A DNA stretch of 64,000 nucleotides, from NCBI RefSeq assembly GCF_003711225.1, contig NZ_CP031030.1, forward strand, positions 372,001-436,000, written 5' to 3'. The position numbers and the translations under genes were made by a program. Below, piece by piece: positions 1 through 64,000 of this stretch; the stretch's first letter is position 1; every line of letters starts with the position of its first letter. Origin of the DNA: Runella sp. SP2 (GTDB taxonomy: Bacteria; Bacteroidota; Bacteroidia; Cytophagales; Spirosomataceae). Below the pieces are notes generated by a model. The model was not told where the DNA came from. It saw only the letters and a list, made by a program, of their open reading frames with translations, and did no database searches.

Positions 1-1
1 A

Positions 2-1003
2 CAGATTAAAACAGAAAGTTTTGAGTTTATTCATAACGGTAAAAAACTTAGGGGACTTCTGGATTTACCAATTGGACAAAAGCCGACTTCAGTAATTTTA
101 ATTGTTCAAGGTTACGGAAAAAGTAATATTGTAGAAGGAAATTGGTATTACGATTTACGCTCAAACTTTGTAAAACTTGGACTTGCTTGTGTTATTTGGG
201 ATAAACCTGGTTGTGGAAAAAGTGAAGGTGAATTTGACGTAAATCAAACAGTACAAAGTAGTGCTGATGAGGTTCTTTCTGCAATTAAAGAAATAGAAAG
301 TAAAAATATTGCAGGGGCTACCAATATTGGACTTTGGGGGATTAGCCGTGCAGGATGGATTTGCCCTTTGGTAATTCAAGAATATCCAAAAATTGCCTAT
401 TGGATTTCGGTGAGTGGAACAGATGATAAAGAAAATTTTGGCTACTTGCTTGAAACAAATCTTAGAATTGAAGGAAGAAGTGAAACTGAAATACAACTAT
501 TGGTTTCAGAATGGCAACGAGGTAATGATATATTTAGAAAAGGTGGGGCATTTGCTGAATATCAAAAAGCGACACAAAATCTAAGGAAGGATTCTTTTTG
601 GATTTTTTTAAACAATTCTTCAGAAACCGAAGAGTCCTATTTGTCTAAGCAGAAACAATTTATAAGTGAACATCATAAATTTGACAGAAAAACAGGACTA
701 ATGATATACGTTCCCAATTTTCGGAAAACGCTTATGAAAATTCAATGCCCTGTACTAGCAATTTTTGGAGAAAAAGACGCAAATATTAATTGGAGAGAAA
801 CGATTGCCCTCTATAAAGAAACAATAGGAAAAAGAACTAAAGCTAAGCTAACAATAAAGACTTATCCTGATTGTAACCATAACCTTAAAAGTTGCAAAAC
901 AGGTGGTATGAAAGAAACTATTGAAAACAGTAATAAATATCAACCACCATGTGATGGATATTTTGATACAATGTCGGAATGGTTTAAAAAAATAGTGCTC
1001 TAA
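2..1003 (+). CDS. alpha/beta hydrolase, 5'-partial
   Basis: The reading frame is open from base 2, so the true start lies before the window. The protein has an alpha/beta-hydrolase fold: a VILIVQGYG strand-loop near the visible N-terminus, a nucleophile elbow reading GISRAGW, an acid candidate in the segment FGEKDANINW, and a C-terminal histidine in PDCNHNL. This order matches serine hydrolases of the dienelactone hydrolase/acyl-peptidase-like group. The substrate cannot be told. The gene is AT-rich compared with metG. It is convergent with metG, and the two are separated by about 180 bp that contain a strong hairpin. Confidence 0.8.
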   Translation, partial: QIKTESFEFIHNGKKLRGLLDLPIGQKPTSVILIVQGYGKSNIVEGNWYYDLRSNFVKLGLACVIWDKPGCGKSEGEFDVNQTVQSSADEVLSAIKEIESKNIAGATNIGLWGISRAGWICPLVIQEYPKIAYWISVSGTDDKENFGYLLETNLRIEGRSETEIQLLVSEWQRGNDIFRKGGAFAEYQKATQNLRKDSFWIFLNNSSETEESYLSKQKQFISEHHKFDRKTGLMIYVPNFRKTLMKIQCPVLAIFGEKDANINWRETIALYKETIGKRTKAKLTIKTYPDCNHNLKSCKTGGMKETIENSNKYQPPCDGYFDTMSEWFKKIVL

Positions 1004-1119
1004 AAATAAAAAACTAACACCAATAACATCGCCTTCATAGCCGCTAAAAACCAAGCTATAAAACGCCCGTAAGCGCTTGGAAGGGGAGAAGTACGGCGAT
1101 CGTTTGATTGGTATTTTTA

Positions 1120-1160
1120 AAAAGTAAGCGGCTGCCCTTTTGGGGCAGCCGCTTACTTTT
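1120..1160 (-). terminator. Rho-independent terminator of metG
   Basis: An 18-bp perfect stem (AAAAGTAAGCGGCTGCCC with its complement) closes a 5-nt loop. On the minus strand it is followed by a T-rich run, so it fits termination of metG. It may also stop the converging hydrolase transcript. The rest of 1004-1119 shows nothing else. Confidence 0.85.
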
Positions 1161-1180
1161 AGAATCAGGTTCGAATCAAG

Positions 1181-3238
1181 TTACGAAATCGACGCGCCTG
1201 ACCACACTTCTTTGTGGGGCTGGAGTAGCGATAGGCTGCCGTCGCGGTCTTCGGCCATGAGAATCATCCCGTTAGATTCTTGTCCCATGATTTTGCGAGG
1301 GGCGAGGTTGGCGATGAACGTCACTTGGCGACCAATCATTTCTTCGGGTGAAAAATGTTTGGCAATTCCGCTCAGAATCGTGCGTTTTTCAAAGCCATCG
1401 TCCACCAAAAATTTCAATAATTTATCACTTTTAGGAACGCGTTCGGCTTCCAAAATGGTACCGATGCGAAGGTCTAATTTGGCAAAATCGTCGAACTGAA
1501 CCGTTGGTTTAAGTTCAGGGACGGATTTGGTCGCTAATTCGTTCATTTTCTTTGCGTCGTGCAGTTTTTGTACTTGTTTTTCGATGACCGAGTCCTCGAT
1601 TTTTTCAAACAATAAGAAAGCTTCGCCAATGGCTTGGCCTTCTGCCAACAGGTCGCTTCTGCCCGCTTCTTCCCACTGCTGTTGGCTGAGCGACAGTTGG
1701 TTGCGCAGCTTTTCGGCGGTAAACGGCAAGAAAGGCTCGCTCACGATGGCCAGGTTAGCGGCAATCTGAAGCGCAATGTGCATGATGGTATTTACGCGCT
1801 CGGCGTCGGTTTTAATGACTTGCCAAGGCTGGGTTTCGGCCAAGTATTTGTTGCCCAAACGCGCCAAATCCATCAACAACGCCAAGCCTTCGCGGAAACG
1901 ATAGTTTTCGAGGGCATCCCCAATTTTGACGGGGAGTTCGGCCAATGAAGCGAGCGTCTCACGGTCAAAATCCGTTAACTCACCCAAGGCAGGAACGCTA
2001 CCGTTGCAGTATTTGTGCGTTAAGACAACGGCACGGTTGACAAAATTGCCGTAAATCGCTACCAACTCGCTGTTGTTGCGGGTTTGGAAGTCTTTCCACG
2101 TAAACTCGCTGTCTTTGGTTTCGGGAGCATTGGCGGTCAATACGTAACGCAGAACGTCTTGTTTGTCAGGAAGTTCCTCTAAATATTCGTGCAACCAAAC
2201 GGCCCAGTTGCGAGAAGTTGAAATTTTATCGCCTTCCAAATTCATAAATTCGTTGGCAGGAACATTGTCGGGCAATAAATATTCATCTCCCATCGCCATG
2301 AGCGTAGCGGGGAAAATGATGCAGTGAAACACGATGTTGTCTTTGCCAATAAAGTGAATCAGCTTCGTATCTTCGTTGTCCGACTTTTTCCACCACGACT
2401 CCCAGCCTGCATCGGTGCCATTCTGCTGAATCAACCAATCTTTGGTGGCCGAAATGTACCCAATCGGCGCCTCAAACCACACGTAAAGCACTTTTCCGTC
2501 GGTATCGGCAAGGGGTACTTTGATGCCCCAGTCTAGGTCGCGGGTCATGGCGCGTGGCCGAAGACCTTCTTTTAACCACGACTGACACTGACCAAATACG
2601 TTGGTTTTCCATTCGGTATGGCTTCCTACGTATTTTTCCACGTCGGGTTGCATTTTGTCCAAAGGTAAGTACCAGTTTTTGGTCGATTTTAAGACAGGTT
2701 TTGAGCCCGAAAGTGTCGAATGTGGTTCTTTTAACTCCATTGGACTGAGGGCGGTTCCGCAGCGTTCGCACTGGTCACCGTAGGCGTTAGGGTTTGCACA
2801 AACGGGACAAGTTCCAACGATGTAGCGGTCGGCCAAAAACTGTTGTGCTACCTCGTCGTAATATTGTTCGCTGGTTTCTTCTACGAAGCCGTCTTTGTCG
2901 TAAATAGTCTTAAAAAACTCCTGCGACGTGCTGTGGTGAACAGGCAGGCTCGTGCGAGAGTAAACATCGAACGAAATCCCAAAATCAGCAAACGATTGCT
3001 TGATTTGCGTATAGTACTTATCGACTACTTCTTGGGGCGTAATTCCCTCTTTTTTTGCACGGATGGTGATGGGTACACCGTGTTCGTCGGTGCCGCTTAC
3101 AAAAGCTACATTGGCACCTTTGGCACGTAAGTACCGCACGTAAATATCGGCAGGAACATAACAACCTGCTAAGTGACCAATATGGATAGGGCCGTTGGCG
3201 TAAATGAGGGCCGCCGTAACGGTGTATTTCTTACTCAT
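1181..3238 (-). CDS. metG: methionyl-tRNA synthetase
   Basis: Class I aminoacyl-tRNA synthetase that charges tRNA-Met in the cytoplasm. The HIGH signature (PIHIGHLAG) is near residue 20, and a paired-cysteine zinc knuckle (CPVC, then CERCG) lies near residues 145-160. The KMSKS-loop equivalent reads KISTS. The C-terminal 110 residues form the tRNA-binding OB fold (Trbp111/EMAP II type, [11 protein letters not shown]), which is appended in many Bacteroidota. I chose the ATG at 3238 (MSKKYTV). An in-frame ATG at 3253 would add five residues but sits only 12 bp from a good -7 promoter box at 3265-3272. The length of about 685 residues is normal for MetRS with the C-terminal domain. Confidence 0.97.
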
Positions 3239-3264
3239 GGGATAATAAGTCAAATTTGAGGCTG

Positions 3265-3272
3265 CAAAAATA
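3265..3272 (-). promoter_or_regulatory. candidate -7 promoter box for metG
   Basis: On the minus strand this reads TATTTTTG, an exact match to the Bacteroidota -7 consensus TAnnTTTG, 27 bp before the ATG at 3238. No clear -33 TTTG was found at the right distance, so this is a candidate only. Confidence 0.4.
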
Positions 3273-3301
3273 GTAAAATAGCGTGGGAATGGAGAATTGT
3301 T

Positions 3302-3309
3302 TAACTTTG
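3302..3309 (+). promoter_or_regulatory. candidate -7 promoter box for the cytochrome-like gene
   Basis: TAACTTTG matches TAnnTTTG exactly and ends 25 bp before the ATG at 3335. No convincing -33 element is visible. Confidence 0.4.
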
Positions 3310-3334
3310 ATGCAGTGCCAATTTTGAGTTAACT

Positions 3335-3853
3335 ATGAAAAATTTTATACAACAGTTGTACTTGGCAGGAAGTATGTTGGCGTTGGGAATCGCGCTGGAG
3401 CGCTGTACGCCCAAAGAAACGCCCGTTTCTGTACCCCAAGCGGCCTCGTTTGATTTGCTTCAAGACCGTATTTTGACGCCCACTTGCGCCACTGCGGGCT
3501 GTCATGCGTCGGAGCAGACGAGCACATTTGCGCAACACGGTTTGGTGTTGGCCAAGGGAAAATCGTATGATTTTTTGGTAAACAAAGACCCTAAAAACAC
3601 CAATGCCCGCACTGACAAACTAAAGCTAGTGACGCCTTATTTTTCGCTGCAAAGTCTTTTTTATCATAAATTGGTTTGGGGAGACAGTGGTCACCACAGT
3701 GGATTAAGTTACGGGAATCCCATGCCGCTCAACGGAAAAGCGCTTTATAAAGGACAAATTGAGTTTGTGCGGCGGTGGATCGAAGCGGGCGCTCCTCGTA
3801 CGGGTAGCGTAGTGGATACCACACTCTTGAATGACAAAACACCAAGTTTTTAA
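3335..3853 (+). CDS. c-type cytochrome-like lipoprotein with CX4CH motif
   Basis: A 172-residue exported protein. The N-terminal hydrophobic stretch ends in LERC, so residue 24 may be the lipidated cysteine, although the lipobox is poor. Near residue 51 the motif CATAGCH (CX4CH) could bind haem c. It is followed by an axial-methionine candidate in NPMPLNG and the segment FVRRWIEAGAP. This C-terminal pattern (MPxxG, then I/V-x-x-WIxxGAP) is typical of the single-domain cytochrome-like proteins common in Cytophagales. CX4CH is not the canonical CXXCH, so haem attachment is unproven. The gene stands alone, with its own -7 box. Confidence 0.65.
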   Translation: MKNFIQQLYLAGSMLALGIALERCTPKETPVSVPQAASFDLLQDRILTPTCATAGCHASEQTSTFAQHGLVLAKGKSYDFLVNKDPKNTNARTDKLKLVTPYFSLQSLFYHKLVWGDSGHHSGLSYGNPMPLNGKALYKGQIEFVRRWIEAGAPRTGSVVDTTLLNDKTPSF

Positions 3854-3870
3854 GGTATGTGCGTGGCGTG

Positions 3871-3997
3871 CGTCGGGGTACTCATACCCCGACGACCTAC
3901 TTGCGCAGGCTACTCAGCGGGGTATGAGTACCCCGCTGCACAGTTGACGACCTATTTGCGCAGGCTATTCAGCGGGGTATGAGTACCCCGCTGCACA
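3871..3997. repeat. two 52-bp direct repeats with three GGGGTA/TACCCC hairpins
   Basis: Copies at 3891-3942 and 3946-3997 differ at only two positions. Each holds a 10-bp stem (CAGCGGGGTA / TACCCCGCTG) with a TGAG loop. A related hairpin at 3871-3894 has stem CGTCGGGGTA and the complementary loop CTCA. The block lies between convergent genes, so it can act as a terminator, but the repeat design suggests a dispersed REP-like element. Confidence 0.8.
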
Positions 3998-4002
3998 AAT
4001 AC

Positions 4003-4896
4003 TTAAAACCAGTACTTTATTTTGTCGCGGGTACGTTTGAAACGAAGCGCGGTACTTTCGGCGGGTTCGCTCAGAATACCTTTGTAATAAGCGTTTTGGG
4101 TTGAGCGCTGAAATTGAAGGTAATAATCAAAAAACGTACGAGCTGAAATTCGCCATTTTTGGTAAAACTGCTTGCTACCGTCGTTCTTTTTGATGCGCGA
4201 TACGCTCTTCGACATAAAGTGATAGACAAGACTATCGCCGATGCCCCTAAAGTTACGTACTCCTACGGCCCAAAGTTTTCTGCAAATATCAGGGTCGGAA
4301 TACATGCCAGGACTAAATTCGACGCTGAAGCCGCCAATCAAATTCCACATCCGTCGGTGCATGATACTTGGTGGGTAATTGGCGCCCTGCCAGTCGGGAA
4401 TAATCAAACTCGACCATTCATTCAGCAATTGTTCTTCCTTAAAATTCTCGACGCTATCGCCATAATTATGCGGAGAAGAAACATTGCCGCTGTGTGCGTC
4501 AATGCGTTCAATCATGGTTGATGAAAAGTAAAAATCGTCGCTTCCATAATCCGTTACAGCCCGAAAAAGCCGCTTGTCCCATTCGGGGCACACATACATA
4601 TCGTCGTTGATATAGACGATATAATCGGCTTTAGAAAGCGTAAAAGCGGCATTGCAAGCAACGCAGATTCCGACATTTTCGGCCGTGTGGGTGAAGTCAA
4701 GCTGTTGTTGTTTGGCCCAGGCCACAGTGCCATCGGAGCCGTCGTTGATGTGGAGAATAATCTGGTGGTTGTAAGTGGAGTTTTTGCGGATGCTCTCAAC
4801 GCAAAGTTTGACCAGTGAAAGATTATTCCAAGTAGGAATGAGGATGGAGAAAAGTGGTTTTTCTCCATCCGAGTGTTGTTCATAATGGATGTGCAT
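4003..4896 (-). CDS. family 2 glycosyltransferase
   Basis: A 297-residue GT-A fold transferase. The N-terminus has the family opening (FSILIPTWNN), then NDGSDG at the nucleotide-binding turn. YINDDMYV near residue 95 contains the DXD-like metal and sugar-nucleotide site, and GANYPPSIMHRR lies in the acceptor region. It has no signal peptide or transmembrane segment, so it is probably cytoplasmic or peripheral. The donor and acceptor sugars are unknown. It lies 24 bp downstream of the M1 peptidase gene on the same strand, but the two have no obvious functional link. Confidence 0.85.
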   Translation of the reverse strand: MHIHYEQHSDGEKPLFSILIPTWNNLSLVKLCVESIRKNSTYNHQIILHINDGSDGTVAWAKQQQLDFTHTAENVGICVACNAAFTLSKADYIVYINDDMYVCPEWDKRLFRAVTDYGSDDFYFSSTMIERIDAHSGNVSSPHNYGDSVENFKEEQLLNEWSSLIIPDWQGANYPPSIMHRRMWNLIGGFSVEFSPGMYSDPDICRKLWAVGVRNFRGIGDSLVYHFMSKSVSRIKKNDGSKQFYQKWRISARTFFDYYLQFQRSTQNAYYKGILSEPAESTALRFKRTRDKIKYWF

Positions 4897-4920
4897 ACGT
4901 CGTAAGAATGGTGTAATGAT

Positions 4921-6549
4921 TTATTCTAATTTTTTTATTTCTACATAAAAATTAGGGTCTATCATCACAGCGCTTGCCTTAGCGACTTTGAGTGTTTTCC
5001 AATCAGAATTTGGCTGTAGTGTCTTCCAATTATCGCCAATTTTTAATTTTACTGGCATCTCAAAACCTGCTACGCAATTGCTCCAGCGATACGAAAGTTG
5101 TTTGCCTTCGAGTTTGTACTCTAACGTTGGAATGCGAACATCGCGGAGATACTGGTCAAACACTTTCGACAGATTTATTCCCGCTTGTGCGCTCATATAC
5201 TCTTCAATTTGTGGTGACGTAACGGTCTGGTGGTAAAACGTCTTATTCAATCCGCGCAAGATGCCGCGCCACTTCTCGTCGTCGTTCACAATTTGTCGAA
5301 TGGTATGGAGCATGTTTCCGCCTTTGTAGTACATATCGCCCGAGCCACTGTGATTAACACCATATACGCCAATAATCGGCTTGTCGTTGCGAATTAATTT
5401 CCGACAACCAATCACATATTCCGCCCCCGCTTGCTTACCGTGGTGATACTCAGTGTATAAGTTTTCCGAATAATTAGTAAAACTTTCGTGGATCCACATG
5501 TCTGCTATGTCTTTGTAGGTAATATTATTGGCAAACCACTCGTGCCCTGATTCGTGGATGATGATAAAATCCCACTTCAAGCCCCAGCCCGTTGCCGAAA
5601 GGTCGCGGCCGAGGTAGCCGTTTTGGTAGCCGTTGCCGTACGTCACTGAGCTTTGGTGTTCCATGCCCAAATAAGGTACTTCGACGAGTTTAAACCCATC
5701 TTCATAAAACGGATACGGCCCAAACCAATGTTCAAACGCTTTGAGCATCGACCTCGCTTGTTGGAATTGGACTTTGGCTTTTTCTACGTTTTCGGGTAGT
5801 GCATAAAACGACAGGTCGAGTTTCCCTTTTTCGCCTTCAAAGGTTTCGCTCCAGCTCACGTAGTTGCCGATGTTTACGTTTACGCCGTAATTGTTGATGG
5901 GATTCTGAACATACCAATGAAAAGTGCGCCACCCGTCGGCGTTGTTGGTAATACTACTTAAACGCCCGTTGGAAACATCCGTCAGGCCTGGCGGCACCGT
6001 GATGCTGATTTTCATGCTGTCGGGCTCATCATACATGTGGTCTTTGCAAGGCCACCACACACTCGCTCCCAAGCCTTGGCAAGAAGTTGCCACAAATGGT
6101 TGCCCATTTTGGTCACGCTTCCAAGAAAAACCACCGTCCCACGGAGCACGTTTCGCGATGCGAGGTCGGCCACCATAATACACCGTGATTTCTTCTTGGG
6201 CATTGGCTTTTTGGGGTTTTGTCAACGTGATAAAAAAAGCGTCACCATCGCGCTTGTAAGTGAGCTCCTGACCGTCTTGTGTAATTTTAGAAATCGTTAG
6301 GGGGCGTTGAAGGTCGATTTGGAGCACTTGTGAAGGCTGAATTACTTTGTAGCGAACAGTTACACTGCCGCCAATCGTACTATCGGCAGGGTTGATGCGG
6401 GTGTTGAGGTGATAAAACTGCAAATCCCACCAAGCACGTTCTTTGGTAATGCTGCCCCGCAGCGTATCGTCGTGCGTGAAGGTGTATTTTTGGGCGAAAA
6501 GGGTGAAGGAAAAAATAGAAAATAGCAGAGCTAGACGAAAAATTTTCAT
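4921..6549 (-). CDS. M1 family zinc metallopeptidase, exported
   Basis: A signal peptide (residues 1-19) precedes the N-terminal beta domain of an aminopeptidase N-like M1 enzyme. The zinc site HESGH is at 332-336, with the third ligand Glu in WIHESFTNY at 355, giving the family spacing HEXXH-18-E. The exopeptidase loop reads GMEHQ at 295-299, where most members have GAMEN. At 542 residues it lacks the long C-terminal helical domain of E. coli PepN, as is common for Bacteroidota periplasmic M1 enzymes. It probably trims peptides in the periplasm. Confidence 0.92.
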   Translation of the reverse strand: MKIFRLALLFSIFSFTLFAQKYTFTHDDTLRGSITKERAWWDLQFYHLNTRINPADSTIGGSVTVRYKVIQPSQVLQIDLQRPLTISKITQDGQELTYKRDGDAFFITLTKPQKANAQEEITVYYGGRPRIAKRAPWDGGFSWKRDQNGQPFVATSCQGLGASVWWPCKDHMYDEPDSMKISITVPPGLTDVSNGRLSSITNNADGWRTFHWYVQNPINNYGVNVNIGNYVSWSETFEGEKGKLDLSFYALPENVEKAKVQFQQARSMLKAFEHWFGPYPFYEDGFKLVEVPYLGMEHQSSVTYGNGYQNGYLGRDLSATGWGLKWDFIIIHESGHEWFANNITYKDIADMWIHESFTNYSENLYTEYHHGKQAGAEYVIGCRKLIRNDKPIIGVYGVNHSGSGDMYYKGGNMLHTIRQIVNDDEKWRGILRGLNKTFYHQTVTSPQIEEYMSAQAGINLSKVFDQYLRDVRIPTLEYKLEGKQLSYRWSNCVAGFEMPVKLKIGDNWKTLQPNSDWKTLKVAKASAVMIDPNFYVEIKKLE

Positions 6550-6637
6550 ATTAGAAGAGCGCTTGTAGTTTGCCTGGGAATCCAGTTTGGGATGAAAAAT
6601 GCTTTTGATAAAGCAATAATACCAGTTTGTAGGGCAA

Positions 6638-6673
6638 AAAAAAATCCGAGCGGGAAGCCCACTCGGATTTTTA
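6638..6673 (-). terminator. terminator of the PNPOx-DinB-cupin operon
   Basis: The stem AATCCGAG/CTCGGATT extends into CGGG/CCCA. On the minus strand it is followed by a run of nine T, which makes a strong intrinsic terminator for the cupin gene. The stretch 6674-6762 is AT-rich with no other recognised element. Confidence 0.8.
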
Positions 6674-6762
6674 ACCTTTACTCAACGTTATGAAAAACTC
6701 TATAGCTTAGACTATAGGTCGAATACAAGGTCACAATTTTTTTTTATTTTTTTTAAAAAGTT

Positions 6763-7068
6763 TTAAAAAAATAGTACCCAAGTCGAAAAATCTTCTGAAA
6801 AACGAGTGAATTTGTGGGCTGCATGGGCAGGTACAAACAAAAAATCGCCCGTTTCTACTTCGGTCACATTTCCTTCTAACTCAAACGTTGCGCTCCCTGA
6901 TGCGATGATGTAAGCTTCGTCGCGGTCGTGGGGAGTTTGTTTGTCCGCAAGGTGTGGTTTGTAAAGTTCCACTTCTAAGTTGCTACGCCGAAACAACGAG
7001 ATAAATTCCTCGGGGTGTTGACTGAGTTTTTGAGACGCTTCTGCCAAGCTAATTTTGTTTGCGAACAT
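6763..7068 (-). CDS. single-domain cupin protein
   Basis: A 101-residue cupin_2 protein. The conserved strands contain TPHDRDEAYIIASGSA (first motif with the His and Glu ligand set) and FVPAHAAHKF (second motif with the His ligand). Such small cupins bind a metal and either sense or isomerise small molecules; the ligand here is unknown. It is the last gene of a three-gene operon, 18 bp after the DinB-like gene, and is followed by a strong terminator. Confidence 0.85.
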   Translation of the reverse strand: MFANKISLAEASQKLSQHPEEFISLFRRSNLEVELYKPHLADKQTPHDRDEAYIIASGSATFELEGNVTEVETGDFLFVPAHAAHKFTRFSEDFSTWVLFF

Positions 7069-7086
7069 GATGGTAGTAAGTGAACC

Positions 7087-7608
7087 TTAAATCAACGGAA
7101 AATAACGCTCTTCCAACACTCGTAAGTGGTGAATGGGGTGGCCAATCAACACAAACCCTAAAGCTAAGGGAGAAATTTGCTGGTTAAAACTAACGCCCGA
7201 ACGGTGGAACATCTCGTCGCTGAAACTTTTAAAAAGTGCGATGGTTGACTGACGAACTACGGCAAATTCATCCAGCAAATCGTCCAACGTGCGTTGGTTA
7301 GCGGTGGTGTTGGCACCGAACAAATCTTCGTCGTATCCTGGCAGACTCGTTTTGTCGTTGCGGGCAAAACGCATTGCTCGATAAGACATAATGCGCTCGT
7401 TATCAATCAAATGTTGGATGATGTCCTTGGCCGTCCATTTGCCAGGTGCATAGACTTGGTCGCCAAGTGCCTCCAGTTTTTCTTTGATTTCGGGCGCGTG
7501 ATAAAGGCCAGCCGTTGCCTCCAGACCGTCGATGATGTCAATGTCATCAACGAGCAAGATGTAGCGGTCAAAGAACTGGGGCATGTGTTGGATGTCGGAA
7601 CGTTTCAT
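7087..7608 (-). CDS. DinB/YfiT-like four-helix protein
   Basis: A 173-residue protein of the DinB_2 superfamily. Candidate metal-binding histidines lie in DIIQHLIDNE (near residue 66) and in GHPIHHLRVLEERY near the C-terminus, the typical three-His arrangement of putative thiol-dependent S-transferases. Substrate and thiol are unknown. Its ATG overlaps the stop of the upstream flavoprotein gene by 2 bp, so translation is probably coupled. Confidence 0.85.
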   Translation of the reverse strand: MKRSDIQHMPQFFDRYILLVDDIDIIDGLEATAGLYHAPEIKEKLEALGDQVYAPGKWTAKDIIQHLIDNERIMSYRAMRFARNDKTSLPGYDEDLFGANTTANQRTLDDLLDEFAVVRQSTIALFKSFSDEMFHRSGVSFNQQISPLALGFVLIGHPIHHLRVLEERYFPLI

Positions 7609-8243
7609 GAGGGTAGGTGAGTTAAATGTTCGGGTAAAGATACATTTTTACTGAATTCATTCCCCACGGGAGTTTCGCGAACGGTACGTAGCGGAATCAG
7701 CCCCGACCAAATCGGCAGTTCTTGGTCTTCTTCGTCGTCTTTAGGCATTCCTGTGCGTAGCTTTGCCGATGCTTCTGCAATGGGAAACGACAAAACGGTG
7801 GTTTTACGAACTTCGCTTTCCGTCATGGGGCGCAGGTATTCCCAACTGTTTGGGACAATTTTTTCTGTGACCCAACGGAGTGCGTCCCATTTAAGGGTAG
7901 CGTCTTCTACTTTTTCGGCGTTAGAAAAAACCACGACCGAACGATAATTGACCGAATGATGAAAGGCTGATTTGGCCACCACCAAGGCATCAGTCAACAT
8001 GACCGAAATACAAACGGGAACGCCTTTTTCTAGTTCTCGAATAAAATGACTCCCTACTGAACCATGAATATAAATACGGTCTTCGTAGCGGGCAAATGCC
8101 GTAGGAAGTGCAAAAGGTTGTCCGTCGATGGTAAAACTTACGGTACAAAACATCGATTCGTCCAAAATCGAATAAACGGTTTCTTCGTCGTACTGAGCGC
8201 GTTTGGCCAAACGGCTTGGAGTTGTGCGTGGTGTTGGCTGCAT
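7605..8243 (-). CDS. pyridoxamine 5'-phosphate oxidase-like flavoprotein
   Basis: A split-barrel FMN-binding protein of the Pyridox_ox_2/NimA-like group: CTVSFTIDGQPFALPTAFARYED followed by YIHGSVGSHFIRELEKG covers the conserved flavin-binding strands. I use the ATG at 8243. A TTG seven codons earlier falls inside a TACTTTTG box (8262-8269) that is probably the promoter. The family includes B6-vitamer oxidases and various flavin reductases, and the real substrate cannot be told. It heads an operon and is divergent from an M20 hydrolase-MocR pair, which points to a B6- or amino-acid-linked role. Confidence 0.85.
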   Translation of the reverse strand: MQPTPRTTPSRLAKRAQYDEETVYSILDESMFCTVSFTIDGQPFALPTAFARYEDRIYIHGSVGSHFIRELEKGVPVCISVMLTDALVVAKSAFHHSVNYRSVVVFSNAEKVEDATLKWDALRWVTEKIVPNSWEYLRPMTESEVRKTTVLSFPIAEASAKLRTGMPKDDEEDQELPIWSGLIPLRTVRETPVGNEFSKNVSLPEHLTHLPS

Positions 8244-8261
8244 GGGTTGGTTTTTTTTTGA

Positions 8262-8269
8262 CAAAAGTA
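8262..8269 (-). promoter_or_regulatory. candidate -7 promoter box for the flavoprotein operon
   Basis: Read on the minus strand it is TACTTTTG, which matches TAnnTTTG, 19 bp before the ATG at 8243. This supports the ATG over the TTG start at 8264. No -33 element was recognised. Confidence 0.4.
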
Positions 8270-8293
8270 TATCTTTACTGGATTGCTATACGT

Positions 8294-8326
8294 GTCCACT
8301 TTTAATAAAGTAAGTAGTCCACTTTT
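8294..8326. promoter_or_regulatory. direct repeat GTCCACTTTT, candidate MocR operator
   Basis: Two identical decamers, GTCCACTTTT, at 8294-8303 and 8317-8326 are spaced 23 bp start to start, about two helical turns. They lie in the 98-bp divergent promoter between the flavoprotein operon and the amidohydrolase-MocR operon. Known MocR regulators (GabR, PdxR) bind direct repeats in divergent promoters, so this is the natural site for the regulator at 9778-11235. Confidence 0.55.
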
Positions 8327-8341
8327 TAACCTAAACAAACG

Positions 8342-9772
8342 ATGAAAACCAAAAACCTATGGGTGTTTTTAGCGGGGATAAGTACAGCCTTTGCGCAAGC
8401 TCCCAACAAAGCCCACGAAAGTGTTATCAAGGAAATTAACCAAAAAGAAAAGCAGTACGGCGTGCTCTCTAAGCAAATTTGGACGTTTGCCGAAGTAGGG
8501 TACCAAGAAGTCAAAAGCTCGGCCATTTTACAAGATCAGCTTCGTAAAGAAGGCTTTAAGGTACAGTCGGCCGTGGCAGATATGCCTACCGCTTTTGTGG
8601 CGAGTTTTGGCGAAGGCAAACCCGTGATTGGTATTCTGGGGGAATTTGATGCGCTCCCAGGGCTTTCGCAAGACTCGATTCCCGTCAAAAAATCAATTGG
8701 AGGCATTGCAGGTCATGCCTGTGGGCACCACCTGTTTGGGGTAGGTTCGTTGGCGTCGGTGGTTGCCATTAAAAACTGGTTGGTGCAATCAGGACACAAA
8801 GGAACGATTCGGTTTTACGGTACACCTGCCGAAGAAGGCGGGTCGGGAAAAGTATATATGGTACGCGATGGTTTGTTTAAAGACGTGGACGTGGTATTAC
8901 ACTGGCATCCAGGCGATAGCAACAGCGCAAGCTCTTCGTCGTCGTTGGCGAACAAATCGGCCAAATTTCGTTTCAAAGGCATTTCGTCGCACGCTGCGGC
9001 TGCCCCTGACCGCGGGCGCTCGGCTTTGGATGGGGTAGAGGTGATGAATTATGCCGTCAATATGATGCGTGAACACATTCCGTCGGCTACCCGAATCCAC
9101 TACGTGATTACCAACGGCGGGAAAGCGCCAAACGTTGTTCCTGATTTTGCCGAAGTGTATTACTACGTTCGGCACCCGAGTCGTCAATACGTGGCTTCGA
9201 TTTGGGATCGCGTTCAGAAAGCGGCTCAGGGGGCAGCACTCGCAACGGGTACGACGGTAGAAGAAGAGGTGATTGGAGGCGTACACGAAATTTTGCCCAA
9301 CGATGTTTTGTCACAACTCATGCACGAAAATCTGAAGGGTATTGGGGGAATGAAATATACGCCCGAAGAGTTGAAATATGCCGAAGAAATCAGCAAAACG
9401 CAAGGAATGGGGATTCGTGCGTTGAGTTCGGTTGAAACGATTGAACCATTGGCCAACGAGGGATTAAGCAGCGCTTCGACAGACGTGGGTGATGTAAGTT
9501 GGGCGGTGCCAACGGTCGGTTTGCGTACGGCTACGTGGGTGCCAGGTACGCCCGCCCACAGTTGGCAGGCAGTAGCGGCGGGTGGCACGAGCATCGGCCG
9601 AAAAGGGATGATAATTGCAGCCAAAGCGTTGGCAACGACGGCCATTGATTTGTTCCAAAATGAAAAGATTATTTCGGAAGCCAAAGCCGAATTTGAAAAA
9701 CGTCGCGGTGCTGATTTTACCTACAAAGCCTTAGTCGGCGACCGAAAACCAGCCCTTAATTACAGAGATTAA
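8342..9772 (+). CDS. M20 family amidohydrolase (AbgB-like), exported
   Basis: A 476-residue zinc-dependent amidohydrolase of the M20D group, related to p-aminobenzoyl-glutamate hydrolase and amino-acid deacylases. Metal-site motifs are GHACGHH at 124-130 (including Cys127), TPAEEGG at 161-167 with the catalytic Glu pair, and a C-terminal His in GTPAHSW. The first 18 residues form a probable signal peptide ending AFA-QA, so it likely acts in the periplasm. It is 5 bp upstream of the MocR regulator gene and probably co-transcribed with it, so its product or substrate may be the inducer. Confidence 0.9.
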   Translation: MKTKNLWVFLAGISTAFAQAPNKAHESVIKEINQKEKQYGVLSKQIWTFAEVGYQEVKSSAILQDQLRKEGFKVQSAVADMPTAFVASFGEGKPVIGILGEFDALPGLSQDSIPVKKSIGGIAGHACGHHLFGVGSLASVVAIKNWLVQSGHKGTIRFYGTPAEEGGSGKVYMVRDGLFKDVDVVLHWHPGDSNSASSSSSLANKSAKFRFKGISSHAAAAPDRGRSALDGVEVMNYAVNMMREHIPSATRIHYVITNGGKAPNVVPDFAEVYYYVRHPSRQYVASIWDRVQKAAQGAALATGTTVEEEVIGGVHEILPNDVLSQLMHENLKGIGGMKYTPEELKYAEEISKTQGMGIRALSSVETIEPLANEGLSSASTDVGDVSWAVPTVGLRTATWVPGTPAHSWQAVAAGGTSIGRKGMIIAAKALATTAIDLFQNEKIISEAKAEFEKRRGADFTYKALVGDRKPALNYRD

Positions 9773-9777
9773 TCATT

Positions 9778-11235
9778 ATGCTTGTCCATCAGCTACAATT
9801 ATCTATTGATAAAAACGCCAAGCAGCCTGCGTATTTGCAATTGGCCAATCAGCTGATTCAGTTGATTCGGACGGGTGAGCTGCGGGCGGGGCAAAAATTG
9901 ATTGGTACTCGATCATTGGCCGAACTGCTTGATATTCACCGAAAAACGGTCGTGCAAGCCTATGACGAACTGTTGGTACAAGGTTGGCTAGAAAGCAAAA
10001 CGGGCAGCGGGACGTACGTAGCTGAGACGTTACCCGAAGTTGAACCCCAAAAACTGAGTAAACAGACGCTCGAAAAAGTAAATCCTGCCAAAAAAGCAGG
10101 GTTTACTTTTTCAGAACCACTCCACCTGCGTCGCGATGTGCTAACGTCGGGGTATGCTTTGCATTTGGACGATGGTTTTCCTGATCCGCGCTTGGCGCCG
10201 CTCGCCGAATTAAGTCGCGTGTATCGAAGTCAATTACTGTTGGGGAATCAGTATGTAAAATTGGGCTACGGAGATACCAAAGGGTCGGGTTGGTTGCGAC
10301 AAGAACTTTCGACCTATTTGAACGAAACCCGTGGACTTAAAATTACGCCCGAAAATATCCTGATTACGCGTGGCACGGTCATGGGCATCCACTTAGCGAG
10401 CGCGGGGTTGGTACAACGCGGTGACGTGGTCGTGACGGGAAAAATGAGTTGGGGAACGGCTACGACCAATTTTGTACAGGCGGGCGCGCACATTGAGCAA
10501 ATTGAGGTGGATGAATATGGGCTGGTTGTAGAAGAGCTGGAAAAACTATGCCAACGTAAACCTGTTCGTTTGGTTTATGTAACCTCCCACCACGACTATC
10601 CGACGACCGTGACTCTGCGCGCCGACCGCCGATTGAATTTACTGAAATTGGCTGAAAAATACGGTTTTATTGTCTTTGAAGACGATTACGACTACGATTT
10701 TCACTACCTAAGCAAGCCCTTATTACCGTTGGCGAGTGCCGACCGCGCGGGCATGGTGCTGTATTGTGGGTCGTTTACGAAAGCCATTTCGCCCGCCTTT
10801 CGGGTGGGGTATTTGGTGGGGCCAGAGGATGTCATTGCGCATTTGGCACGCCTGCGGCGGATCATCGACCGACAAGGTGACTTGATGCTGGAAAATACCG
10901 TGGCCGAACTCCTTCAAACGGGCGTCATAGAACGGCATTTGCGAAAATCGCTGAAAGAATACCGCAAACGGCGGGATGTCTTTGCCGAATTACTTCAAAA
11001 TGAATTGAGCGATTATGTACAGTTTCAACTTCCCGACGGCGGCATGGCGATTTGGACGTTGTTTGATAAAGGTGTTGATATAGAACGTTTTGCAGAACGT
11101 TGCCTCAAACAAGAGCTCTTTTTTTCCAACGGGAAACACCTTCACCCAACCCTCAATGGCACGCGACTGGGGTTTGCATCGTCGAACGAAGAGGAATTGG
11201 TAAGATGTGTGGAGGTAATGAAGCGAAACCTTTGA
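9778..11235 (+). CDS. MocR/PdxR-type regulator (GntR HTH + aminotransferase fold)
   Basis: A 485-residue regulator with an N-terminal GntR winged helix (about 15-85, containing TRSLAELLDIHRKTVVQAYDEL and SGSGTYV) joined to a class I aminotransferase-like domain. The PLP-binding lysine is K335 in GSFTKAISPAFRVGY, and the upstream EDDYDYDF motif supplies the pyridine-ring Asp. MocR proteins use PLP or a PLP-amino acid adduct as effector and often act on divergent genes. The direct repeat at 8294-8326 is its likely operator. The gene is 5 bp after the amidohydrolase. Confidence 0.92.
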   Translation: MLVHQLQLSIDKNAKQPAYLQLANQLIQLIRTGELRAGQKLIGTRSLAELLDIHRKTVVQAYDELLVQGWLESKTGSGTYVAETLPEVEPQKLSKQTLEKVNPAKKAGFTFSEPLHLRRDVLTSGYALHLDDGFPDPRLAPLAELSRVYRSQLLLGNQYVKLGYGDTKGSGWLRQELSTYLNETRGLKITPENILITRGTVMGIHLASAGLVQRGDVVVTGKMSWGTATTNFVQAGAHIEQIEVDEYGLVVEELEKLCQRKPVRLVYVTSHHDYPTTVTLRADRRLNLLKLAEKYGFIVFEDDYDYDFHYLSKPLLPLASADRAGMVLYCGSFTKAISPAFRVGYLVGPEDVIAHLARLRRIIDRQGDLMLENTVAELLQTGVIERHLRKSLKEYRKRRDVFAELLQNELSDYVQFQLPDGGMAIWTLFDKGVDIERFAERCLKQELFFSNGKHLHPTLNGTRLGFASSNEEELVRCVEVMKRNL

Positions 11236-11238
11236 CGT

Positions 11239-14202
11239 TTAAGCATACTCACTTGGTGAAATACCGTACCGTTCGCTAAATACTTTAGAGAAGTACGGTA
11301 AACTTTCAAAACCCACTTTATAAGCTATTTCTGAAACGGTTCCTGCGTTGGTTTGGAGCATATCAGCTGCTATTTGGAGACGATAGTTTCGAACGTATTC
11401 GGTTACGGTTTGGTTGGTGAGCGCTTTCAATTTACGACGTAGCTGCACGGACGTTAAGCCCATTGCTGCGGCAAACTGGTCAACGTCAAAGCTACTTTCG
11501 GTATAGTTTTTGGCTAAAACGTCGGTTACTTTTTGTAAAAATAAGTCATCCATCGACGCTGCTGGAACGACTTCGTCGGCCACCTGAGCTACTGGAGCCA
11601 AATGAGCGTACTTTTGTTGGAGCAATTGTTGTTTTTTGAGCAAATTCTGGATTCGCACTTGCAACTCTTCCGTATAAAACGGTTTCGACAGATAATCGTC
11701 GGCACCTATCTCAAGCCCTTCGAGTCGGTCGTTAAGCGTAGCTTTTGCAGTAAGCATCACGACAGGAATGTGATTGGTACGAATGTCAGTTTTGAGGGCT
11801 TTACAAAAGCCAAACCCATCCAGCCGTGGCATCATAACGTCACAAATAACAACGTCAGGAATTAGTTCGGTAGCCATTTGGAGACCGATTTGGCCGTCTT
11901 GCGCTTCTTCAATTCGATACGTACTGCTAAAAATACTTCGGATATAGTGGCGCAAATCGGGGTTGTCTTCGACAATAAGTAGGAGTGGAGCTTCGCTATT
12001 TTTATCGACAACAGGAGCTTCGATTGAGCTTGAAACACTAGATTCAAACACCATTGGTGCACCCAATTTTTCAACAGTTGTTTGACTAGCATGAACAAAC
12101 TCACTCCAATGGGCAGCATCGCAGGGGAGAGTCACGACAAAAGTGGTTCCTTTTTCGGGCTTGCTTGTCACGTCAATCGTCCCTCTGAGGGCTAAAACCA
12201 ATTCTTTCACCAAGGCCAATCCAATACCCGTCCCTTCGTAGTGGCGTCGTTGGCTGTCATCAATTTGGTAAAAACGGTCAAAAATTCGGTGAAGTCGTTC
12301 GGCATCAATTCCAATCCCGTTGTCAGCCACTGTTAACGTAAGGAGTGCGCCTTTCTCATTACCTTCTCCTTCGGGAGTAGTGTACTGTACATTCACTTTT
12401 ACGCGCCCATTTTCATTGGTAAACTTAAAAGCATTAGACAATAAGTTGGTGACGATTTTTTCCAGTTTATCCTCGTCAAAATAGGCAAGGCATTTTTGAT
12501 GACTTTGCGTTCGTTCAAAAATGATTTGTTTGCTTTGCGCGAGCGACTCAAAGGACGCAAATTGGTAACGTAAAAAATGGGCTACGTCGCCATACTGAAT
12601 GATGGGTTCTAGCTTCCCAACTTCGAGTTTAGAAAGGTCAAGGAGTTGATTGATAAGGTTTTGGAGGCGAGATAGGTTTCGTTGCATGATAGGAATCATG
12701 CCTTCGGTGGGGTATTTTTTGCCTAGCTCAGCCAACGGGCCAACGAGCAGGGTTAGGGGGGTGCGAAACTCGTGCGAAATATTGGTAAAAAAGCGCGTTT
12801 TGGTTTCGTCCAACGCCATCAATCGTTCGGCTTCTTTTTGCTCAAAAGACAAGCGTCGCATTAATTCTTCGCGTCGTGTTTTTTGGCGGTAATAAACAAA
12901 GTAAGCACCAAACAAAACGATGGCAAGTACCAAAGAGACGGCCAATATCCAAAAACGCGCATTCTGTGCTTGTTCATTTGCAAGTTCGGCTTGAAGCTTG
13001 TTTTTTTCTACGTCAAACCGTACTGAAGCTTCTGAGGTAATGGCTTTAATTTCTTGTTCATTGCTAACAATTAATTCTTCATAATATCTTTTTCGGTGAT
13101 AATAAGCGCTTTTAAAATCTCCTATTAACGAATCGGCAATCATGCGATTGTTGTATAATGATGCGACCAAAGCGTGATAGTCACGCTTGTCGGGGTCAGA
13201 GTTCAGCGTGAAAATTGCTTTATCAAAATACCGTGCAACGTCTGCTTTATTTCCTTTTACGCCCGCTACCTGGCACAAATTCCCATAAGCCTTGGCAATA
13301 TCGCCCAACCCTTTGGGTTTGTAACGTTGCCGATATACTAGCTCTTGCTTGAAATAAGGCTCTGACTGGGCAGGGTTAGGGGAGGTATTGAGGATGATTT
13401 CGCCAATATTACCATTGATAGTTCCAATTTTCAAGCTATCTCTGCGCAGTCGTACTTGGGCAATCGCCAATTTGTTGTACTTAATGGCTTGGCTATATTG
13501 CTTTAAATAGACCAAACAGTTGGCGTAATTTTTGTAAAACTCAATTCGATAACGGTCAATAGGGTCTTTGGCTAAATACTTCTCTCCTTCTCTAAAATAT
13601 TTGATGGCCGTCTTAAAATCAGAGACCTGGTTCATGTAGTACGTTCCGAGGCGGTTGAGCTTGTGGTCTGCTAACAAGACATTGTCATAGCCTATTTTCC
13701 TAAAAAACAGGTCCGCCGTAAGGAAATGATTGACGAGGGTGACAGAATTGGCACGATCGTCGTAGAGGATTATGCCCATTCTAAATTCTATATAAGCTCT
13801 AATTCGGTCGGTTAAAAGGGTTTGGGGGAGTTTGGCTAACTCATCCAACAATTTTTTCATTTCTAAATACTTAGAGCTAGGCTTGGGAACTGGTTTAAAG
13901 GTAAAGTACCTGAGGGTTAGATAATTGTTAAAAATACGGAGTGCCTTGTCTTGCGATTGGTTGGCGTAGAGCTCAATCGCGTTCAAATCAGCAGCCATCG
14001 AAGCGCTGTCAGGTTCTTCGTTTGCCCAAATAAAGTGCATTTCAAGACTGTCTAACCGAGCTAGGTCTTTTAGCTTTAAAAATGAAGCTATCTTGGGGCT
14101 TTGAGCGTTCAAAGGCGTAGCACTTGATGACCCCAAAAATAGGAGAATGAACAGGATGGATGCTGCTAAACGTTTATTTTTAAAGGGAGAAAGAGTAGGC
14201 AT
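11239..14202 (-). CDS. hybrid histidine kinase/response regulator with AraC output (TPR sensor)
   Basis: A 987-residue one-protein phosphorelay. A signal peptide is followed by a periplasmic TPR-type sensor (about 35-395) and one transmembrane helix near 415-435. A short coiled coil leads into HisKA (phospho-acceptor His in FFTNISHEFRTPLTLL) and HATPase_c (DNGIGIDAERL, GTGIGLALVKEL). A receiver domain follows (phospho-acceptor Asp in VVICDVMMPRLDG), then an AraC-type HTH at the C-terminus (VSEIAYKVGFESLPYFSKVF). The target genes are unknown. The giant adhesin gene lies directly upstream on the same strand and is a candidate, but the two are separated by a terminator and an inverted repeat. 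Confidence 0.93.
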   Translation of the reverse strand: MPTLSPFKNKRLAASILFILLFLGSSSATPLNAQSPKIASFLKLKDLARLDSLEMHFIWANEEPDSASMAADLNAIELYANQSQDKALRIFNNYLTLRYFTFKPVPKPSSKYLEMKKLLDELAKLPQTLLTDRIRAYIEFRMGIILYDDRANSVTLVNHFLTADLFFRKIGYDNVLLADHKLNRLGTYYMNQVSDFKTAIKYFREGEKYLAKDPIDRYRIEFYKNYANCLVYLKQYSQAIKYNKLAIAQVRLRRDSLKIGTINGNIGEIILNTSPNPAQSEPYFKQELVYRQRYKPKGLGDIAKAYGNLCQVAGVKGNKADVARYFDKAIFTLNSDPDKRDYHALVASLYNNRMIADSLIGDFKSAYYHRKRYYEELIVSNEQEIKAITSEASVRFDVEKNKLQAELANEQAQNARFWILAVSLVLAIVLFGAYFVYYRQKTRREELMRRLSFEQKEAERLMALDETKTRFFTNISHEFRTPLTLLVGPLAELGKKYPTEGMIPIMQRNLSRLQNLINQLLDLSKLEVGKLEPIIQYGDVAHFLRYQFASFESLAQSKQIIFERTQSHQKCLAYFDEDKLEKIVTNLLSNAFKFTNENGRVKVNVQYTTPEGEGNEKGALLTLTVADNGIGIDAERLHRIFDRFYQIDDSQRRHYEGTGIGLALVKELVLALRGTIDVTSKPEKGTTFVVTLPCDAAHWSEFVHASQTTVEKLGAPMVFESSVSSSIEAPVVDKNSEAPLLLIVEDNPDLRHYIRSIFSSTYRIEEAQDGQIGLQMATELIPDVVICDVMMPRLDGFGFCKALKTDIRTNHIPVVMLTAKATLNDRLEGLEIGADDYLSKPFYTEELQVRIQNLLKKQQLLQQKYAHLAPVAQVADEVVPAASMDDLFLQKVTDVLAKNYTESSFDVDQFAAAMGLTSVQLRRKLKALTNQTVTEYVRNYRLQIAADMLQTNAGTVSEIAYKVGFESLPYFSKVFSERYGISPSEYA

Positions 14203-14205
14203 TGG

Positions 14206-14264
14206 TCACAATTGAAGTTTTTGCATGGGTTTTTAACCAATACAACAAAATACGTCAATTGTGA
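14206..14264. promoter_or_regulatory. inverted repeat upstream of hybrid kinase gene
   Basis: Perfect 10-bp arms TCACAATTGA (14206-14215) and TCAATTGTGA (14255-14264) enclose 39 bp just before the kinase ATG at 14202. The spacing of about five helical turns between arm starts suits a looping or dimeric operator. An mRNA hairpin is an alternative. Confidence 0.4.
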
Positions 14265-14314
14265 ATTTAGGAAAAAGGGTTTTGTTAAAAAAGATACCAG
14301 AAAGTAGATAATAA

Positions 14315-14349
14315 AATTGGGCTATTGGTATTTCACCAATAGCCCAATT
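14315..14349 (-). terminator. Rho-independent terminator of the 2758-aa adhesin gene
   Basis: A perfect 15-bp stem (AATTGGGCTATTGGT and its complement) has a 5-nt loop and starts 7 bp after the adhesin stop. On the minus strand it is followed by a T-rich tract. It separates the adhesin from the kinase gene. Confidence 0.85.
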
Positions 14350-14355
14350 GCAACT

Positions 14356-16314
14356 TTAATGTACTTTAATGACTTTCAAATGGGTTGACTTATCGGGAGT
14401 CGATACCCGTAGGAAGTAGAGTCCATCGGCAAGTTCGTTGACCCCAAACTCCTCTTGATGGGTGTTGGTTTCGGGTACAAATTGACGACGCAATACCTCC
14501 CGACCCGAAGCATCAGTTAATGCCGCTTGCACCACTTGCCCCTTGCTCTCTTGCACTTTCAAGCGCAGGATGTTGCTGACTGGGTTGGGCATGACTGTGG
14601 CAAAGACGCCGTTATCAGTTATCGGTTGTCCGTTATCCGACCCTTGCTCTTTGCCTCTTGCCACTTCACTATCCGCTGCACGTGCTGCGCCTACGCCTAC
14701 CCCATCTCTTGACTGGATACGGAACCAGTATTCTTGGTAGGCCAACACGTTGCCTTGAGGCTTGCGGGTGGATGGATAAATGCTGCCCCAGCCTTTTTGG
14801 TCCCAATAACGAATGCTCAATTTGTACAACCCTTTGGGTAAACCTGCATCGTACGAATTGCCACCTGCACCGTTGTCTTGGTAGAAGCCATAAGCAGGGT
14901 GATTTTGAGCGTACAACTCCGTCCAGCCCTCGCGGTTGGCGTACATGAAGTATGGTGCATTGTTCTCGTGCGTGTTGAATGAACGAATTACCCCCATTTC
15001 TGGCGTCGCCAACATGTCGAATGTCAATGAGCCGTCAGTGCTTAATCCGCAAGCTTCTACGTTGATTGTCCAGTAACGAGGAGCCATTTTGTTGGCATTC
15101 TCAACGTAGTATAAGGTTGGATTTACCTGCGTACTCTGCTCCAATTCGGGGCCACCGTCGCGGGTGATGAATTGGCTTGTCCACAACGACTTATCGTTGG
15201 CGGGTTTCACTGCCGATTTTGATTCGCCGATGTTAATCAACGTCACCACAAAAGCGTTCCAATAAATGTCCTTTTTCATACTTTCCACACTCTGACAACC
15301 ACCTTCAAAAAGACACTTCGCCCAGTACGTTTGCTTGGTCACGTTGTTAAAAGCTACCTCAAAACTTGGCGCAGTGACACCCGTATTCCAAAACGTCTGA
15401 CTTCCTGCGGGGCAATTGGCCGAAACCGTGACCGTTGTACCTGTGCAAACGATCTCTTGACTTGCCGTAATCACGGGCGCTACTTGCGTTGGTGTCAAAG
15501 TAAACGTTACGACATTACTTTTCTCACTCACGCAACCATTTTCCGTCTGGCAACGAGCGTAGTATGAAGTCGTTTGGCTGGGAACGGTGGCGGGAAGGCT
15601 TGGCAAAGCCACATTCGTGGTGGCATTGTACCAAACTGTCCGCAAGCTTCCACAAGTTGACTGTCCACTGAAACTTGCTGTTGCATCACAACTCGCTGTT
15701 GATGACAAAGATACCGTCGGTGCAGAAGGAATGGTCACCAATTTTAAGCGCATTACCCCTGATTCCGATTCCACACAAGATGGCGTTCCGTCCGATTTGC
15801 GGCAACGTACGCGGTAGTTGTGGAATTGATTGTCCACCAAACCAACTGGTACGCCCGCGCTGTATTCACCACCGTCAACCGAGTAAAGAACCACTTCTCC
15901 AGTTGAACAATTGGCATTAAATGTAAGAGGCATGTTCACCAAACTGCACACTTCCTTCGTCTCCCCTACGGCAACTGTTACTCCATCTACCATTAAAGAC
16001 ACATTTTGAGGAACGGAGGCGCGGTTATTAATCGTCAATTCTATCACGCCCGAGTAGGTCGAAGCGCAATTAGCATCACAGGCCGCTTGGTAGCGGTGGA
16101 GTTGGTTATTGGATGGTTGGGAAACTGGGGCTGTCGCCGACCAGTTGCTCCATGCGCCATTCCCTACTTGAACTCGCCAAACGGGCGAACCCACCACACA
16201 CGAACCCGAAACCGTAAACTGCAAACCGTTAACTGGATTCGCATCCGTGTCGCACAAAACTTGAGAATTGCCTTCGTTTAGCGTTTGTTGAAGCGTAGTC
16301 AACGAAATCGTTGG
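14356..16314 (-). repeat. C-terminal block shared with neighbouring adhesin (copy 1)
   Basis: This segment, from residues PTISLTTLQQ to the stop, is near-identical in DNA and protein to 23195-25150. It encodes Ig-like domains, a conserved globular region and the T9SS sorting domain. Its length of 1959 bp compares with 1956 bp in copy 2. Confidence 0.9.
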
Positions 16315-19300
16315 CGGGCCTACCACTGCTACACTTCCTGTAACATTTGGCGAAACACAGCCCCCCGCATTGCTCACCGTCAGGGTGTAAGTAATCAAAT
16401 TGCCCGTTGCTGGGCCACTCAAATTCACTACAATTGGCGTTGATGTGAGCAAACCATTAGTTACTGAAGTGATGCCTGTTCCCGTAATCGAATAGCTTAT
16501 CGGGCTGCCCGTCGTACCCGTGTAAGGGATTGTGAAGGAAGTCGCTCCTGCACAAATAGGTGAGCTTGCTGCCGTTGTGATGCTTACATTGCTAGGTGGC
16601 GCAATAATATCCACATCCCCACTCGCCAACGATACGCAGCCCGCATCATTGGTCACCGTAAAGGTATATATTCCTGAGGACAAGCCTGAAACCGTCGTCG
16701 TTGCGCCCGTACCTGTACTAGTGACAGAACCAGGGTTACGCGTCAATGTCCATGTCCCACTCGATGGCAAACCACTCAACGCTACGCTCCCCGTGGCCAA
16801 TGCGCAAGTCGGCTGCGTTATTGTACCTGTCACGGGCGCACTTGGCGTTGATGGCTGAGAATTAATCTCCACGTTCCCACTTGCTACCGATGTACAACCT
16901 GCATCATTCGTCACCGTGAAGGTGTACGTGCCTGAGGACAAGCCCGACACCGTCGTCGCCGAGCCACTGCCTGTACTAGTGACCGACCCAGGGTTACGCG
17001 TCAATGTCCATTGCCCACTCGATGGCAAACCACTCAACGCTACGCTCCCCGTAGCCAATGCACACGTCGGTTGCGTTATTGTACCTGCCACGGGCGCACT
17101 TGGCGTTAATGGCTGAGAATTAATCTCCACATTCCCACTCGCCAACGATACGCAGCCCGCATCATTGGTCACCGTAAACGTGTACGTACCTAAGACCAAG
17201 CCCGACACCGTCGTCGCCGAGCCACTGCCTGTACTAGTGACCGACCCAGGGTTACGCGTCAATGTCCATTGCCCACTCGATGGCAAACCACTCAACGCTA
17301 CGCTCCCCGTAGCCAATGCACACGTCGGTTGCGTTATTGTACCTGCCACGGGCGCACTTGGCGTTAATGGCTGAGAATTAATCTCCACGTTCCCACTTGC
17401 TACCGATGTACAACCTGCATCATTGGTCACCGTGAAGGTGTACGTACCTGAGGACAAGCCCGACACCGTTGTCACCGAGCCACTGCCTGCGCTAGTGACC
17501 GACCCAGGGTTACGCGTCAATGTCCATTGACCACTCGATGGTAAACCGCTCAAGACCACACTTCCCGTCGGTGTCGAACACGTAGGTTGCGTTATTGTAC
17601 CTACCACGGGCGCACTTGGCGTTGATGGCTGAGAATTAATCTCCACGTTCCCACTCGCCAACGATACGCAGCCCGCATCATTGGTCACCGTAAAGGTGTA
17701 TATTCCTGAAGCTAAGCCTGAAACCGTCGTCGTTGCGCCCGTACCTGTACTAGTGACAGACCCAGGGTTACGCGTTAGCGTCCACTGACCACTCGATGGT
17801 AAACCACTCAGCGCTACGCTCCCCGTGGCCAATGCACAGGTCGGTTGCGTTATTGTACCTACCACGGGCGCATTTGGCGTTGATGGCTGAGAATTAATCT
17901 CCACGTTCCCACTTGCTAACGATGTACAACCTGCATCATTGGTCACCGTAAAGGTATATATTCCTGAAGCTAAGCCCGACACCGTCGTCGCCGAGCCACT
18001 GCCTGTGCTAGTGACCGACCCAGGGTTACGCGTCAATGTCCATGTCCCACTCGATGGTAAACCGCTCAAGACCACACTTCCCGTCGGCGTCGTACACGTC
18101 GGTTGCGTTATTGTACCTACCACGGGCGCACTTGGCGTTGATGGCTGAGAATTAATCTCCACATTCCCACTCACCAACGATACGCAGCCCGCATCATTTG
18201 TCACCGTGAAGGTGTACGTGCCTGAGGCCAAGCCTGAAACCGTCGTCGTTGCGCCCGTACCTGTGCTAGTCGCCGACCCAGGGTTACGCGTTAGCGTCCA
18301 CTGACCACTCGATGGCAAACCGCTCAAGACCACACTTCCCGTCGGTGTCGAACACGTCGGTTGCGTTATTGTACCTACCACGGGCGCACTTGGCGTTGAT
18401 GGCTGAGAATTAATCTCCACGTTCCCACTCGCCAACGATACGCAGCCCGCATCATTGGTCACCGTGAAGGTGTACGTGCCTGAGGCCAGGCCTGAAACCG
18501 TCGTCGCCGAGCCACTGCCTGTGCTAGTTATCGACCCAGGGTTACGCGTCAATGTCCATGTCCCACTCGATGGCAAACCACTCAACGCTACGCTCCCCGT
18601 GGCCAATGCACACGTCGGTTGCGTTATTGTACCTACTATCGGCGTGGCGGGACTGACGCAATCCACCGTTATCACTACGTCATTGTTATTAGTCCCTCCC
18701 GTGTAACTAATCCTCGCATTCAACCCTGAATTTAAAAAGTTTGACAGCGTTGCGCCTTGACTAAAATTGCTGAAGGTACTACTGATGGCGTCTGTACCAT
18801 CATTGTCCACGATGACAAACGTCTCCCCTCCTACCAGCGTAGGCGTTCCGCTCAACACCAAGTTGGAACCCGACAAATTTACCCCACCTACTACTTTGAG
18901 TTGGCTGTAGGCACTGCCCGTACCGTTGATGGAAATGTTTAAATCGCCCCCTAACGTCAGCGTACTCGCCGTTACATCCGTTCCGTTGAAGGTCGGTTTG
19001 ATGGCCGCAGGTGAGCTGCCTGGGTCTAACAGCAACGTGCCTCCTCCTGTATTGAAACCACCAAAGCTCACGTTTATATCGCCCCCACTAATCAGTTGTA
19101 CGTTCGTAGATGCAGGACGAGTAACCCCTCCTGACGAGAAACTGATGGCCCCCGCAGTAGCATCCCCAATGATGAGCGTTCCCGTCGTCATTCGATCGAG
19201 CTCCGCATCGGACAAACTTAATGGACCACTCGTAGGGTCAGTAGAGGAACCGAGGTTAATTTGCATACCCGCAGTAAAGGGGCGAAGCCAGAGCGTAGAA

Positions 19301-22300
19301 ACCGAATTGGTACTTAAAGAAGCCTGAATATTCATGCTGTTAGCAATGAGGCTCAGGTTACCGCCGTTAGTAGCTGTGCTAATCAAACCCAAGCCCGTTA
19401 TATCAATTCCATAGCTATTAGCTCCACTCCCTCCCGTTCCTGTAACACTCACATTTCCTCCCGAGGAAGTAATCGAACTTGTGCCCGAAATAATCACCCC
19501 ACTACAAAACTCTCCTCCTGAGGCTCCACCTTTGCCTACTACATTTACCGTATTGCCGTGGATTTGACCACCACCAGTTACAAAAACTCCAAGCTGATCA
19601 CCTCCAGGGTTATTTCCCCCTGTGCCCTTCACTGTAACAGAACCATTACCCGTCGATTGAAGTAAACTACCAGTTCCAGAAATCAATACACCATAAAAAG
19701 TACCCGACGTGGCCGTGGATTGTTGATTGGCTTCTACCAATAAATTCCCATCGACCGTTTCTAAACTTCCACCCGTAAAAATTTGCACGTTTTTGCTCAC
19801 TTTGACCGTGGCCGTTCCCGTACCCGTCAGTTTTACATTCGCATTCAAGGCGACCCTCACCGCATCAACCCCAGGATTCAAATCGTCGTTTTGTAAGTCC
19901 AAATCGAGGTTCGCGTTCGCCGCAAAGGTGATGTCTCCGTTGAAGATCACTTCGTCATCGCCCGTGCCGCCGTTGATGGTCAACGAAGGCAGATTCGCCG
20001 TAAATGTACCGACGTTGATGATGTCATTCCCTGCTGCGTTATTGACCGTAATGGAGCTTGCTCCAGCGAGGGCTACATCGGCAGGAAAACTGAGCGTAGT
20101 TCCCCCATTCAGGGAATAGGTACGTCCAGTCACATCAAAACGAATATTGGTGCTATTTTGAGAGACATTGAGCGTTTCGCCATTGCCTACTGCATCGGTA
20201 ATGATAATGCCACCACCAGTTGTAGTGATGGTATAATCGGGATTACAGCCCTCGTCAGTAGAACCATTACAGTTGTTGTCGATACCGTCGCAGATTTCGG
20301 TAGTGCCGGGTCTGATTGCAGAATTGTTGTCGTTGCAGTCGCCCGAGGTAGCCAATAATTCAGTGGATACTTTATAGCCTAGCGGACGTAGACATTGCGT
20401 AATGGTAGCTGCACCTGTTTCAGCATAATTGTCATTGTCGGTATCTTTATACCATACCTGACCAGGTTTCTCCAAAGCATTATTGTCATTACAATCAGTG
20501 TTGTTGGTGACGTAGCCGCTGGGTTGAGTACAGGCAGTTTGGGTGATTGAGGGGTTGCCAAAACCATCGCCATCCATATCGCGATAAAAGGTAGTGATGA
20601 ACTGACCTGTTGTGACAGGAACGAAAGCCACATAGTCGTTGGTTGCACTCCAGGCAGCTCTATTTCTACCCGGCACTGCGAGGGCAATGGTGCCGCTGGC
20701 ATTTTCAATCCCCATGGTAGCGGGGTCAACCCCATTGATATTGGTAGAATGAATTTCAATTAAATTGGAAGTTTCATAAAGGATGATCTGGCTGGTGACG
20801 TTAGGGGAGCTACTCCCAGCAATGGGAATGCCCACATAATTGACGATTAACTTTCGGTTGGGTGCCGAGCCTGTGGTGAAGTAGTTGATGCTACCACCCG
20901 CAGAAGGATCTAAATCATCCCAGGCTAAAGCAATCAGATTATTGGGAGAAGACGTATTGGGAATACTCTGTCCGGAGCAGCAGCCAGAGGAAAAAGGTGA
21001 AAAGGTTATAAAGCCATTTGAACTAATCGCAAAATCGGTATAGCTGTTCCCAAAGAAGCTAAACGTAAAACCGATGGGTAAAGTACTGCTCACCGCATCA
21101 TCGCCAAGCGTTACAGAGGTACCCGTTCCTGCCACCGGGCTAAAGGTGCCACTTTGATTGAGTGAATAAGGCAGATCAGCGTTTTGGTTATCGTCGCAAT
21201 CTAGGGCATTGTCAGCCCAGCCTTCGCCGCAACTCGTACAGAATTGTTTGGTAACACCAGCAATTCCATAGCCGTCACCATCCATATCCTGATAGCAGGT
21301 GACAACAGTAGCCGTTGAGGTAGCTGTTTCAAAGGCACCGTAATCGTAGCAACCAATCGGCCTGTTGTTGTTGTTGTAATCTTTTTCGGCGGGTGCGCTG
21401 GTAAAATACTCGCCGCCAGGTCCATCTATTGCGGGCGAGTTGACTGCTAAGCGCAAATCCCCACCTGCAGCATTTACAAAAAGCGGATCCGTGTTGAGAA
21501 CGGTTCCGACGCAGGTAAGGCCAAAGGTGCAACCACCTTTAGACAAGCTGTTTTCTAAACGGATAGCCGAAAAACTGGCTGTGCCCAGACAGTCACCAGT
21601 GGGGTCTCCCCAAAGAATACATTTAATAAAACTAGCCGTAGAGCCTCCACCTTGAAGCGCATTGGAATACCCCACTTTTTTAGATAGCGATGCGTTGTTG
21701 TTGTAAAAAGTGCAGTGTTCAAATACGGGAGTGGAGAATGGAGTACCACTGAAATCGCCATCCGCCATGCTCAACACTGCCCCGCCGTGGCGGGATGCAA
21801 TATTGTTTTCAAACAAACAATTGGTGAAAGTAGGCGTACTGGAGCCACTCACCTTACTGGCTGCGCCTGCTCCCCCCCCTCCAGAGGCCTGGTTGTCGTA
21901 AAGCCTGCAGTTGTTTATGGTCGGTGCCGAAGTGATGCCACCTGTGGCATATACGAAAACACCACCACCGATGCCGCTTACAGCAGGATTGCTGAAATCA
22001 TTGGCATCGCCGCCATTGGCGTTTCCTTTGGTAACGGCTACCCCATCCAAACGCATGGCCGCCGAAACGCCCTGTATATACACTACGTGGTACGCATTGT
22101 CAGCATCATCGCCGACGGTGCCCACATCGCCGCTCAGGATTGCGATATTGGTTCGCCAGTTTCGCTGGGAAAGCGAAGATTCTGTACCGTTAAAGCCCCC
22201 GTAAATGGCAATATCTTTGTTGATAAAAAAGGTTTTGAGCTGTCCATTGTCAGGGATGTTGCCTGCATTGTCCTTGGTGGGATAATAAGTGCCTGAAGCC

Positions 22301-22632
22301 AGCCAGATTTGATCTCCAGCCACAGCCACTTCAATGGCTTTTTGCAGGGTTTGATAAGCTTGTGCCCAGGAAGTACCTGTATTGCTGTCGTTGCCACCAG
22401 GCCTGACATAACGGGTAACCGCCAGTGCGGGACTAGCATCAATAATAGCAGAACCTGAATAAATTGAGAGTGGGGCCAATCCTCCAGTATTGGCCCCACT
22501 CATGGCTATACTTCGCGTAAAATCGCTGGTGCCTAGTAAGCTCAGATTTACGCACATAGTCTGACCAAATACCAGCACAGTACGATTGATACCAACCAGT
22601 AATAAACACAACAAAATAAATAGCTTTTTCAT
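14356..22632 (-). CDS. giant T9SS-secreted adhesin with beta-helix, MopE-like and SprB-like repeats
   Basis: A 2758-residue surface protein. In order it has a signal peptide (1-24), a parallel beta-helix or choice-of-anchor Q region (about 65-440, opening RPGGNDSNTGTSW and closing with NSPAIDGP), and aspartate-rich MopE-like segments (DMDGDGYG, DCNDNN, EICDGIDNNC) likely to bind calcium. A nidogen-like beta domain is interspersed. A second beta-helix-like stretch is followed by eight 86-residue SprB-like repeats (16579-18642), Ig-like domains and a C-terminal type A sorting domain (MPNPVSN through LKVIKVH) that targets the type IX secretion system. SprB is the gliding adhesin of Flavobacterium, so adhesion or gliding is the likely role. 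It starts 14 bp after the 73-aa relic and probably shares its leader and transcript. Confidence 0.88.
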   Translation of the reverse strand: MKKLFILLCLLLVGINRTVLVFGQTMCVNLSLLGTSDFTRSIAMSGANTGGLAPLSIYSGSAIIDASPALAVTRYVRPGGNDSNTGTSWAQAYQTLQKAIEVAVAGDQIWLASGTYYPTKDNAGNIPDNGQLKTFFINKDIAIYGGFNGTESSLSQRNWRTNIAILSGDVGTVGDDADNAYHVVYIQGVSAAMRLDGVAVTKGNANGGDANDFSNPAVSGIGGGVFVYATGGITSAPTINNCRLYDNQASGGGGAGAASKVSGSSTPTFTNCLFENNIASRHGGAVLSMADGDFSGTPFSTPVFEHCTFYNNNASLSKKVGYSNALQGGGSTASFIKCILWGDPTGDCLGTASFSAIRLENSLSKGGCTFGLTCVGTVLNTDPLFVNAAGGDLRLAVNSPAIDGPGGEYFTSAPAEKDYNNNNRPIGCYDYGAFETATSTATVVTCYQDMDGDGYGIAGVTKQFCTSCGEGWADNALDCDDNQNADLPYSLNQSGTFSPVAGTGTSVTLGDDAVSSTLPIGFTFSFFGNSYTDFAISSNGFITFSPFSSGCCSGQSIPNTSSPNNLIALAWDDLDPSAGGSINYFTTGSAPNRKLIVNYVGIPIAGSSSPNVTSQIILYETSNLIEIHSTNINGVDPATMGIENASGTIALAVPGRNRAAWSATNDYVAFVPVTTGQFITTFYRDMDGDGFGNPSITQTACTQPSGYVTNNTDCNDNNALEKPGQVWYKDTDNDNYAETGAATITQCLRPLGYKVSTELLATSGDCNDNNSAIRPGTTEICDGIDNNCNGSTDEGCNPDYTITTTGGGIIITDAVGNGETLNVSQNSTNIRFDVTGRTYSLNGGTTLSFPADVALAGASSITVNNAAGNDIINVGTFTANLPSLTINGGTGDDEVIFNGDITFAANANLDLDLQNDDLNPGVDAVRVALNANVKLTGTGTATVKVSKNVQIFTGGSLETVDGNLLVEANQQSTATSGTFYGVLISGTGSLLQSTGNGSVTVKGTGGNNPGGDQLGVFVTGGGQIHGNTVNVVGKGGASGGEFCSGVIISGTSSITSSGGNVSVTGTGGSGANSYGIDITGLGLISTATNGGNLSLIANSMNIQASLSTNSVSTLWLRPFTAGMQINLGSSTDPTSGPLSLSDAELDRMTTGTLIIGDATAGAISFSSGGVTRPASTNVQLISGGDINVSFGGFNTGGGTLLLDPGSSPAAIKPTFNGTDVTASTLTLGGDLNISINGTGSAYSQLKVVGGVNLSGSNLVLSGTPTLVGGETFVIVDNDGTDAISSTFSNFSQGATLSNFLNSGLNARISYTGGTNNNDVVITVDCVSPATPIVGTITQPTCALATGSVALSGLPSSGTWTLTRNPGSITSTGSGSATTVSGLASGTYTFTVTNDAGCVSLASGNVEINSQPSTPSAPVVGTITQPTCSTPTGSVVLSGLPSSGQWTLTRNPGSATSTGTGATTTVSGLASGTYTFTVTNDAGCVSLVSGNVEINSQPSTPSAPVVGTITQPTCTTPTGSVVLSGLPSSGTWTLTRNPGSVTSTGSGSATTVSGLASGIYTFTVTNDAGCTSLASGNVEINSQPSTPNAPVVGTITQPTCALATGSVALSGLPSSGQWTLTRNPGSVTSTGTGATTTVSGLASGIYTFTVTNDAGCVSLASGNVEINSQPSTPSAPVVGTITQPTCSTPTGSVVLSGLPSSGQWTLTRNPGSVTSAGSGSVTTVSGLSSGTYTFTVTNDAGCTSVASGNVEINSQPLTPSAPVAGTITQPTCALATGSVALSGLPSSGQWTLTRNPGSVTSTGSGSATTVSGLVLGTYTFTVTNDAGCVSLASGNVEINSQPLTPSAPVAGTITQPTCALATGSVALSGLPSSGQWTLTRNPGSVTSTGSGSATTVSGLSSGTYTFTVTNDAGCTSVASGNVEINSQPSTPSAPVTGTITQPTCALATGSVALSGLPSSGTWTLTRNPGSVTSTGTGATTTVSGLSSGIYTFTVTNDAGCVSLASGDVDIIAPPSNVSITTAASSPICAGATSFTIPYTGTTGSPISYSITGTGITSVTNGLLTSTPIVVNLSGPATGNLITYTLTVSNAGGCVSPNVTGSVAVVGPPTISLTTLQQTLNEGNSQVLCDTDANPVNGLQFTVSGSCVVGSPVWRVQVGNGAWSNWSATAPVSQPSNNQLHRYQAACDANCASTYSGVIELTINNRASVPQNVSLMVDGVTVAVGETKEVCSLVNMPLTFNANCSTGEVVLYSVDGGEYSAGVPVGLVDNQFHNYRVRCRKSDGTPSCVESESGVMRLKLVTIPSAPTVSLSSTASCDATASFSGQSTCGSLRTVWYNATTNVALPSLPATVPSQTTSYYARCQTENGCVSEKSNVVTFTLTPTQVAPVITASQEIVCTGTTVTVSANCPAGSQTFWNTGVTAPSFEVAFNNVTKQTYWAKCLFEGGCQSVESMKKDIYWNAFVVTLINIGESKSAVKPANDKSLWTSQFITRDGGPELEQSTQVNPTLYYVENANKMAPRYWTINVEACGLSTDGSLTFDMLATPEMGVIRSFNTHENNAPYFMYANREGWTELYAQNHPAYGFYQDNGAGGNSYDAGLPKGLYKLSIRYWDQKGWGSIYPSTRKPQGNVLAYQEYWFRIQSRDGVGVGAARAADSEVARGKEQGSDNGQPITDNGVFATVMPNPVSNILRLKVQESKGQVVQAALTDASGREVLRRQFVPETNTHQEEFGVNELADGLYFLRVSTPDKSTHLKVIKVH
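16579..18642 (-). repeat. tandem array of eight 258-bp SprB-like repeats
   Basis: Each 86-residue unit opens P-V-V-G-T-I-T-Q-P-T-C and contains LSGLPSSG, WTLTRNPGS, TVSGLASGTYTFTVTNDAGC and EINSQP. All eight units have the same length. Two conserved cysteines per unit could form a disulphide. The pattern resembles the SprB repeat of gliding adhesins. Confidence 0.92.
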
Positions 22633-22646
22633 GTGATTTAGATGAG

Positions 22647-22868
22647 TTAAAGTGATGTCCCAAAATGGGTATGATGATTGATGATAGACGCTGAACTATC
22701 GTTAACAATTAGATAGCCGTTGCCGAAAACATCCATTTTGGGTTCAAGACCAGACCTTGAGAGGCTAATTTCAAGTGAAGGCATACTTAACATATCTGGG
22801 ATTTGGGCTAATGAGCTAAAACTAGCTATGATGCTAACCCAAAATGTAAGTGTAAATAAGTTTTTCAT
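22647..22868 (-). pseudogene. truncated choice-of-anchor D adhesin N-terminus (73 aa)
   Basis: The frame has a good signal peptide (MKNLFTLTFWV to SLAQ) and then the start of a choice-of-anchor D-like domain: DVFGNGYLIVND through HTHFGTSL. The same opening (NIKGNANNIL, then DTDFGNK) occurs complete in the 3585-aa neighbour. The frame stops just after FGTSL. It sits behind the same leader RNA type as the neighbour and 14 bp before the 2758-aa adhesin start. I read it as the stub of an ancestral adhesin whose body was lost. A functional small secreted protein cannot be excluded. Confidence 0.6.
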
Positions 22869-22903
22869 TGGTAGAAAATTTTAAAATGAGTTTAACATGA
22901 ATC

Positions 22904-22968
22904 GGTAGTAGAAAAAGGAGGCAGAAACATTTCGTCAAATGTCTCCCAAACCTCCTTCCCTTTCTACC
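22904..22968 (-). ncRNA. structured leader RNA, copy 1
   Basis: On the minus strand an outer helix (GGTAG with CTACC) and a second helix (AAGGAGG with CCTCCTT) enclose a hairpin ACATTT-GACG-AAATGT. Copy 2, at 33997-34065, has the same plan with compensatory changes in the apical stem. It ends 35 nt before the 73-aa frame and so leads the transcript of the 2758-aa adhesin. It may be a cis-regulatory RNA. I do not recognise it as a known riboswitch class. Confidence 0.6.
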
Positions 22969-23087
22969 ATGAAAGATTATGAGTAGGGTAATCAAAAAAG
23001 TACAGTCGTTTTTTCATGTCCAAACGAGTGAAAGTGATGTACCAAAATTCGGGATTTGTGAAACACAGGTGTTATCCCAAAATTGAC

Positions 23088-23183
23088 TTTCTTTAGCTCA
23101 TTTTTGACAATAAAAAAAAGCCCCTCTGAGGGGCTTTCAATTTTTATTAACTCATTTTTGACTTTCTTTAGCTCATTTTTGAC
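23088..23183. repeat. 21-bp repeats downstream of the 3585-aa adhesin gene
   Basis: The unit TTTCTTTAGCTCATTTTTGAC occurs at 23088-23108 and 23163-23183, with a partial copy directly before the second (to 23162). A related unit recurs upstream of the same gene at 34301-34405. The rest of this gene-free stretch (22969-23194) holds an intrinsic terminator and, at about 23030-23060, a second fragment reading FGTSL on the minus strand, a relic of the choice-of-anchor D start. Confidence 0.75.
23112..23142 (-). terminator. Rho-independent terminator of the 3585-aa adhesin gene
   Basis: The stem AAAGCCCC/GGGGCTTT with a short TCTGA loop is followed by a run of T on the minus strand. It lies about 55 bp past the adhesin stop and between two of the 21-bp repeats. 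Confidence 0.85.
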
Positions 23184-23194
23184 ATTTTCACAAA

Positions 23195-25150
23195 TCAAGG
23201 CAATTTTATCACCTTCAAAGTTGCTTTATTTGTCTCTGTCCTCACCTGCAAGAAGTACACTCCCGCAGGCAATTCACTCACCCCAAATTCCTCTTGGTGC
23301 GTATTGGTTTCGGGTACAAATTGACGACGCAACACCTCCCGACCTGAAGCATCGGTTAAAGCCGCTTGCACCACTTGTCCCTTGCTCTCTTGCACTTTTA
23401 AGCGCAGGATGTTGCTGACGGGGTTGGGGAGAACGGTGGCAAAGACGCCGTTATCAGTTATCTGTTTTCCGTTATCCGACCCTTGCCCTTTGCTTTTTGC
23501 CTCTTCGCTCTCCGCTACGCGTGCTGCACCCACACCTACCCCATCTCGCGATTGAATGCGGAACCAGTATTCTTGGTAAGCCAGCACGTTGCCTTGTGGT
23601 TTACGCGTTGAAGGATAGATGCTGCCCCAACCCTTCATATCCCAATAACGGATACTCAATTTGTATAATCCTTTGGGCAACCCTGCATCGTACGAATTGC
23701 CACCCGCACCGTTGTCTTGGTAGAAACCGTAGGCGGGGTGGTTTTGGGCATAAAGCTCCGTCCAGCCCTCGCGGTTGGCGTACATGAAATACGGCGCATT
23801 GTTCTCGTGCGTGTTGAAGGAACGAATTACCCCCATTTCTGGCGTTGCCAACATGTCAAATGTCAATGAGCCGTCAGTGCTTAATCCGCAAGCTTCTACG
23901 TTGATTGTCCAGTAACGAGGCGCCATTTTGTTGGCATTTTCAACGTAGTATAAGGTTGGATTCACCTGCGTACTCTGCTCCAATTCAGGGCCACCGTCGC
24001 GGGTGATGAATTGGCTACTCCACGCTGAACGGTTGTTGGTTTTTATCGCTGATTTACTTTCACCGATATTGATCAATGTTACCACAAAAGCATTCCAATA
24101 AACATCCTTGCGAACACTCTCTGAGCTCTGGCAACCACCTTCAAAAATACATTTCGCCCAGTAGGTTTGCTTAGTTACGTTGCTAAATGCCACTTCAAAG
24201 CTTGGCGCGGTTACACCCGTATTCCAGAACGTTTGGCTTCCTGCGGGGCAATTGGCTGAAATCGTGACCGTTGTGCCTGTGCAAACTATCTCTTGCGAAG
24301 CCGTAATCACGGGCGCTACTTGGGTTGGCGTTAACGTAAACGTTACGACATTACTCTTCTCGCTCACACAACCATTTTCCGTCTGACAACGAGCGTAGTA
24401 CGACGTCGTCTGACTTGGAACGGTCGAAGGCAGGCTTGGAAGTGCCACGTTCGTTGTGGCATTGTACCAAACCGTGCGCAAGCTTCCACAAGTTGACTGC
24501 CCACTGAAACTGGCTGTCGCGTCGCAACTCGCTGTTGATGAAAGTGATACCGTCGGAGCTGCTGGAATTACCACCAATTTTAAGCGCATCACCCCTGACT
24601 CCGATTCCACGCAAGATGGCGTTCCGTCTGATTTGCGGCAACGTACGCGGTAGTTGTGGAATTGATTGTCCACCAAACCTACGGGAACTCCTGCACTGTA
24701 TTCGCCACCGTCAACTGAGTAAAGAATCACTTCGCCAGCAGCACAATTGGCGTTAAATGTAAGAGGCATATTGACCAAACTACACACTTCCTTCGTCTCT
24801 CCCACGGCAACTGTTACGCCATCCACCAACAGCGACACATTTTGCGGAACGGATGCGCGGTTATTGATCGTCAATTCTATCACGCCAGAATAGGTCGAAG
24901 CGCAATTGGCGTCACAAGCCGCTTGGTAGCGGTGGGGTTGGTTATTGGACGGCTGGGAAACTGGGGCTGTCGCTGACCAGTCGCTCCATGTAGTGTTGCC
25001 CACTTGTACCCGCCAAACAGGTGACCCCGAAACACACAAACCCGAAACATTAAACTGTAAACCGTTAACAGGATTGGCATCCGTGTCGCACAAAACTGGG
25101 TTGTTGCCTTCGTTTAGGGTTTGTTGTAACGTGGATAAAGTAATCGTTGG
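23195..25150 (-). repeat. C-terminal block shared with neighbouring adhesin (copy 2)
   Basis: This runs from PTITLSTLQQ to the stop and is near-identical to 14356-16314, with scattered synonymous changes. The pair sits about 9 kb apart in direct orientation, so unequal recombination could fuse the two adhesins. Confidence 0.9.
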
Positions 25151-28100
25151 TTTGTTTTGGACGGCTACAGTTACACTACCTATCATAGTAGCACTACAAT
25201 TTCCTGAATTGTGGGTAGCTTCTACTGTGTAAATACCTGCCAACTGTGTTCCAAAACTTATTGTTGCTCCCGTACCTGCTACGATGCTCCCCGTGTTGTT
25301 ACCGTCTTTTTTGAGTTGATAGTTAATGCCGACTTCTGAACCATTCAATCCCACAGCCACTCCTGAACTTTCAGTGCAATATACACCGCCGCCCGTGACT
25401 GTGAACATCATCGGAGCAGTAGAAGCGTTAATCGTTTTGACTGAGTTGTCGGTGGCGGTGCATCCCGCGTGAGTAATGCTAAATTCGGAGTAAGTTCCTT
25501 GGGTTAAGTTGCTCAAGGTAAAGGCATTACTAGCGATACTGATTGTGGTCGAAAGCGCGGTTGTTCCTTTTTTGTAATTGAGGGTATAGCTGTCATCGTT
25601 CAAATTCGTGGTTACAAATGGAATGCTTCCGTTGCTTCCCGCGCAAGTGCTAGGGTTGGTAGGTGTCCCCGCGGCGATGGTAGGGGTGGCAGGGTCATTT
25701 AAAGTTTTGGCGGAGTTGTCGGTGGCGGTGCATCCCGCGTGAGTAATGCTAAATTCGGAGTAAGTTCCTTGGGTTAAGTTACTCAAGGTAAAGGCATTAC
25801 TAGCGATACTGATTGTGGTCGAAAGCGCAGTTGTTCCTTTTTTGTAATTGAGGGTATAGCTACCATCGTTCAAATTCGTGGTCACAAACGGAATGCTTCC
25901 GTTGCTTCCCGCGCAAGTGCTAGGGTTGGTAGGTGTCCCCGCGGCGATGGTAGGTGCAGCGGGGTCATTTAAAGTTTTGACTGAGTTGTCGGTGGCGGTG
26001 CATCCTGCGTGAGTAATGCTAAATTCGGAGTAAGTTCCTTGGGTTAAGTTGCTCAAGGTAAAGGCATTGCTGGCGATACTGACGGTGGCTGAAAGCGCGG
26101 TTGTTCCTTTTTTATAATTGAGGGTATAGCTGCCGTCATTCAAATTCGTAGTCACAAATGGAATGCTTCCGTTGCTTCCCGCGCAAGTGCTGGGGTTGGT
26201 AGGTGTCCCCGCAGCGATGGTAGGGGTGGCGGGGTCATTTAAAGTTTTGGCGGCGTTATCGGTGGCGGTACATCCCGTGTTGGTAATGCTAAATTCGGAG
26301 TAAGTTCCTTGGGCTAAGTTACTCAAGGTAAAGGCATTGCTGGCGACATTGATGGTGGTCGAAAGTGCAGTTGTTCCTTTTTTGTAATTCAAAGTATAGC
26401 TACCATCGTTCAAATTCGTGGTCACAAATGGAATGCTTCCGTTGCTTCCCGCGCAAGTGCTGGGGTTGGTAGGTGTACCCGCGGCGATGGTAGGGGTGGC
26501 GGGGTCATTTAAAGTTTTGACAGAGTTGTCGGTGGCGGTACATCCCGTGTTGGTAATGCTAAATTCGGAGTAAGTTCCTTGGGTTAAGTTACTCAAGGTA
26601 AAGGCATTACTAGCGACATTGACGGTGGTCGAAAGCGCAGTTGTTCCTTTTTTGTAATTCAAAGTATAATTGCCATCGTTCAAATTCGTGGTTACAAACG
26701 GAATGCTTCCGTTGCTTCCCGCGCAAGTGCTGGGGTTGGTAGGTGTACCCGCGGCGATGGTAGGGGTTGCGGGGTCATTTAAAGTTTTGGCGGAGTTGTC
26801 GGTGGCGGTACATCCCGTGTTGGTAATGCTAAATTCGGAGTAAGTTCCTTGGGTTAAGTTGCTCAAGGTAAAGGCATTGCTGGCGATACTGATGGTGGTT
26901 GAAAGCGCGGTTGTTCCTTTTTTATAATTCAAAGTATAGCTGTCATCGTTCAAATTCGTAGTTACAAATGGAATGCTTCCGTTGCTTCCCGCGCAAGTGC
27001 TGGGGTTGGTAGGTGTACCCGCGGCGATGGTTGGTACAGCGGGGTCATTTAAAGTTTTGGCGGCGTTATCGGTGGCGGTACACCCTGCGTGAGTAATGCT
27101 AAATTCGGAGTAAGTTCCTTGGGTTAAGTTACTCAAGGTAAAGGCATTGCTGGCGACATTGACGGTGGTTGAAAGCGCAGTTGTTCCTTTTTTGTAATTC
27201 AAAGTATAGCTGTCATCGTTCAAATTCGTGGTCACAAACGGAATGCTTCCGTTGCTTCCCGCGCAAGTGCTGGGGTTGGTAGGCGTACCCGCAGCGATGG
27301 TTGGCGCAGCAGGGTCATTTAAAGTTTTGACAGAGTTGTCGGTGGCGGTGCATCCTGCGTTGGTAATGCTAAACTCAGAGTAAGTTCCTTGGGTTAAGTT
27401 GCTCAAGGTAAAGGCATTGCTGGCAACATTGACGGTGGTTGAAAGCGCAGTTGTTCCTCTTTTGTAATTCAAAGTATAGCTGTCATCGTTCAAATTCGTA
27501 GTCACAAACGGAATGCTTCCGTTGCTTCCCGCGCAGGTGCTGGGGTTGGTAGGTGTCCCCGCAGCGATGGTAGGGGTGGCGGGGTCATTTAAAGTTTTGA
27601 CAGAGTTGTCGGTGGCGGTACATCCTGCGTTGGTAATGCTAAATTCGGAGTAAGTTCCTTGGGTTAAGTTGCTCAAGGTAAAGGCATTACTAGCAACGTT
27701 AATGGTGGTCGAAAGCGCGGTTGTTCCTTTTTTGTAATTCAAAGTATAATTGCCATCGTTCAAATTCGTGGTCACAAATGGAATGCTTCCGTTGCTTCCC
27801 GCGCAAGTGCTGGGGTTGGTAGGTGTCCCCGCAGCGATGGTAGGGGTGGCAGGGTCATTTAAAGTTTTGACAGAGTTGTCGGTGGCGGTACATCCCGTGT
27901 TGGTAATGCTAAATTCGGAGTAAGTTCCTTGGTCTAAGTTACTCAAGGTAAAGGCATTACTAGCGATACTGATTGTTGTCGAAAGCGCGGTTGTTCCTTT
28001 TTTGTAACTCAAAGTATAGCTGCCATCGTTCAAATTCGTAGTTACAAATGGAATGCTTCCGTTGCTTCCCGCGCAAGTGCTGGGGTTAGTAGGTGTACCT

Positions 28101-31100
28101 GCGGCGATGGTAGGGGTGGCGGGGTCATTTAAAGTTTTGACGGAGTTGTCGGTGGCGGTACATCCTGCGTGAGTAATGCTAAATTCGGAGTAAGTTCCTT
28201 GGGTTAAATTGCTCAAGGTAAAGGCATTACTAGCGATACTGATTGTAGTCGAAAGCGCGGTTGTTCCTTTTTTGTAATTCAAAGTATAGCTGTCATCGGT
28301 CAAATTCGTAGTCACAAATGGAATGCTTCCGTTGCTTCCCGCGCAAGTGCTGGGGTTGATAGGTGTCCCCGCAGCGATGGTAGGTGCAGCAGGGTCATTT
28401 AAAGTTTTGGCGGCGTTATCGGTGGCGGTACATCCTGCGTGAGTAATGCTAAATTCGGAGTAAGTTCCTTGGGTTAAGTTGTTCAAGGTAAAGACATTGC
28501 TAGCGACATTGACGGTGGTCGAAAGCGTGGTTGTTCCTTTTTTGTAATTCAAAGTATAATTGCCATCGTTCAAATTCGTAGTCACAAACGGAATGCTTCC
28601 GTTGCTTCCCGCGCAAGTGCTGGGGTTGGTAGGTGTCCCCGCGGCGATGGTTGGGGTGGCGGGGTCATTTAAAGTTTTGACGGAGTTGTCGGTGGCGGTG
28701 CATCCTGCGTGAGTAATGCTAAATTCGGAGTAAGTTCCTTGGGTTAAGTTACTCAAGGTAAAGGCATTGCTGGCAACATTGACGGTGGTTGAAAGCGCAG
28801 TTGTTCCTCTTTTGTAATTCAAAGTATAATTGCCATCGTTCAAATTCGTGGTCACAAATGGAATGCTTCCGTTGCTTCCTGCGCAAGTACTGGGGTTGGT
28901 AGGTGTAACCGCAGCGATGGTTGGTGCAGCGGGGTCATTTAAAGTTTTGACGGCGTTGTCGGTGGCGGTGCATCCTGCGTTGGTAATGCTAAACTCAGAG
29001 TAAGTTCCTTGGGTTAAGTTACTCAAGGTAAAGGCATTACTAGCAACGTTAATTGTTATTGAAAGCGCGGTTGTTCCTTTTTTGTAACTCAAAGTATAGC
29101 TGTCATCGTTCAAATTCGTAGTCACAAATGGAATGCTTCCGTTGCTTCCCGCGCAGGTGCTGGGGTTGGTAGGTGTCCCCGCAGCGATGGTAGGGGTGGC
29201 GGGGTCATTTAAAGTTTTGACGGAGTTGTCGGTGGCGGTACATCCCGTGTTGGTAATGCTAAATTCGGAGTAAGTTCCTTGGGTTAAGTTACTCAAGGTA
29301 AAGGCCTTGCTGGCGACATTGATGGTGGTCGAAAGTGCAGTTGTTCCTTTTTTGTAATTCAAAGTATAATTGCCATCGTTCAAATTCGTAGTTACAAATG
29401 GAATGCTTCCGTTGCTTCCCGCACAAGTGCTGGGGTTGGTAGGTGTCCCCGCAGCGATGGTTGGTGCAGCAGGGTCAGACAGGGTTTGAGAGTTGTTATC
29501 ACTTCCCGTGCATCCTGCGTGAGTAATGCTAAATTCGGAGTAAGTTCCTTGGGTTAAGTTGCTCAAGGTAAAGGCATTGCTGGCGACATTGACGGTGGTT
29601 GAAAGCGCAGTTGTTCCTTTTTTGTAATTCAAAGTATAGCTGTCATCGTTCAAATTCGTAGTCACAAACGGAATGCTTCCGTTGCTTCCCGCGCAGGTGC
29701 TGGGGTTGGTAGGTGTCCCCGCGGCGATGGTAGGTGCAGCAGGGTCATTTAAAGTTTTGACAGAGTTGTCGGTGGCGGTACATCCCGTGTTGGTAATGCT
29801 AAATTCGGAGTAAGTTCCTTGGGTTAAGTTGCTCAAGGTAAAGGCATTGCTGGCGACATTGATGGTGGTCGAAAGTGCAGTTGTTCCTTTTTTGTAATTC
29901 AAAGTATAGCTGTCATCGTTCAAATTCGTAGTCACAAACGGAATGCTTCCGTTGCTTCCCGCGCAGGTGCTGGGGTTGGTAGGTGTCCCCGCGGCGATGG
30001 TTGGTACAGCGGGGTCATTTAAAGTTTTGGCGGCGTTATCGGTGGCGGTACATCCTGCGTTGGTAATGCTAAATTCGGAGTAAGTTCCTTGGGTTAAGTT
30101 GCTCAAGGTAAAGGCATTGCTGGCGATACTGATGGTGGTTGAAAGCGCGGTTATTCCTTTTTTGTAATTCAAAGTATAATTGCCATCGTTCAAATTCGTG
30201 GTCACAAACGGAATGCTTCCGTTGCTTCCCGCGCAAGTGCTGGGGTTGGTAGGCGTCCCCGCAGCGATGGTAGGTGCAGCGGGCTCAGACAGGGTTTGAG
30301 AGTTGTTATCACTTCCCGTACATCCCGCGTGAGTAATGCTAAATTCGGAGTAAGTTCCTTGGGTTAAGTTACTCAAGGTAAAGGCATTACTAGTGACATT
30401 GACGGTGGTCGAAAGCGTAGTTGTTCCTTTTTTGTAATTGAGGGTATAGCTGCCATCGTTCAAATTCGTAGTCACAAACGGAATGCTTCCGTTGCTTCCC
30501 GCGCAGGTGCTGGGGTTGGTAGGCGTCCCCGCGGCGATGGTTGGATTATTGCATATACCCGTCCCTTGTATGTTGAACGTGTAGGGGTTTTCGTTACTAT
30601 CGTTATTCTCAATACTGATGATAGCGGTGCGAATGCCTGGAGCATTGGGCGTAAAGCTAATAACAAACGTAGTCGAACTTCCAGCGGGAATAGTTGCGCT
30701 AGGAAGGGTCGTTATTTGAAAATCGGAGGGATTTGCGCCAGTGACGTTGACAAGAGGTGTTCCCGAAAGTGTTAAATTTCCTGTCTCCGTATTTTCAATG
30801 GTAAAAGTTTTGGATACAGGGCCTGTACCAATGGTTTTATTACCAAAATCGGTATCATTTGTCGTCGAGGGTGGGTTGTTGCCGCTTAGGATATTGTTAG
30901 CATTGCCTTTGATGTTGATTTCTGGAGAAGGTGGAATGCCCGTTCCTTGTATGGTAAAAGTGTAAGGGTTTTCGTCTAAGTCATTATTTGCTATACTTAT
31001 GTTAGCGGTGCGTACCCCAAGTCCTTGAGGTGTAAAGCGAATGATAAAGGTTGCGCTGGAGGATATAGATGCAGGTGGCTGGGTGATGACCGTGAAGTCA

Positions 31101-33952
31101 TTAGCATGTGGGCCAGAAATAGCTACTCGTGGGTCTCCTGTTAGAAGTAAAGTTAGATTCCTAGTGTTTTCAATACTAAATGTCCGCTCGACGCTACCAG
31201 CTACACCTTTGGGGCCAAAATCGGTAAAATTGTTAAGATTAGGGGTTGTACTTTGATTTTCAATGAGGTTATTATTTCCTCTGATAGTAATTTCTGTTGC
31301 GTCGTCGTTGAGTATTGTTAATGTTCCCGAACTAGGATTACCTAGTTGATACCCTGTACTGTTGGTGATGGTTAAGATTACTGTTTCATCGGATTCCAAT
31401 TGATTATCTAAGCTCGGGTCAATAGTAACTGTTGCTGTTTTACTGCCACTTTGAAAAGTGACCGACCCTGAGCTACTTGTAAAGTTGGTTGCTCCTGTTT
31501 GTGTGTAGTCAGTTCCAAAGGTAGCGGTTCCGCCTACGGTAAAGTTTACAGTAAAGCCAGCAGGAGCGGGGTTGGAGAGTGTAAAAGTAACAGTTCCATC
31601 TGATGCACCATCCTCCGAAATAGAGAATTGTGAGAGACTTACGGTTACGGTAGGTACTAGTGTGTAAGTAAAGGGGACAATATAGCTACAAGCGTTGCCA
31701 CTAGGTGTGACTTTAGCATAGAGCGTTTGTGAGCCTGCTGGCAAGGTATTTGAAGGAGTGAATGAGTTGGGACTATTAAATGTGCCTGCTGAGCTGGTGG
31801 CATCTGCATCTGTAAAAATGCCATTAATGACGCCATTGTACGAGGCAGGACTGCCTCCATAGGCAAAAATTGGCACTGAATTGTTAACAATGAGGGAAGA
31901 TTGTGGGTGGTTCGTAATGCTAATAGAAGGATAAAGTGTACTGCACTTAAACACACCGTTGTTGGTGAAGTTGGCTTGGCCATTAAATTCTCCCGCAATG
32001 TATAAGTAGCCGTTGTTGGTGATGACAGTTCCTGTGTTGGAGAATACATCGCCTGCCCCGACAATCAACTGAGCACAAGCGGCATTTGTTATGGTAATGG
32101 GTAGGGAAAAGAAAACACCCATTCCACTGGTTGATTTTATCAGGCCGTTGTTCGTAATAGAGCCTTTGAGGTCGTGAAATAGACGGGTTGTGCCATTGTA
32201 TAGGATACTGCCATTGTTAGTAAGTGCTATATTTCCTGCTGAGTTGAAAGTGCTAAAGGCTGTTCCTGAGCCATTTACAGTGATAGTAGCATTGGAAGCG
32301 TTGTTGACGGTCATGGTACTTTGGTATGCTCCAAATGCTGCTTCATAGGGCTGGGCGATTATATTGCCGTTGTTGTTGATAGTGACATTAGTGGCATCTT
32401 CAGTGTAAAAAGCACCATACATTTCGCCCGAACTAGCTTGTAGGGTTGTTGTCCCGTTATTAGTGAAAGTAGTGCCACTTTCCAAAAATAAACCGTAACC
32501 GTTGCCAATCGTGATGTTTAAAGATGCTCCACTATTGACTGTAAGTTGAGCGTTTTCCAGAAGAATAATTTGCGAAACAGTCGCATTTGTACCAATCACA
32601 GGGTCGTTGGGTGTATCAGGTATGTTTACTCTGCTCCCTGCTCCTGGCACACTGGCTGGGTTCCAGTTGCAGGCGACATTCCAGTCGTTACTGATTGTTC
32701 CTTGCCATGTAACGTTTACTGGGATCGTAGAAGAAGGCGAGCTGACCGTCAAGATGGCTGCGTTTGACTCGGTACTTCCTCCGCTGTTGGTAGCCACGCA
32801 TCTATACCGACGGTTGTTCAAGCCTGTTACGTCGCTAATGGTAAGGGTTGGGGTCGTGACGTTGGAGTAAGGTGTGGCATTACTCAAGTCGCTCCAGTTA
32901 ACACCCCCGTTGGAACTTACTTGCCACTGATAAGAAGTAGCTCCCGTCGCCGTAATGGAAAAAGAAGCGCTAGTGCCTTGGCAGGTTACTACGAAGTTGG
33001 GATTGGCAGTAATGACAGGGAGGGGAATGTTGTTGGTATATAAAAATGGAACAATGAGCACACAACTACCCCCAGAGAGGGTGATTTTAGCATAGAGTGT
33101 TTGTTCACCGCCAGGAAGCGACGGAGAAGGGGAAAAGTTATTCGTAGCTTGGGTAAATGAGCCCGCCGAAAGTGTTGCCGCTGCATCAGTATAAATTCCA
33201 TTGACGGTTGCATTGTTGCTGGCACCAAAAGTAAAAAAAGGTGATTCGTTATCATCAATTAGAATTCGATTGTTGTTCAAAGTACCATTATTGTTCAAGG
33301 TTTCGTATTTGAGGACACCGTTATTAGTAATTGTACCTGAGTTGTGTAACCACCAATAGACCTGTAGCAAACCATTATTGTTAAACGTCCCCTCGTTACG
33401 GAAGTCGTTGTTGTTTTCGGCGGTTAAAATGATTTTTCCGCAGGAGTTGTTGTTGAATGTGGCGCCAGTTAGGTTGTCTATTCCGAAGCGGCACGAAACG
33501 TTCATTGTTCCTGTATTCGTAACTGTGCTCCCTGAGTTTACCACCATTGCAAATATATTGACTGCGGTAGAGGAAAAGTTGATGATGCCGTTGTTGATTA
33601 AGGTGGATGCTGTTTCAAGAATAATTCCTGTAATGCTAAACAGGCTTATATCAAGGGTACCTGTGTTATTAATTGTGAGCCGCCCCCCATTAAGGATTTG
33701 TATGTGTTTTACACTAACAGAGGAAGTTACCACAGGGTCATTAGTCGTATTAGGGATAACGACCGAATTCCCTGCGCCTGGTACCCCACTGGGAAACCAG
33801 TTGCAGGCGTCAGTCCAATCAGTACTTACTGAACCATTCCAAGTCATGGTTTCGGTGGAAGTGGCTACTTGGTTGCAGGCCGTCGGTTTGGTTCCTGCGA
33901 ATAAAACCTGATTTACTAATAAGGCTAAGACAAGAAGTAAGAAATTTTTCAT
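23195..33952 (-). CDS. giant T9SS-secreted adhesin with 19 SprB-like repeats
   Basis: A protein of about 3585 residues, starting at the ATG at 33952 (MKNFLLLVLALLVNQVLFAG, a clear signal peptide). An in-frame start at 34033 would begin inside the leader RNA and is rejected. In order: two similar beta-roll domains opening SVSTDWTDACNW and TISNDWNVACNW, an Ig-like domain, a Calx-beta domain (SISEDGASDGTVTFTLSN), two choice-of-anchor D domains, nineteen 90-residue SprB-like repeats, and the C-terminal block shared with the neighbouring adhesin, ending in a type A T9SS sorting domain (LPNPVSN to LKVIKLP). It is expected to be a surface adhesin, possibly moved by the gliding motor. Confidence 0.9.
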   Translation of the reverse strand: MKNFLLLVLALLVNQVLFAGTKPTACNQVATSTETMTWNGSVSTDWTDACNWFPSGVPGAGNSVVIPNTTNDPVVTSSVSVKHIQILNGGRLTINNTGTLDISLFSITGIILETASTLINNGIINFSSTAVNIFAMVVNSGSTVTNTGTMNVSCRFGIDNLTGATFNNNSCGKIILTAENNNDFRNEGTFNNNGLLQVYWWLHNSGTITNNGVLKYETLNNNGTLNNNRILIDDNESPFFTFGASNNATVNGIYTDAAATLSAGSFTQATNNFSPSPSLPGGEQTLYAKITLSGGSCVLIVPFLYTNNIPLPVITANPNFVVTCQGTSASFSITATGATSYQWQVSSNGGVNWSDLSNATPYSNVTTPTLTISDVTGLNNRRYRCVATNSGGSTESNAAILTVSSPSSTIPVNVTWQGTISNDWNVACNWNPASVPGAGSRVNIPDTPNDPVIGTNATVSQIILLENAQLTVNSGASLNITIGNGYGLFLESGTTFTNNGTTTLQASSGEMYGAFYTEDATNVTINNNGNIIAQPYEAAFGAYQSTMTVNNASNATITVNGSGTAFSTFNSAGNIALTNNGSILYNGTTRLFHDLKGSITNNGLIKSTSGMGVFFSLPITITNAACAQLIVGAGDVFSNTGTVITNNGYLYIAGEFNGQANFTNNGVFKCSTLYPSISITNHPQSSLIVNNSVPIFAYGGSPASYNGVINGIFTDADATSSAGTFNSPNSFTPSNTLPAGSQTLYAKVTPSGNACSYIVPFTYTLVPTVTVSLSQFSISEDGASDGTVTFTLSNPAPAGFTVNFTVGGTATFGTDYTQTGATNFTSSSGSVTFQSGSKTATVTIDPSLDNQLESDETVILTITNSTGYQLGNPSSGTLTILNDDATEITIRGNNNLIENQSTTPNLNNFTDFGPKGVAGSVERTFSIENTRNLTLLLTGDPRVAISGPHANDFTVITQPPASISSSATFIIRFTPQGLGVRTANISIANNDLDENPYTFTIQGTGIPPSPEINIKGNANNILSGNNPPSTTNDTDFGNKTIGTGPVSKTFTIENTETGNLTLSGTPLVNVTGANPSDFQITTLPSATIPAGSSTTFVISFTPNAPGIRTAIISIENNDSNENPYTFNIQGTGICNNPTIAAGTPTNPSTCAGSNGSIPFVTTNLNDGSYTLNYKKGTTTLSTTVNVTSNAFTLSNLTQGTYSEFSITHAGCTGSDNNSQTLSEPAAPTIAAGTPTNPSTCAGSNGSIPFVTTNLNDGNYTLNYKKGITALSTTISIASNAFTLSNLTQGTYSEFSITNAGCTATDNAAKTLNDPAVPTIAAGTPTNPSTCAGSNGSIPFVTTNLNDDSYTLNYKKGTTALSTTINVASNAFTLSNLTQGTYSEFSITNTGCTATDNSVKTLNDPAAPTIAAGTPTNPSTCAGSNGSIPFVTTNLNDDSYTLNYKKGTTALSTTVNVASNAFTLSNLTQGTYSEFSITHAGCTGSDNNSQTLSDPAAPTIAAGTPTNPSTCAGSNGSIPFVTTNLNDGNYTLNYKKGTTALSTTINVASKAFTLSNLTQGTYSEFSITNTGCTATDNSVKTLNDPATPTIAAGTPTNPSTCAGSNGSIPFVTTNLNDDSYTLSYKKGTTALSITINVASNAFTLSNLTQGTYSEFSITNAGCTATDNAVKTLNDPAAPTIAAVTPTNPSTCAGSNGSIPFVTTNLNDGNYTLNYKRGTTALSTTVNVASNAFTLSNLTQGTYSEFSITHAGCTATDNSVKTLNDPATPTIAAGTPTNPSTCAGSNGSIPFVTTNLNDGNYTLNYKKGTTTLSTTVNVASNVFTLNNLTQGTYSEFSITHAGCTATDNAAKTLNDPAAPTIAAGTPINPSTCAGSNGSIPFVTTNLTDDSYTLNYKKGTTALSTTISIASNAFTLSNLTQGTYSEFSITHAGCTATDNSVKTLNDPATPTIAAGTPTNPSTCAGSNGSIPFVTTNLNDGSYTLSYKKGTTALSTTISIASNAFTLSNLDQGTYSEFSITNTGCTATDNSVKTLNDPATPTIAAGTPTNPSTCAGSNGSIPFVTTNLNDGNYTLNYKKGTTALSTTINVASNAFTLSNLTQGTYSEFSITNAGCTATDNSVKTLNDPATPTIAAGTPTNPSTCAGSNGSIPFVTTNLNDDSYTLNYKRGTTALSTTVNVASNAFTLSNLTQGTYSEFSITNAGCTATDNSVKTLNDPAAPTIAAGTPTNPSTCAGSNGSIPFVTTNLNDDSYTLNYKKGTTALSTTVNVASNAFTLSNLTQGTYSEFSITHAGCTATDNAAKTLNDPAVPTIAAGTPTNPSTCAGSNGSIPFVTTNLNDDSYTLNYKKGTTALSTTISIASNAFTLSNLTQGTYSEFSITNTGCTATDNSAKTLNDPATPTIAAGTPTNPSTCAGSNGSIPFVTTNLNDGNYTLNYKKGTTALSTTVNVASNAFTLSNLTQGTYSEFSITNTGCTATDNSVKTLNDPATPTIAAGTPTNPSTCAGSNGSIPFVTTNLNDGSYTLNYKKGTTALSTTINVASNAFTLSNLAQGTYSEFSITNTGCTATDNAAKTLNDPATPTIAAGTPTNPSTCAGSNGSIPFVTTNLNDGSYTLNYKKGTTALSATVSIASNAFTLSNLTQGTYSEFSITHAGCTATDNSVKTLNDPAAPTIAAGTPTNPSTCAGSNGSIPFVTTNLNDGSYTLNYKKGTTALSTTISIASNAFTLSNLTQGTYSEFSITHAGCTATDNSAKTLNDPATPTIAAGTPTNPSTCAGSNGSIPFVTTNLNDDSYTLNYKKGTTALSTTISIASNAFTLSNLTQGTYSEFSITHAGCTATDNSVKTINASTAPMMFTVTGGGVYCTESSGVAVGLNGSEVGINYQLKKDGNNTGSIVAGTGATISFGTQLAGIYTVEATHNSGNCSATMIGSVTVAVQNKPTITLSTLQQTLNEGNNPVLCDTDANPVNGLQFNVSGLCVSGSPVWRVQVGNTTWSDWSATAPVSQPSNNQPHRYQAACDANCASTYSGVIELTINNRASVPQNVSLLVDGVTVAVGETKEVCSLVNMPLTFNANCAAGEVILYSVDGGEYSAGVPVGLVDNQFHNYRVRCRKSDGTPSCVESESGVMRLKLVVIPAAPTVSLSSTASCDATASFSGQSTCGSLRTVWYNATTNVALPSLPSTVPSQTTSYYARCQTENGCVSEKSNVVTFTLTPTQVAPVITASQEIVCTGTTVTISANCPAGSQTFWNTGVTAPSFEVAFSNVTKQTYWAKCIFEGGCQSSESVRKDVYWNAFVVTLINIGESKSAIKTNNRSAWSSQFITRDGGPELEQSTQVNPTLYYVENANKMAPRYWTINVEACGLSTDGSLTFDMLATPEMGVIRSFNTHENNAPYFMYANREGWTELYAQNHPAYGFYQDNGAGGNSYDAGLPKGLYKLSIRYWDMKGWGSIYPSTRKPQGNVLAYQEYWFRIQSRDGVGVGAARVAESEEAKSKGQGSDNGKQITDNGVFATVLPNPVSNILRLKVQESKGQVVQAALTDASGREVLRRQFVPETNTHQEEFGVSELPAGVYFLQVRTETNKATLKVIKLP
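25415..30544 (-). repeat. tandem array of nineteen 270-bp SprB-like repeats
   Basis: The marker GAATGCTTCC recurs every 270 bp from 25621 to 30481 without a single length change, giving 19 units and 5130 bp. Each 90-residue unit opens PTIAAGTPTNPSTCAGSNGS and contains YTLNYKKGTTALSTT, FTLSNLTQGTYSEFSIT and GCTATDN. Variation is confined to a few positions (DGS, DGN or DDS; NVAS or SIAS; HAG, NAG or NTG), as expected under repeated recombination. Confidence 0.95.
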
Positions 33953-33996
33953 GGGTAGAAAAGAATGATTATGAAGGTTGATAAAAACACAAATCG

Positions 33997-34065
33997 GGTA
34001 GGCAGCCAAAGGAGGGGAGGGATGTTTCGTCAAACAACCCCCAGTTTCCTCCTTTTCTTTCTACC
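33997..34065 (-). ncRNA. structured leader RNA, copy 2
   Basis: It has the same helices as copy 1: GGTAG/CTACC outside, AAGGAGG/CCTCCTT inside, and an apical TGTTT-GACG-AAACA hairpin extended by GGG/CCC. Compared with copy 1, A-U and C-G pairs are replaced by G-C and U-A, while the GACG loop is unchanged. It ends 44 nt before the adhesin ATG at 33952. Confidence 0.6.
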
Positions 34066-34300
34066 ACGAAAGTTCAAATAGAAGGTGACCAGAGAAGGAC
34101 AAGGCTATCGCCTAGACACCTTTTGTAGGTGACCTTTTTAGAGTAGGGCAAACCAAAGTGGAAGTGGAATTAAGAGTTTTCCATACGTTTTGAAAAGTTA
34201 AAGCAATATCTTAACCATTAAAAAGAGAGGTGTTTTGCTGAATAGAATGATGATACAAATTTGGCGGGTTGTGGGCATTGGCCGTTAATCCAAAATGAAC

Positions 34301-34405
34301 ATTCTTTTGCTCATTTTGAACAATTGATTTTTTTTATTTGTACCCTCTCAGAATAGTTACGAAATTCTTTTCCTCATTTTGAACATTCTTTTCCTCATTT
34401 TGAAC
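34301..34405. repeat. 21-bp repeats upstream of the 3585-aa adhesin gene
   Basis: ATTCTTTTCCTCATTTTGAAC occurs twice in perfect tandem (34364-34384, 34385-34405), with a third copy (one base different) at 34301-34321. It is related to the 21-bp units downstream of the gene. The rest of the gene-free stretch 34066-34537 is AT-rich, probably contains the adhesin promoter, and shows only a weak CACCT/AGGTG hairpin near 34129. I see no clear terminator for the beta-helix gene. Confidence 0.7.
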
Positions 34406-34537
34406 AAATGGGCTTTTTTTTGGGTGGAGAGGTGTTTTTTTGCAAAAATAGAAGCGCATAACAAAACCATGCGAGTTACGAAACAAAAGCCGTGCTCGGA
34501 ACAAAAACAGAAGAATAAAAGGAAGGATTAAAAATGA

Positions 34538-36172
34538 TTAAGGGGCTGTCGTCACCTTCACATTCCTAAACATAAACAAGTTGTTGCTAACCCGCACGGC
34601 CTTCCCACTGGCCGTTGTGACGTTGCGAAGAACGACCTCTTTGGTGATGACGTAGGGGAATTTCTCTTGGTAGGAACTGTCGGTCAGCTGGGGGTTAAAA
34701 TTTGCAAAAATGGCAGGGCCTTGGTAGTTGTCGGGGTGCTGCGAATCGTCGATGCGGAGGTTTTCGATGGTGATGCGTTCGGGCATGTAGCAGGTATAAC
34801 CAAAATCGTGCAAGCCAGAATATGACCCACTGATGAGGTCGGCGCTGGTAGGCTTGCCGCCTGCGGGGACAAAAACGCAGTTGCGAATGATGAGCTCGCC
34901 TTGCCACGTGCTGCCGTAGTCGGAGCGAAGGTTGACGATGCTGCGACCGCGAATGGTGGAATTTTCGACCAAAAATGTGCCGCTTCCAATGGCATTGATG
35001 CCCATGTGCCCGAGGGTGGAATTGCGGATGGTGGCGTTGGCTACGCCTTGGTGCGCGTCAAAACGCGAGAGTGTACAGCGGTCGTACAGCAGGTTTTTAC
35101 AAAAATTGGAGCCCAAAATGCCCCAATACGTATTGTCGTCGATGCTGTTGGTTTGGGTACAATTGACAAAAGACACATTCACCGCCCGATTGACCGACAG
35201 GTCGTAAGTGCCCATCGAAACGGGTTTTCCTGCCGCGCCAATGGTACTGTAGGTGCGGTGGCCCGTCAGCAAGGTGTTTTTGACGGTGACGTAGGCACAG
35301 TCACCGACGTTGATAAATCCGCCGTAAGGCGCGCCGTTTTCGCCCTCGCCCGTGATGCGGTGTTCGAGTCCTTCGATGAGAACATTTGACCGACGAACGG
35401 CAATGTTTCGGCTATAATAGGTATATTTTGATTCGGCTTTGTTAGCAATGGTTGTGAAGCGTCCTCCCGTGATTTTCAAAGGTTTTTCGTCGATGGGCAA
35501 CACGTTCATGTCAGTGATTTGGTCAAAATCCCAAATGATGGGAGCATTCATGTCAACGTTACCGTTTTTGTCAACCACAAAAATGTCGGTTTGTGAAGAG
35601 CCGTTGTTTTGATTTAACCCAAACCGAATGTACTGCTTCACGTTGGAATTGGTGACGGTTATAAGGCAAGTACTTGGCAAGGACGCGTCGATTTTTTTCT
35701 GGTTCCGCTTGAGGGAAGAAATGGTAGAAAGCTTAAACGACTGGAGGTTAGAGCTGACGGTAAATACCGACGCATTGCGGTTTTGGACGTCGGTATCGTC
35801 GATGATAAAGGCGGCCGTGCCAAAATCGGTATCGGTTTGAATCATCGCCGTCCGCTCTTTGCCGCTCACGTAATAAGTGGCGTTGGCGTCGGCTTTGACT
35901 TTGAGCCCGTTGGTGTTTGCAAAAGCATGAGTTGCGGCGATGGCATCCATGTCGTCGGTTTTGCCATCTCCTTTGGCGCCAAAATCACGGTAACTAACCA
36001 CCCCTGCGGCTTTGAACTTAGCCAGTTGTTTCGGAGAAATGTTGTCAAATGTTGAGGAGGTTTGTCCATAAACCAGCCCAGAATAACAAGTAACGAAGTA
36101 ATAAAGTAGCCGTTTTAGTGCGTTTAACAAATAATGGTTCATTTGGGTCATTAGAAGGTGTGGATAGCGCAT
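34538..36172 (-). CDS. exported parallel beta-helix protein (pectate lyase/GH55-like)
   Basis: About 544 residues. After a signal-like N-terminus (LLYYFVTCYSGLVYGQT), the segment YRDFGAKGDGKTDDMDAI is the classic opening of the Pectate_lyase_3 / phage tailspike beta-helix fold. Repeating right-handed helix coils follow (for example VTVKNTLLTG, ATIRNSTLGH, FLVENSTIRG). No catalytic acid pair can be assigned, so it may bind or cleave a polysaccharide. In-frame ATGs at 36151 and 36142 are alternative starts. The start is only 12 bp beyond the adenylate cyclase stop, so it is probably the third gene of that operon. Confidence 0.8.
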   Translation of the reverse strand: MRYPHLLMTQMNHYLLNALKRLLYYFVTCYSGLVYGQTSSTFDNISPKQLAKFKAAGVVSYRDFGAKGDGKTDDMDAIAATHAFANTNGLKVKADANATYYVSGKERTAMIQTDTDFGTAAFIIDDTDVQNRNASVFTVSSNLQSFKLSTISSLKRNQKKIDASLPSTCLITVTNSNVKQYIRFGLNQNNGSSQTDIFVVDKNGNVDMNAPIIWDFDQITDMNVLPIDEKPLKITGGRFTTIANKAESKYTYYSRNIAVRRSNVLIEGLEHRITGEGENGAPYGGFINVGDCAYVTVKNTLLTGHRTYSTIGAAGKPVSMGTYDLSVNRAVNVSFVNCTQTNSIDDNTYWGILGSNFCKNLLYDRCTLSRFDAHQGVANATIRNSTLGHMGINAIGSGTFLVENSTIRGRSIVNLRSDYGSTWQGELIIRNCVFVPAGGKPTSADLISGSYSGLHDFGYTCYMPERITIENLRIDDSQHPDNYQGPAIFANFNPQLTDSSYQEKFPYVITKEVVLRNVTTASGKAVRVSNNLFMFRNVKVTTAP

Positions 36173-36184
36173 GATAAAGGTTGG

Positions 36185-37384
36185 TTATTCTACAAAATAC
36201 ATGTCGATTTCGCCTTTGTTTTTGGCCGTAATTTTACCTCGATGGCGACATGCGTAACGGTCTTTGATGAGTTGATAGGTCGTTTCCGAAATATTAATTT
36301 TTCCTGCTTCGCTACTGCTTTCCATACGGCTGGCAATGTTGACGGCATCACCCCAAATGTCATAGCTGAATTTTTTGATGCCCACTACGCCCGCCACTAG
36401 CGGCCCCGTGTGGATGCCAATTCTAATTTCAAAGTAGGGCAAATTCAAGCGTTTGCGTGTTTCAATTTCTTGGTGGATAAATTCTAAAATATCAATAGCC
36501 GCCGCCACCACATCTGCGGCATGGGTCTGGTTGGATTTTGGAAGCCCGCCCGCGCACATGTACGCATCGCCGATGGTCTTGATTTTTTCGATGCCGTATT
36601 TGTCAATGATTTGATCAAATTCTCGGTATATTTTATCAATTTCCAACACTAATTCTTGCGCACTCATACGCTCAGACACTTTGGTGAAATCCTTGAAATC
36701 AGTAAACATCACCGTCACCAACCCATACGTTTGGGCGTCCACGTAGCCTTTGCTTTTTAATTCTGCGGCTGTTTCGTAGGGCAAAATATTGAGCAATAGC
36801 TCTTCTGAACGTTTCTTTTCGGCTTCAATCTCTTTCCTAAGTTTTTTCTGATAAATCGTAGAAAGATAGGCCGTATAGCCAAAATAAAGCGCATAAACCG
36901 TGACCAAACCACAGCAGATTAGTTCTATCAATAAGCTACTATTAGGCTCAAAGGTAATTGGCTTTAAAAAACTACTCACGCCGATGCCAACGATGGTCGC
37001 CACGACGCCATAAAGACACTGCCGTACGCCTCGCACGCCTATATTTCCCGTCCAGGTCATTACGATATACATAATGGTCGGGAATATCGCAAACGACATA
37101 ATACCAATAAACATACCCGCCCAAAAGGTGTCTATGACTAAAAACGAGAGTTCGATAAAGCGACTCGAACCAGAAAATTTATAAACCAAAAAACAAACGT
37201 GGGGGTAAATCAAAAAAACACCAATGAGGAAGTAGATATTGCTGTCGAAACCACGGCTATTACCCTGTAAAACAAGCAAAAGAATGCCGTACGCGTAGCC
37301 CAAAATACGCAGTGGATAGTAGGCGCGCCCTATACCAAAAGACGGTTGCTTAAAATTATGTATCAGCGATTGAAGCAATTGCAT
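36185..37384 (-). CDS. membrane class III adenylate cyclase
   Basis: About five to six transmembrane helices (residues 25-175) precede a short coiled coil and a class III cyclase catalytic domain. The metal-binding aspartates are D229 (FTDFKDF) and D273 (IGDAYM). The purine-specifying pair K269 (EKIKTIGD) and D342 (YDIWGD) is the adenylate-type pair, not the guanylate-type. The transition-state residues N349 and R353 are present in AVNIASRM. All catalytic residues are therefore intact, and the enzyme should make cAMP. The gene is 12 bp downstream of a patatin that carries a cyclic-nucleotide-binding domain. Confidence 0.93.
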   Translation of the reverse strand: MQLLQSLIHNFKQPSFGIGRAYYPLRILGYAYGILLLVLQGNSRGFDSNIYFLIGVFLIYPHVCFLVYKFSGSSRFIELSFLVIDTFWAGMFIGIMSFAIFPTIMYIVMTWTGNIGVRGVRQCLYGVVATIVGIGVSSFLKPITFEPNSSLLIELICCGLVTVYALYFGYTAYLSTIYQKKLRKEIEAEKKRSEELLLNILPYETAAELKSKGYVDAQTYGLVTVMFTDFKDFTKVSERMSAQELVLEIDKIYREFDQIIDKYGIEKIKTIGDAYMCAGGLPKSNQTHAADVVAAAIDILEFIHQEIETRKRLNLPYFEIRIGIHTGPLVAGVVGIKKFSYDIWGDAVNIASRMESSSEAGKINISETTYQLIKDRYACRHRGKITAKNKGEIDMYFVE

Positions 37385-37396
37385 AACGTGTTAACT

Positions 37397-39271
37397 TTAG
37401 GATTTGTACGAAGCCAACTCTTCACTACTCATGTTTTGGAGAACCTCTTTGGCGTGCTCATAGCCTTTTTCGACAATGGTGTCGAAGGCTGCCCAACTCA
37501 CGATCCCAAAGCGGCTCACGTCGGGGTTGAAATACAAATCGGAGTAGCTGATGGCTTCGTTGCGCCGCGCGGCACTGTAGAGCAAGGTCGCATTGAGCAA
37601 CAACGAGGTAAGCGAAGGCAATCGATATTTACGCTGTTTTTTGGGACGAAATCGGTCTTGTAATAACTGCTTGGGACTAGGAATTTCCTCTAAATCAAGT
37701 CGATAGTTTTGGTCGCGGGCTAAGTCCACGCCAATCACTTTGCCTACCTTGGCACGGCTCATCACGTCGGCAGGAAAATTGTTGAACGTCCCGCCGTCCA
37801 CCAGCAGGTCGTCGCCGTCAATAATCGGCGGAAATACGCCTGGAATGGCCGTAGAGGCCAACAGGTATTTGCTCATAGAACCACGGGTGTGCACTTCCTC
37901 GCGGGCTTGGGTATAATTGCTTGACACCACAAAAAGCGTTAGCCACGTATCTTCTATGTCGATTTGGCGAACACCTACGAAGGCTTCAATCGTGTCGTCA
38001 ATCATCTGTTTGATGCGTTTGCCGCGAATGAGTGAAATAAAAGGGAGCCAATTGTAGTCTTTGGTTGGATTAAACATGGCTCCCTTTTTCATAATACGTT
38101 GCACCGTTTCGGAAGGCTCTCCAAACGATACCGCCGCCGCCACCATCGCGCCCACGCTCGTTCCACCCACAAAATCAATGGGGATGCCAAATTCTTCCAA
38201 AGCGCGCATCACCCCAATGTGTGCAAACCCTTTGGCTCCTCCGCCCGCCACCACAAAACCAATGGCCGTTGCACTGAGAATACGGGCCAACCGCTTCATA
38301 TCCTGAGGACTTTTTCGGCGCAAATGGTAGTGAGATTTTACGTTTGGACGCAAACTCAGCCACTCGCGGGTGTGGCGCGGCGAAACTGTATCGGACGGAT
38401 GCAGCAACACCAACACTTGCGGAACGCCAGTCGTGGCAGACCTAGAATTGATACTTTGTTCGTGCGATACCAGCTCCGCAGGCTGCGTAGCGTCTGCAAT
38501 AAGTATAATTTCATCGGCTTGGCGAATACACCGCTGCGTCCATTCGGTGTTTTCGGAGTCCGTCACGTAGAGCATATACTCGTGTTTCGACTCCTGATTA
38601 TCAAGCCACTGTGATAATTCGTGGTAGGCTTTTCTATCGTTTTTACTGGTTTGGGAAAAACCTGTAATGCCATGAAACTCGTCCACCGCCGTGCTTGAGG
38701 CCAGATATGAGGTTCCCTTAGCGCTTAATGCTTGGTACAAATCGTGAGCGAAATCGGGTAGAGAAATGCTGCCGTGTAAGGCCAATAAACAAATATTAAC
38801 GGGCTTCTTTACGCTTTTGCGTCCCCCCTGTGAGTTTTTTAATCGGCTGATAATGAGTTTGGTGACGTTCATGGAAACGGCTGGGTAGTCTAGGATGACC
38901 TTTTCAAAGACTTCCTTTGACAGCTTTACCAAAACACTATCACGGATGGCGACAATTGTGGCTGAGCGAGGTTCTCCCGTAAAAATGGCCATTTCACCCA
39001 CGGTTTCACCGCGCATAATTTCCCCGATGACCTTCTGGGTTCCCTCCTCGGTCGTTATTTGGGCCTGTAGGCGTCCGCTAATGACAAAATAGAGCGAGTC
39101 ACCGACGTCTTTTTGGGCAAAAAGCTGTTCGCCTCCGCCTATTTCCACCCATTGGAGTTGAGGTTCGAGGCTATGTAGCAGGGTATCGTCAAAATCACCA
39201 AAAATACGGGTAAGGTTTTTACGAAGCAGTTCACGGTGGAACTGGTTTGCGAGTGGTTGAATGAGAGCCAT
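37397..39271 (-). CDS. patatin-like phospholipase with cyclic nucleotide-binding domain (NTE-like)
   Basis: A 624-residue protein from the ATG at 39271; a longer frame to 39358 adds an unlikely leader. Residues about 20-140 are a cNMP-binding domain with a phosphate-binding cassette (GEMAIFTGEPRSATIV, R102). Residues 340 onward are a patatin domain: oxyanion motif GGGAKG (343-348), nucleophile S372 in GTSVG, and a DGG catalytic-Asp motif in LLVDGGTFNNFP. This is the architecture of neuropathy target esterase-like lysophospholipases. Its partner cyclase is the next gene, so cAMP probably controls the lipase directly. Confidence 0.92.
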   Translation of the reverse strand: MALIQPLANQFHRELLRKNLTRIFGDFDDTLLHSLEPQLQWVEIGGGEQLFAQKDVGDSLYFVISGRLQAQITTEEGTQKVIGEIMRGETVGEMAIFTGEPRSATIVAIRDSVLVKLSKEVFEKVILDYPAVSMNVTKLIISRLKNSQGGRKSVKKPVNICLLALHGSISLPDFAHDLYQALSAKGTSYLASSTAVDEFHGITGFSQTSKNDRKAYHELSQWLDNQESKHEYMLYVTDSENTEWTQRCIRQADEIILIADATQPAELVSHEQSINSRSATTGVPQVLVLLHPSDTVSPRHTREWLSLRPNVKSHYHLRRKSPQDMKRLARILSATAIGFVVAGGGAKGFAHIGVMRALEEFGIPIDFVGGTSVGAMVAAAVSFGEPSETVQRIMKKGAMFNPTKDYNWLPFISLIRGKRIKQMIDDTIEAFVGVRQIDIEDTWLTLFVVSSNYTQAREEVHTRGSMSKYLLASTAIPGVFPPIIDGDDLLVDGGTFNNFPADVMSRAKVGKVIGVDLARDQNYRLDLEEIPSPKQLLQDRFRPKKQRKYRLPSLTSLLLNATLLYSAARRNEAISYSDLYFNPDVSRFGIVSWAAFDTIVEKGYEHAKEVLQNMSSEELASYKS

Positions 39272-39362
39272 AAAGTTGAGGGTCAAAGCGTGAGTAGGGT
39301 ACTGATACACAATCAGTATGGCAATGATAACGAATTTTTTTGAAAAATACCTACTCACTAAA

Positions 39363-39403
39363 AATGCCCTACTTGCCTGTAGGGATGGGCAAGGTAGGGC
39401 ATG
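39363..39403 (-). terminator. terminator of the TonB-dependent receptor gene
   Basis: ATGCCCTAC-TTGCC pairs with GGCAAGGTAGGGCAT (one bulge). On the minus strand the stem is followed by TTTTTAG. It starts about 50 bp beyond the receptor stop. Confidence 0.7.
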
Positions 39404-39451
39404 AGAAAAAGGGTTAATAATAAGGAAGAGATGCTCTGAAGGCTGAAAGAA

Positions 39452-41854
39452 TCAATTAATCCTGTTTTTCTCCTCTTCAACCCCCGTTTGTCGTTGCCGC
39501 GCCGATTTAACTTGTTTATTGCCAAAGTTATAACTCAAGTTGATTCGGACAGTACGACTTTCCCAGCCGCCCGAACCTGTGATGCGTAGTCCGCCGAATT
39601 GGGTTGTACCTCGCCAAGGAGAGGTGTAAAATACATCGCTGATGGCCACGCGGAATGATACTTTTTCTTTGAGGATACGTTTTTGAAGTGCAAAGTCGAG
39701 CGAACCTTGGCTGCGCGTAACGTAGGTGCCGCCCCAAATACCGGGAGAACTGTACCAACCCGATACTTCTAAGTTCCACTTTAGGGGTAAGCTAAAGGTG
39801 TTTTGCCCGTACAGACTCAACACGTTGGCTTTCACGTTCATAAATTTCTTCTCGTCAGATGTAAAAGCGGTGTGGTACGCATCGAGGCTGACATACACAT
39901 TCCACCACTTAGCCGCCTGAAACGGATACGAAACGCCCAAGTTGATGATTTGCTGGTCGGCGATGTTACGCTCCATCATAAAATTGCGATTGTAGCCCGT
40001 AGTATCGGTAATTTGGGCAAAAAAATCACGGACGTAGCTGTAGCTCAGCGAGGTCGTCAGGGTGTATTTGTAAGTATGGGCAAGTTTGAGGTTGTTGACG
40101 TATTGGGGCTGCAAAAACGCATTCCCTTTTTGGTAGGTCAATTCATCTAATTGCCACTCGAAAGGGTTAAGAGATTGATACGTAGGTCGTTCGATGCGGC
40201 GGCTGTATGTCAACGCAAAGCTGTTGTTGGGATTGGCGTTGTAGGTGATACCACCGCTGGGAAAGAGATTGGTGTAGTTGCGGCGCACAAAAGCATCGGC
40301 ATTTTTTTGCGTTCCAGTCAATTTTCCTTCCGACACCGTTTGCTCGGCGCGAAGACCAAATTGAAGGTCGAATTTTTGATGGCTTCGGTTGTAGTTGACG
40401 TAAGCGGCGTTGATTTGTTCGGTATAAACAAAATTGTTGGAGCGATTGGCATTGAAAGCGTCTGTGCCGTCAACCACATCGTAGAAATCGAAGGTATTGT
40501 TCGTTTTTACAATCGATAGTTTTGCTCCCATTCCTAATTTCCCTTTCAGAAATGGCTGTTCGTAGTCAACTTTGGCCGAAAAAATGCCAATATCAGTTGG
40601 GGTTTTCATGCGGTAAATTTGACTGAACAACGTTTGGGTTTCGGTCCCGTTTTTATAAAAATTGGGCTGATAACTGTGGCGATTGCTGTTGTACGAACCC
40701 AAGTCAACGTCCACGTTCAAAACGTGGCCAAGGGTATCTGCGAAACGATAGTTGGTGTTGAGATACAAGTTGTTGCTGTGCTGTTGAGCGGTATTATCGG
40801 CAATCAAAACCTGCGTCGGGAGCGTACTGTTTTGGGGGTAAATGGGCGTCCGACTGAGCGACGTATTGTCGTTGGCATTGAGGTTGGCGTTCAAAATAAA
40901 GCCAAACGTACTTTTTGTCGATGCAAAGTAGTCCATGCCAAGTTTGATGTTATTGCTTTGGTTGTGGTTGATGGTCTCGGCTTTTTGGTCAAAAATGGTA
41001 TTGACTTGTTCGCGGTAAAAATTCAAATACGACCAATTTTGTCCCGTTCGGTTGCTGTACGTGCCAAAAAAGTTGGTTTTTCGGTTTCGATGGTTGAACG
41101 ACACCGACCCATTAACTTTTCCAAAACGCCCATAACCATACCCCAGCGCCAACGACCCGTTGGTACCGAAGCGTTTGTCTTTTTTGAGTCGGATGTTGAT
41201 GATACCCGCATTGCCTGCGGCATCGTAGCGAGCGGAGGGTTGGGTGATTATTTCAATGGCTTCAATGTCAGAGGCTTGGAGTGATTTTAGGAATTGGTTC
41301 AGGTCTGCACCTTGCAATACCGAAGGCTTACCGTCAATGAAAATTCGGACGCCCGTTTTACCTTCGAGAATGATGTTTTCGTTGTTGTCCAACACCACCC
41401 CTGGCGATTTTCGCAGCAGTTCCAAGCCCGTTGTTCCAGTAGCACTCAGGGAAGATTGGACGTTGAAAACCGTTTTGTCCGAAAGAACCTCGACCAACGG
41501 TTTTTGGGCTTTAACTTTCACTTCGGCCAGCTGATTATCGCTGCGCAAAACAAAGGCGTCGAAGTCAATGTTGGTATCTATGAGCTTGAAATTGACCGAG
41601 CGGTATTTTTGAAAACCCACGCTGCTAATGACCAAATAGTAGTGCTCGGGGGCAATACCGCTCATTTTAAAATGACCATTTTCGGTGCTGCTTTCAACTT
41701 TTACGAGGCTGGAGTCGCCTACTTTAAAAAGGGAGGCAGTGGCAAAGGGAATGCCTTCGTTTTGTTCGTTTTTTGCCAATCCTGAAACGGAAAAGCGCTG
41801 GGCCATTGATACGGTGGTTAATAAAACGAGTAATGGAAGTAAGATGGTTTTCAT
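39452..41854 (-). CDS. TonB-dependent outer-membrane receptor (OMP_b-brl_3 type)
   Basis: 800 residues from the ATG at 41854, where a signal peptide (MKTILLPLLVLLTTVSMAQ) begins. An upstream frame to 42079 has no signal and overlaps the divergent gene. The N-terminus has a carboxypeptidase-regulatory-like beta-sandwich, then a plug domain (VRIFIDGKPSVLQG, IEAIEIITQPSARYDAAGNAGIINI), then a 22-strand-type barrel with a C-terminal aromatic strand (INLSYNFGNK). It probably imports a ligand or takes part in envelope processes; the ligand is unknown. It is divergent from a LytS/LytTR pair, a pairing often seen for this barrel family. Confidence 0.9.
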   Translation of the reverse strand: MKTILLPLLVLLTTVSMAQRFSVSGLAKNEQNEGIPFATASLFKVGDSSLVKVESSTENGHFKMSGIAPEHYYLVISSVGFQKYRSVNFKLIDTNIDFDAFVLRSDNQLAEVKVKAQKPLVEVLSDKTVFNVQSSLSATGTTGLELLRKSPGVVLDNNENIILEGKTGVRIFIDGKPSVLQGADLNQFLKSLQASDIEAIEIITQPSARYDAAGNAGIINIRLKKDKRFGTNGSLALGYGYGRFGKVNGSVSFNHRNRKTNFFGTYSNRTGQNWSYLNFYREQVNTIFDQKAETINHNQSNNIKLGMDYFASTKSTFGFILNANLNANDNTSLSRTPIYPQNSTLPTQVLIADNTAQQHSNNLYLNTNYRFADTLGHVLNVDVDLGSYNSNRHSYQPNFYKNGTETQTLFSQIYRMKTPTDIGIFSAKVDYEQPFLKGKLGMGAKLSIVKTNNTFDFYDVVDGTDAFNANRSNNFVYTEQINAAYVNYNRSHQKFDLQFGLRAEQTVSEGKLTGTQKNADAFVRRNYTNLFPSGGITYNANPNNSFALTYSRRIERPTYQSLNPFEWQLDELTYQKGNAFLQPQYVNNLKLAHTYKYTLTTSLSYSYVRDFFAQITDTTGYNRNFMMERNIADQQIINLGVSYPFQAAKWWNVYVSLDAYHTAFTSDEKKFMNVKANVLSLYGQNTFSLPLKWNLEVSGWYSSPGIWGGTYVTRSQGSLDFALQKRILKEKVSFRVAISDVFYTSPWRGTTQFGGLRITGSGGWESRTVRINLSYNFGNKQVKSARQRQTGVEEEKNRIN

Positions 41855-42053
41855 GGTTGCGATGGTTGATGGGACAAAGTTGCAGTCCTGACGAAACCCA
41901 TCAAAGAGACATTCGGTGAATTGACAAATAACCCGACGAATGACTTCTTGTGCAGTTGAACGGCTTATACGGCAATTCGTCGAAAAAACGTAGCAGAATC
42001 GAATTATTTGTGGGAGATTTGAAACACATTCACAAAAAATACGGCGTAGAAAA

Positions 42054-43127
42054 ATGATAAATTGGCAAAAAAAACTCATTTGGAGAATTCGGCTTGGAGA
42101 ACTGCTAGCCGTCGTTGGAGTTTACTTTGTGTTGTATGCTTTGTATTGTTTGACGTTGACATTCAATGAGTTGTCGTACGTTAAAATGACGTATGGCGCA
42201 CTGCTTCTCAACTATGCCGTCAGCCAATTTTTTGATTATGCCTTAAAATTTATCCTGACCATTCCCCTTTGGTATTTCTACTTTCGCGTGATTCCACATT
42301 GGAAGCTTTCGACCAAGATTCTTTTGCACGTATTCACCATGTTACTTTTTGTTTTTACGTGGCAAAAAGCGTTCTATTTTACGATGGAAGCCTTGGGGCG
42401 TGGGCATTTGCGAGGGTCGAGTCAAGTGTGGGATATTTACATTCCTGCGCTTATTTACGTCATTCAATTTGGTTTTTTTCACGCCTACGAATACCATTTG
42501 CACTATCAACGCCAAAAAGAAACTGAAAATGCCCTTCGACAGGCGTCGTTGGAAAGCGAACTTTCGGCCATCAAAGCCCAGCTTAATCCGCATTTTTTGT
42601 ACAACGTCTTCAATACCATCAGCGCGTCGGTACCGCCCGAAATGGAAGACACACGGGAGATGATTGCGAAATTGGCCGATTTGTTTCGGTACCAGTTGAA
42701 AGCATCTCGGGTGGATTTTGTCAAACTGAAAGACGAGATGGAGTTTGTTGAAAAATATCTTGCCTTGGAAAAAGACCGTTTTGGCAGCAGGTTGCAAACA
42801 ACGATTGAGATGGACGAAGCATTGATGTCCGAACGGGTGCCACCGATGTTGCTTCAGCCGATTGTGGAGAATGCCATCAAACACGGTATTTCACCCAAAA
42901 TCGAAGGGGGAGAAGTGAAAATAACAATCAAAAAAAGTACCTACGACTTGATAGTGGAGATTACAGACACGGGGGTTGGGTTGGTCAATGAAGGAGAAAT
43001 TATTGGAAAAGGCGTGGGGTTGACCAACACAAAATTGCGCTTAGAAAAGATGTTTGGGAAAACGTTACATTTTCAACAAAACCAACCGAGCGGTTTTCGA
43101 GTTTGGTTTGAAATACCACTCCAATAA
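42054..43127 (+). CDS. LytS-type sensor histidine kinase
   Basis: A 357-residue kinase with four N-terminal transmembrane helices, then the His_kinase domain (PF06580 type). The phospho-accepting His is in LNPHFLYNVFNTISA, and the ATPase motifs are IVENAIKHGI (N box), DTGVGL (G1) and GKGVGLTNTKLRLEKMFG (G2). It has no periplasmic sensor, so it probably senses membrane state or a partner protein. It is 5 bp upstream of its LytTR response regulator gene. Confidence 0.92.
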   Translation: MINWQKKLIWRIRLGELLAVVGVYFVLYALYCLTLTFNELSYVKMTYGALLLNYAVSQFFDYALKFILTIPLWYFYFRVIPHWKLSTKILLHVFTMLLFVFTWQKAFYFTMEALGRGHLRGSSQVWDIYIPALIYVIQFGFFHAYEYHLHYQRQKETENALRQASLESELSAIKAQLNPHFLYNVFNTISASVPPEMEDTREMIAKLADLFRYQLKASRVDFVKLKDEMEFVEKYLALEKDRFGSRLQTTIEMDEALMSERVPPMLLQPIVENAIKHGISPKIEGGEVKITIKKSTYDLIVEITDTGVGLVNEGEIIGKGVGLTNTKLRLEKMFGKTLHFQQNQPSGFRVWFEIPLQ

Positions 43128-43132
43128 CAGCC

Positions 43133-43864
43133 ATGCAAAAAATAGTAATTGCCGACGACGAAGCGGCGGGACGTACGCTCATCAAGCAATATTTGCAGGA
43201 ATACCCTACGATGATTGTGGTAGGGGAGGCCAACAATGGCGTCGATGCCGTCAAGATTATCAATGAATTTAAACCCGATGTGGTGTTTTTGGACATTCAA
43301 ATGCCTGGCCTGACGGGTTTTGACGTGCTGACGCATTTGGAAGAAATTCCGCAGATAATTTTCTCAACTGCTTACGATCAATACGCTTTGCAGGCTTTTG
43401 AAGTCCATGCGATTGATTATTTGCTGAAGCCTTACACGGGGGGGCGTTTCAGGGCGGCCATTCAAAAATTGCGGTTGAATCAGAGCCAGAATTTAACCCC
43501 CGTTCAACCGTTGGCCGAAAGCCTCATCAATCCCTTGCAGTATCCCGAAAAGATTCTCATTCAGCAAAATCAAAAACTGGTGACAGTCAATGTTCGCGAC
43601 ATCATCTGGATTTCAGCCGAGGGTGATTATTCCAAAATTATAACTAACCGAGGCAATTATTTGAGCAATTACGGCATTAGCCAGCTCGAACTAAAACTCA
43701 ACCCGCAGCACTTTATTCGGGTGCATCGCTCTTCCATCATTCACTTGGAGTTTGTAAAAGAAATCCAGAAACAACTCAGCAGCTACGATGTCATTATGCA
43801 AAACGGCGATTGGGTGCGCGTCAGCCGAGGCTACATGGATAACATTAAGAAATTGACGTATTGA
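43133..43864 (+). CDS. LytTR-family response regulator
   Basis: A 243-residue protein. The receiver domain has the acidic pair DDE at 8-10, phospho-acceptor D54 in FLDIQMPG, and K104-type switch residues in LLKPYTGG. The C-terminal LytTR DNA-binding domain (about 140-240) contains IIWISAEGDYSKI, FIRVHRSSIIH and WVRVSRGYM. It forms a two-component system with the preceding kinase and may regulate the divergent TonB-dependent receptor. Confidence 0.93.
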   Translation: MQKIVIADDEAAGRTLIKQYLQEYPTMIVVGEANNGVDAVKIINEFKPDVVFLDIQMPGLTGFDVLTHLEEIPQIIFSTAYDQYALQAFEVHAIDYLLKPYTGGRFRAAIQKLRLNQSQNLTPVQPLAESLINPLQYPEKILIQQNQKLVTVNVRDIIWISAEGDYSKIITNRGNYLSNYGISQLELKLNPQHFIRVHRSSIIHLEFVKEIQKQLSSYDVIMQNGDWVRVSRGYMDNIKKLTY

Positions 43865-43899
43865 GGGGGTTGATGATGGGTGAACATATTCTATTCACC

Positions 43900-43944
43900 G
43901 CATGTTGTGCGGTAAATGTAGTGTCTAATTACCGCACAACATGC
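43900..43944. terminator. 16-bp inverted repeat between convergent genes
   Basis: GCATGTTGTGCGGTAA (43900-43915) and its perfect complement (43929-43944) enclose 13 nt. The element lies between the convergent LytTR regulator and hxsC genes and is followed by a short T-rich stretch. It is probably a bidirectional terminator. Confidence 0.65.
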
Positions 43945-43982
43945 AGTCTATTTTGTCAGCCCGACTTAGAAAAAAATTATGA

Positions 43983-45134
43983 TTAAGAGTTGAAAGCTTT
44001 AATGAATTTACTGTGAGCGCCTTTCGCAGATGAAGCAAATAACCCGCCACAATCTGATAATTTACTGCAATTCTGGCATTCATCCAGATAGATATTTTTC
44101 CAATCCGAAATAGATTTACGCATAAAAGGCCAAAGCTCTTCTGGCATCAGGCATAGTTGAATGTTATATATAGATACGTTCATTCCCTGAGTAATAAGAT
44201 ACATTACACTTTCCGTTAATTCACGTTGGTAATCGACTGGATCCATCCACAGGAGTTCAAAGTTGGACCGGGCATAGCCCATATTTTCTAATCCCATGAA
44301 GGCAATATGTTCAACAAAAGGCAAATTTTTGTAGATGTATTGAGCCAACTTTACTAGGCGGGGTATCGTTAATTGATGTAATACAATTCGTATTTCAATC
44401 CGACTGTCATACTTTGCCAAGTTGTAAAGTCCTGAAACGGTTTGTGTAAACGCCCCCTTTGCCTGTACTGTATGATCGTGAATTTGATAATAGTCCGAGT
44501 AAAGGGGGATACCCAGCATACTCCTTCTGTAATTGAGATCCCCGTATCTTTTGGCAAGTTCTGATTTGGCAAAGAGTCTTCCATTAGTCAGAATATGAAG
44601 CTCTGTCTCGGGTAATTCTGATTTCAGCAATTCCAGCAATTCGAAGAATGAATCTCCCAGCAACATAGGCTCGCCTCCTGTAAGACCTAACTCCCTGCAA
44701 TCCTTTGGAAGCATCGGAATGAGTTTTTTATAAAGCCATACAAAATAGGGAATATCATCACGATCTTTAGGGGGCTGTGAACACATCAGACAGTTACTGT
44801 TGCAGCGTTCTGTCAGTAATAGTGTATTATGACGGGAACCGATCCTGTATAGTGTATTTACGTTTCCCTCGGGACTAACCACGACAATATCGCCTTCCTC
44901 AAGATGGGAAAGTGTAGCCAGCCTGTAGACGACCGGCAAACCTGACTGCGCAGTAGGCTCATACTGCTGAGAGGTAAGAATACCGATGTAATGGCCAGTG
45001 GTTTTCGTATCTACGTTTGGTGTGAGTAAAAAATAGGATAGTTCTGTTTCCTTATTTATGTTCCTGGTTACCCTTCCTACCAAAGGAGAATTTATCCCGC
45101 GAGCAATGCCACGTATATGTAATAACGTTGTCAT
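43983..45134 (-). CDS. hxsC: His-Xaa-Ser system radical SAM maturase HxsC
   Basis: 383 residues from the ATG at 45134 (MTTLLHIRGIA). Starting there leaves a 13-bp gap to hxsB, whereas the longer frame to 45197 would overlap it. The radical SAM cluster motif is C111-NSN-C115-LM-C118, followed by the SAM-binding GGEP (GLTGGEPMLLG). A C-terminal cysteine cluster (CQNCSKLSDCGG) may hold an auxiliary site. HxsC is one of two radical SAM proteins that always accompany the His-Xaa-Ser repeat peptide HxsA. The chemistry is expected to be a covalent change in the HxS region. It is the last gene of the operon. Confidence 0.88.
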   Translation of the reverse strand: MTTLLHIRGIARGINSPLVGRVTRNINKETELSYFLLTPNVDTKTTGHYIGILTSQQYEPTAQSGLPVVYRLATLSHLEEGDIVVVSPEGNVNTLYRIGSRHNTLLLTERCNSNCLMCSQPPKDRDDIPYFVWLYKKLIPMLPKDCRELGLTGGEPMLLGDSFFELLELLKSELPETELHILTNGRLFAKSELAKRYGDLNYRRSMLGIPLYSDYYQIHDHTVQAKGAFTQTVSGLYNLAKYDSRIEIRIVLHQLTIPRLVKLAQYIYKNLPFVEHIAFMGLENMGYARSNFELLWMDPVDYQRELTESVMYLITQGMNVSIYNIQLCLMPEELWPFMRKSISDWKNIYLDECQNCSKLSDCGGLFASSAKGAHSKFIKAFNS

Positions 45135-45147
45135 GGTTTTAAAGCTT

Positions 45148-46641
45148 TTAACAATTACTGACCCAACGGCTGAAAATCGCAAGTACTTCCTGATCATTAT
45201 CCATCAGTTCCAGCAGATAACGAATAATTTCCATGTTCTTTTGACAAAAACCGCTGTCTGGACGATAGCCCGCCATATCTCCCTGAGTGGCATGGTGATA
45301 TACAGGGTCGGCACCGCAGTAGCTTTGGAACGCACAATCCGAACACCCGGCTAAGGATTCATTTGACCAATTCTGAGCTATTTCATAGGCTTTCGGTCCG
45401 TAAAAAATATCCTCATATGAATTTTTATTCAAATCCCCCAGGCAAAAGGTGTCATCCTGCATCTCGGCCAGCATTCGGGCTTCATCGGAAGCATAGATTT
45501 TTCCATTATAGTTAAACAGCACAACGCTGTTAATAAGGCCAGACGGGGATTGTAAATCTACATAACCAACTGGAAAGGGAGTAAGGATTTTTCTCAGTAT
45601 GATGCTCGCATAATCCTCCACCAGATGGTAGCCCTGTCGATTATAGGCCAGAATATGCTCCAGCGCCCTTTTATAGAACTTCAGAAAAGTTTCTGTCTCA
45701 TAGCTGTTTTTTCGAACGTTTCGACGCGCGAATCCATAAGGGCTTATCGGGCGCAGAAAAATGTTTTTAAAGCCTAATTTTACGTATTCATCCACTATTT
45801 CTACAGGATAGTCCAGTGAACGCGAGGCTGTTGTCATCAGTGCCGACACCTTTTCTTCTCCCAGTACCTGCCTTGCACGTTCAATGCCTTTTACCGCCAT
45901 TTCATAACTATTATTGCCCAGACGCTTGCGATTCGCATTATGCAAGTTACTTGGTCCATCAATGGAGGTGGATAAAAGAATACCGTGTTCTCGACAGAAC
46001 GCCAGTATGTCCTCGGTTAAAGGGGCTAAATTAGAACAGATGACAATGTTTAGTTGTTTCCCCAATTGACGCGCCAAGGATTCAGCCTTTCGGACGGCAT
46101 ACACAATCTTCTCAAAGGCCAGTAAAGGTTCCCCTCCCTGAAATTCGAGTGTTACATTGGGATTCGGCGATTGCATCATCAGTTCAATACCTTTGTCCAA
46201 GTGGTCATACGACATATCAAAGGCGCTTTTATCCTGAGTTACCCGTGATACCTGACAGTAATGACAGGTGTGTTCACACCGAAGGGTAAGTACAAAAATG
46301 TGCAAAGCTGTAAAATCATCTAAAAATGACTTCTTGGTACGATATCTGGTAGCGAGCACATCAATAAGCGGGGGAACAGGGGTTTGAGAAATAAAAAAAT
46401 TGGCTGTCAAATCGGCATATAGTTCTTCTTCTTGTTTAATTCTGCGTTCCACGATTCTTTGTGCTGTTCCCTGGGGGACCATTAAATAATCACCTACCTC
46501 GTTAACCAAGACTTCTCGCTCTGTATTAAGAGCTGCAAAGCGAAACGGCAACAGGTAATAATTTGCATTGTTTGCAGTGCTGAAATTAGAAAGAGATTTA
46601 AAGGCCCTGAACTCTTTCTGTTTTTGTGAAAGGCTTTCCAA
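45148..46641 (-). CDS. hxsB: His-Xaa-Ser system radical SAM maturase HxsB
   Basis: A 497-residue radical SAM/SPASM-type maturase. The cluster motif is C122-EHT-C126-HY-C129, followed by EFQGGEPLLAF and STSIDGPSNLHNANR, the usual SAM-binding and barrel motifs. The C-terminal cysteines (CSDCAFQSYCGADP, then CQKN) fit a SPASM auxiliary cluster domain. It belongs to the peptide-maturase branch that includes the HxsB family, and its position next to hxsC supports this. It lies 6 bp after the MBOAT gene, so it is probably translated from the same mRNA. Confidence 0.88.
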   Translation of the reverse strand: MESLSQKQKEFRAFKSLSNFSTANNANYYLLPFRFAALNTEREVLVNEVGDYLMVPQGTAQRIVERRIKQEEELYADLTANFFISQTPVPPLIDVLATRYRTKKSFLDDFTALHIFVLTLRCEHTCHYCQVSRVTQDKSAFDMSYDHLDKGIELMMQSPNPNVTLEFQGGEPLLAFEKIVYAVRKAESLARQLGKQLNIVICSNLAPLTEDILAFCREHGILLSTSIDGPSNLHNANRKRLGNNSYEMAVKGIERARQVLGEEKVSALMTTASRSLDYPVEIVDEYVKLGFKNIFLRPISPYGFARRNVRKNSYETETFLKFYKRALEHILAYNRQGYHLVEDYASIILRKILTPFPVGYVDLQSPSGLINSVVLFNYNGKIYASDEARMLAEMQDDTFCLGDLNKNSYEDIFYGPKAYEIAQNWSNESLAGCSDCAFQSYCGADPVYHHATQGDMAGYRPDSGFCQKNMEIIRYLLELMDNDQEVLAIFSRWVSNC

Positions 46642-46647
46642 AGTATT

Positions 46648-48039
46648 TTAAAATTGATAGTAAATGAATGAATTGCTGGCCCAATCTCCAAAAAGTATCA
46701 TCAGAATAAGCAGCAAATCCATAAGAATAAGGCGTTTTATACTGATGGTTCGATCAATTGGTGATTGCAGTAAATTTTTCAGAATACCTGTGTACTCAAT
46801 CAATAGAAAGAGTAACAGCAGGGAAAGAATAATACTCAGAGAAGCTGGACTTATTATTGTATGTTGATACAGTTGCTGAAGCCCCTCAGTTGCTGCCTGA
46901 GATAATGATAATACGTGAATGTGCGAAAAGGAAGTGAATATATAAACCGCCTGAGACAGAGATTGAGCTCGGAAAAATACCCATCCCAATGTTACCAGTG
47001 TAAACGTTAGAGCTACCTGCAATGCATACGGTATCCGAATCAAAATTTTTTGACCTTCATGGGTAATTATATAGAGTATTCCGTGAAAAAGACCCCAGGC
47101 GACAAAGGTTAAATTAGCACCGTGCCAAAGGCCGCTTAATAAAAATACTAGAAGTATCCTCGCCTTGTGAGGCACAACTTTTTCAAGAGGGACATAAAGA
47201 TAATCTTTGAACCAGTAGTGTAATGTACGGTGCCAACGTTGCCAAAAAATCTGCAATGAAGATGAGCCGAAAGGATTACAGAAGTTGGGTGATAAGTTGA
47301 CACCAAATGTCAGAGCAGCTCCTCGGGCGATGTCTGTGTAGCCCGAAAAATCGCAGTATATCTGTCCAGAAAACAAGATAGTAGCTGCCAGTAACAGAAT
47401 TGGATTGAATAGTTGAGGATTCGAAAATACTGGATCAACTACCAAAGCCAATTTATCGGCCACTAGAACTTTTTTATAATATCCCCAAACAATAAACTTA
47501 GTGCCCTGTACAATCCAGCTAAACTGAGTGGGAGATTTGAAGGTGAGCTGTGGAATCAATGTCCCGACCCGTTCTATGGGACCCGCCAGCAGTTGAGGGA
47601 AAAAAGCTTTGAAAAGTGCGAACGAAAGCAAATCGGGAGGGGCTGTCTCTCTTCGGTACACATCAATCAGATAAGAAATAGCCTGTAAGCATATAAAAGA
47701 AATCCCTAACGGCAGAACTAAAGATGTAACTGGGGAGAATCCGATTGCCTCCAAAAAGAAATTTCGATATTTAAAATAAGACAGTAAAGCTATATTTAAT
47801 CCAATACCCGCCGCTAACAATTCTTTTCTGTGACCTGTAGATTTGTCAAGCCATAGAGAGATTATAAAATTTAGTATGGTGGAACCCAGAAGCAGTGGCA
47901 GGAACAACGGATTCCACCAGCCATAAAAAAAATAACTGGACAGCAATAACCAGTGTAATCTCTGGCGTGCTGGCAGCAGATTAAACAGCGTCAAAACTGT
48001 CAGTAAGAAAATTACAAATGGGATGGAATTAAACAGCAT
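46648..48039 (-). CDS. MBOAT O-acyltransferase (AlgI/DltB-like)
   Basis: 463 residues from the ATG at 48039; a longer frame overlaps the previous gene. Multiple membrane helices with the AlgI signature order: YCDFSGYTDIARG (228-240), FWQRWHRTLHYWFKDYLYVPL (from 265) and the catalytic His306 in SGLWHGAN. AlgI-type enzymes pass acyl groups across the membrane to a periplasmic partner. Here the partner is probably the SGNH protein encoded just upstream. It lies between hxsA and hxsB, which suggests that an Hxs product or an associated wall polymer is acylated. No alginate or teichoic acid genes are nearby. Confidence 0.92.
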   Translation of the reverse strand: MLFNSIPFVIFLLTVLTLFNLLPARQRLHWLLLSSYFFYGWWNPLFLPLLLGSTILNFIISLWLDKSTGHRKELLAAGIGLNIALLSYFKYRNFFLEAIGFSPVTSLVLPLGISFICLQAISYLIDVYRRETAPPDLLSFALFKAFFPQLLAGPIERVGTLIPQLTFKSPTQFSWIVQGTKFIVWGYYKKVLVADKLALVVDPVFSNPQLFNPILLLAATILFSGQIYCDFSGYTDIARGAALTFGVNLSPNFCNPFGSSSLQIFWQRWHRTLHYWFKDYLYVPLEKVVPHKARILLVFLLSGLWHGANLTFVAWGLFHGILYIITHEGQKILIRIPYALQVALTFTLVTLGWVFFRAQSLSQAVYIFTSFSHIHVLSLSQAATEGLQQLYQHTIISPASLSIILSLLLLFLLIEYTGILKNLLQSPIDRTISIKRLILMDLLLILMILFGDWASNSFIYYQF

Positions 48040-48062
48040 TTGATGAAAGGTTCTGCCTGCAG

Positions 48063-50084
48063 CTACCGTCCCAACGGTTTTCGGTAAATACTTTGAAACA
48101 TACCAAACTTGCCAGCATAAGCGATAACACTTTCTTTGGGATGGTAGACGGGATCCCATTCATCTCCCAATGAACGGGTAAGTTGCCGATTTTGCCCACT
48201 GCTGAGCGAAAGTTCAAAAAGGTCCCAGTTGCCATTTTTTCTAGCAGTGTATAAGATGTAAGAACCGTCGGGTGAAATCACTGGATCCCACTCGTCAAAG
48301 GAAGTACGAGTAAGCTGTTCTTCTTTCTCGGTTTTTAAATCCAATTTATATAGATCAAAATTACCGTTACGCTTGGATATATAAATTACAAAATCTTCAT
48401 TAGGGGCTATTACTGGCCGCCAGCTCTCAAATAGACCTCGTGTTACAGCTTTTTTAGTTCCGAGTTCCATATCTAAAAGAATTATTTGTGGATTTGAATA
48501 TTGCTCAGTTTTCGCGTCATAGAACCAGCCAGCATATGTTAGGTGCCGACCGCTGGGTGAGAAGGTTGCGATTGCTCCATACTCATTCTTACCATTGGTG
48601 ATATACCGTCGATTGGAACCGTTTGAGTTCATTATCGCCACCTTAGTTTGGTTTTCTGCTGGGTCGCCTTCCGTAAAAACAATTAAGGATTGGTTTGGCG
48701 AAAGCATCGGATGGCTTTCATCAACCTTATTAAAAGTTAGCCGATGAGACTGATTATTCTTCATTTCATTAAGGAATAGCTCCATCGTGCCGTCACGGAT
48801 TGATTGATAAGTAAAAAGCTGTCCATCTAGGCTGTAGGCAGGATATCTGTCTGAAAACAGTTCCTTACTAATAAGATTCACATCGCTAGACTCATCTTTT
48901 AAATGACGGCTGATAATGTCCGCTGTTGTTTGATGGCCATGTGGATTAAGATGTTCATCATACTCAAAAAACTGTAATTGAGTAATCTCCTGAAAGCCTG
49001 GCAGTAAATCAATCAATTGAATATGGAGTGAATCTGCCAAATGGCTTACAATTTTATTCGGCTTGAGTAAATCCAATTGCTCGGGATGTATCTTAAATGA
49101 AGTGATAACCTCATCCAGGTAACGGAAATAAGTCTGTTCTTTAGTGGGAATAAGAATTATGACTAGTTCAGCACCATCGGCTTTTACTTCTTGAGCCAGA
49201 GCGGAAACATAATGAGCGAATGCCTTTAAATCAGCTTCTTTAACGGAAGAAGTTTCGTTGTAGAATATATTGTAGGTCGCATTATCCTTTTGGGTAGGAT
49301 AAAAAGGCTCTGTCCATCTTCCCAGAGGCAATTCCCCTGGAGGCTTGTAACGGATGTTAAACAGTAGGTAACGAGCTAGATCTGAGTATTGCATGAGATA
49401 CTCTGTCCATGAATTACGGCGAGGAGCAACATTCATGAAGTCATTGAAATTGCAAATTTGCAGGAAAACCTTTTTTGGTTTTAATTTCCTTCCTTCAGCT
49501 CGGTAATAGTGATACTCGTCGGCGACAGAAAAACCGCTGATTCCCGCATTAACAATTACTTTGTTTGGAAAATAACGATAAAGTTGAGAGGTATAAAGTT
49601 CTTCGAACGGAACCTGAGCGCCCTGCGTGAAGGAATCACCAAGAAATAACCAGTCGCAATGCGTAACATTTTCATTGGCGGCAGCAAATTCAGGAATTCT
49701 GTATCCCTGTTGATTTGTTTTATAAGTAACTGAATACTCTTTATCTTCCAGATGAGAAAGCAGATGGGGCTTATTAAAGTAATAATCGTCTCGAATTGTA
49801 TAAAGATTTTCAATTACATACTCGGGGAATCCATGTCGAAATGTGACTTCGAGATGGAAGCATATCGATCCTACGGTTAATACGTTAACCAGAAGTGTGA
49901 AAGCCCAATCTGCTCCTTTTAGATAAGTATAAATCAGTAGAAAGGTAAAGCTGGCTACAGACCCAATACACCAGCCGATACTTCCCGTAAGCAGGAAAAC
50001 GATAACCGGGTTGAACAGCAAAAGTGCCAGCAGTAAAGGCAGAAGGATTGATTTTTGTACGTGCTTGAAGAACAATACTGCCAT
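48063..50084 (-). CDS. SGNH-fold acyltransferase/esterase fused to a TolB-like propeller
   Basis: 673 residues. Two to three N-terminal membrane helices (about 12-75) anchor a periplasmic SGNH domain with block I GDSFTQG (S151), block II NAGISGFS, block III NFND and block V DEHLNPHGH (D376, H378), so the triad looks intact. Residues about 410-670 form a PD40/TolB-type propeller, with repeats such as DEWDPVISPDGSYILYTARKNG. AlgJ/AlgX-like SGNH proteins complete the acyl transfer begun by MBOAT proteins, and this gene is 23 bp before one. I do not know another case of an SGNH domain joined to a TolB propeller in an Hxs operon. Confidence 0.85.
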   Translation of the reverse strand: MAVLFFKHVQKSILLPLLLALLLFNPVIVFLLTGSIGWCIGSVASFTFLLIYTYLKGADWAFTLLVNVLTVGSICFHLEVTFRHGFPEYVIENLYTIRDDYYFNKPHLLSHLEDKEYSVTYKTNQQGYRIPEFAAANENVTHCDWLFLGDSFTQGAQVPFEELYTSQLYRYFPNKVIVNAGISGFSVADEYHYYRAEGRKLKPKKVFLQICNFNDFMNVAPRRNSWTEYLMQYSDLARYLLFNIRYKPPGELPLGRWTEPFYPTQKDNATYNIFYNETSSVKEADLKAFAHYVSALAQEVKADGAELVIILIPTKEQTYFRYLDEVITSFKIHPEQLDLLKPNKIVSHLADSLHIQLIDLLPGFQEITQLQFFEYDEHLNPHGHQTTADIISRHLKDESSDVNLISKELFSDRYPAYSLDGQLFTYQSIRDGTMELFLNEMKNNQSHRLTFNKVDESHPMLSPNQSLIVFTEGDPAENQTKVAIMNSNGSNRRYITNGKNEYGAIATFSPSGRHLTYAGWFYDAKTEQYSNPQIILLDMELGTKKAVTRGLFESWRPVIAPNEDFVIYISKRNGNFDLYKLDLKTEKEEQLTRTSFDEWDPVISPDGSYILYTARKNGNWDLFELSLSSGQNRQLTRSLGDEWDPVYHPKESVIAYAGKFGMFQSIYRKPLGR

Positions 50085-50091
50085 AATTAGA

Positions 50092-50952
50092 CTATTGTTG
50101 TTGAAGCAGTTGCAATAAAGTTCTGTCTACAACCCCTGTTTGAGAAAGCCCGCGTGACAGTTGAAATGCTTTTACTGCCGCTTCGGTTGCGTCATCAAAT
50201 CTATTATTGAGACCCTCTCCATCCCGTTGTTTTAATAATTTTTTTCTTACAAGCAGTTTTTTCAATTCAAGGACTTCCTGCCCGGTATTTCCCCAGCTTA
50301 GTGAACTGTAGCTGTTACTTAAGCCTTCTGATGGAGATGCTGTTGATTTAAGATACATTAAAACGTTAGGACTCACTACTCCATCAACCTTCAGATTATT
50401 TTTCTGCTGAAACTGCTTAACAGCTGTTTCGGTTTGTGAATTAAAATAGTTTTCAAGCAGGGATGATATCTCAATAGTATACCCAAGTGTTCGCAGGAGC
50501 TGCTTTAGTTGTACGACATCGGCTCCTTCATCATTAAAACGCAGCGTACGATCTCCCAGACTGTATTTGGGAGTGCCTGTAGTAAAAGAATTGGTGCCGG
50601 ACGAGGATCCTGACGAACTGGAACGGCCTGAGGAAGACGAACCAGAGCTGCCCCTATAGCCTGAGGAAGATGAACCGGAACTGCCTCCATAGCTGGAATA
50701 ATGTGACCGATGCGATGAATGTGAGCGATGTGAGCGGTGAAAATTCCCTTCATAAGTTCCAGTTTCACTATTCATACGTTTAAGAATGAAACCAGGTTTC
50801 TTTAAAATACTAGTAAAATTTCGATTCATCATCTCACTATCATATGTGATTTTGGTAAACTCAGGAATTTCAGCGGCGGCGGCTTGCTCATTGATATTGG
50901 TTATAGCCGTTAATGCAATGCTCTGAAGAAGAAGAGGTAGCTTTTTTTTCAT
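50092..50952 (-). CDS. hxsA: His-Xaa-Ser repeat protein HxsA
   Basis: 286 residues. A signal peptide (to about residue 27, EQAAAAE) is followed by a lead segment and five consecutive HxS triplets at 72-86 (HRSHRSHSSHRSHYS). A Ser/Gly-rich linker runs to about 120, and two peptidoglycan-binding (PG_binding_1) domains follow: about 125-205 (VVQLKQLLRTLGYTIE, AVKQFQQKNNLKVDG) and about 220-283 (VLELKKLLVRKKLL, AVKAFQLSRGLSQTG). The HRSHxSHxSH pattern is the defining feature of HxsA, the presumed substrate of HxsB and HxsC. The export signal and wall-binding domains predict a modified protein bound to peptidoglycan. It is the first gene of the five-gene operon. Confidence 0.9.
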   Translation of the reverse strand: MKKKLPLLLQSIALTAITNINEQAAAAEIPEFTKITYDSEMMNRNFTSILKKPGFILKRMNSETGTYEGNFHRSHRSHSSHRSHYSSYGGSSGSSSSGYRGSSGSSSSGRSSSSGSSSGTNSFTTGTPKYSLGDRTLRFNDEGADVVQLKQLLRTLGYTIEISSLLENYFNSQTETAVKQFQQKNNLKVDGVVSPNVLMYLKSTASPSEGLSNSYSSLSWGNTGQEVLELKKLLVRKKLLKQRDGEGLNNRFDDATEAAVKAFQLSRGLSQTGVVDRTLLQLLQQQ

Positions 50953-51035
50953 AATGATAAAAGTATGATAATTTTTCAGAGGAAAAATATATGTTTGAAA
51001 AAAAATATTATCTTACCTAAATAAATGTTTCTCAT

Positions 51036-51416
51036 ATGTCGATGCTGCCAACTGGATTGTGTGATCAAATAACAGTAGATTTTCTGGAATTGCATCTTGA
51101 TGCGCAGGTGTTTAGCCGGGAAGGAATTCTTAAGTGCTTTTATTGGTATTCAAATGTATATCTAATTGAATTAATCCGTGAAGGGAATTGCTTTAAAGTG
51201 ATTATTAGTTCTAAAAGTGAAACTGGCTTAACTGAACCAGAATACCTTTATAAAAAAATAAAACAGGATCTGCTTGACTTTCAACTTCGGGAAATAATTA
51301 CTATACAAACTGCGAATGTTCGTGACCTTTTGATTGCTAAAGCATTTGCAAATGGTGCACTTGAACAAGAGATAGATGGTAATTTTGGAGACCCTCTTCA
51401 ATCGCTAGAAAGATAA
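51036..51416 (+). CDS. hxsD: His-Xaa-Ser system protein HxsD
   Basis: 126 residues with no signal peptide. The segment DLLDFQLRE at 78-86 matches the LLNDYxLRE signature of HxsD, and RDLLIAKAF follows it as in the family. Its biochemical role is unknown, but it is a constant partner of HxsA, HxsB and HxsC and may bind the precursor. It is transcribed divergently from hxsA across an 83-bp AT-rich gap, so the two share a promoter region. A degraded IS3-type element starts about 20 bp beyond its stop. Confidence 0.85.
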   Translation: MSMLPTGLCDQITVDFLELHLDAQVFSREGILKCFYWYSNVYLIELIREGNCFKVIISSKSETGLTEPEYLYKKIKQDLLDFQLREIITIQTANVRDLLIAKAFANGALEQEIDGNFGDPLQSLER

Positions 51417-51435
51417 CTATTGAAAAAGTTCTGTC

Positions 51436-52240
51436 CTACCTGCTTTCTGATGCAACCATTTTATAGTAGATACTCTGATTTTTCCTTTCAAAAGCATCAG
51501 GGGTTAAATAATTGATAGACTTGTGAGGTCGATCAAAATGATATGCCTGATACCACTGTCCAAGTGTTGGTTGAGTTCTGAGAGTGAATAAAACTAATTC
51601 AAATTTAAGCATTCTCTTCTGAGTGTACCATTGAGTTGCTCGATGATGCCATTTTGGACGGTCCGCCGCGCAGTCCTTTTCTTGAACATTCATCCACAAT
51701 GTTGATAATACGTACCCATTGTTGAGTAGGTTCAATAATGACTTCTGAAAAAAAATCCATAGCCCAGCTTTTATTAATAGACTTAGGTGATAATAAATCC
51801 CCGAATTCTTCGCGGATTCGGGCTTTTTGAGGCTTTCTGTGCAAGCTTAATTGTGCTTGTTTGTACAAACGATGTCCTCGCTTTTTATAAAAAATGTCTC
51901 CCTTGTTGCGTAAATAGGCATAAATCATCGCAAATCCCCATACAATATGATCTTTTCATACTGATTTGTATAAATCAACTAATACCGTATCAGAGATTTC
52001 TTTATCTTGTTTCAGTTTACAATGACGACGAGCATACACCGTTTGTCGTCTCCAAGTTAAAAACTTATAAAGTTTGCGTAGGCTTAGACCTTGATTCTTC
52101 ACTTGGACTTAGCTCAAAAGTTAATCTTTTTCTTCTGAGCTACAAGCTTTTTTGCAATTTCCAATGCATCGCTGATGACTCGCTTTTCCAATCTAATTCA
52201 GCGTACATCCGCGCGGGATTGGCTATCCACGACCCAGTTT
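51436..52240 (-). pseudogene. degraded IS3-family insertion element
   Basis: Fragments of an IS3-type transposase lie in several frames. At the right end (52120-52240), pieces of OrfA (RMYAELDWK, then DALEIAKKLVAQKKK) are frame-shifted. OrfB follows with an in-frame stop after LVDLYKSV, then AYLRNKGDIFYKKRGHRLYKQ, SWAMDFFSEVI (first catalytic Asp), and the C-terminal HFDRPHKSINYLTPDAF motif in another frame. No clear terminal inverted repeats were seen. The element is inactive and lies between hxsD and the AAA pseudogene. Confidence 0.8.
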
Positions 52241-52324
52241 TTTCGAGGCTATTTGAGTAATTATTCATAAAAACCTTCAAATTTCATCCTTGCAAATCAA
52301 ACACAATGTGTTATAATTGCAAGG

Positions 52325-53247
52325 ATAATTAAACGTAATACCACCTTAGAAATCGCGCAATTGCTGGAGGAATTTCCCGCCGTTGGCGTATTAGGGCCTC
52401 GCCAAGTGGGGAAAACCACGCTGGCGCAGGAATTGGCTGATACCATGAGTCCCCAGCCCGTTTACCTTGATCTGGAAAGTCCCCGAGATCGCGCCAAACT
52501 CAGCGAACCCGAGGCATATTTTGAATTGCATCAACATCAACTCATCATCTTGGATGAAATTCAAGTGATGCGGCCAGTCTGAGATGGCGACTAAATTTTA
52601 TCAATACCTACCTAGAACGAGAGGTGCCTCAATTTGGCCCCCGCATTCCAGCGGTTACCTTACGACGTTTATGGACTATGTTGGCCCACAGCCAAGGAGG
52701 GCAGTTGAACGTAGCTGCGCTGGGAGCCAATTTGGATATTGCCGCCCCAACTGCCAAGCGTTACATCGAGCTACTAGAAGATCTGCTACTCATTCGAACC
52801 CTGCGTCTTTGGTCGGGCAATGTTGGAAAACGCCTTGTCAGGACGCCTAAAGTTTACATTCGAGACAGTGGTTTGACCCATGCGCTGTTGAACCTGACTT
52901 CATTGGATGATTTATTGGGGCATCCTGTGGTTGTAGCCAGCTGGGAAGGATTTGTAATTGAAAATCTGTTATCCGTGTTGCCGCCAGGACTAACGCCGTG
53001 GTTTTATCGTACATCCGCAGGAGCAGAAATTGATTTGGTCATCGAAAAAAATAGCCAACAACGTTATGCGATTGAAATAAAACGCTCACAGGCACCTTCT
53101 GTGTCTAAAGAGTTTTATTTAGGGTGTGAAGACCTACAGGCAACCAAACAATTTGTCGTTTATTCAGGGACAGAAAGGTTTCCCATTTCCAAAAACGTCA
53201 CTGCCGTCTCATTGCTTGAGATGATGGGCGAAATAAGCCGTTGGTGA
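52325..53247 (+). pseudogene. AAA_14/DUF4143 ATPase with internal deletion
   Basis: An N-terminal piece (VGVLGPRQVGKTTLAQEL with Walker A, then LIILDEIQ as Walker B) is followed at about 52570 by a jump into another frame. There the protein resumes at SLRWRLNFINTYLEREVPQFGPR and runs to the end in DUF4143-type sequence. About 150 residues normally found between these parts are missing. The usual N-terminal Met-Ile-x-Arg is now ATA-ATT-AAA-CGT, so the start codon also looks lost. The family is often found in toxin-antitoxin-like or mobile settings. Confidence 0.8.
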
Positions 53248-53300
53248 AAAATAAGGGTAACGCTTCTCGTACTACTAAAAATAAATTATTTCCCAACAAA

Positions 53301-53334
53301 AAAAGCCGTTACAACTTGCGTTATAACGGCTTTT
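53301..53334 (-). terminator. native terminator of tRNA-Phe
   Basis: The perfect 11-bp stem AAAAGCCGTTA/TAACGGCTTTT is followed on the minus strand by a T run. It lies 6 bp past the tRNA 3' end, which shows that the DNA to the left is the native downstream flank of the tRNA gene. Confidence 0.85.
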
Positions 53335-53339
53335 ACCGA

Positions 53340-53390
53340 TGGTGGTGATGGACGGAATCGAACCGCCGACACAAGGATTTTCAGTCCTTT
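53340..53390 (-). other. 3' fragment of tRNA-Phe(GAA), att site
   Basis: The minus strand reads the 3' half of a tRNA: anticodon arm with loop CTGAAAA (GAA anticodon), T arm GGCGG-TTCGATT-CCGTC, acceptor strand CATCACC, and A-CCA. The 5' half (D arm and GGTGATG acceptor strand) is absent and is replaced by unrelated DNA after 53390. This is the usual footprint of a tyrosine-recombinase island inserted into a tRNA 3' end. Confidence 0.85.
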
Positions 53391-53501
53391 GTCAAATCCT
53401 TTTCAATTACATTGAAAGGTTTGTATATATCTTATATTCACACATTTATTGTTAGTTTGGTCTTATATGTATTCATGTGGATTCATACAAAAACACATTT
53501 T

Positions 53502-53539
53502 GTTTACGAATAGTTTACGAATTTTTTTTCGTATCTTTG
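53502..53539 (+). promoter_or_regulatory. integrase promoter with GTTTACGAA repeats
   Basis: TATCTTTG at 53532-53539 matches TAnnTTTG exactly and lies 26 bp before the integrase ATG. Directly upstream, GTTTACGAA occurs twice (53502-53510, 53513-53521), 11 bp apart, so a regulator could bind one face of the DNA here. An imperfect inverted repeat at 53398-53419 may be a recombinase arm site. Confidence 0.45.
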
Positions 53540-53564
53540 ATACTAAGGTAACCATTAATGAATC

Positions 53565-54776
53565 ATGGCAACAATCAAAGCAGTTATCAAACCCGACAAA
53601 AAAAAGGATGGGACATTTCCTATTGTCATCAGAATTACCAAGAACCGTAAAACAAACTATGAACCTATTGGGTATAGTGTAACACTGGATCAATGGGATT
53701 CCGCAAAGGGATGTGCTCGTAAAAATTATCCGAACTCAGTGCGGCTTAATAACCTCATTGCAAAACGCATTGCGGAATTAAGTGCCAAAGCAATTGAACT
53801 TGAAACAGAAAAGCAAGAAGTTACAGCAAGCTATATCAAGAAAAGTAATAAGAAAGCTCCTGCTGCGATGTTCTTTCCACAAGCAGAATTATATCTATCA
53901 AGTCTTAAAGCAGCAGGGAAATACAACCAATATACTGCAGATAAACCCAGAGTGAAGCACTTTAGAGATTTTTTAAAACGAGACATTGCCTTTCAGGAGA
54001 TAGAAGTTTCGACGCTTGAAGCGTTTAAGTCCTATGTCAAAAACACTTTGAAGCTGTCTGAAAGATCGGCCATGAATCATCTCTCTATGGTACGTTCAGT
54101 TTTCAGCCATGCCAAAAGAGATAAGTTGATAAAAGCGGATAGCTCTCCCTTCGGCAAGGGAAAGATGATTATTAAATTCCCTGAAACTGGTAAGGTGGGA
54201 CTTAATCCTGCTGAAATTAAAAGACTTGAAACAGTAGAACTTCCAGAGAGACCCAGCCATTGCCGTAATCTTTGGTTATTCGCTTACTATTTTGCTGGAA
54301 TGCGCGTATCGGATGTGTTGAGGCTCCGATGGAGTGATATCCAGGATGGTCGACTTATCTATGTCATGGGTAAAAATGATAAAGTTGGAACATTGAAAGT
54401 TCCTGAAAAAGCCAATCAGATTTTAACCCAATATGAGTCGTCAAAAAGATATAAAGATGATTTTATTTTCCCTGAGTTAAAAGATGTAGATGTTAAGGAT
54501 CAATTTGTATTTGAGCGCACAATTGCATTCAAAACCAGTGCAATTGATAAATGTCTTAAAAAAGACGTCGCACCAGCTGCAAACATAACAAAGAAACTAA
54601 CAATGCACATCGCACGACACTCATTTGCTAGTGAGGCAGGTGATAAAATTAGCATTCAAATGCTGCAAAAACTTTACAGACATTCCAATATTACAACGAC
54701 GGTAGGTTATCAGGCATCTTTTATCAACAAGGATGCGGATGATGCCTTGGATGCGGTGTTAAATAGCGGCGCTTAA
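53565..54776 (+). CDS. tyrosine recombinase/site-specific integrase
   Basis: 403 residues with the layout of Bacteroidota island integrases: an Arm-type N-terminal domain (about 1-90), a SAM-like core-binding domain (about 100-190), and a C-terminal catalytic domain. Catalytic residues are R247 (YYFAGMRVSD), H348 and R351 (HIARHSF), H373 (LYRHSNI) and nucleophile Y382 (TTVGYQ). All are present, so it should be active. It is expected to recombine at the tRNA-Phe 3' end beside it. A strong terminator follows. Confidence 0.95.
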   Translation: MATIKAVIKPDKKKDGTFPIVIRITKNRKTNYEPIGYSVTLDQWDSAKGCARKNYPNSVRLNNLIAKRIAELSAKAIELETEKQEVTASYIKKSNKKAPAAMFFPQAELYLSSLKAAGKYNQYTADKPRVKHFRDFLKRDIAFQEIEVSTLEAFKSYVKNTLKLSERSAMNHLSMVRSVFSHAKRDKLIKADSSPFGKGKMIIKFPETGKVGLNPAEIKRLETVELPERPSHCRNLWLFAYYFAGMRVSDVLRLRWSDIQDGRLIYVMGKNDKVGTLKVPEKANQILTQYESSKRYKDDFIFPELKDVDVKDQFVFERTIAFKTSAIDKCLKKDVAPAANITKKLTMHIARHSFASEAGDKISIQMLQKLYRHSNITTTVGYQASFINKDADDALDAVLNSGA

Positions 54777-54810
54777 ATCTGAATGTCTAAAATTTGAAAA
54801 GAAAATCATT

Positions 54811-54847
54811 AAAAAAGGCTGTTCTTGAGAGGGACAGCCTTTTTTAA
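54811..54847 (+). terminator. Rho-independent terminator of the integrase gene
   Basis: The 12-bp stem AAAAAAGGCTGT/ACAGCCTTTTTT with an 11-nt loop is flanked by A and T runs, so it can work in both directions. It also lies downstream of the converging MOSC-fusion gene. Confidence 0.85.
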
Positions 54848-54866
54848 TTTGAAAAATAGATTAGAA

Positions 54867-55634
54867 TTAATTAAGAAACAAAGAATCTTGATGCCATAAA
54901 TGGCGTTCAAGGCTAACAAACCACGCTGAATCATCAAATAAACCAGGTGCTTCTCTCAAAATCACCTTCTCATTGATTAGAAGATGCTTTTGATTTGGAA
55001 TATATTTCTGAATAAGTGCACCTTCAGAATCCACGATTCTGTGTATAGGTAGGTTGTCATCTGATTTAGTAATATACGTTGGTATTGCCCTGAGGTAGCT
55101 TTCAGCAACCCCCATACCACGAGTAATTTCTTTATAAGTGACAACTTTTCCTTCAGGTATTTGCGAAACAAAGTGTTTAAATCGGTCAAAAGGAAGATCT
55201 GAGAGTGGATCGAAAATAGAAGGTAATAGAGTGGCTTCCATATTTTCATGAATTATTCCACTCTCAATTACTACCCCTAATATTCCTCTTCGACCCATAA
55301 TTTCAGAGGGCTTTACAAATTGGCTGATTCTTTTGCACGGCTCGCAGTTAAAAGTCAATCTAATCTTTACGTCGCCCAATACTAATAAACTACCAGGCTT
55401 AAAAAAGGATAGATCTAAGTTTTTAAGCACTATATTTTCGCGAAGGCCTCCTGGTGGAATATTAAAGTATTCTAAATCCTCATTAATAACGATAAGAACT
55501 TGCCTTGGGCTCATAATATCGGCATTAATATCACCTTTGATACCAAAACCTCTTATTAATTCCATCTCATCTGTTCGTAGCATAGGGAAACCATGCCGCT
55601 CTTTTATAAAGAGTGATTGAATTTGTGCTTTCAT
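54867..55634 (-). CDS. MOSC domain fused to an alkyltransferase-like (ATL) domain
   Basis: 255 residues. Residues 1-135 form a MOSC domain (GIKGDINAD, PRQVLIV, GGLRENIVL, FNCEPC with Cys97 and Cys100, RRGILGVV). Residues about 150-210 resemble the DNA-binding half of O6-alkylguanine transferases: F-S-Q-I-P-E-G-K-V-V-T-Y-K-E-I, then an Arg-finger-like R182, then PIHR at 196-199. MGMT enzymes have PCHR with the alkyl-accepting Cys; here it is Ile, as in non-catalytic ATL proteins (usually PWHR). MOSC proteins such as YcbX act on hydroxylated bases, so a role in damaged or modified bases is possible. It starts 1 bp after the next gene's stop. Confidence 0.75.
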   Translation of the reverse strand: MKAQIQSLFIKERHGFPMLRTDEMELIRGFGIKGDINADIMSPRQVLIVINEDLEYFNIPPGGLRENIVLKNLDLSFFKPGSLLVLGDVKIRLTFNCEPCKRISQFVKPSEIMGRRGILGVVIESGIIHENMEATLLPSIFDPLSDLPFDRFKHFVSQIPEGKVVTYKEITRGMGVAESYLRAIPTYITKSDDNLPIHRIVDSEGALIQKYIPNQKHLLINEKVILREAPGLFDDSAWFVSLERHLWHQDSLFLN

Positions 55635-55635
55635 C

Positions 55636-56640
55636 TTAAACTTCCTTTTTATTTAATTGATTGTACATTTGATTTAACCCCTTAAAAGTTCTAACTAAGG
55701 GATTTGAGACAATGGGTAATTTAGATAAAAACAATGAGCCACAATTCTCACAACAATGAATGCTATGAGGATTAACCGCATCATCAAAAGTGTCAAAGTG
55801 GTCATGAGTGCATGATGGACAATTTATTGATTGTATTCTTCCTTTAAGGTATTCTAATCCATATTGGGCCATTAGGTGCCTTACCATTTCAGGATCAAGA
55901 TAAATGCCATCGACTTTAACTTTGCCAAACGTCTCATCCGCTTCGGGGATATGAGAATTAATCTTACGAAATCCATGAAAATGAATACCACCTTCTTCAA
56001 ATTTTGGGGAAGTCCACAAAATAGCAGGATTAGATCCCCAAATCTGGATACCACCTTTAAAATTAGCCTGTTTAGCAAACATTATACGTTCGACAGGGTC
56101 AATAACAATTCGTTCCTGCAGAGTATCGCCACATAATTTCTTGAGCATCATAATAGGGTTACTGATACTCTTAAAATCAGAAGTAAAGATATGATCACAA
56201 TGCTCGCATCGATGAATAGAATGAGGATGAACAGCAAACCATCCTTTATCTGAATGGATTTTGTTACAGTTAGGACAAGGCAAAAACGTCAAGTTTTTCT
56301 TGAAAATTGTACTAACGTTGTAATTAGACGCATCGCTCCCGGTAATTTCAAACAAAAGCTCTGCCCCACTTTCATTTTCATAAGGAACTTGAACAATGTC
56401 GAAAGTTTCATCAATTTCTTTCTTACCACCAATTTCTCTTCTTGCATGCACATGCACTCCTTCTTCCTGTCCTCCTCCATAGGTATTATAAACCGGGTTA
56501 AGCGCTCCCCAAATCGCAATTCCTCCTAAAAAGTCTGAAGGTTTTAGACATAATTTCTTCACTTTCCCTATTGCAACTGTACTATTATGGTCATGATTTT
56601 CGTCATGAACTTGCAGTGCTGAGTCCAATTCGTTTAGCAT
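55636..56640 (-). CDS. uncharacterised protein with two zinc-ribbon modules
   Basis: 334 residues, no known family recognised. It consists of two tandem copies of one module. Copy A has GGIAIWG (39-45), GVHVH (61-65), DETF (77-80), CPNC (122-125) and HPHSIHRCEHC (138-148). Copy B has GGIQIWG (196-202), GGIHFH (217-222), DETF (235-238), CPSC (274-277) and NPHSIHCCENC (290-300). Each module looks like a beta domain with a His/Asp/Glu site plus a four-Cys zinc ribbon. It is upstream of the MOSC-ATL gene with a 1-bp gap, so the two are probably translationally coupled and work together. Confidence 0.7.
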   Translation of the reverse strand: MLNELDSALQVHDENHDHNSTVAIGKVKKLCLKPSDFLGGIAIWGALNPVYNTYGGGQEEGVHVHARREIGGKKEIDETFDIVQVPYENESGAELLFEITGSDASNYNVSTIFKKNLTFLPCPNCNKIHSDKGWFAVHPHSIHRCEHCDHIFTSDFKSISNPIMMLKKLCGDTLQERIVIDPVERIMFAKQANFKGGIQIWGSNPAILWTSPKFEEGGIHFHGFRKINSHIPEADETFGKVKVDGIYLDPEMVRHLMAQYGLEYLKGRIQSINCPSCTHDHFDTFDDAVNPHSIHCCENCGSLFLSKLPIVSNPLVRTFKGLNQMYNQLNKKEV

Positions 56641-56886
56641 AGTTTGATGTATTTAGATGTAAAGTTAAATTTGAAAAACTTGAAAACCGGATGATACCGG
56701 ACCGTAGAGCATGCAACCTGTTTCATCTCAAGGCAGCATCAATTTTTTAGAAAAACATTCTATTAGGTCTCTTTTCTCATTGCTTGTTTATATGGACGAT
56801 TTGATTATTTCATAGGTTTTTCCCTCTCTTGTAAGAGATATGGGTCAAAGCTAGTTAAGCGGGTTTGTTATGTCAATAGGTTAACA

Positions 56887-57015
56887 TTCATATGAAAAAT
56901 GCAATATTCATATGAAAATATAAAAGGGTTTTGTGTCTTATTGGGCCAACTGACGTCATAAAAATATTTTAAAAAAAGTTTTTTTATGAGTTTTGTTTTT
57001 ATAACTTCGTATGAA
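56887..57015. promoter_or_regulatory. palindromic TTCATATGAA sites before the 716-aa gene
   Basis: Perfect palindromes TTCATATGAA lie at 56887-56896 and 56907-56916, 20 bp apart, and a variant TTCGTATGAA at 57006-57015 overlaps the ATG at 57011. The spacing of about two helical turns suggests a repressor operator. The rest of this gene-free stretch (56641-57010) is AT-rich and contains the divergent promoters of both neighbours, with no clear -7 box found. Confidence 0.5.
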
Positions 57016-59161
57016 TATTTATACTTTCACTGAAAATTATAAAACTATGGCTGTACCTGTATTCTACCTCCGTAAACCTTGGTATCTGATTTTAGCACAT
57101 GCTTCTCAAGCTTTGAAATATGCTTCCCAAAACCCCGCGAAGCGTAAAGTTGAGGCAGTAGAAAAACCTGTCATTCATCGTAATGCTGTAGTTAAGAAAA
57201 AAATTGTCGACGAACCCTACAGGGAGCTTCCTTTCTCGGATCAGCATTTTTCTAAAGAGGAGAAAAAATTTATTGAAGAAAACGGTATTACATTTTCTTC
57301 TCACTACTATTCTATAAAACGAAATGCTATTGCTGATATATGCCTTCAAATACAATTATATTTCAAAGAAGAAGGCGATAGATATAAAGAGATGTCCTTA
57401 CAAAAATTGGCTGAATCATATAAAAAAGCTTTCCCGAAAAAAGAGCCTCCTATAAGAAGTCCTCTGCAAGATAAAGTGAACACACATTTTTCAAATGTTG
57501 AAAAAGGTATACTTCCTACTATTACTGTTCCTTTAAATTTAGCTCTTTTTGTATGTGAAGCCGCTAAGAATTCAGTAAGTAGAGACGAGAAAAATCTTGC
57601 AGAAATTGAAAAAACAATAAAAGTTATTGAAGAAAAATATTCTAATGAAAGCCCTGTACACGATCCTTCCTTGATGGACATGTATGGCAAATTTTGGCAA
57701 ACGACAGCTTTCAATAAGCTTCCTCAGAAGTTTTATAATAGTCACTGGCGCATTTATGAGCGCACGGATGGAAGATCAAGAGCGAATGCTACTTGGGGAA
57801 TTGCCACTCAATATTTTTATATTGGAAAAATGGATATTAACGGCTATGTACCTGTTAAAATTTTAACATTGTCATCTGAATATAATGGTGTTGTAACTTA
57901 TAATCCGCAAAGCAGTTTTTTAATTGGACATTTGGTAAGAGAAGCAACAGATAGTGATAATCTGACTACGCCTGTTTTTTTTGCGATTCAATTAAATAGT
58001 CAAAGTGATCAAAGCCTTATGATTGGGCATTCTATGTACTATGCTCTTGCCTTTTCAAAATTCATGACAAAAACATTTATATTTGAAAAATGTGATGAAA
58101 AATTTACACCCGAAGATGTAGTTGATATAGAATTGAAGAAGTTTAATGAAATCAAACTTAGTATAAGGCAGTTTTTAAGTAGCCGTAGCAGGAATCGCCT
58201 TACTATGCCTTCAACCAATATTTCTAATCTGAATGAGCATGATCTCGTTCATTCTCTTCAAAGTTGGGTAAATAATAGAATTAAACATCTTCAATTTGAT
58301 GATTTACTGCCTGCTTCTATAGGCAAATATTATGTTTGTTATTTTTATGGCGAAGTAGCTAAAGCAAAGTACACCAACTCAGATAAAGAGGAAGACAAAA
58401 TTATCAAAGATGATTATTTAGCGAAATATATAAGGATAGATGAACTTGATATATCATATGATGAGAATAGTGTAGATTTCTATGCAAGTTATATTCACAA
58501 GCAGGATGTTAGCAAAAAGGCATTGAAATCCGGCGTCTCAACAAGCGTGTTCAAAGGTAAAGTAAGAAGAAAACAATCGACTGTTGAAATTATCTTAGAG
58601 GAAAAAACATTTACTAATTCTAAGAAAGGGTTCGCTGAGGATTCTTTTCCCATTGCCAATTTCATTTTAATTAACTTTAGTGTAGACGATGTCGGATTGA
58701 AAAATAAAAATGAAGCTTTTTTTTCCGGTATAATTACGGGTTTGAGTGACCTCAATTGTAACCCTGTCAGTTTCAGATGTTTTTTATTAAGAAAAAGGGG
58801 TAAGCATGACAAAAAGAATGTAACACAGAAAGAGACAACGATAAACTTTAGTGACAAGGAAAATGTAAACTCAAAAAGAATTCTTGATTATTTTAGAAAT
58901 CATCTTGATGAATCACAGATAAAAGCAGCTCCCCTTCCAAAACTAACAACTTTTGAAAAATTCAGTAATATACATTCATTGATTAAAAATGGAGGAAGTA
59001 TTAAAATTGAAAATTCAATAGTTAATGGTGGGGTTATTTTTCGAATACTGTGTTTTCTAACATCCGATATAATAATTGCTGATGCTATATTTGAAAGTGA
59101 TTCTATTGATGAAGCTTTATCCAATATGGACAAGTGGTTATCCAATAACAACCGAGAGTAG
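57011..59161 (+). CDS. uncharacterised 716-aa island protein
   Basis: I do not recognise a family. The protein is soluble, with no signal peptide or membrane segment, and is rich in Lys, Asn and Ile. A basic region lies near residues 40-65 and a mixed charged region near 190-215 may form a coiled coil. No ATPase, nuclease or HTH motif was seen. Codon use is strongly AT-rich compared with flanking chromosome, so it was probably acquired with the island. An alternative start is the ATG at 57047. It is convergent with, and directly abuts, the MORN gene. A defence or anti-defence function is possible but has no direct support. Confidence 0.75.
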   Translation: MNIYTFTENYKTMAVPVFYLRKPWYLILAHASQALKYASQNPAKRKVEAVEKPVIHRNAVVKKKIVDEPYRELPFSDQHFSKEEKKFIEENGITFSSHYYSIKRNAIADICLQIQLYFKEEGDRYKEMSLQKLAESYKKAFPKKEPPIRSPLQDKVNTHFSNVEKGILPTITVPLNLALFVCEAAKNSVSRDEKNLAEIEKTIKVIEEKYSNESPVHDPSLMDMYGKFWQTTAFNKLPQKFYNSHWRIYERTDGRSRANATWGIATQYFYIGKMDINGYVPVKILTLSSEYNGVVTYNPQSSFLIGHLVREATDSDNLTTPVFFAIQLNSQSDQSLMIGHSMYYALAFSKFMTKTFIFEKCDEKFTPEDVVDIELKKFNEIKLSIRQFLSSRSRNRLTMPSTNISNLNEHDLVHSLQSWVNNRIKHLQFDDLLPASIGKYYVCYFYGEVAKAKYTNSDKEEDKIIKDDYLAKYIRIDELDISYDENSVDFYASYIHKQDVSKKALKSGVSTSVFKGKVRRKQSTVEIILEEKTFTNSKKGFAEDSFPIANFILINFSVDDVGLKNKNEAFFSGIITGLSDLNCNPVSFRCFLLRKRGKHDKKNVTQKETTINFSDKENVNSKRILDYFRNHLDESQIKAAPLPKLTTFEKFSNIHSLIKNGGSIKIENSIVNGGVIFRILCFLTSDIIIADAIFESDSIDEALSNMDKWLSNNNRE

Positions 59162-59494
59162 TTATTCAGGCTCGTATTTCTGCTGTGGGCTTTCAACTTT
59201 ATAGTTATGATTGGTCAGGAAAGCTTCCATGAGATGAAGGTGTTCTACTTTAAGTCTAATTTCTTTCCCTTCATGCCAATAAAAATATTCTTTTTGACCG
59301 TCCTTTTCAATGTGTTCCCACACTCCATGACGTTTACCATTTTTCCAAACACCACTGAACATAGGCTGTCCATTTTCATACCAACCCTTCATCGGGCCGT
59401 GTAGACGTTCAGTATTAAATGATGTTTCAGTTCTTATCTGGTTGTTATCGTAATATAATTTTTCTACAAATAGTTCTTCTTCATTTTCAGACAT
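59162..59494 (-). CDS. MORN-repeat (YwqK-like) protein
   Basis: 110 residues with about three MORN-like repeats: YYDNNQIRTETSF, GPMKGWYENGQPMFSGVWKNGKRHGVW and EYFYWHEGKEI. The family is often annotated as a YwqK-type antitoxin, but MORN repeats also occur in unrelated small proteins. Its stop codon touches the stop of the 716-aa gene on the other strand, with no base between them. Confidence 0.7.
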   Translation of the reverse strand: MSENEEELFVEKLYYDNNQIRTETSFNTERLHGPMKGWYENGQPMFSGVWKNGKRHGVWEHIEKDGQKEYFYWHEGKEIRLKVEHLHLMEAFLTNHNYKVESPQQKYEPE

Positions 59495-59571
59495 TAATCA
59501 CTTCCTTTCATATTTGATCCCCATAATAACAAAGGCTCATTAAGCTGTCAAATAATACTACAACATAAATT

Positions 59572-59841
59572 ATGAAAATTATTTGTCTGGAGGAGGAGGC
59601 TTTTTATGCCTTAATTGAACAGGTCGTCGCCCGTTTAAAACAAGTTCATGGCGAAGACAAGGAAAAATGGATTTCCGATGAACAAGCCATGCAGCTATTG
59701 AACATCAAGTCAAAAACGACGCTGCAAAAACTGCGGGACGAAGGAAAAATACGCTTCTCGCAACCTCAAAAGAAAATCATCCTTTACGACCGGGATTCCA
59801 TTGACACGTATTTACAGCAACACGCCCGTAACACCTTTTAA
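59572..59841 (+). CDS. excisionase-like helix-turn-helix protein
   Basis: 89 residues. The C-terminal half is a MerR/excisionase-like HTH: WISDEQAMQLLNIKSKTTLQKLRDEGKIRFSQPQKKIILYDRDSIDTYL. This short form is typical of Bacteroidota mobile elements, where it may control excision or transfer. It is followed 2 bp later by a small gene on the same strand. Confidence 0.8.
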   Translation: MKIICLEEEAFYALIEQVVARLKQVHGEDKEKWISDEQAMQLLNIKSKTTLQKLRDEGKIRFSQPQKKIILYDRDSIDTYLQQHARNTF

Positions 59842-59843
59842 TC

Positions 59844-60116
59844 ATGGAAGAACAAAATACCACCGTTCCGTCCGAGTACCAAAAACGTTTTAATGAAGGC
59901 TATACCATCGCTAAACACATGCCTGAACTGGCGCGGCAGCTTACGGAGGCGATGAAAGATCATACACCTGGCAACGGCTTTCAGGACGGACACCGGCAGT
60001 TCTTAAGCGAACAGGCCAAAGACAAACGTCCTGCCTGGCTCAGCGGCAACCGCCCTGCCCAACCAGAAAAACAACCCGATAAAAGCAAAGATCGAGGCAT
60101 TGAACTCGAACCCTGA
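59844..60116 (+). CDS. small uncharacterised island protein
   Basis: 90 residues, hydrophilic, with a C-terminal proline/lysine-rich tail. No family is recognised. It begins 2 bp after the HTH gene and is probably co-transcribed with it. Its stop touches the stop of the converging 255-aa gene. Confidence 0.6.
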   Translation: MEEQNTTVPSEYQKRFNEGYTIAKHMPELARQLTEAMKDHTPGNGFQDGHRQFLSEQAKDKRPAWLSGNRPAQPEKQPDKSKDRGIELEP

Positions 60117-60884
60117 TTATTCTTTGTCTGGAGATTTGTTGTCTTTTCCTTTCGCAGGAGCGGATTTCTCCGCCGATTTTTCCAAGGCCTTGGTATAGTT
60201 GAGCGACTGCGAAAACCGTGCCGACATTAACATCGTTTGCTGCGCAGTCGGTTTGGCCTGCCCCTCCGACTTTTCTTCTTTAATCGCCGGATTTCTTACC
60301 CACGCCAATTGCTGCTGCATGAACCCCTGCGAGTTGTTGAACTCCTTTTCACTTTTCTCCGCTTCCCTTTTGATTTCCTGCGGCGATTTGGGATCTTTGG
60401 GCGCCCCTTCCCGATAATTTTTGATCAGGTTACGCATAAAATCCTGCGAACTATTGACGTCTTTTTCGACCTTCCCTACCCGCTGTAATTCCTTTTCCCC
60501 CTTTCCTTCAAAAGGGTTAGGGTACATTTTATCCATCAGCGTCTGACGAATTTGGGCGGCCGTCTCGGGGTCGGTCTCCAAAACGCTCATTTGTAGTTCA
60601 ACACTTTCGTTAATATCCGCCTCAATCTGCGTTTTTTCGGCTTTCCATTGTTCCATCTGCCGTTCTTTGTTACCCGAAGGCCCCGTGGTAAAACCAGGTG
60701 GGGAATACTTGAGGGTGTGGTGGTTGGGCTTTGACGCATCTTTCGAAGCTGCTTGCAACTGCTTGTCAATTTCCGCCCGACGGTTCAGCTTTCCTTTGAT
60801 TAAATCATCCAAGTATTCATATCCTTCGGGAAAGGTGGGTTCCTTCTTTTTGCCTTGGTCGTCATTATCCCCTTTGTCGCTCAT
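60117..60884 (-). CDS. uncharacterised charged island protein
   Basis: 255 residues, very hydrophilic and Lys/Glu-rich, with long predicted helical segments (NRRAEIDKQLQAA, EQWKAEKTQIEADINE) likely to be coiled coil. It has no signal peptide and no known motif. An internal similarity pairs QDFMRNLIKNYREGAPKD with QGFMQQQLAWVRNPAI. It is typical of accessory proteins in conjugative elements, but no function can be given. Confidence 0.6.
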   Translation of the reverse strand: MSDKGDNDDQGKKKEPTFPEGYEYLDDLIKGKLNRRAEIDKQLQAASKDASKPNHHTLKYSPPGFTTGPSGNKERQMEQWKAEKTQIEADINESVELQMSVLETDPETAAQIRQTLMDKMYPNPFEGKGEKELQRVGKVEKDVNSSQDFMRNLIKNYREGAPKDPKSPQEIKREAEKSEKEFNNSQGFMQQQLAWVRNPAIKEEKSEGQAKPTAQQTMLMSARFSQSLNYTKALEKSAEKSAPAKGKDNKSPDKE

Positions 60885-60961
60885 GTTATTGGTGATTTAA
60901 GACTTGATTTATGGATGGATTATGCTAAAATGATGAATCTTTTTATTAGCGGAGGTTTCTC

Positions 60962-61618
60962 ATGGAGTGGCGAGAAAAAACCATTCAAAACGTTTTTGGG
61001 GGAGATGAAAAACGCTTTGAACAGGCCTATCAAGAAGCCATTAGTGAAGCCATTAGTGAAGCCATTAGTGAAGCCATCTCGTGGAAAGACTTAGCGCTGA
61101 ATGCCACCGTACTACCTGATTGGGAAAGCGCGACCAAAGACCTCATCGAACGACGATTAGGGTACTTACCTCATCCCGCTGTTAGTCTGCCCTTTGAGCC
61201 TTACCTGCGGGCTTTATTGCAACAATACCGCCAAGGAATATTATCGTCGGAAGCATTCACCCACGAAGCCGAAGCACACATTCAGCTCATTCGCAACGCC
61301 GACATGGCGCATTACGCTTCCACCGAAGCAGCACCTCACTTTGTACAAAGTTACCAAAAAATGGTCGAAATTTTTGGGCTAAAAGCCAAAGAACGATTAA
61401 CGCGTTTCTTGGGCTATGAACCGCGTTTGGAACACTCACTGATGGCTGAACTTTGGCTGTACGATCTGATGATAAGAGATACCATTCGTTTGCCAGCGCA
61501 TCTGACCGCGGTTGACTTCAAAGCCCTGACCATTGTTCGTTACCGTGAACATTTACTTACTCAAGGTCAGGCCGCCGCTGAAGCCTCTCCCTTGTTAGGC
61601 ACCTTTTCCGCCGTTTGA
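60962..61618 (+). CDS. uncharacterised island protein with EAIS repeats
   Basis: 218 residues, mainly helical, no family recognised. Residues 25-40 contain four tandem EAIS units encoded by a 12-bp minisatellite. The rest (LNATVLPDWESATKDLIERRLGYLPHP and later GLKAKERLTRFLGYEP) contains two similar RLGYLP/RFLGYEP segments, so an internal duplication is possible. It lies about 85 bp upstream of the coupling-protein gene. Confidence 0.6.
   Translation: MEWREKTIQNVFGGDEKRFEQAYQEAISEAISEAISEAISWKDLALNATVLPDWESATKDLIERRLGYLPHPAVSLPFEPYLRALLQQYRQGILSSEAFTHEAEAHIQLIRNADMAHYASTEAAPHFVQSYQKMVEIFGLKAKERLTRFLGYEPRLEHSLMAELWLYDLMIRDTIRLPAHLTAVDFKALTIVRYREHLLTQGQAAAEASPLLGTFSAV
61034..61081 (+). repeat. 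12-bp minisatellite, four units
   Basis: GAAGCCATTAGT occurs three times in tandem, with a fourth unit GAAGCCATCTCG. The unit length is a multiple of three, so copy-number change would vary the length of an EAIS helix without breaking the frame. Confidence 0.85.
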
Positions 61619-61667
61619 TAAATAAAATCTACGTTTTTGGGTGAATTATTTGGTAGTCAGGCAAAAA

Positions 61668-61675
61668 TAAATTTG
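61668..61675 (+). promoter_or_regulatory. candidate promoter of the coupling-protein gene
   Basis: TAAATTTG is an exact TAnnTTTG match, 28 bp before the ATG at 61704. A TTTG at 61649-61652 is 15 bp upstream, shorter than the usual spacing. Confidence 0.4.
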
Positions 61676-61703
61676 AGTACCATTTCTATGCCTTTTATTA
61701 CCT

Positions 61704-63005
61704 ATGGAGTTGTTCAATTTAGACCGCCCCATTATTGAATTAGCTTCCTCGCAAGAGCGCGGAAGTTGGAACGTGCGTCATGCCTTGGAAGGCGTGCAAA
61801 TCTTCGGTGGCATCGGCTCAGGAAAAACCTCAGGTTCGGGCCGAATGCTGGCGCTAAAATACCTCGCTCAAGGTTTCGGGGGCTTGGTACTGACGGTCAA
61901 ACCCGACGAAAAACAGGCTTGGCAGGAATACTGCCGCCTAACGGGGCGCGAGCGGGATTTATTGGTGCTTGAACCCAACGGAACCCACCGCTTTAACTTC
62001 CTGCAATACGAATCCCGGCAATCCCAGAATTCTATCACCGAAAATATCGTCGAGGTGTTGAAAACGGTCATACGCGCGGGAGAAGCCAAAGACAGTGGTA
62101 AAAGCGATGATGCCTTTTGGGAGACGGCTCTGGACATGCTCATCTTTAACGTCATTGACCTGTGCCAACTGGCCTACGGCAAACTCTCCCTGCAACAGAT
62201 GTACGACATTGTGCAAACCATTCCCAAAAGTCACGAACAACTGCAAACCTCAGTTAACGAAGGAGAAGCGAAAGCATTTCAGCAGGCTTTTGAAGCGGCA
62301 CGTAAGCGTGTTACCGAAAACATGGACGAGTGGTTTAACCGCCTGCCTGCCCACAAGCAGGCAGCCTTGCAAAATGAACCCGAATTTGAGGCCGAACTGC
62401 TCCAAGCATTACCCGAAGCGCGACTGCTGAAATTTCTCGACCAATTCTTCTTTGACAGCTTCATCAGTCTTTCCGAGAAAACCCGTTCTATCATCGATTT
62501 TACCTTCTCAGGCTTTTTGTTTCGGTTGCTGCGCGAACCCGTCTATTCCCTGTTCTGCCGTCAGGACTCAACCCTAACGCCCGAAGACTGCTGGCATGGT
62601 AAAATCATCCTGCTTAACTTGCCCGTCAAGCTTTATCATAAAGTCGGGCGCGATTGCCAAATTTTATTCAAATACATTTGGCAACGAGCAATGGAAAAAC
62701 GCCCCATCACGGCCAGTTCCCGCCCCGTGTTTCTGTGGGCGGACGAAGCGCAAAACTTCCTACACGAACACGATGCCGACTACCAAGCCACGGCCCGTAG
62801 TAGTCGCATTGCCACGGTGTATATTTCCCAGAACTTGCCCAACTACTACGCCTGCATGGGCGGACAAAAGGCGGAGTATCGCGTCAAAAGCTTTTTAGGT
62901 ACGTTAGGTACCAAAATCTTTCACGCCAACGCCGACATTGAAACCAATAAATACGCCTCCGACCAAGTCCAAATCACTGAAACTGGAACGGATGGTGCGG
63001 GCTGA
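61704..63005 (+). CDS. type IV secretion coupling ATPase (TraD/VirD4-like), C-terminally frameshifted
   Basis: A P-loop ATPase of conjugation systems. Walker A is GGIGSGKT at 35-42, VLTVKPDEKQAW follows, and Walker B with the adjacent motif reads FLWADEAQNFL. Near the end, SRIATVYISQNLPNYYACMGG is the usual sensor segment. It lacks N-terminal membrane helices, as in some soluble VirD4-like proteins. The frame stops at TDGAG (63005), while the family C-terminus (LRTGGPLNNFRVEGYVHRQG) continues in another frame from about 62992, and the joining segment is shorter than usual. The protein is probably damaged. Confidence 0.85.
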   Translation: MELFNLDRPIIELASSQERGSWNVRHALEGVQIFGGIGSGKTSGSGRMLALKYLAQGFGGLVLTVKPDEKQAWQEYCRLTGRERDLLVLEPNGTHRFNFLQYESRQSQNSITENIVEVLKTVIRAGEAKDSGKSDDAFWETALDMLIFNVIDLCQLAYGKLSLQQMYDIVQTIPKSHEQLQTSVNEGEAKAFQQAFEAARKRVTENMDEWFNRLPAHKQAALQNEPEFEAELLQALPEARLLKFLDQFFFDSFISLSEKTRSIIDFTFSGFLFRLLREPVYSLFCRQDSTLTPEDCWHGKIILLNLPVKLYHKVGRDCQILFKYIWQRAMEKRPITASSRPVFLWADEAQNFLHEHDADYQATARSSRIATVYISQNLPNYYACMGGQKAEYRVKSFLGTLGTKIFHANADIETNKYASDQVQITETGTDGAG

Positions 63006-63141
63006 AGAATTTGTTCGCCTGCGAACGGGAGGCCCCCTGAATAATTTTCGCGTGGAAGGTTACGTACACCGCCAAGGCGACCCGCTCTTGAAGGGACTGA
63101 ACCACACCAAAATGGTCTTTAACCAGCAGTATTGCACTTAA
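62992..63141 (+). pseudogene. displaced C-terminus of the coupling ATPase
   Basis: In the +1 frame relative to the ATPase, MVRAEEFVRLRTGGPLNNFR continues to VHRQGDPLLKGLNHTKMVF. This is the standard end of TraD/TraG-like ATPases and has no start signal of its own. A small deletion or frameshift before 63005 explains the split. Confidence 0.75.
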
Positions 63142-63180
63142 ACGGGAATTACTCACTTATAAATTTAATGCTTTACGTCT

Positions 63181-63945
63181 ATGAAAAAGAATATTTACTA
63201 CCGCACAGTTTTTATGCGTACCAATGCCATGAAAGAACTAATTTTAGTGTTTTTTCTAGCTATTTGTTCTTGGCCTCGCTTGTTGCTTGAAGTATTTCTT
63301 CGAAAGAACATGGGAGAGCGCTACTTTTCATTTTCTACAGCGATTATTATGAGTGGTTTACTGGCCATTTTTCCATTAATTTATGCTGGAATAATGGAAC
63401 GTCTTACGGGTCAATCTTATTCCGTTCACCTTATTGGCTACTATACGACCTGGTATGTTTTTCTGGCGCTATTTCTGTACACCTGCTGGGAGCGCTGGCA
63501 AGAGATTCAACGACTGCCGTCGGTGTTCGATTTTGGTCGTTTCAGTTTATCGTCTGGCGTTATTTCTTCTCGTTTTACTAGTCTCAAATTCAAAGGTAAA
63601 CCTGTTGATGTACGAACAATTGAAACGGTTTTAGAACCAGGATTTTTTTTCATAGTGGGTTTTGTTTTATGGATGGCAGCTCAGCCTATTGGCCTTCTAT
63701 TGGCAGTATCGGCTTTATGTTATTCCTTTAGCTATGTCGGGGCTTACCACCAAGGTGACCACTTTATCATGGATAAAATCGACGAAATGATTTGTAATGA
63801 AGAGATGGTTAATTCTTTTGTCGAAGGACGGGATGCGTCCCAAACCCGAGGGGTTAGCTTCTACGGAAGGCGTCCCGCCGATCCTGATACCCGTCGTAAA
63901 TTGGTGACCACTTTTATCGATGACGATACGGTCGAAGCCCTGTAA
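63181..63945 (+). CDS. uncharacterised membrane protein of the island
   Basis: 254 residues with four to five predicted membrane helices: about 18-35, 50-70, 82-100 and 150-180. A soluble C-terminal tail (HQGDHFIMDKIDEMICNEEMVNSF to VEAL) is probably cytoplasmic. No family is recognised. The position, 40 bp after the coupling-protein remnant, suggests a role in conjugation. An alternative start is the ATG at 63214. Confidence 0.6.
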   Translation: MKKNIYYRTVFMRTNAMKELILVFFLAICSWPRLLLEVFLRKNMGERYFSFSTAIIMSGLLAIFPLIYAGIMERLTGQSYSVHLIGYYTTWYVFLALFLYTCWERWQEIQRLPSVFDFGRFSLSSGVISSRFTSLKFKGKPVDVRTIETVLEPGFFFIVGFVLWMAAQPIGLLLAVSALCYSFSYVGAYHQGDHFIMDKIDEMICNEEMVNSFVEGRDASQTRGVSFYGRRPADPDTRRKLVTTFIDDDTVEAL

Positions 63946-63964
63946 AAATACCGATTCAAAACCA

Positions 63965-63981
63965 CCTAAGCTGTGCTTAGG
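63965..63981. terminator. small hairpin after the membrane-protein gene
   Basis: The perfect 7-bp stem CCTAAGC/GCTTAGG with a TGT loop lies 20 bp past the stop. It has no T run, so termination is uncertain. Confidence 0.35.
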
Positions 63982-64000
63982 GAAGATGTCTGATGAAAAA

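Follow-up and report, generated by a model that had tools for sequence, protein, structure and literature searches.

The Hxs locus of Runella sp. SP2 carries, between hxsA and hxsB, one gene for an MBOAT O-acyltransferase and one for a protein in which an SGNH domain is fused to a TolB-type propeller, and this pair is no chance neighbour of Hxs. The pair recurs in five other Hxs loci, its SGNH-propeller member was found in none of the Hxs-negative relatives searched, and the loci that carry the pair share one type of HxS core; together these observations tie the pair to Hxs and support the initial interpretation in part. That pair and Hxs are functionally coupled is well supported, and we lean towards a separate subtype of Hxs, where the maturation of HxsA by HxsB, HxsC and HxsD would feed into an acyl relay across the membrane.

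The window, by which we mean the whole stretch of 64,000 nt analysed here (NZ_CP031030.1, positions 372,001–436,000), comes from a host genome of 7.6 Mb. Five genes of the locus run on the minus strand in the order hxsA (50092..50952), the SGNH-propeller gene (48063..50084), the MBOAT gene (46648..48039, the longest open reading frame reaching 48159), hxsB (45148..46641) and hxsC (43983..45197 as the longest frame, with an internal ATG at 45134 as the likelier start), while hxsD (51036..51416) lies on the plus strand. Since hxsD diverges from hxsA across an intergenic region of 83 bp (50953..51035), the six genes do not form the single Hxs operon of the initial annotation, and the term can apply to five genes at most. 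The tight spacing reported there between hxsA and hxsB (6–23 bp) was recovered, with gaps of 7 bp from hxsA to the SGNH gene, 23 bp from the SGNH gene to the MBOAT gene, if the latter starts at the internal ATG at 48039, and 6 bp from the MBOAT gene to hxsB; the frames of hxsB and hxsC overlap, or stand 13 bp apart with the hxsC start at 45134. The hxsA/hxsD intergenic region contains TATGTTTG (plus strand, 50990), a candidate −7 box resembling the Bacteroidota consensus, and promoter and terminator scans gave no more matches than shuffled sequence. No repeats of 24 bases or more were found within positions 43000–64000 of the window, and no tRNA genes in its 64 kb.

All four Hxs components initially proposed are present, three of them above their NCBIfam cut-offs: the radical SAM maturase HxsC, with CxxxCxxC in its translation (TIGR03977, 382 bits; cut-off 267.9), the radical SAM/SPASM maturase HxsB (TIGR03978, 602.7 bits; cut-off 370) and HxsD (TIGR03976, 65 bits; cut-off 50). 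HxsA scores 66.8 bits against TIGR03979 (cut-off 121.65), outside the curated model, and is recognizable as HxsA by its position, core and domains: it has a HRSHRSHSSHRSHYS core with the five HxS triplets previously counted (HRS-HRS-HSS-HRS-HYS), a Ser/Gly-rich linker and two PG_binding_1 domains. Its N-terminus is weakly hydrophobic (at best 0.85 over 19 residues in a crude hydropathy scan), with no strong signal peptide, and its export is suggested by the wall-binding domains. Active-site motifs were initially described as intact, and the cysteines of HxsB (C122, C126, C129 and C433, C436, C442, C466) are invariant in 10 aligned sequences. HxsD contains the DLLDFQLRE signature ascribed to it, and its predicted model (pLDDT 86.8) follows the order beta-alpha-beta-beta-long helix; considered as an RRE (PqqD-like) precursor-binding domain, it gave no Foldseek match at E ≤ 0.001, a best Z of 7.0 and no RRE among the matches listed. 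Earlier work on Hxs by Haft and Basu is cited in PMC9062424.

Hxs is widespread, with 392 plasmid records matching HxsB at E ≤ 1e-40. Counting the host itself, HxsB (E ≤ 1e-60) was detected in five of the host family's 222 genomes, 8 of 390 in a sample of the order and 2 of 395 in a sample of the phylum, and in none of 12 other genomes of the same genus. The count of hxsA-hxsB neighbourhoods that the initial annotation had proposed as a test covered 95 Hxs loci (94 and the window), scanned for relatives of the window genes and reduced to 91 distinct loci by four contig duplicates; the census is biased towards relatives of the Bacteroidota HxsB (the best 80 of at least 518) and leaves out the neighbours of distant Klebsiella-type HxsB. 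The MBOAT and SGNH-propeller pair adjoins Hxs genes in six of the 91 loci, and none was seen in the stretches scanned at the other 85. Absence of the pair from every other Hxs locus, named initially as grounds for refutation, is contradicted by this count. Besides the window, the pair-bearing genomes belong to three members of the same family, one Sphingobacteriaceae and one Flavobacteriaceae, and the loci are L017, L018, L019, L041 (a Tenacibaculum MAG) and L046 (Parapedobacter defluvii). Their gene order varies: A-SGNH-MBOAT-B-C with D divergent in the window, MBOAT-SGNH-A divergent from D-B-C in L041, and A-D-B-C-SGNH-MBOAT in L046, L017, L018 and L019. A seventh SGNH-propeller locus, in Neopusillimonas (L090), encodes a protein with 22% identity to that of the window, together with a carbamoyltransferase, and no MBOAT was found in the stretch covered.

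Of the 35 rows that make up the Bacteroidota-type HxsB clade (one of them a Leptospira plasmid), six carry the pair. It could have been missed at eight other loci of this clade, where the sequence on one flank of hxsB is shorter than 6.8 kb (for L026 and L036, shorter than 2.1 kb downstream); outside this clade it occurs in none of 56 distinct loci, seven of which are in the tree. Within the host family, the SGNH-propeller protein turned up in four of the 222 genomes, which are four of the five HxsB-positive ones (exact probability 5e-8, kinship ignored), and in none of the 217 Hxs-negative genomes. In samples of 395 genomes from the phylum and 350 from the class, the host alone gave a match; these family, phylum and class searches scored the best 3–5 first-look candidates per genome. 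With all candidates scored, no full-length SGNH-propeller protein came up in six genomes that have Hxs but no linked pair, and the fifth HxsB-positive family genome (G196) has none anywhere in its genome. Propeller-only matches lie elsewhere in the genome once in G196 and once in the host. Plasmid matches to the SGNH-propeller protein comprise seven records, all confined to the C-terminal half of the query, of which each covers 19–38%, and five matches in viral contigs are short and weak.

The presence of the pair is accompanied by a particular HxS core. The sequence HRSHRSHSSHRSH(Y/M)S is common to all six pair-bearing loci, while the remainder of HxsA shows 32–55% identity among them (75% for L018 and L019). 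For the 33 loci whose core could be read and whose HxsB scored high, compared at HxsB identities of 50–70%, cores at most one letter apart were obtained in 13 of 13 comparisons between pair-bearing loci, 18 of 317 between loci without the pair and 0 of 162 mixed comparisons, these comparisons being non-independent. An identical core without the pair is found in two Corallococcus loci (L082 and L087), and five-triplet cores of other sequence, again without the pair, in L107 and L044. In the HxsB tree, about two changes suffice to account for the pair, the pair-bearing loci are basal in the Bacteroidota clade and their single origin is not rejected (p-AU 0.129); the SGNH tree agrees with it except for the unresolved position of the window and L041. 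Taken with the Corallococcus, L107 and L044 cores, this tree pattern would fit an ancestral core and an ancestral pair that were lost jointly in one event.

The initial proposal of an MBOAT/SGNH acyl relay can now be given a residue-level basis. The window MBOAT (PF03062, 77 bits; cut-off 27) retains the histidine of WHG, and its last residues, FIYYQF, fit the FXYXXF motif whose tyrosine in PatA is auto-acetylated and then donates to PatB (PMC12148441). WHG is also present in the L046 and L018 proteins, both of which end in FLYFKF; the split L017 gene ends in VLYFNF, the L019 frame ends early, without FXYXXF, and that of L041 is cut off by the contig end. The host has two further MBOATs, unlinked to Hxs, whose sequences end in FIYFQF, and the window MBOAT scores 252 and 239 bits against these as opposed to 200 bits or less against Hxs-linked MBOATs. 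Since the unlinked host proteins thus score higher than the Hxs-linked ones, the MBOAT resembles an all-purpose donor module that is not specific to Hxs, and the SGNH-propeller protein looks like the Hxs-specific part. The SGNH-propeller protein, with predicted N-terminal membrane helices, the SGNH domain and the propeller, matches PD40 (59.2 bits; cut-off 20.9) and ALGX (31.4; 26.5) and lies just below the GDSL cut-off (32.5; 32.9). Its catalytic site comprises G149-S151, N214-D215, D376 and H378; S151, N214, D376 and H378 are invariant across seven sequences, and GDS and DEH are present in the six close ones. In the predicted model (pLDDT 80.5), the C-terminus aligns with TolB (2w8b_B) over 245 residues (Z 28.6, rmsd 2.5). 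The WHG and FXYXXF motifs, the invariant SGNH residues, the predicted helices and the TolB-type propeller together make it likely that the pair relays acyl groups to an extracytoplasmic acceptor.

The surroundings of the locus bear on both its mobility and the nature of this acceptor. It is flanked on the left by a TonB-type receptor and a LytTR-system kinase and regulator, and on the right by an integrase of phage type and a TraG-like gene; a relaxase is found near L018. Among four genomes of the host genus that were compared, one (G165) has the receptor, kinase and regulator genes but no Hxs beside them, and the next gene has no match in the window. The window locus therefore looks like acquired DNA, although a search for the precise ends of the island did not find them. 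No glycosyltransferase was found in the 10 flanking genes of the pair-bearing loci and nine flanking genes of the window that were scanned, and HxsA is therefore the only dedicated candidate acceptor seen at the locus. Carbamoyltransferase genes occur in three of the 91 loci, all within the seven with an SGNH-propeller gene. These enzymes usually act on sugar or small-molecule hydroxyls, and the link suggests a hydroxyl-rich acceptor open to more than one decoration. A carbamoyltransferase was rejected as part of the window locus itself, the sole copy of the host lying about 180 kb away.

In the proposed subtype, HxsB and HxsC would modify the five-triplet HxS core in the cytoplasm, as their family suggests, and HxsA would then be exported and held to peptidoglycan by its two PG_binding_1 domains. 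By analogy with PatA, the MBOAT would be acylated on the tyrosine of FIYYQF by a donor in the cytoplasm; the catalytic serine of the membrane-anchored SGNH domain would receive the acyl group and hand it on to an extracytoplasmic acceptor, with the propeller in a positioning role. The acceptor would probably be peptidoglycan or an adjacent glycan, peptidoglycan being the most conservative option and always at hand; HxsA, through hydroxyls of its HxS core or its Ser-rich linker, is a plausible candidate at somewhat short of even chances.

These observations can also be accommodated, with a lesser but appreciable probability, by a PatAB-like module for O-acylation of peptidoglycan or glycan that resides with Hxs on a shared mobile island, HxsA anchoring at or sensing the acylated wall while itself unacylated. 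The MBOAT-SGNH targets named in the accessible part of PMC12148441 (peptidoglycan, alginate, cellulose, secondary wall polysaccharides and teichoic acid) are envelope polymers, not proteins. HxsA has two peptidoglycan-binding domains, the carbamoyltransferases in three of seven SGNH-propeller loci would be in keeping with a sugar target, and the propeller is of the type of TolB, itself part of a peptidoglycan-associated system. Against this module, the flanking genes scanned contain no polysaccharide synthesis gene, the failure to find the SGNH-propeller protein in any of the 217 Hxs-negative family genomes is odd for a general wall modifier, and the HxS core type tracks the pair. We consider it unlikely, though conceivable, that the relay acylates HxsA and not a polysaccharide, the product being a RiPP-like surface protein that is bound to the wall, carries two kinds of modification and has a core that co-evolved with the acyl-transfer enzymes; in some loci the carbamoyltransferase might decorate it instead or as well. 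Least probable is linkage without joint function, in which pair and Hxs co-travel on mobile DNA from one ancestral cassette and the core is an ancestral state, as the basal branches, the integrase, TraG-like and relaxase genes and the pairless Corallococcus core might suggest, since the six genes stay together through three gene orders, HxsB identities of 53–63% (among the window, L041, L046 and the L017–L019 group) imply ample time for loss, and the core is frozen while the remainder of HxsA is not.

The coupling of Hxs to an acyl relay would narrow the compartment of Hxs to the envelope and provides deletable genes with a predicted mass shift. The pair hints that HxsA, or the wall bound by HxsA, is decorated twice, and an HxsA that served as acceptor would carry MBOAT-SGNH chemistry beyond envelope polysaccharides to ribosomal peptides. 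Two papers concern Hxs, and their available sections describe neither its chemistry nor an MBOAT/SGNH pair (PMC9062424; PMC8446631); in the open literature searched, to which most subscription papers do not belong, there was no account of the product, role or chemistry of Hxs or of its association with MBOAT/SGNH genes.

Several known systems share parts of this arrangement. The C-terminal propeller of the SGNH protein resembles TolB of the Tol-Pal system, but it is fused to an SGNH domain and membrane helices and reaches 104 of the 343 bits required by TIGR02800. DltB of the DltB/DltD D-alanylation system is the closest solved MBOAT by sequence (chains 6bug, 81.8 bits, and 8jem, 81.6 bits), yet the window protein is far below the cut-off of the DltB model (TIGR04091, 118.9 bits; cut-off 375) and carries its shuttle motif on the MBOAT itself, as in PatA. 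With PatA/PatB, AlgI/AlgJ/AlgX and WssH/WssI (PMC12148441), the window pair shares an MBOAT with the WHG histidine and a C-terminal FXYXXF and an SGNH partner that has the catalytic residues and is predicted to contain membrane helices; it differs from them in the fusion to a TolB-type propeller and in adjoining a radical SAM peptide system, with no polysaccharide genes in the flanks scanned. From the Hxs system (TIGR03976–TIGR03979), known but biochemically uncharacterised, the locus retains HxsB, HxsC and HxsD above cut-offs and an HxsA with HxS repeats and peptidoglycan-binding domains, and it departs from it in an HxsA below cut-off, a divergent hxsD, a five-triplet core of almost fixed sequence and the added SGNH-propeller and MBOAT genes.

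Across the 91 distinct Hxs (His-Xaa-Ser system) loci of the census, a carbamoyltransferase gene of the NodU/CmcH type adjoins the Hxs genes in three of the seven loci with an SGNH-propeller gene, as against none of the 84 others. Two of these genes belong to loci that also carry the MBOAT gene, in a Tenacibaculum MAG (L041:8718-10535) and in Parapedobacter defluvii (L046:7787-9634), and the third lies in the Neopusillimonas locus (L090:13216-15084), where the stretch of sequence covered shows no MBOAT gene. An SxtJ-like membrane protein, weakly matched (20.4 of 24.4 bits), adjoins the L041 carbamoyltransferase, and a Pycsar effector-type membrane protein (L046:10286-10795; PF18967, 49.7 bits) is encoded a few genes away from the Hxs-pair-carbamoyltransferase cluster of P. 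defluvii. In L017, a pair-bearing locus from the same family as the host, hxsC and the MBOAT gene each consist of two overlapping open frames (10524-11683 and 13573-15059), reflecting either decay or sequencing error.

Small SAM-dependent methyltransferase genes, possibly providing another tailoring step, lie near Hxs in nine loci (phmmer E <= 1e-4; L059, at 12621-13253, L056, L065, L093, L102, L053, L051, L091 and L092). Relatives of DNA/RNA non-specific endonucleases closely neighbour the Hxs genes in L041 (7067-8173), L104 (5858-6883), L059 (13259-14248), L051, L091 and L092, loci that span the Bacteroidota, Acidobacteriota and Gammaproteobacteria, and genes annotated as thermonucleases sit close to hxsC in L108 and L109. 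A 730-residue protein, with no Pfam match for the L086 copy, is encoded alongside the Hxs genes of Nannocystis and of a Deltaproteobacteria MAG (L086:13292-15493, L067:5691-7883), and related frames clustering with it occur in the Corallococcus loci L082 and L087. Two HxS-repeat genes share the hxsB neighbourhood in L064, L084, L100 and L016.

In the window, two overlapping minus-strand frames (51436-51928) resemble, by eye, IS3-type transposase remnants; a Pfam scan of the frame at 51605-51928 returned no match. Also on the minus strand, a gene fusing a MOSC domain to a 6-O-methylguanine methyltransferase DNA-binding domain (54867-55634) adjoins an integrase.

Hxs genes also reside on plasmids. 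The Leptospira interrogans plasmid locus L107 carries a Bacteroidota-like Hxs set. In a plasmid collection, 392 records matched HxsB, 315 of them predicted to be conjugative and 316 from Klebsiella, these last with 33% identity among the matches listed.
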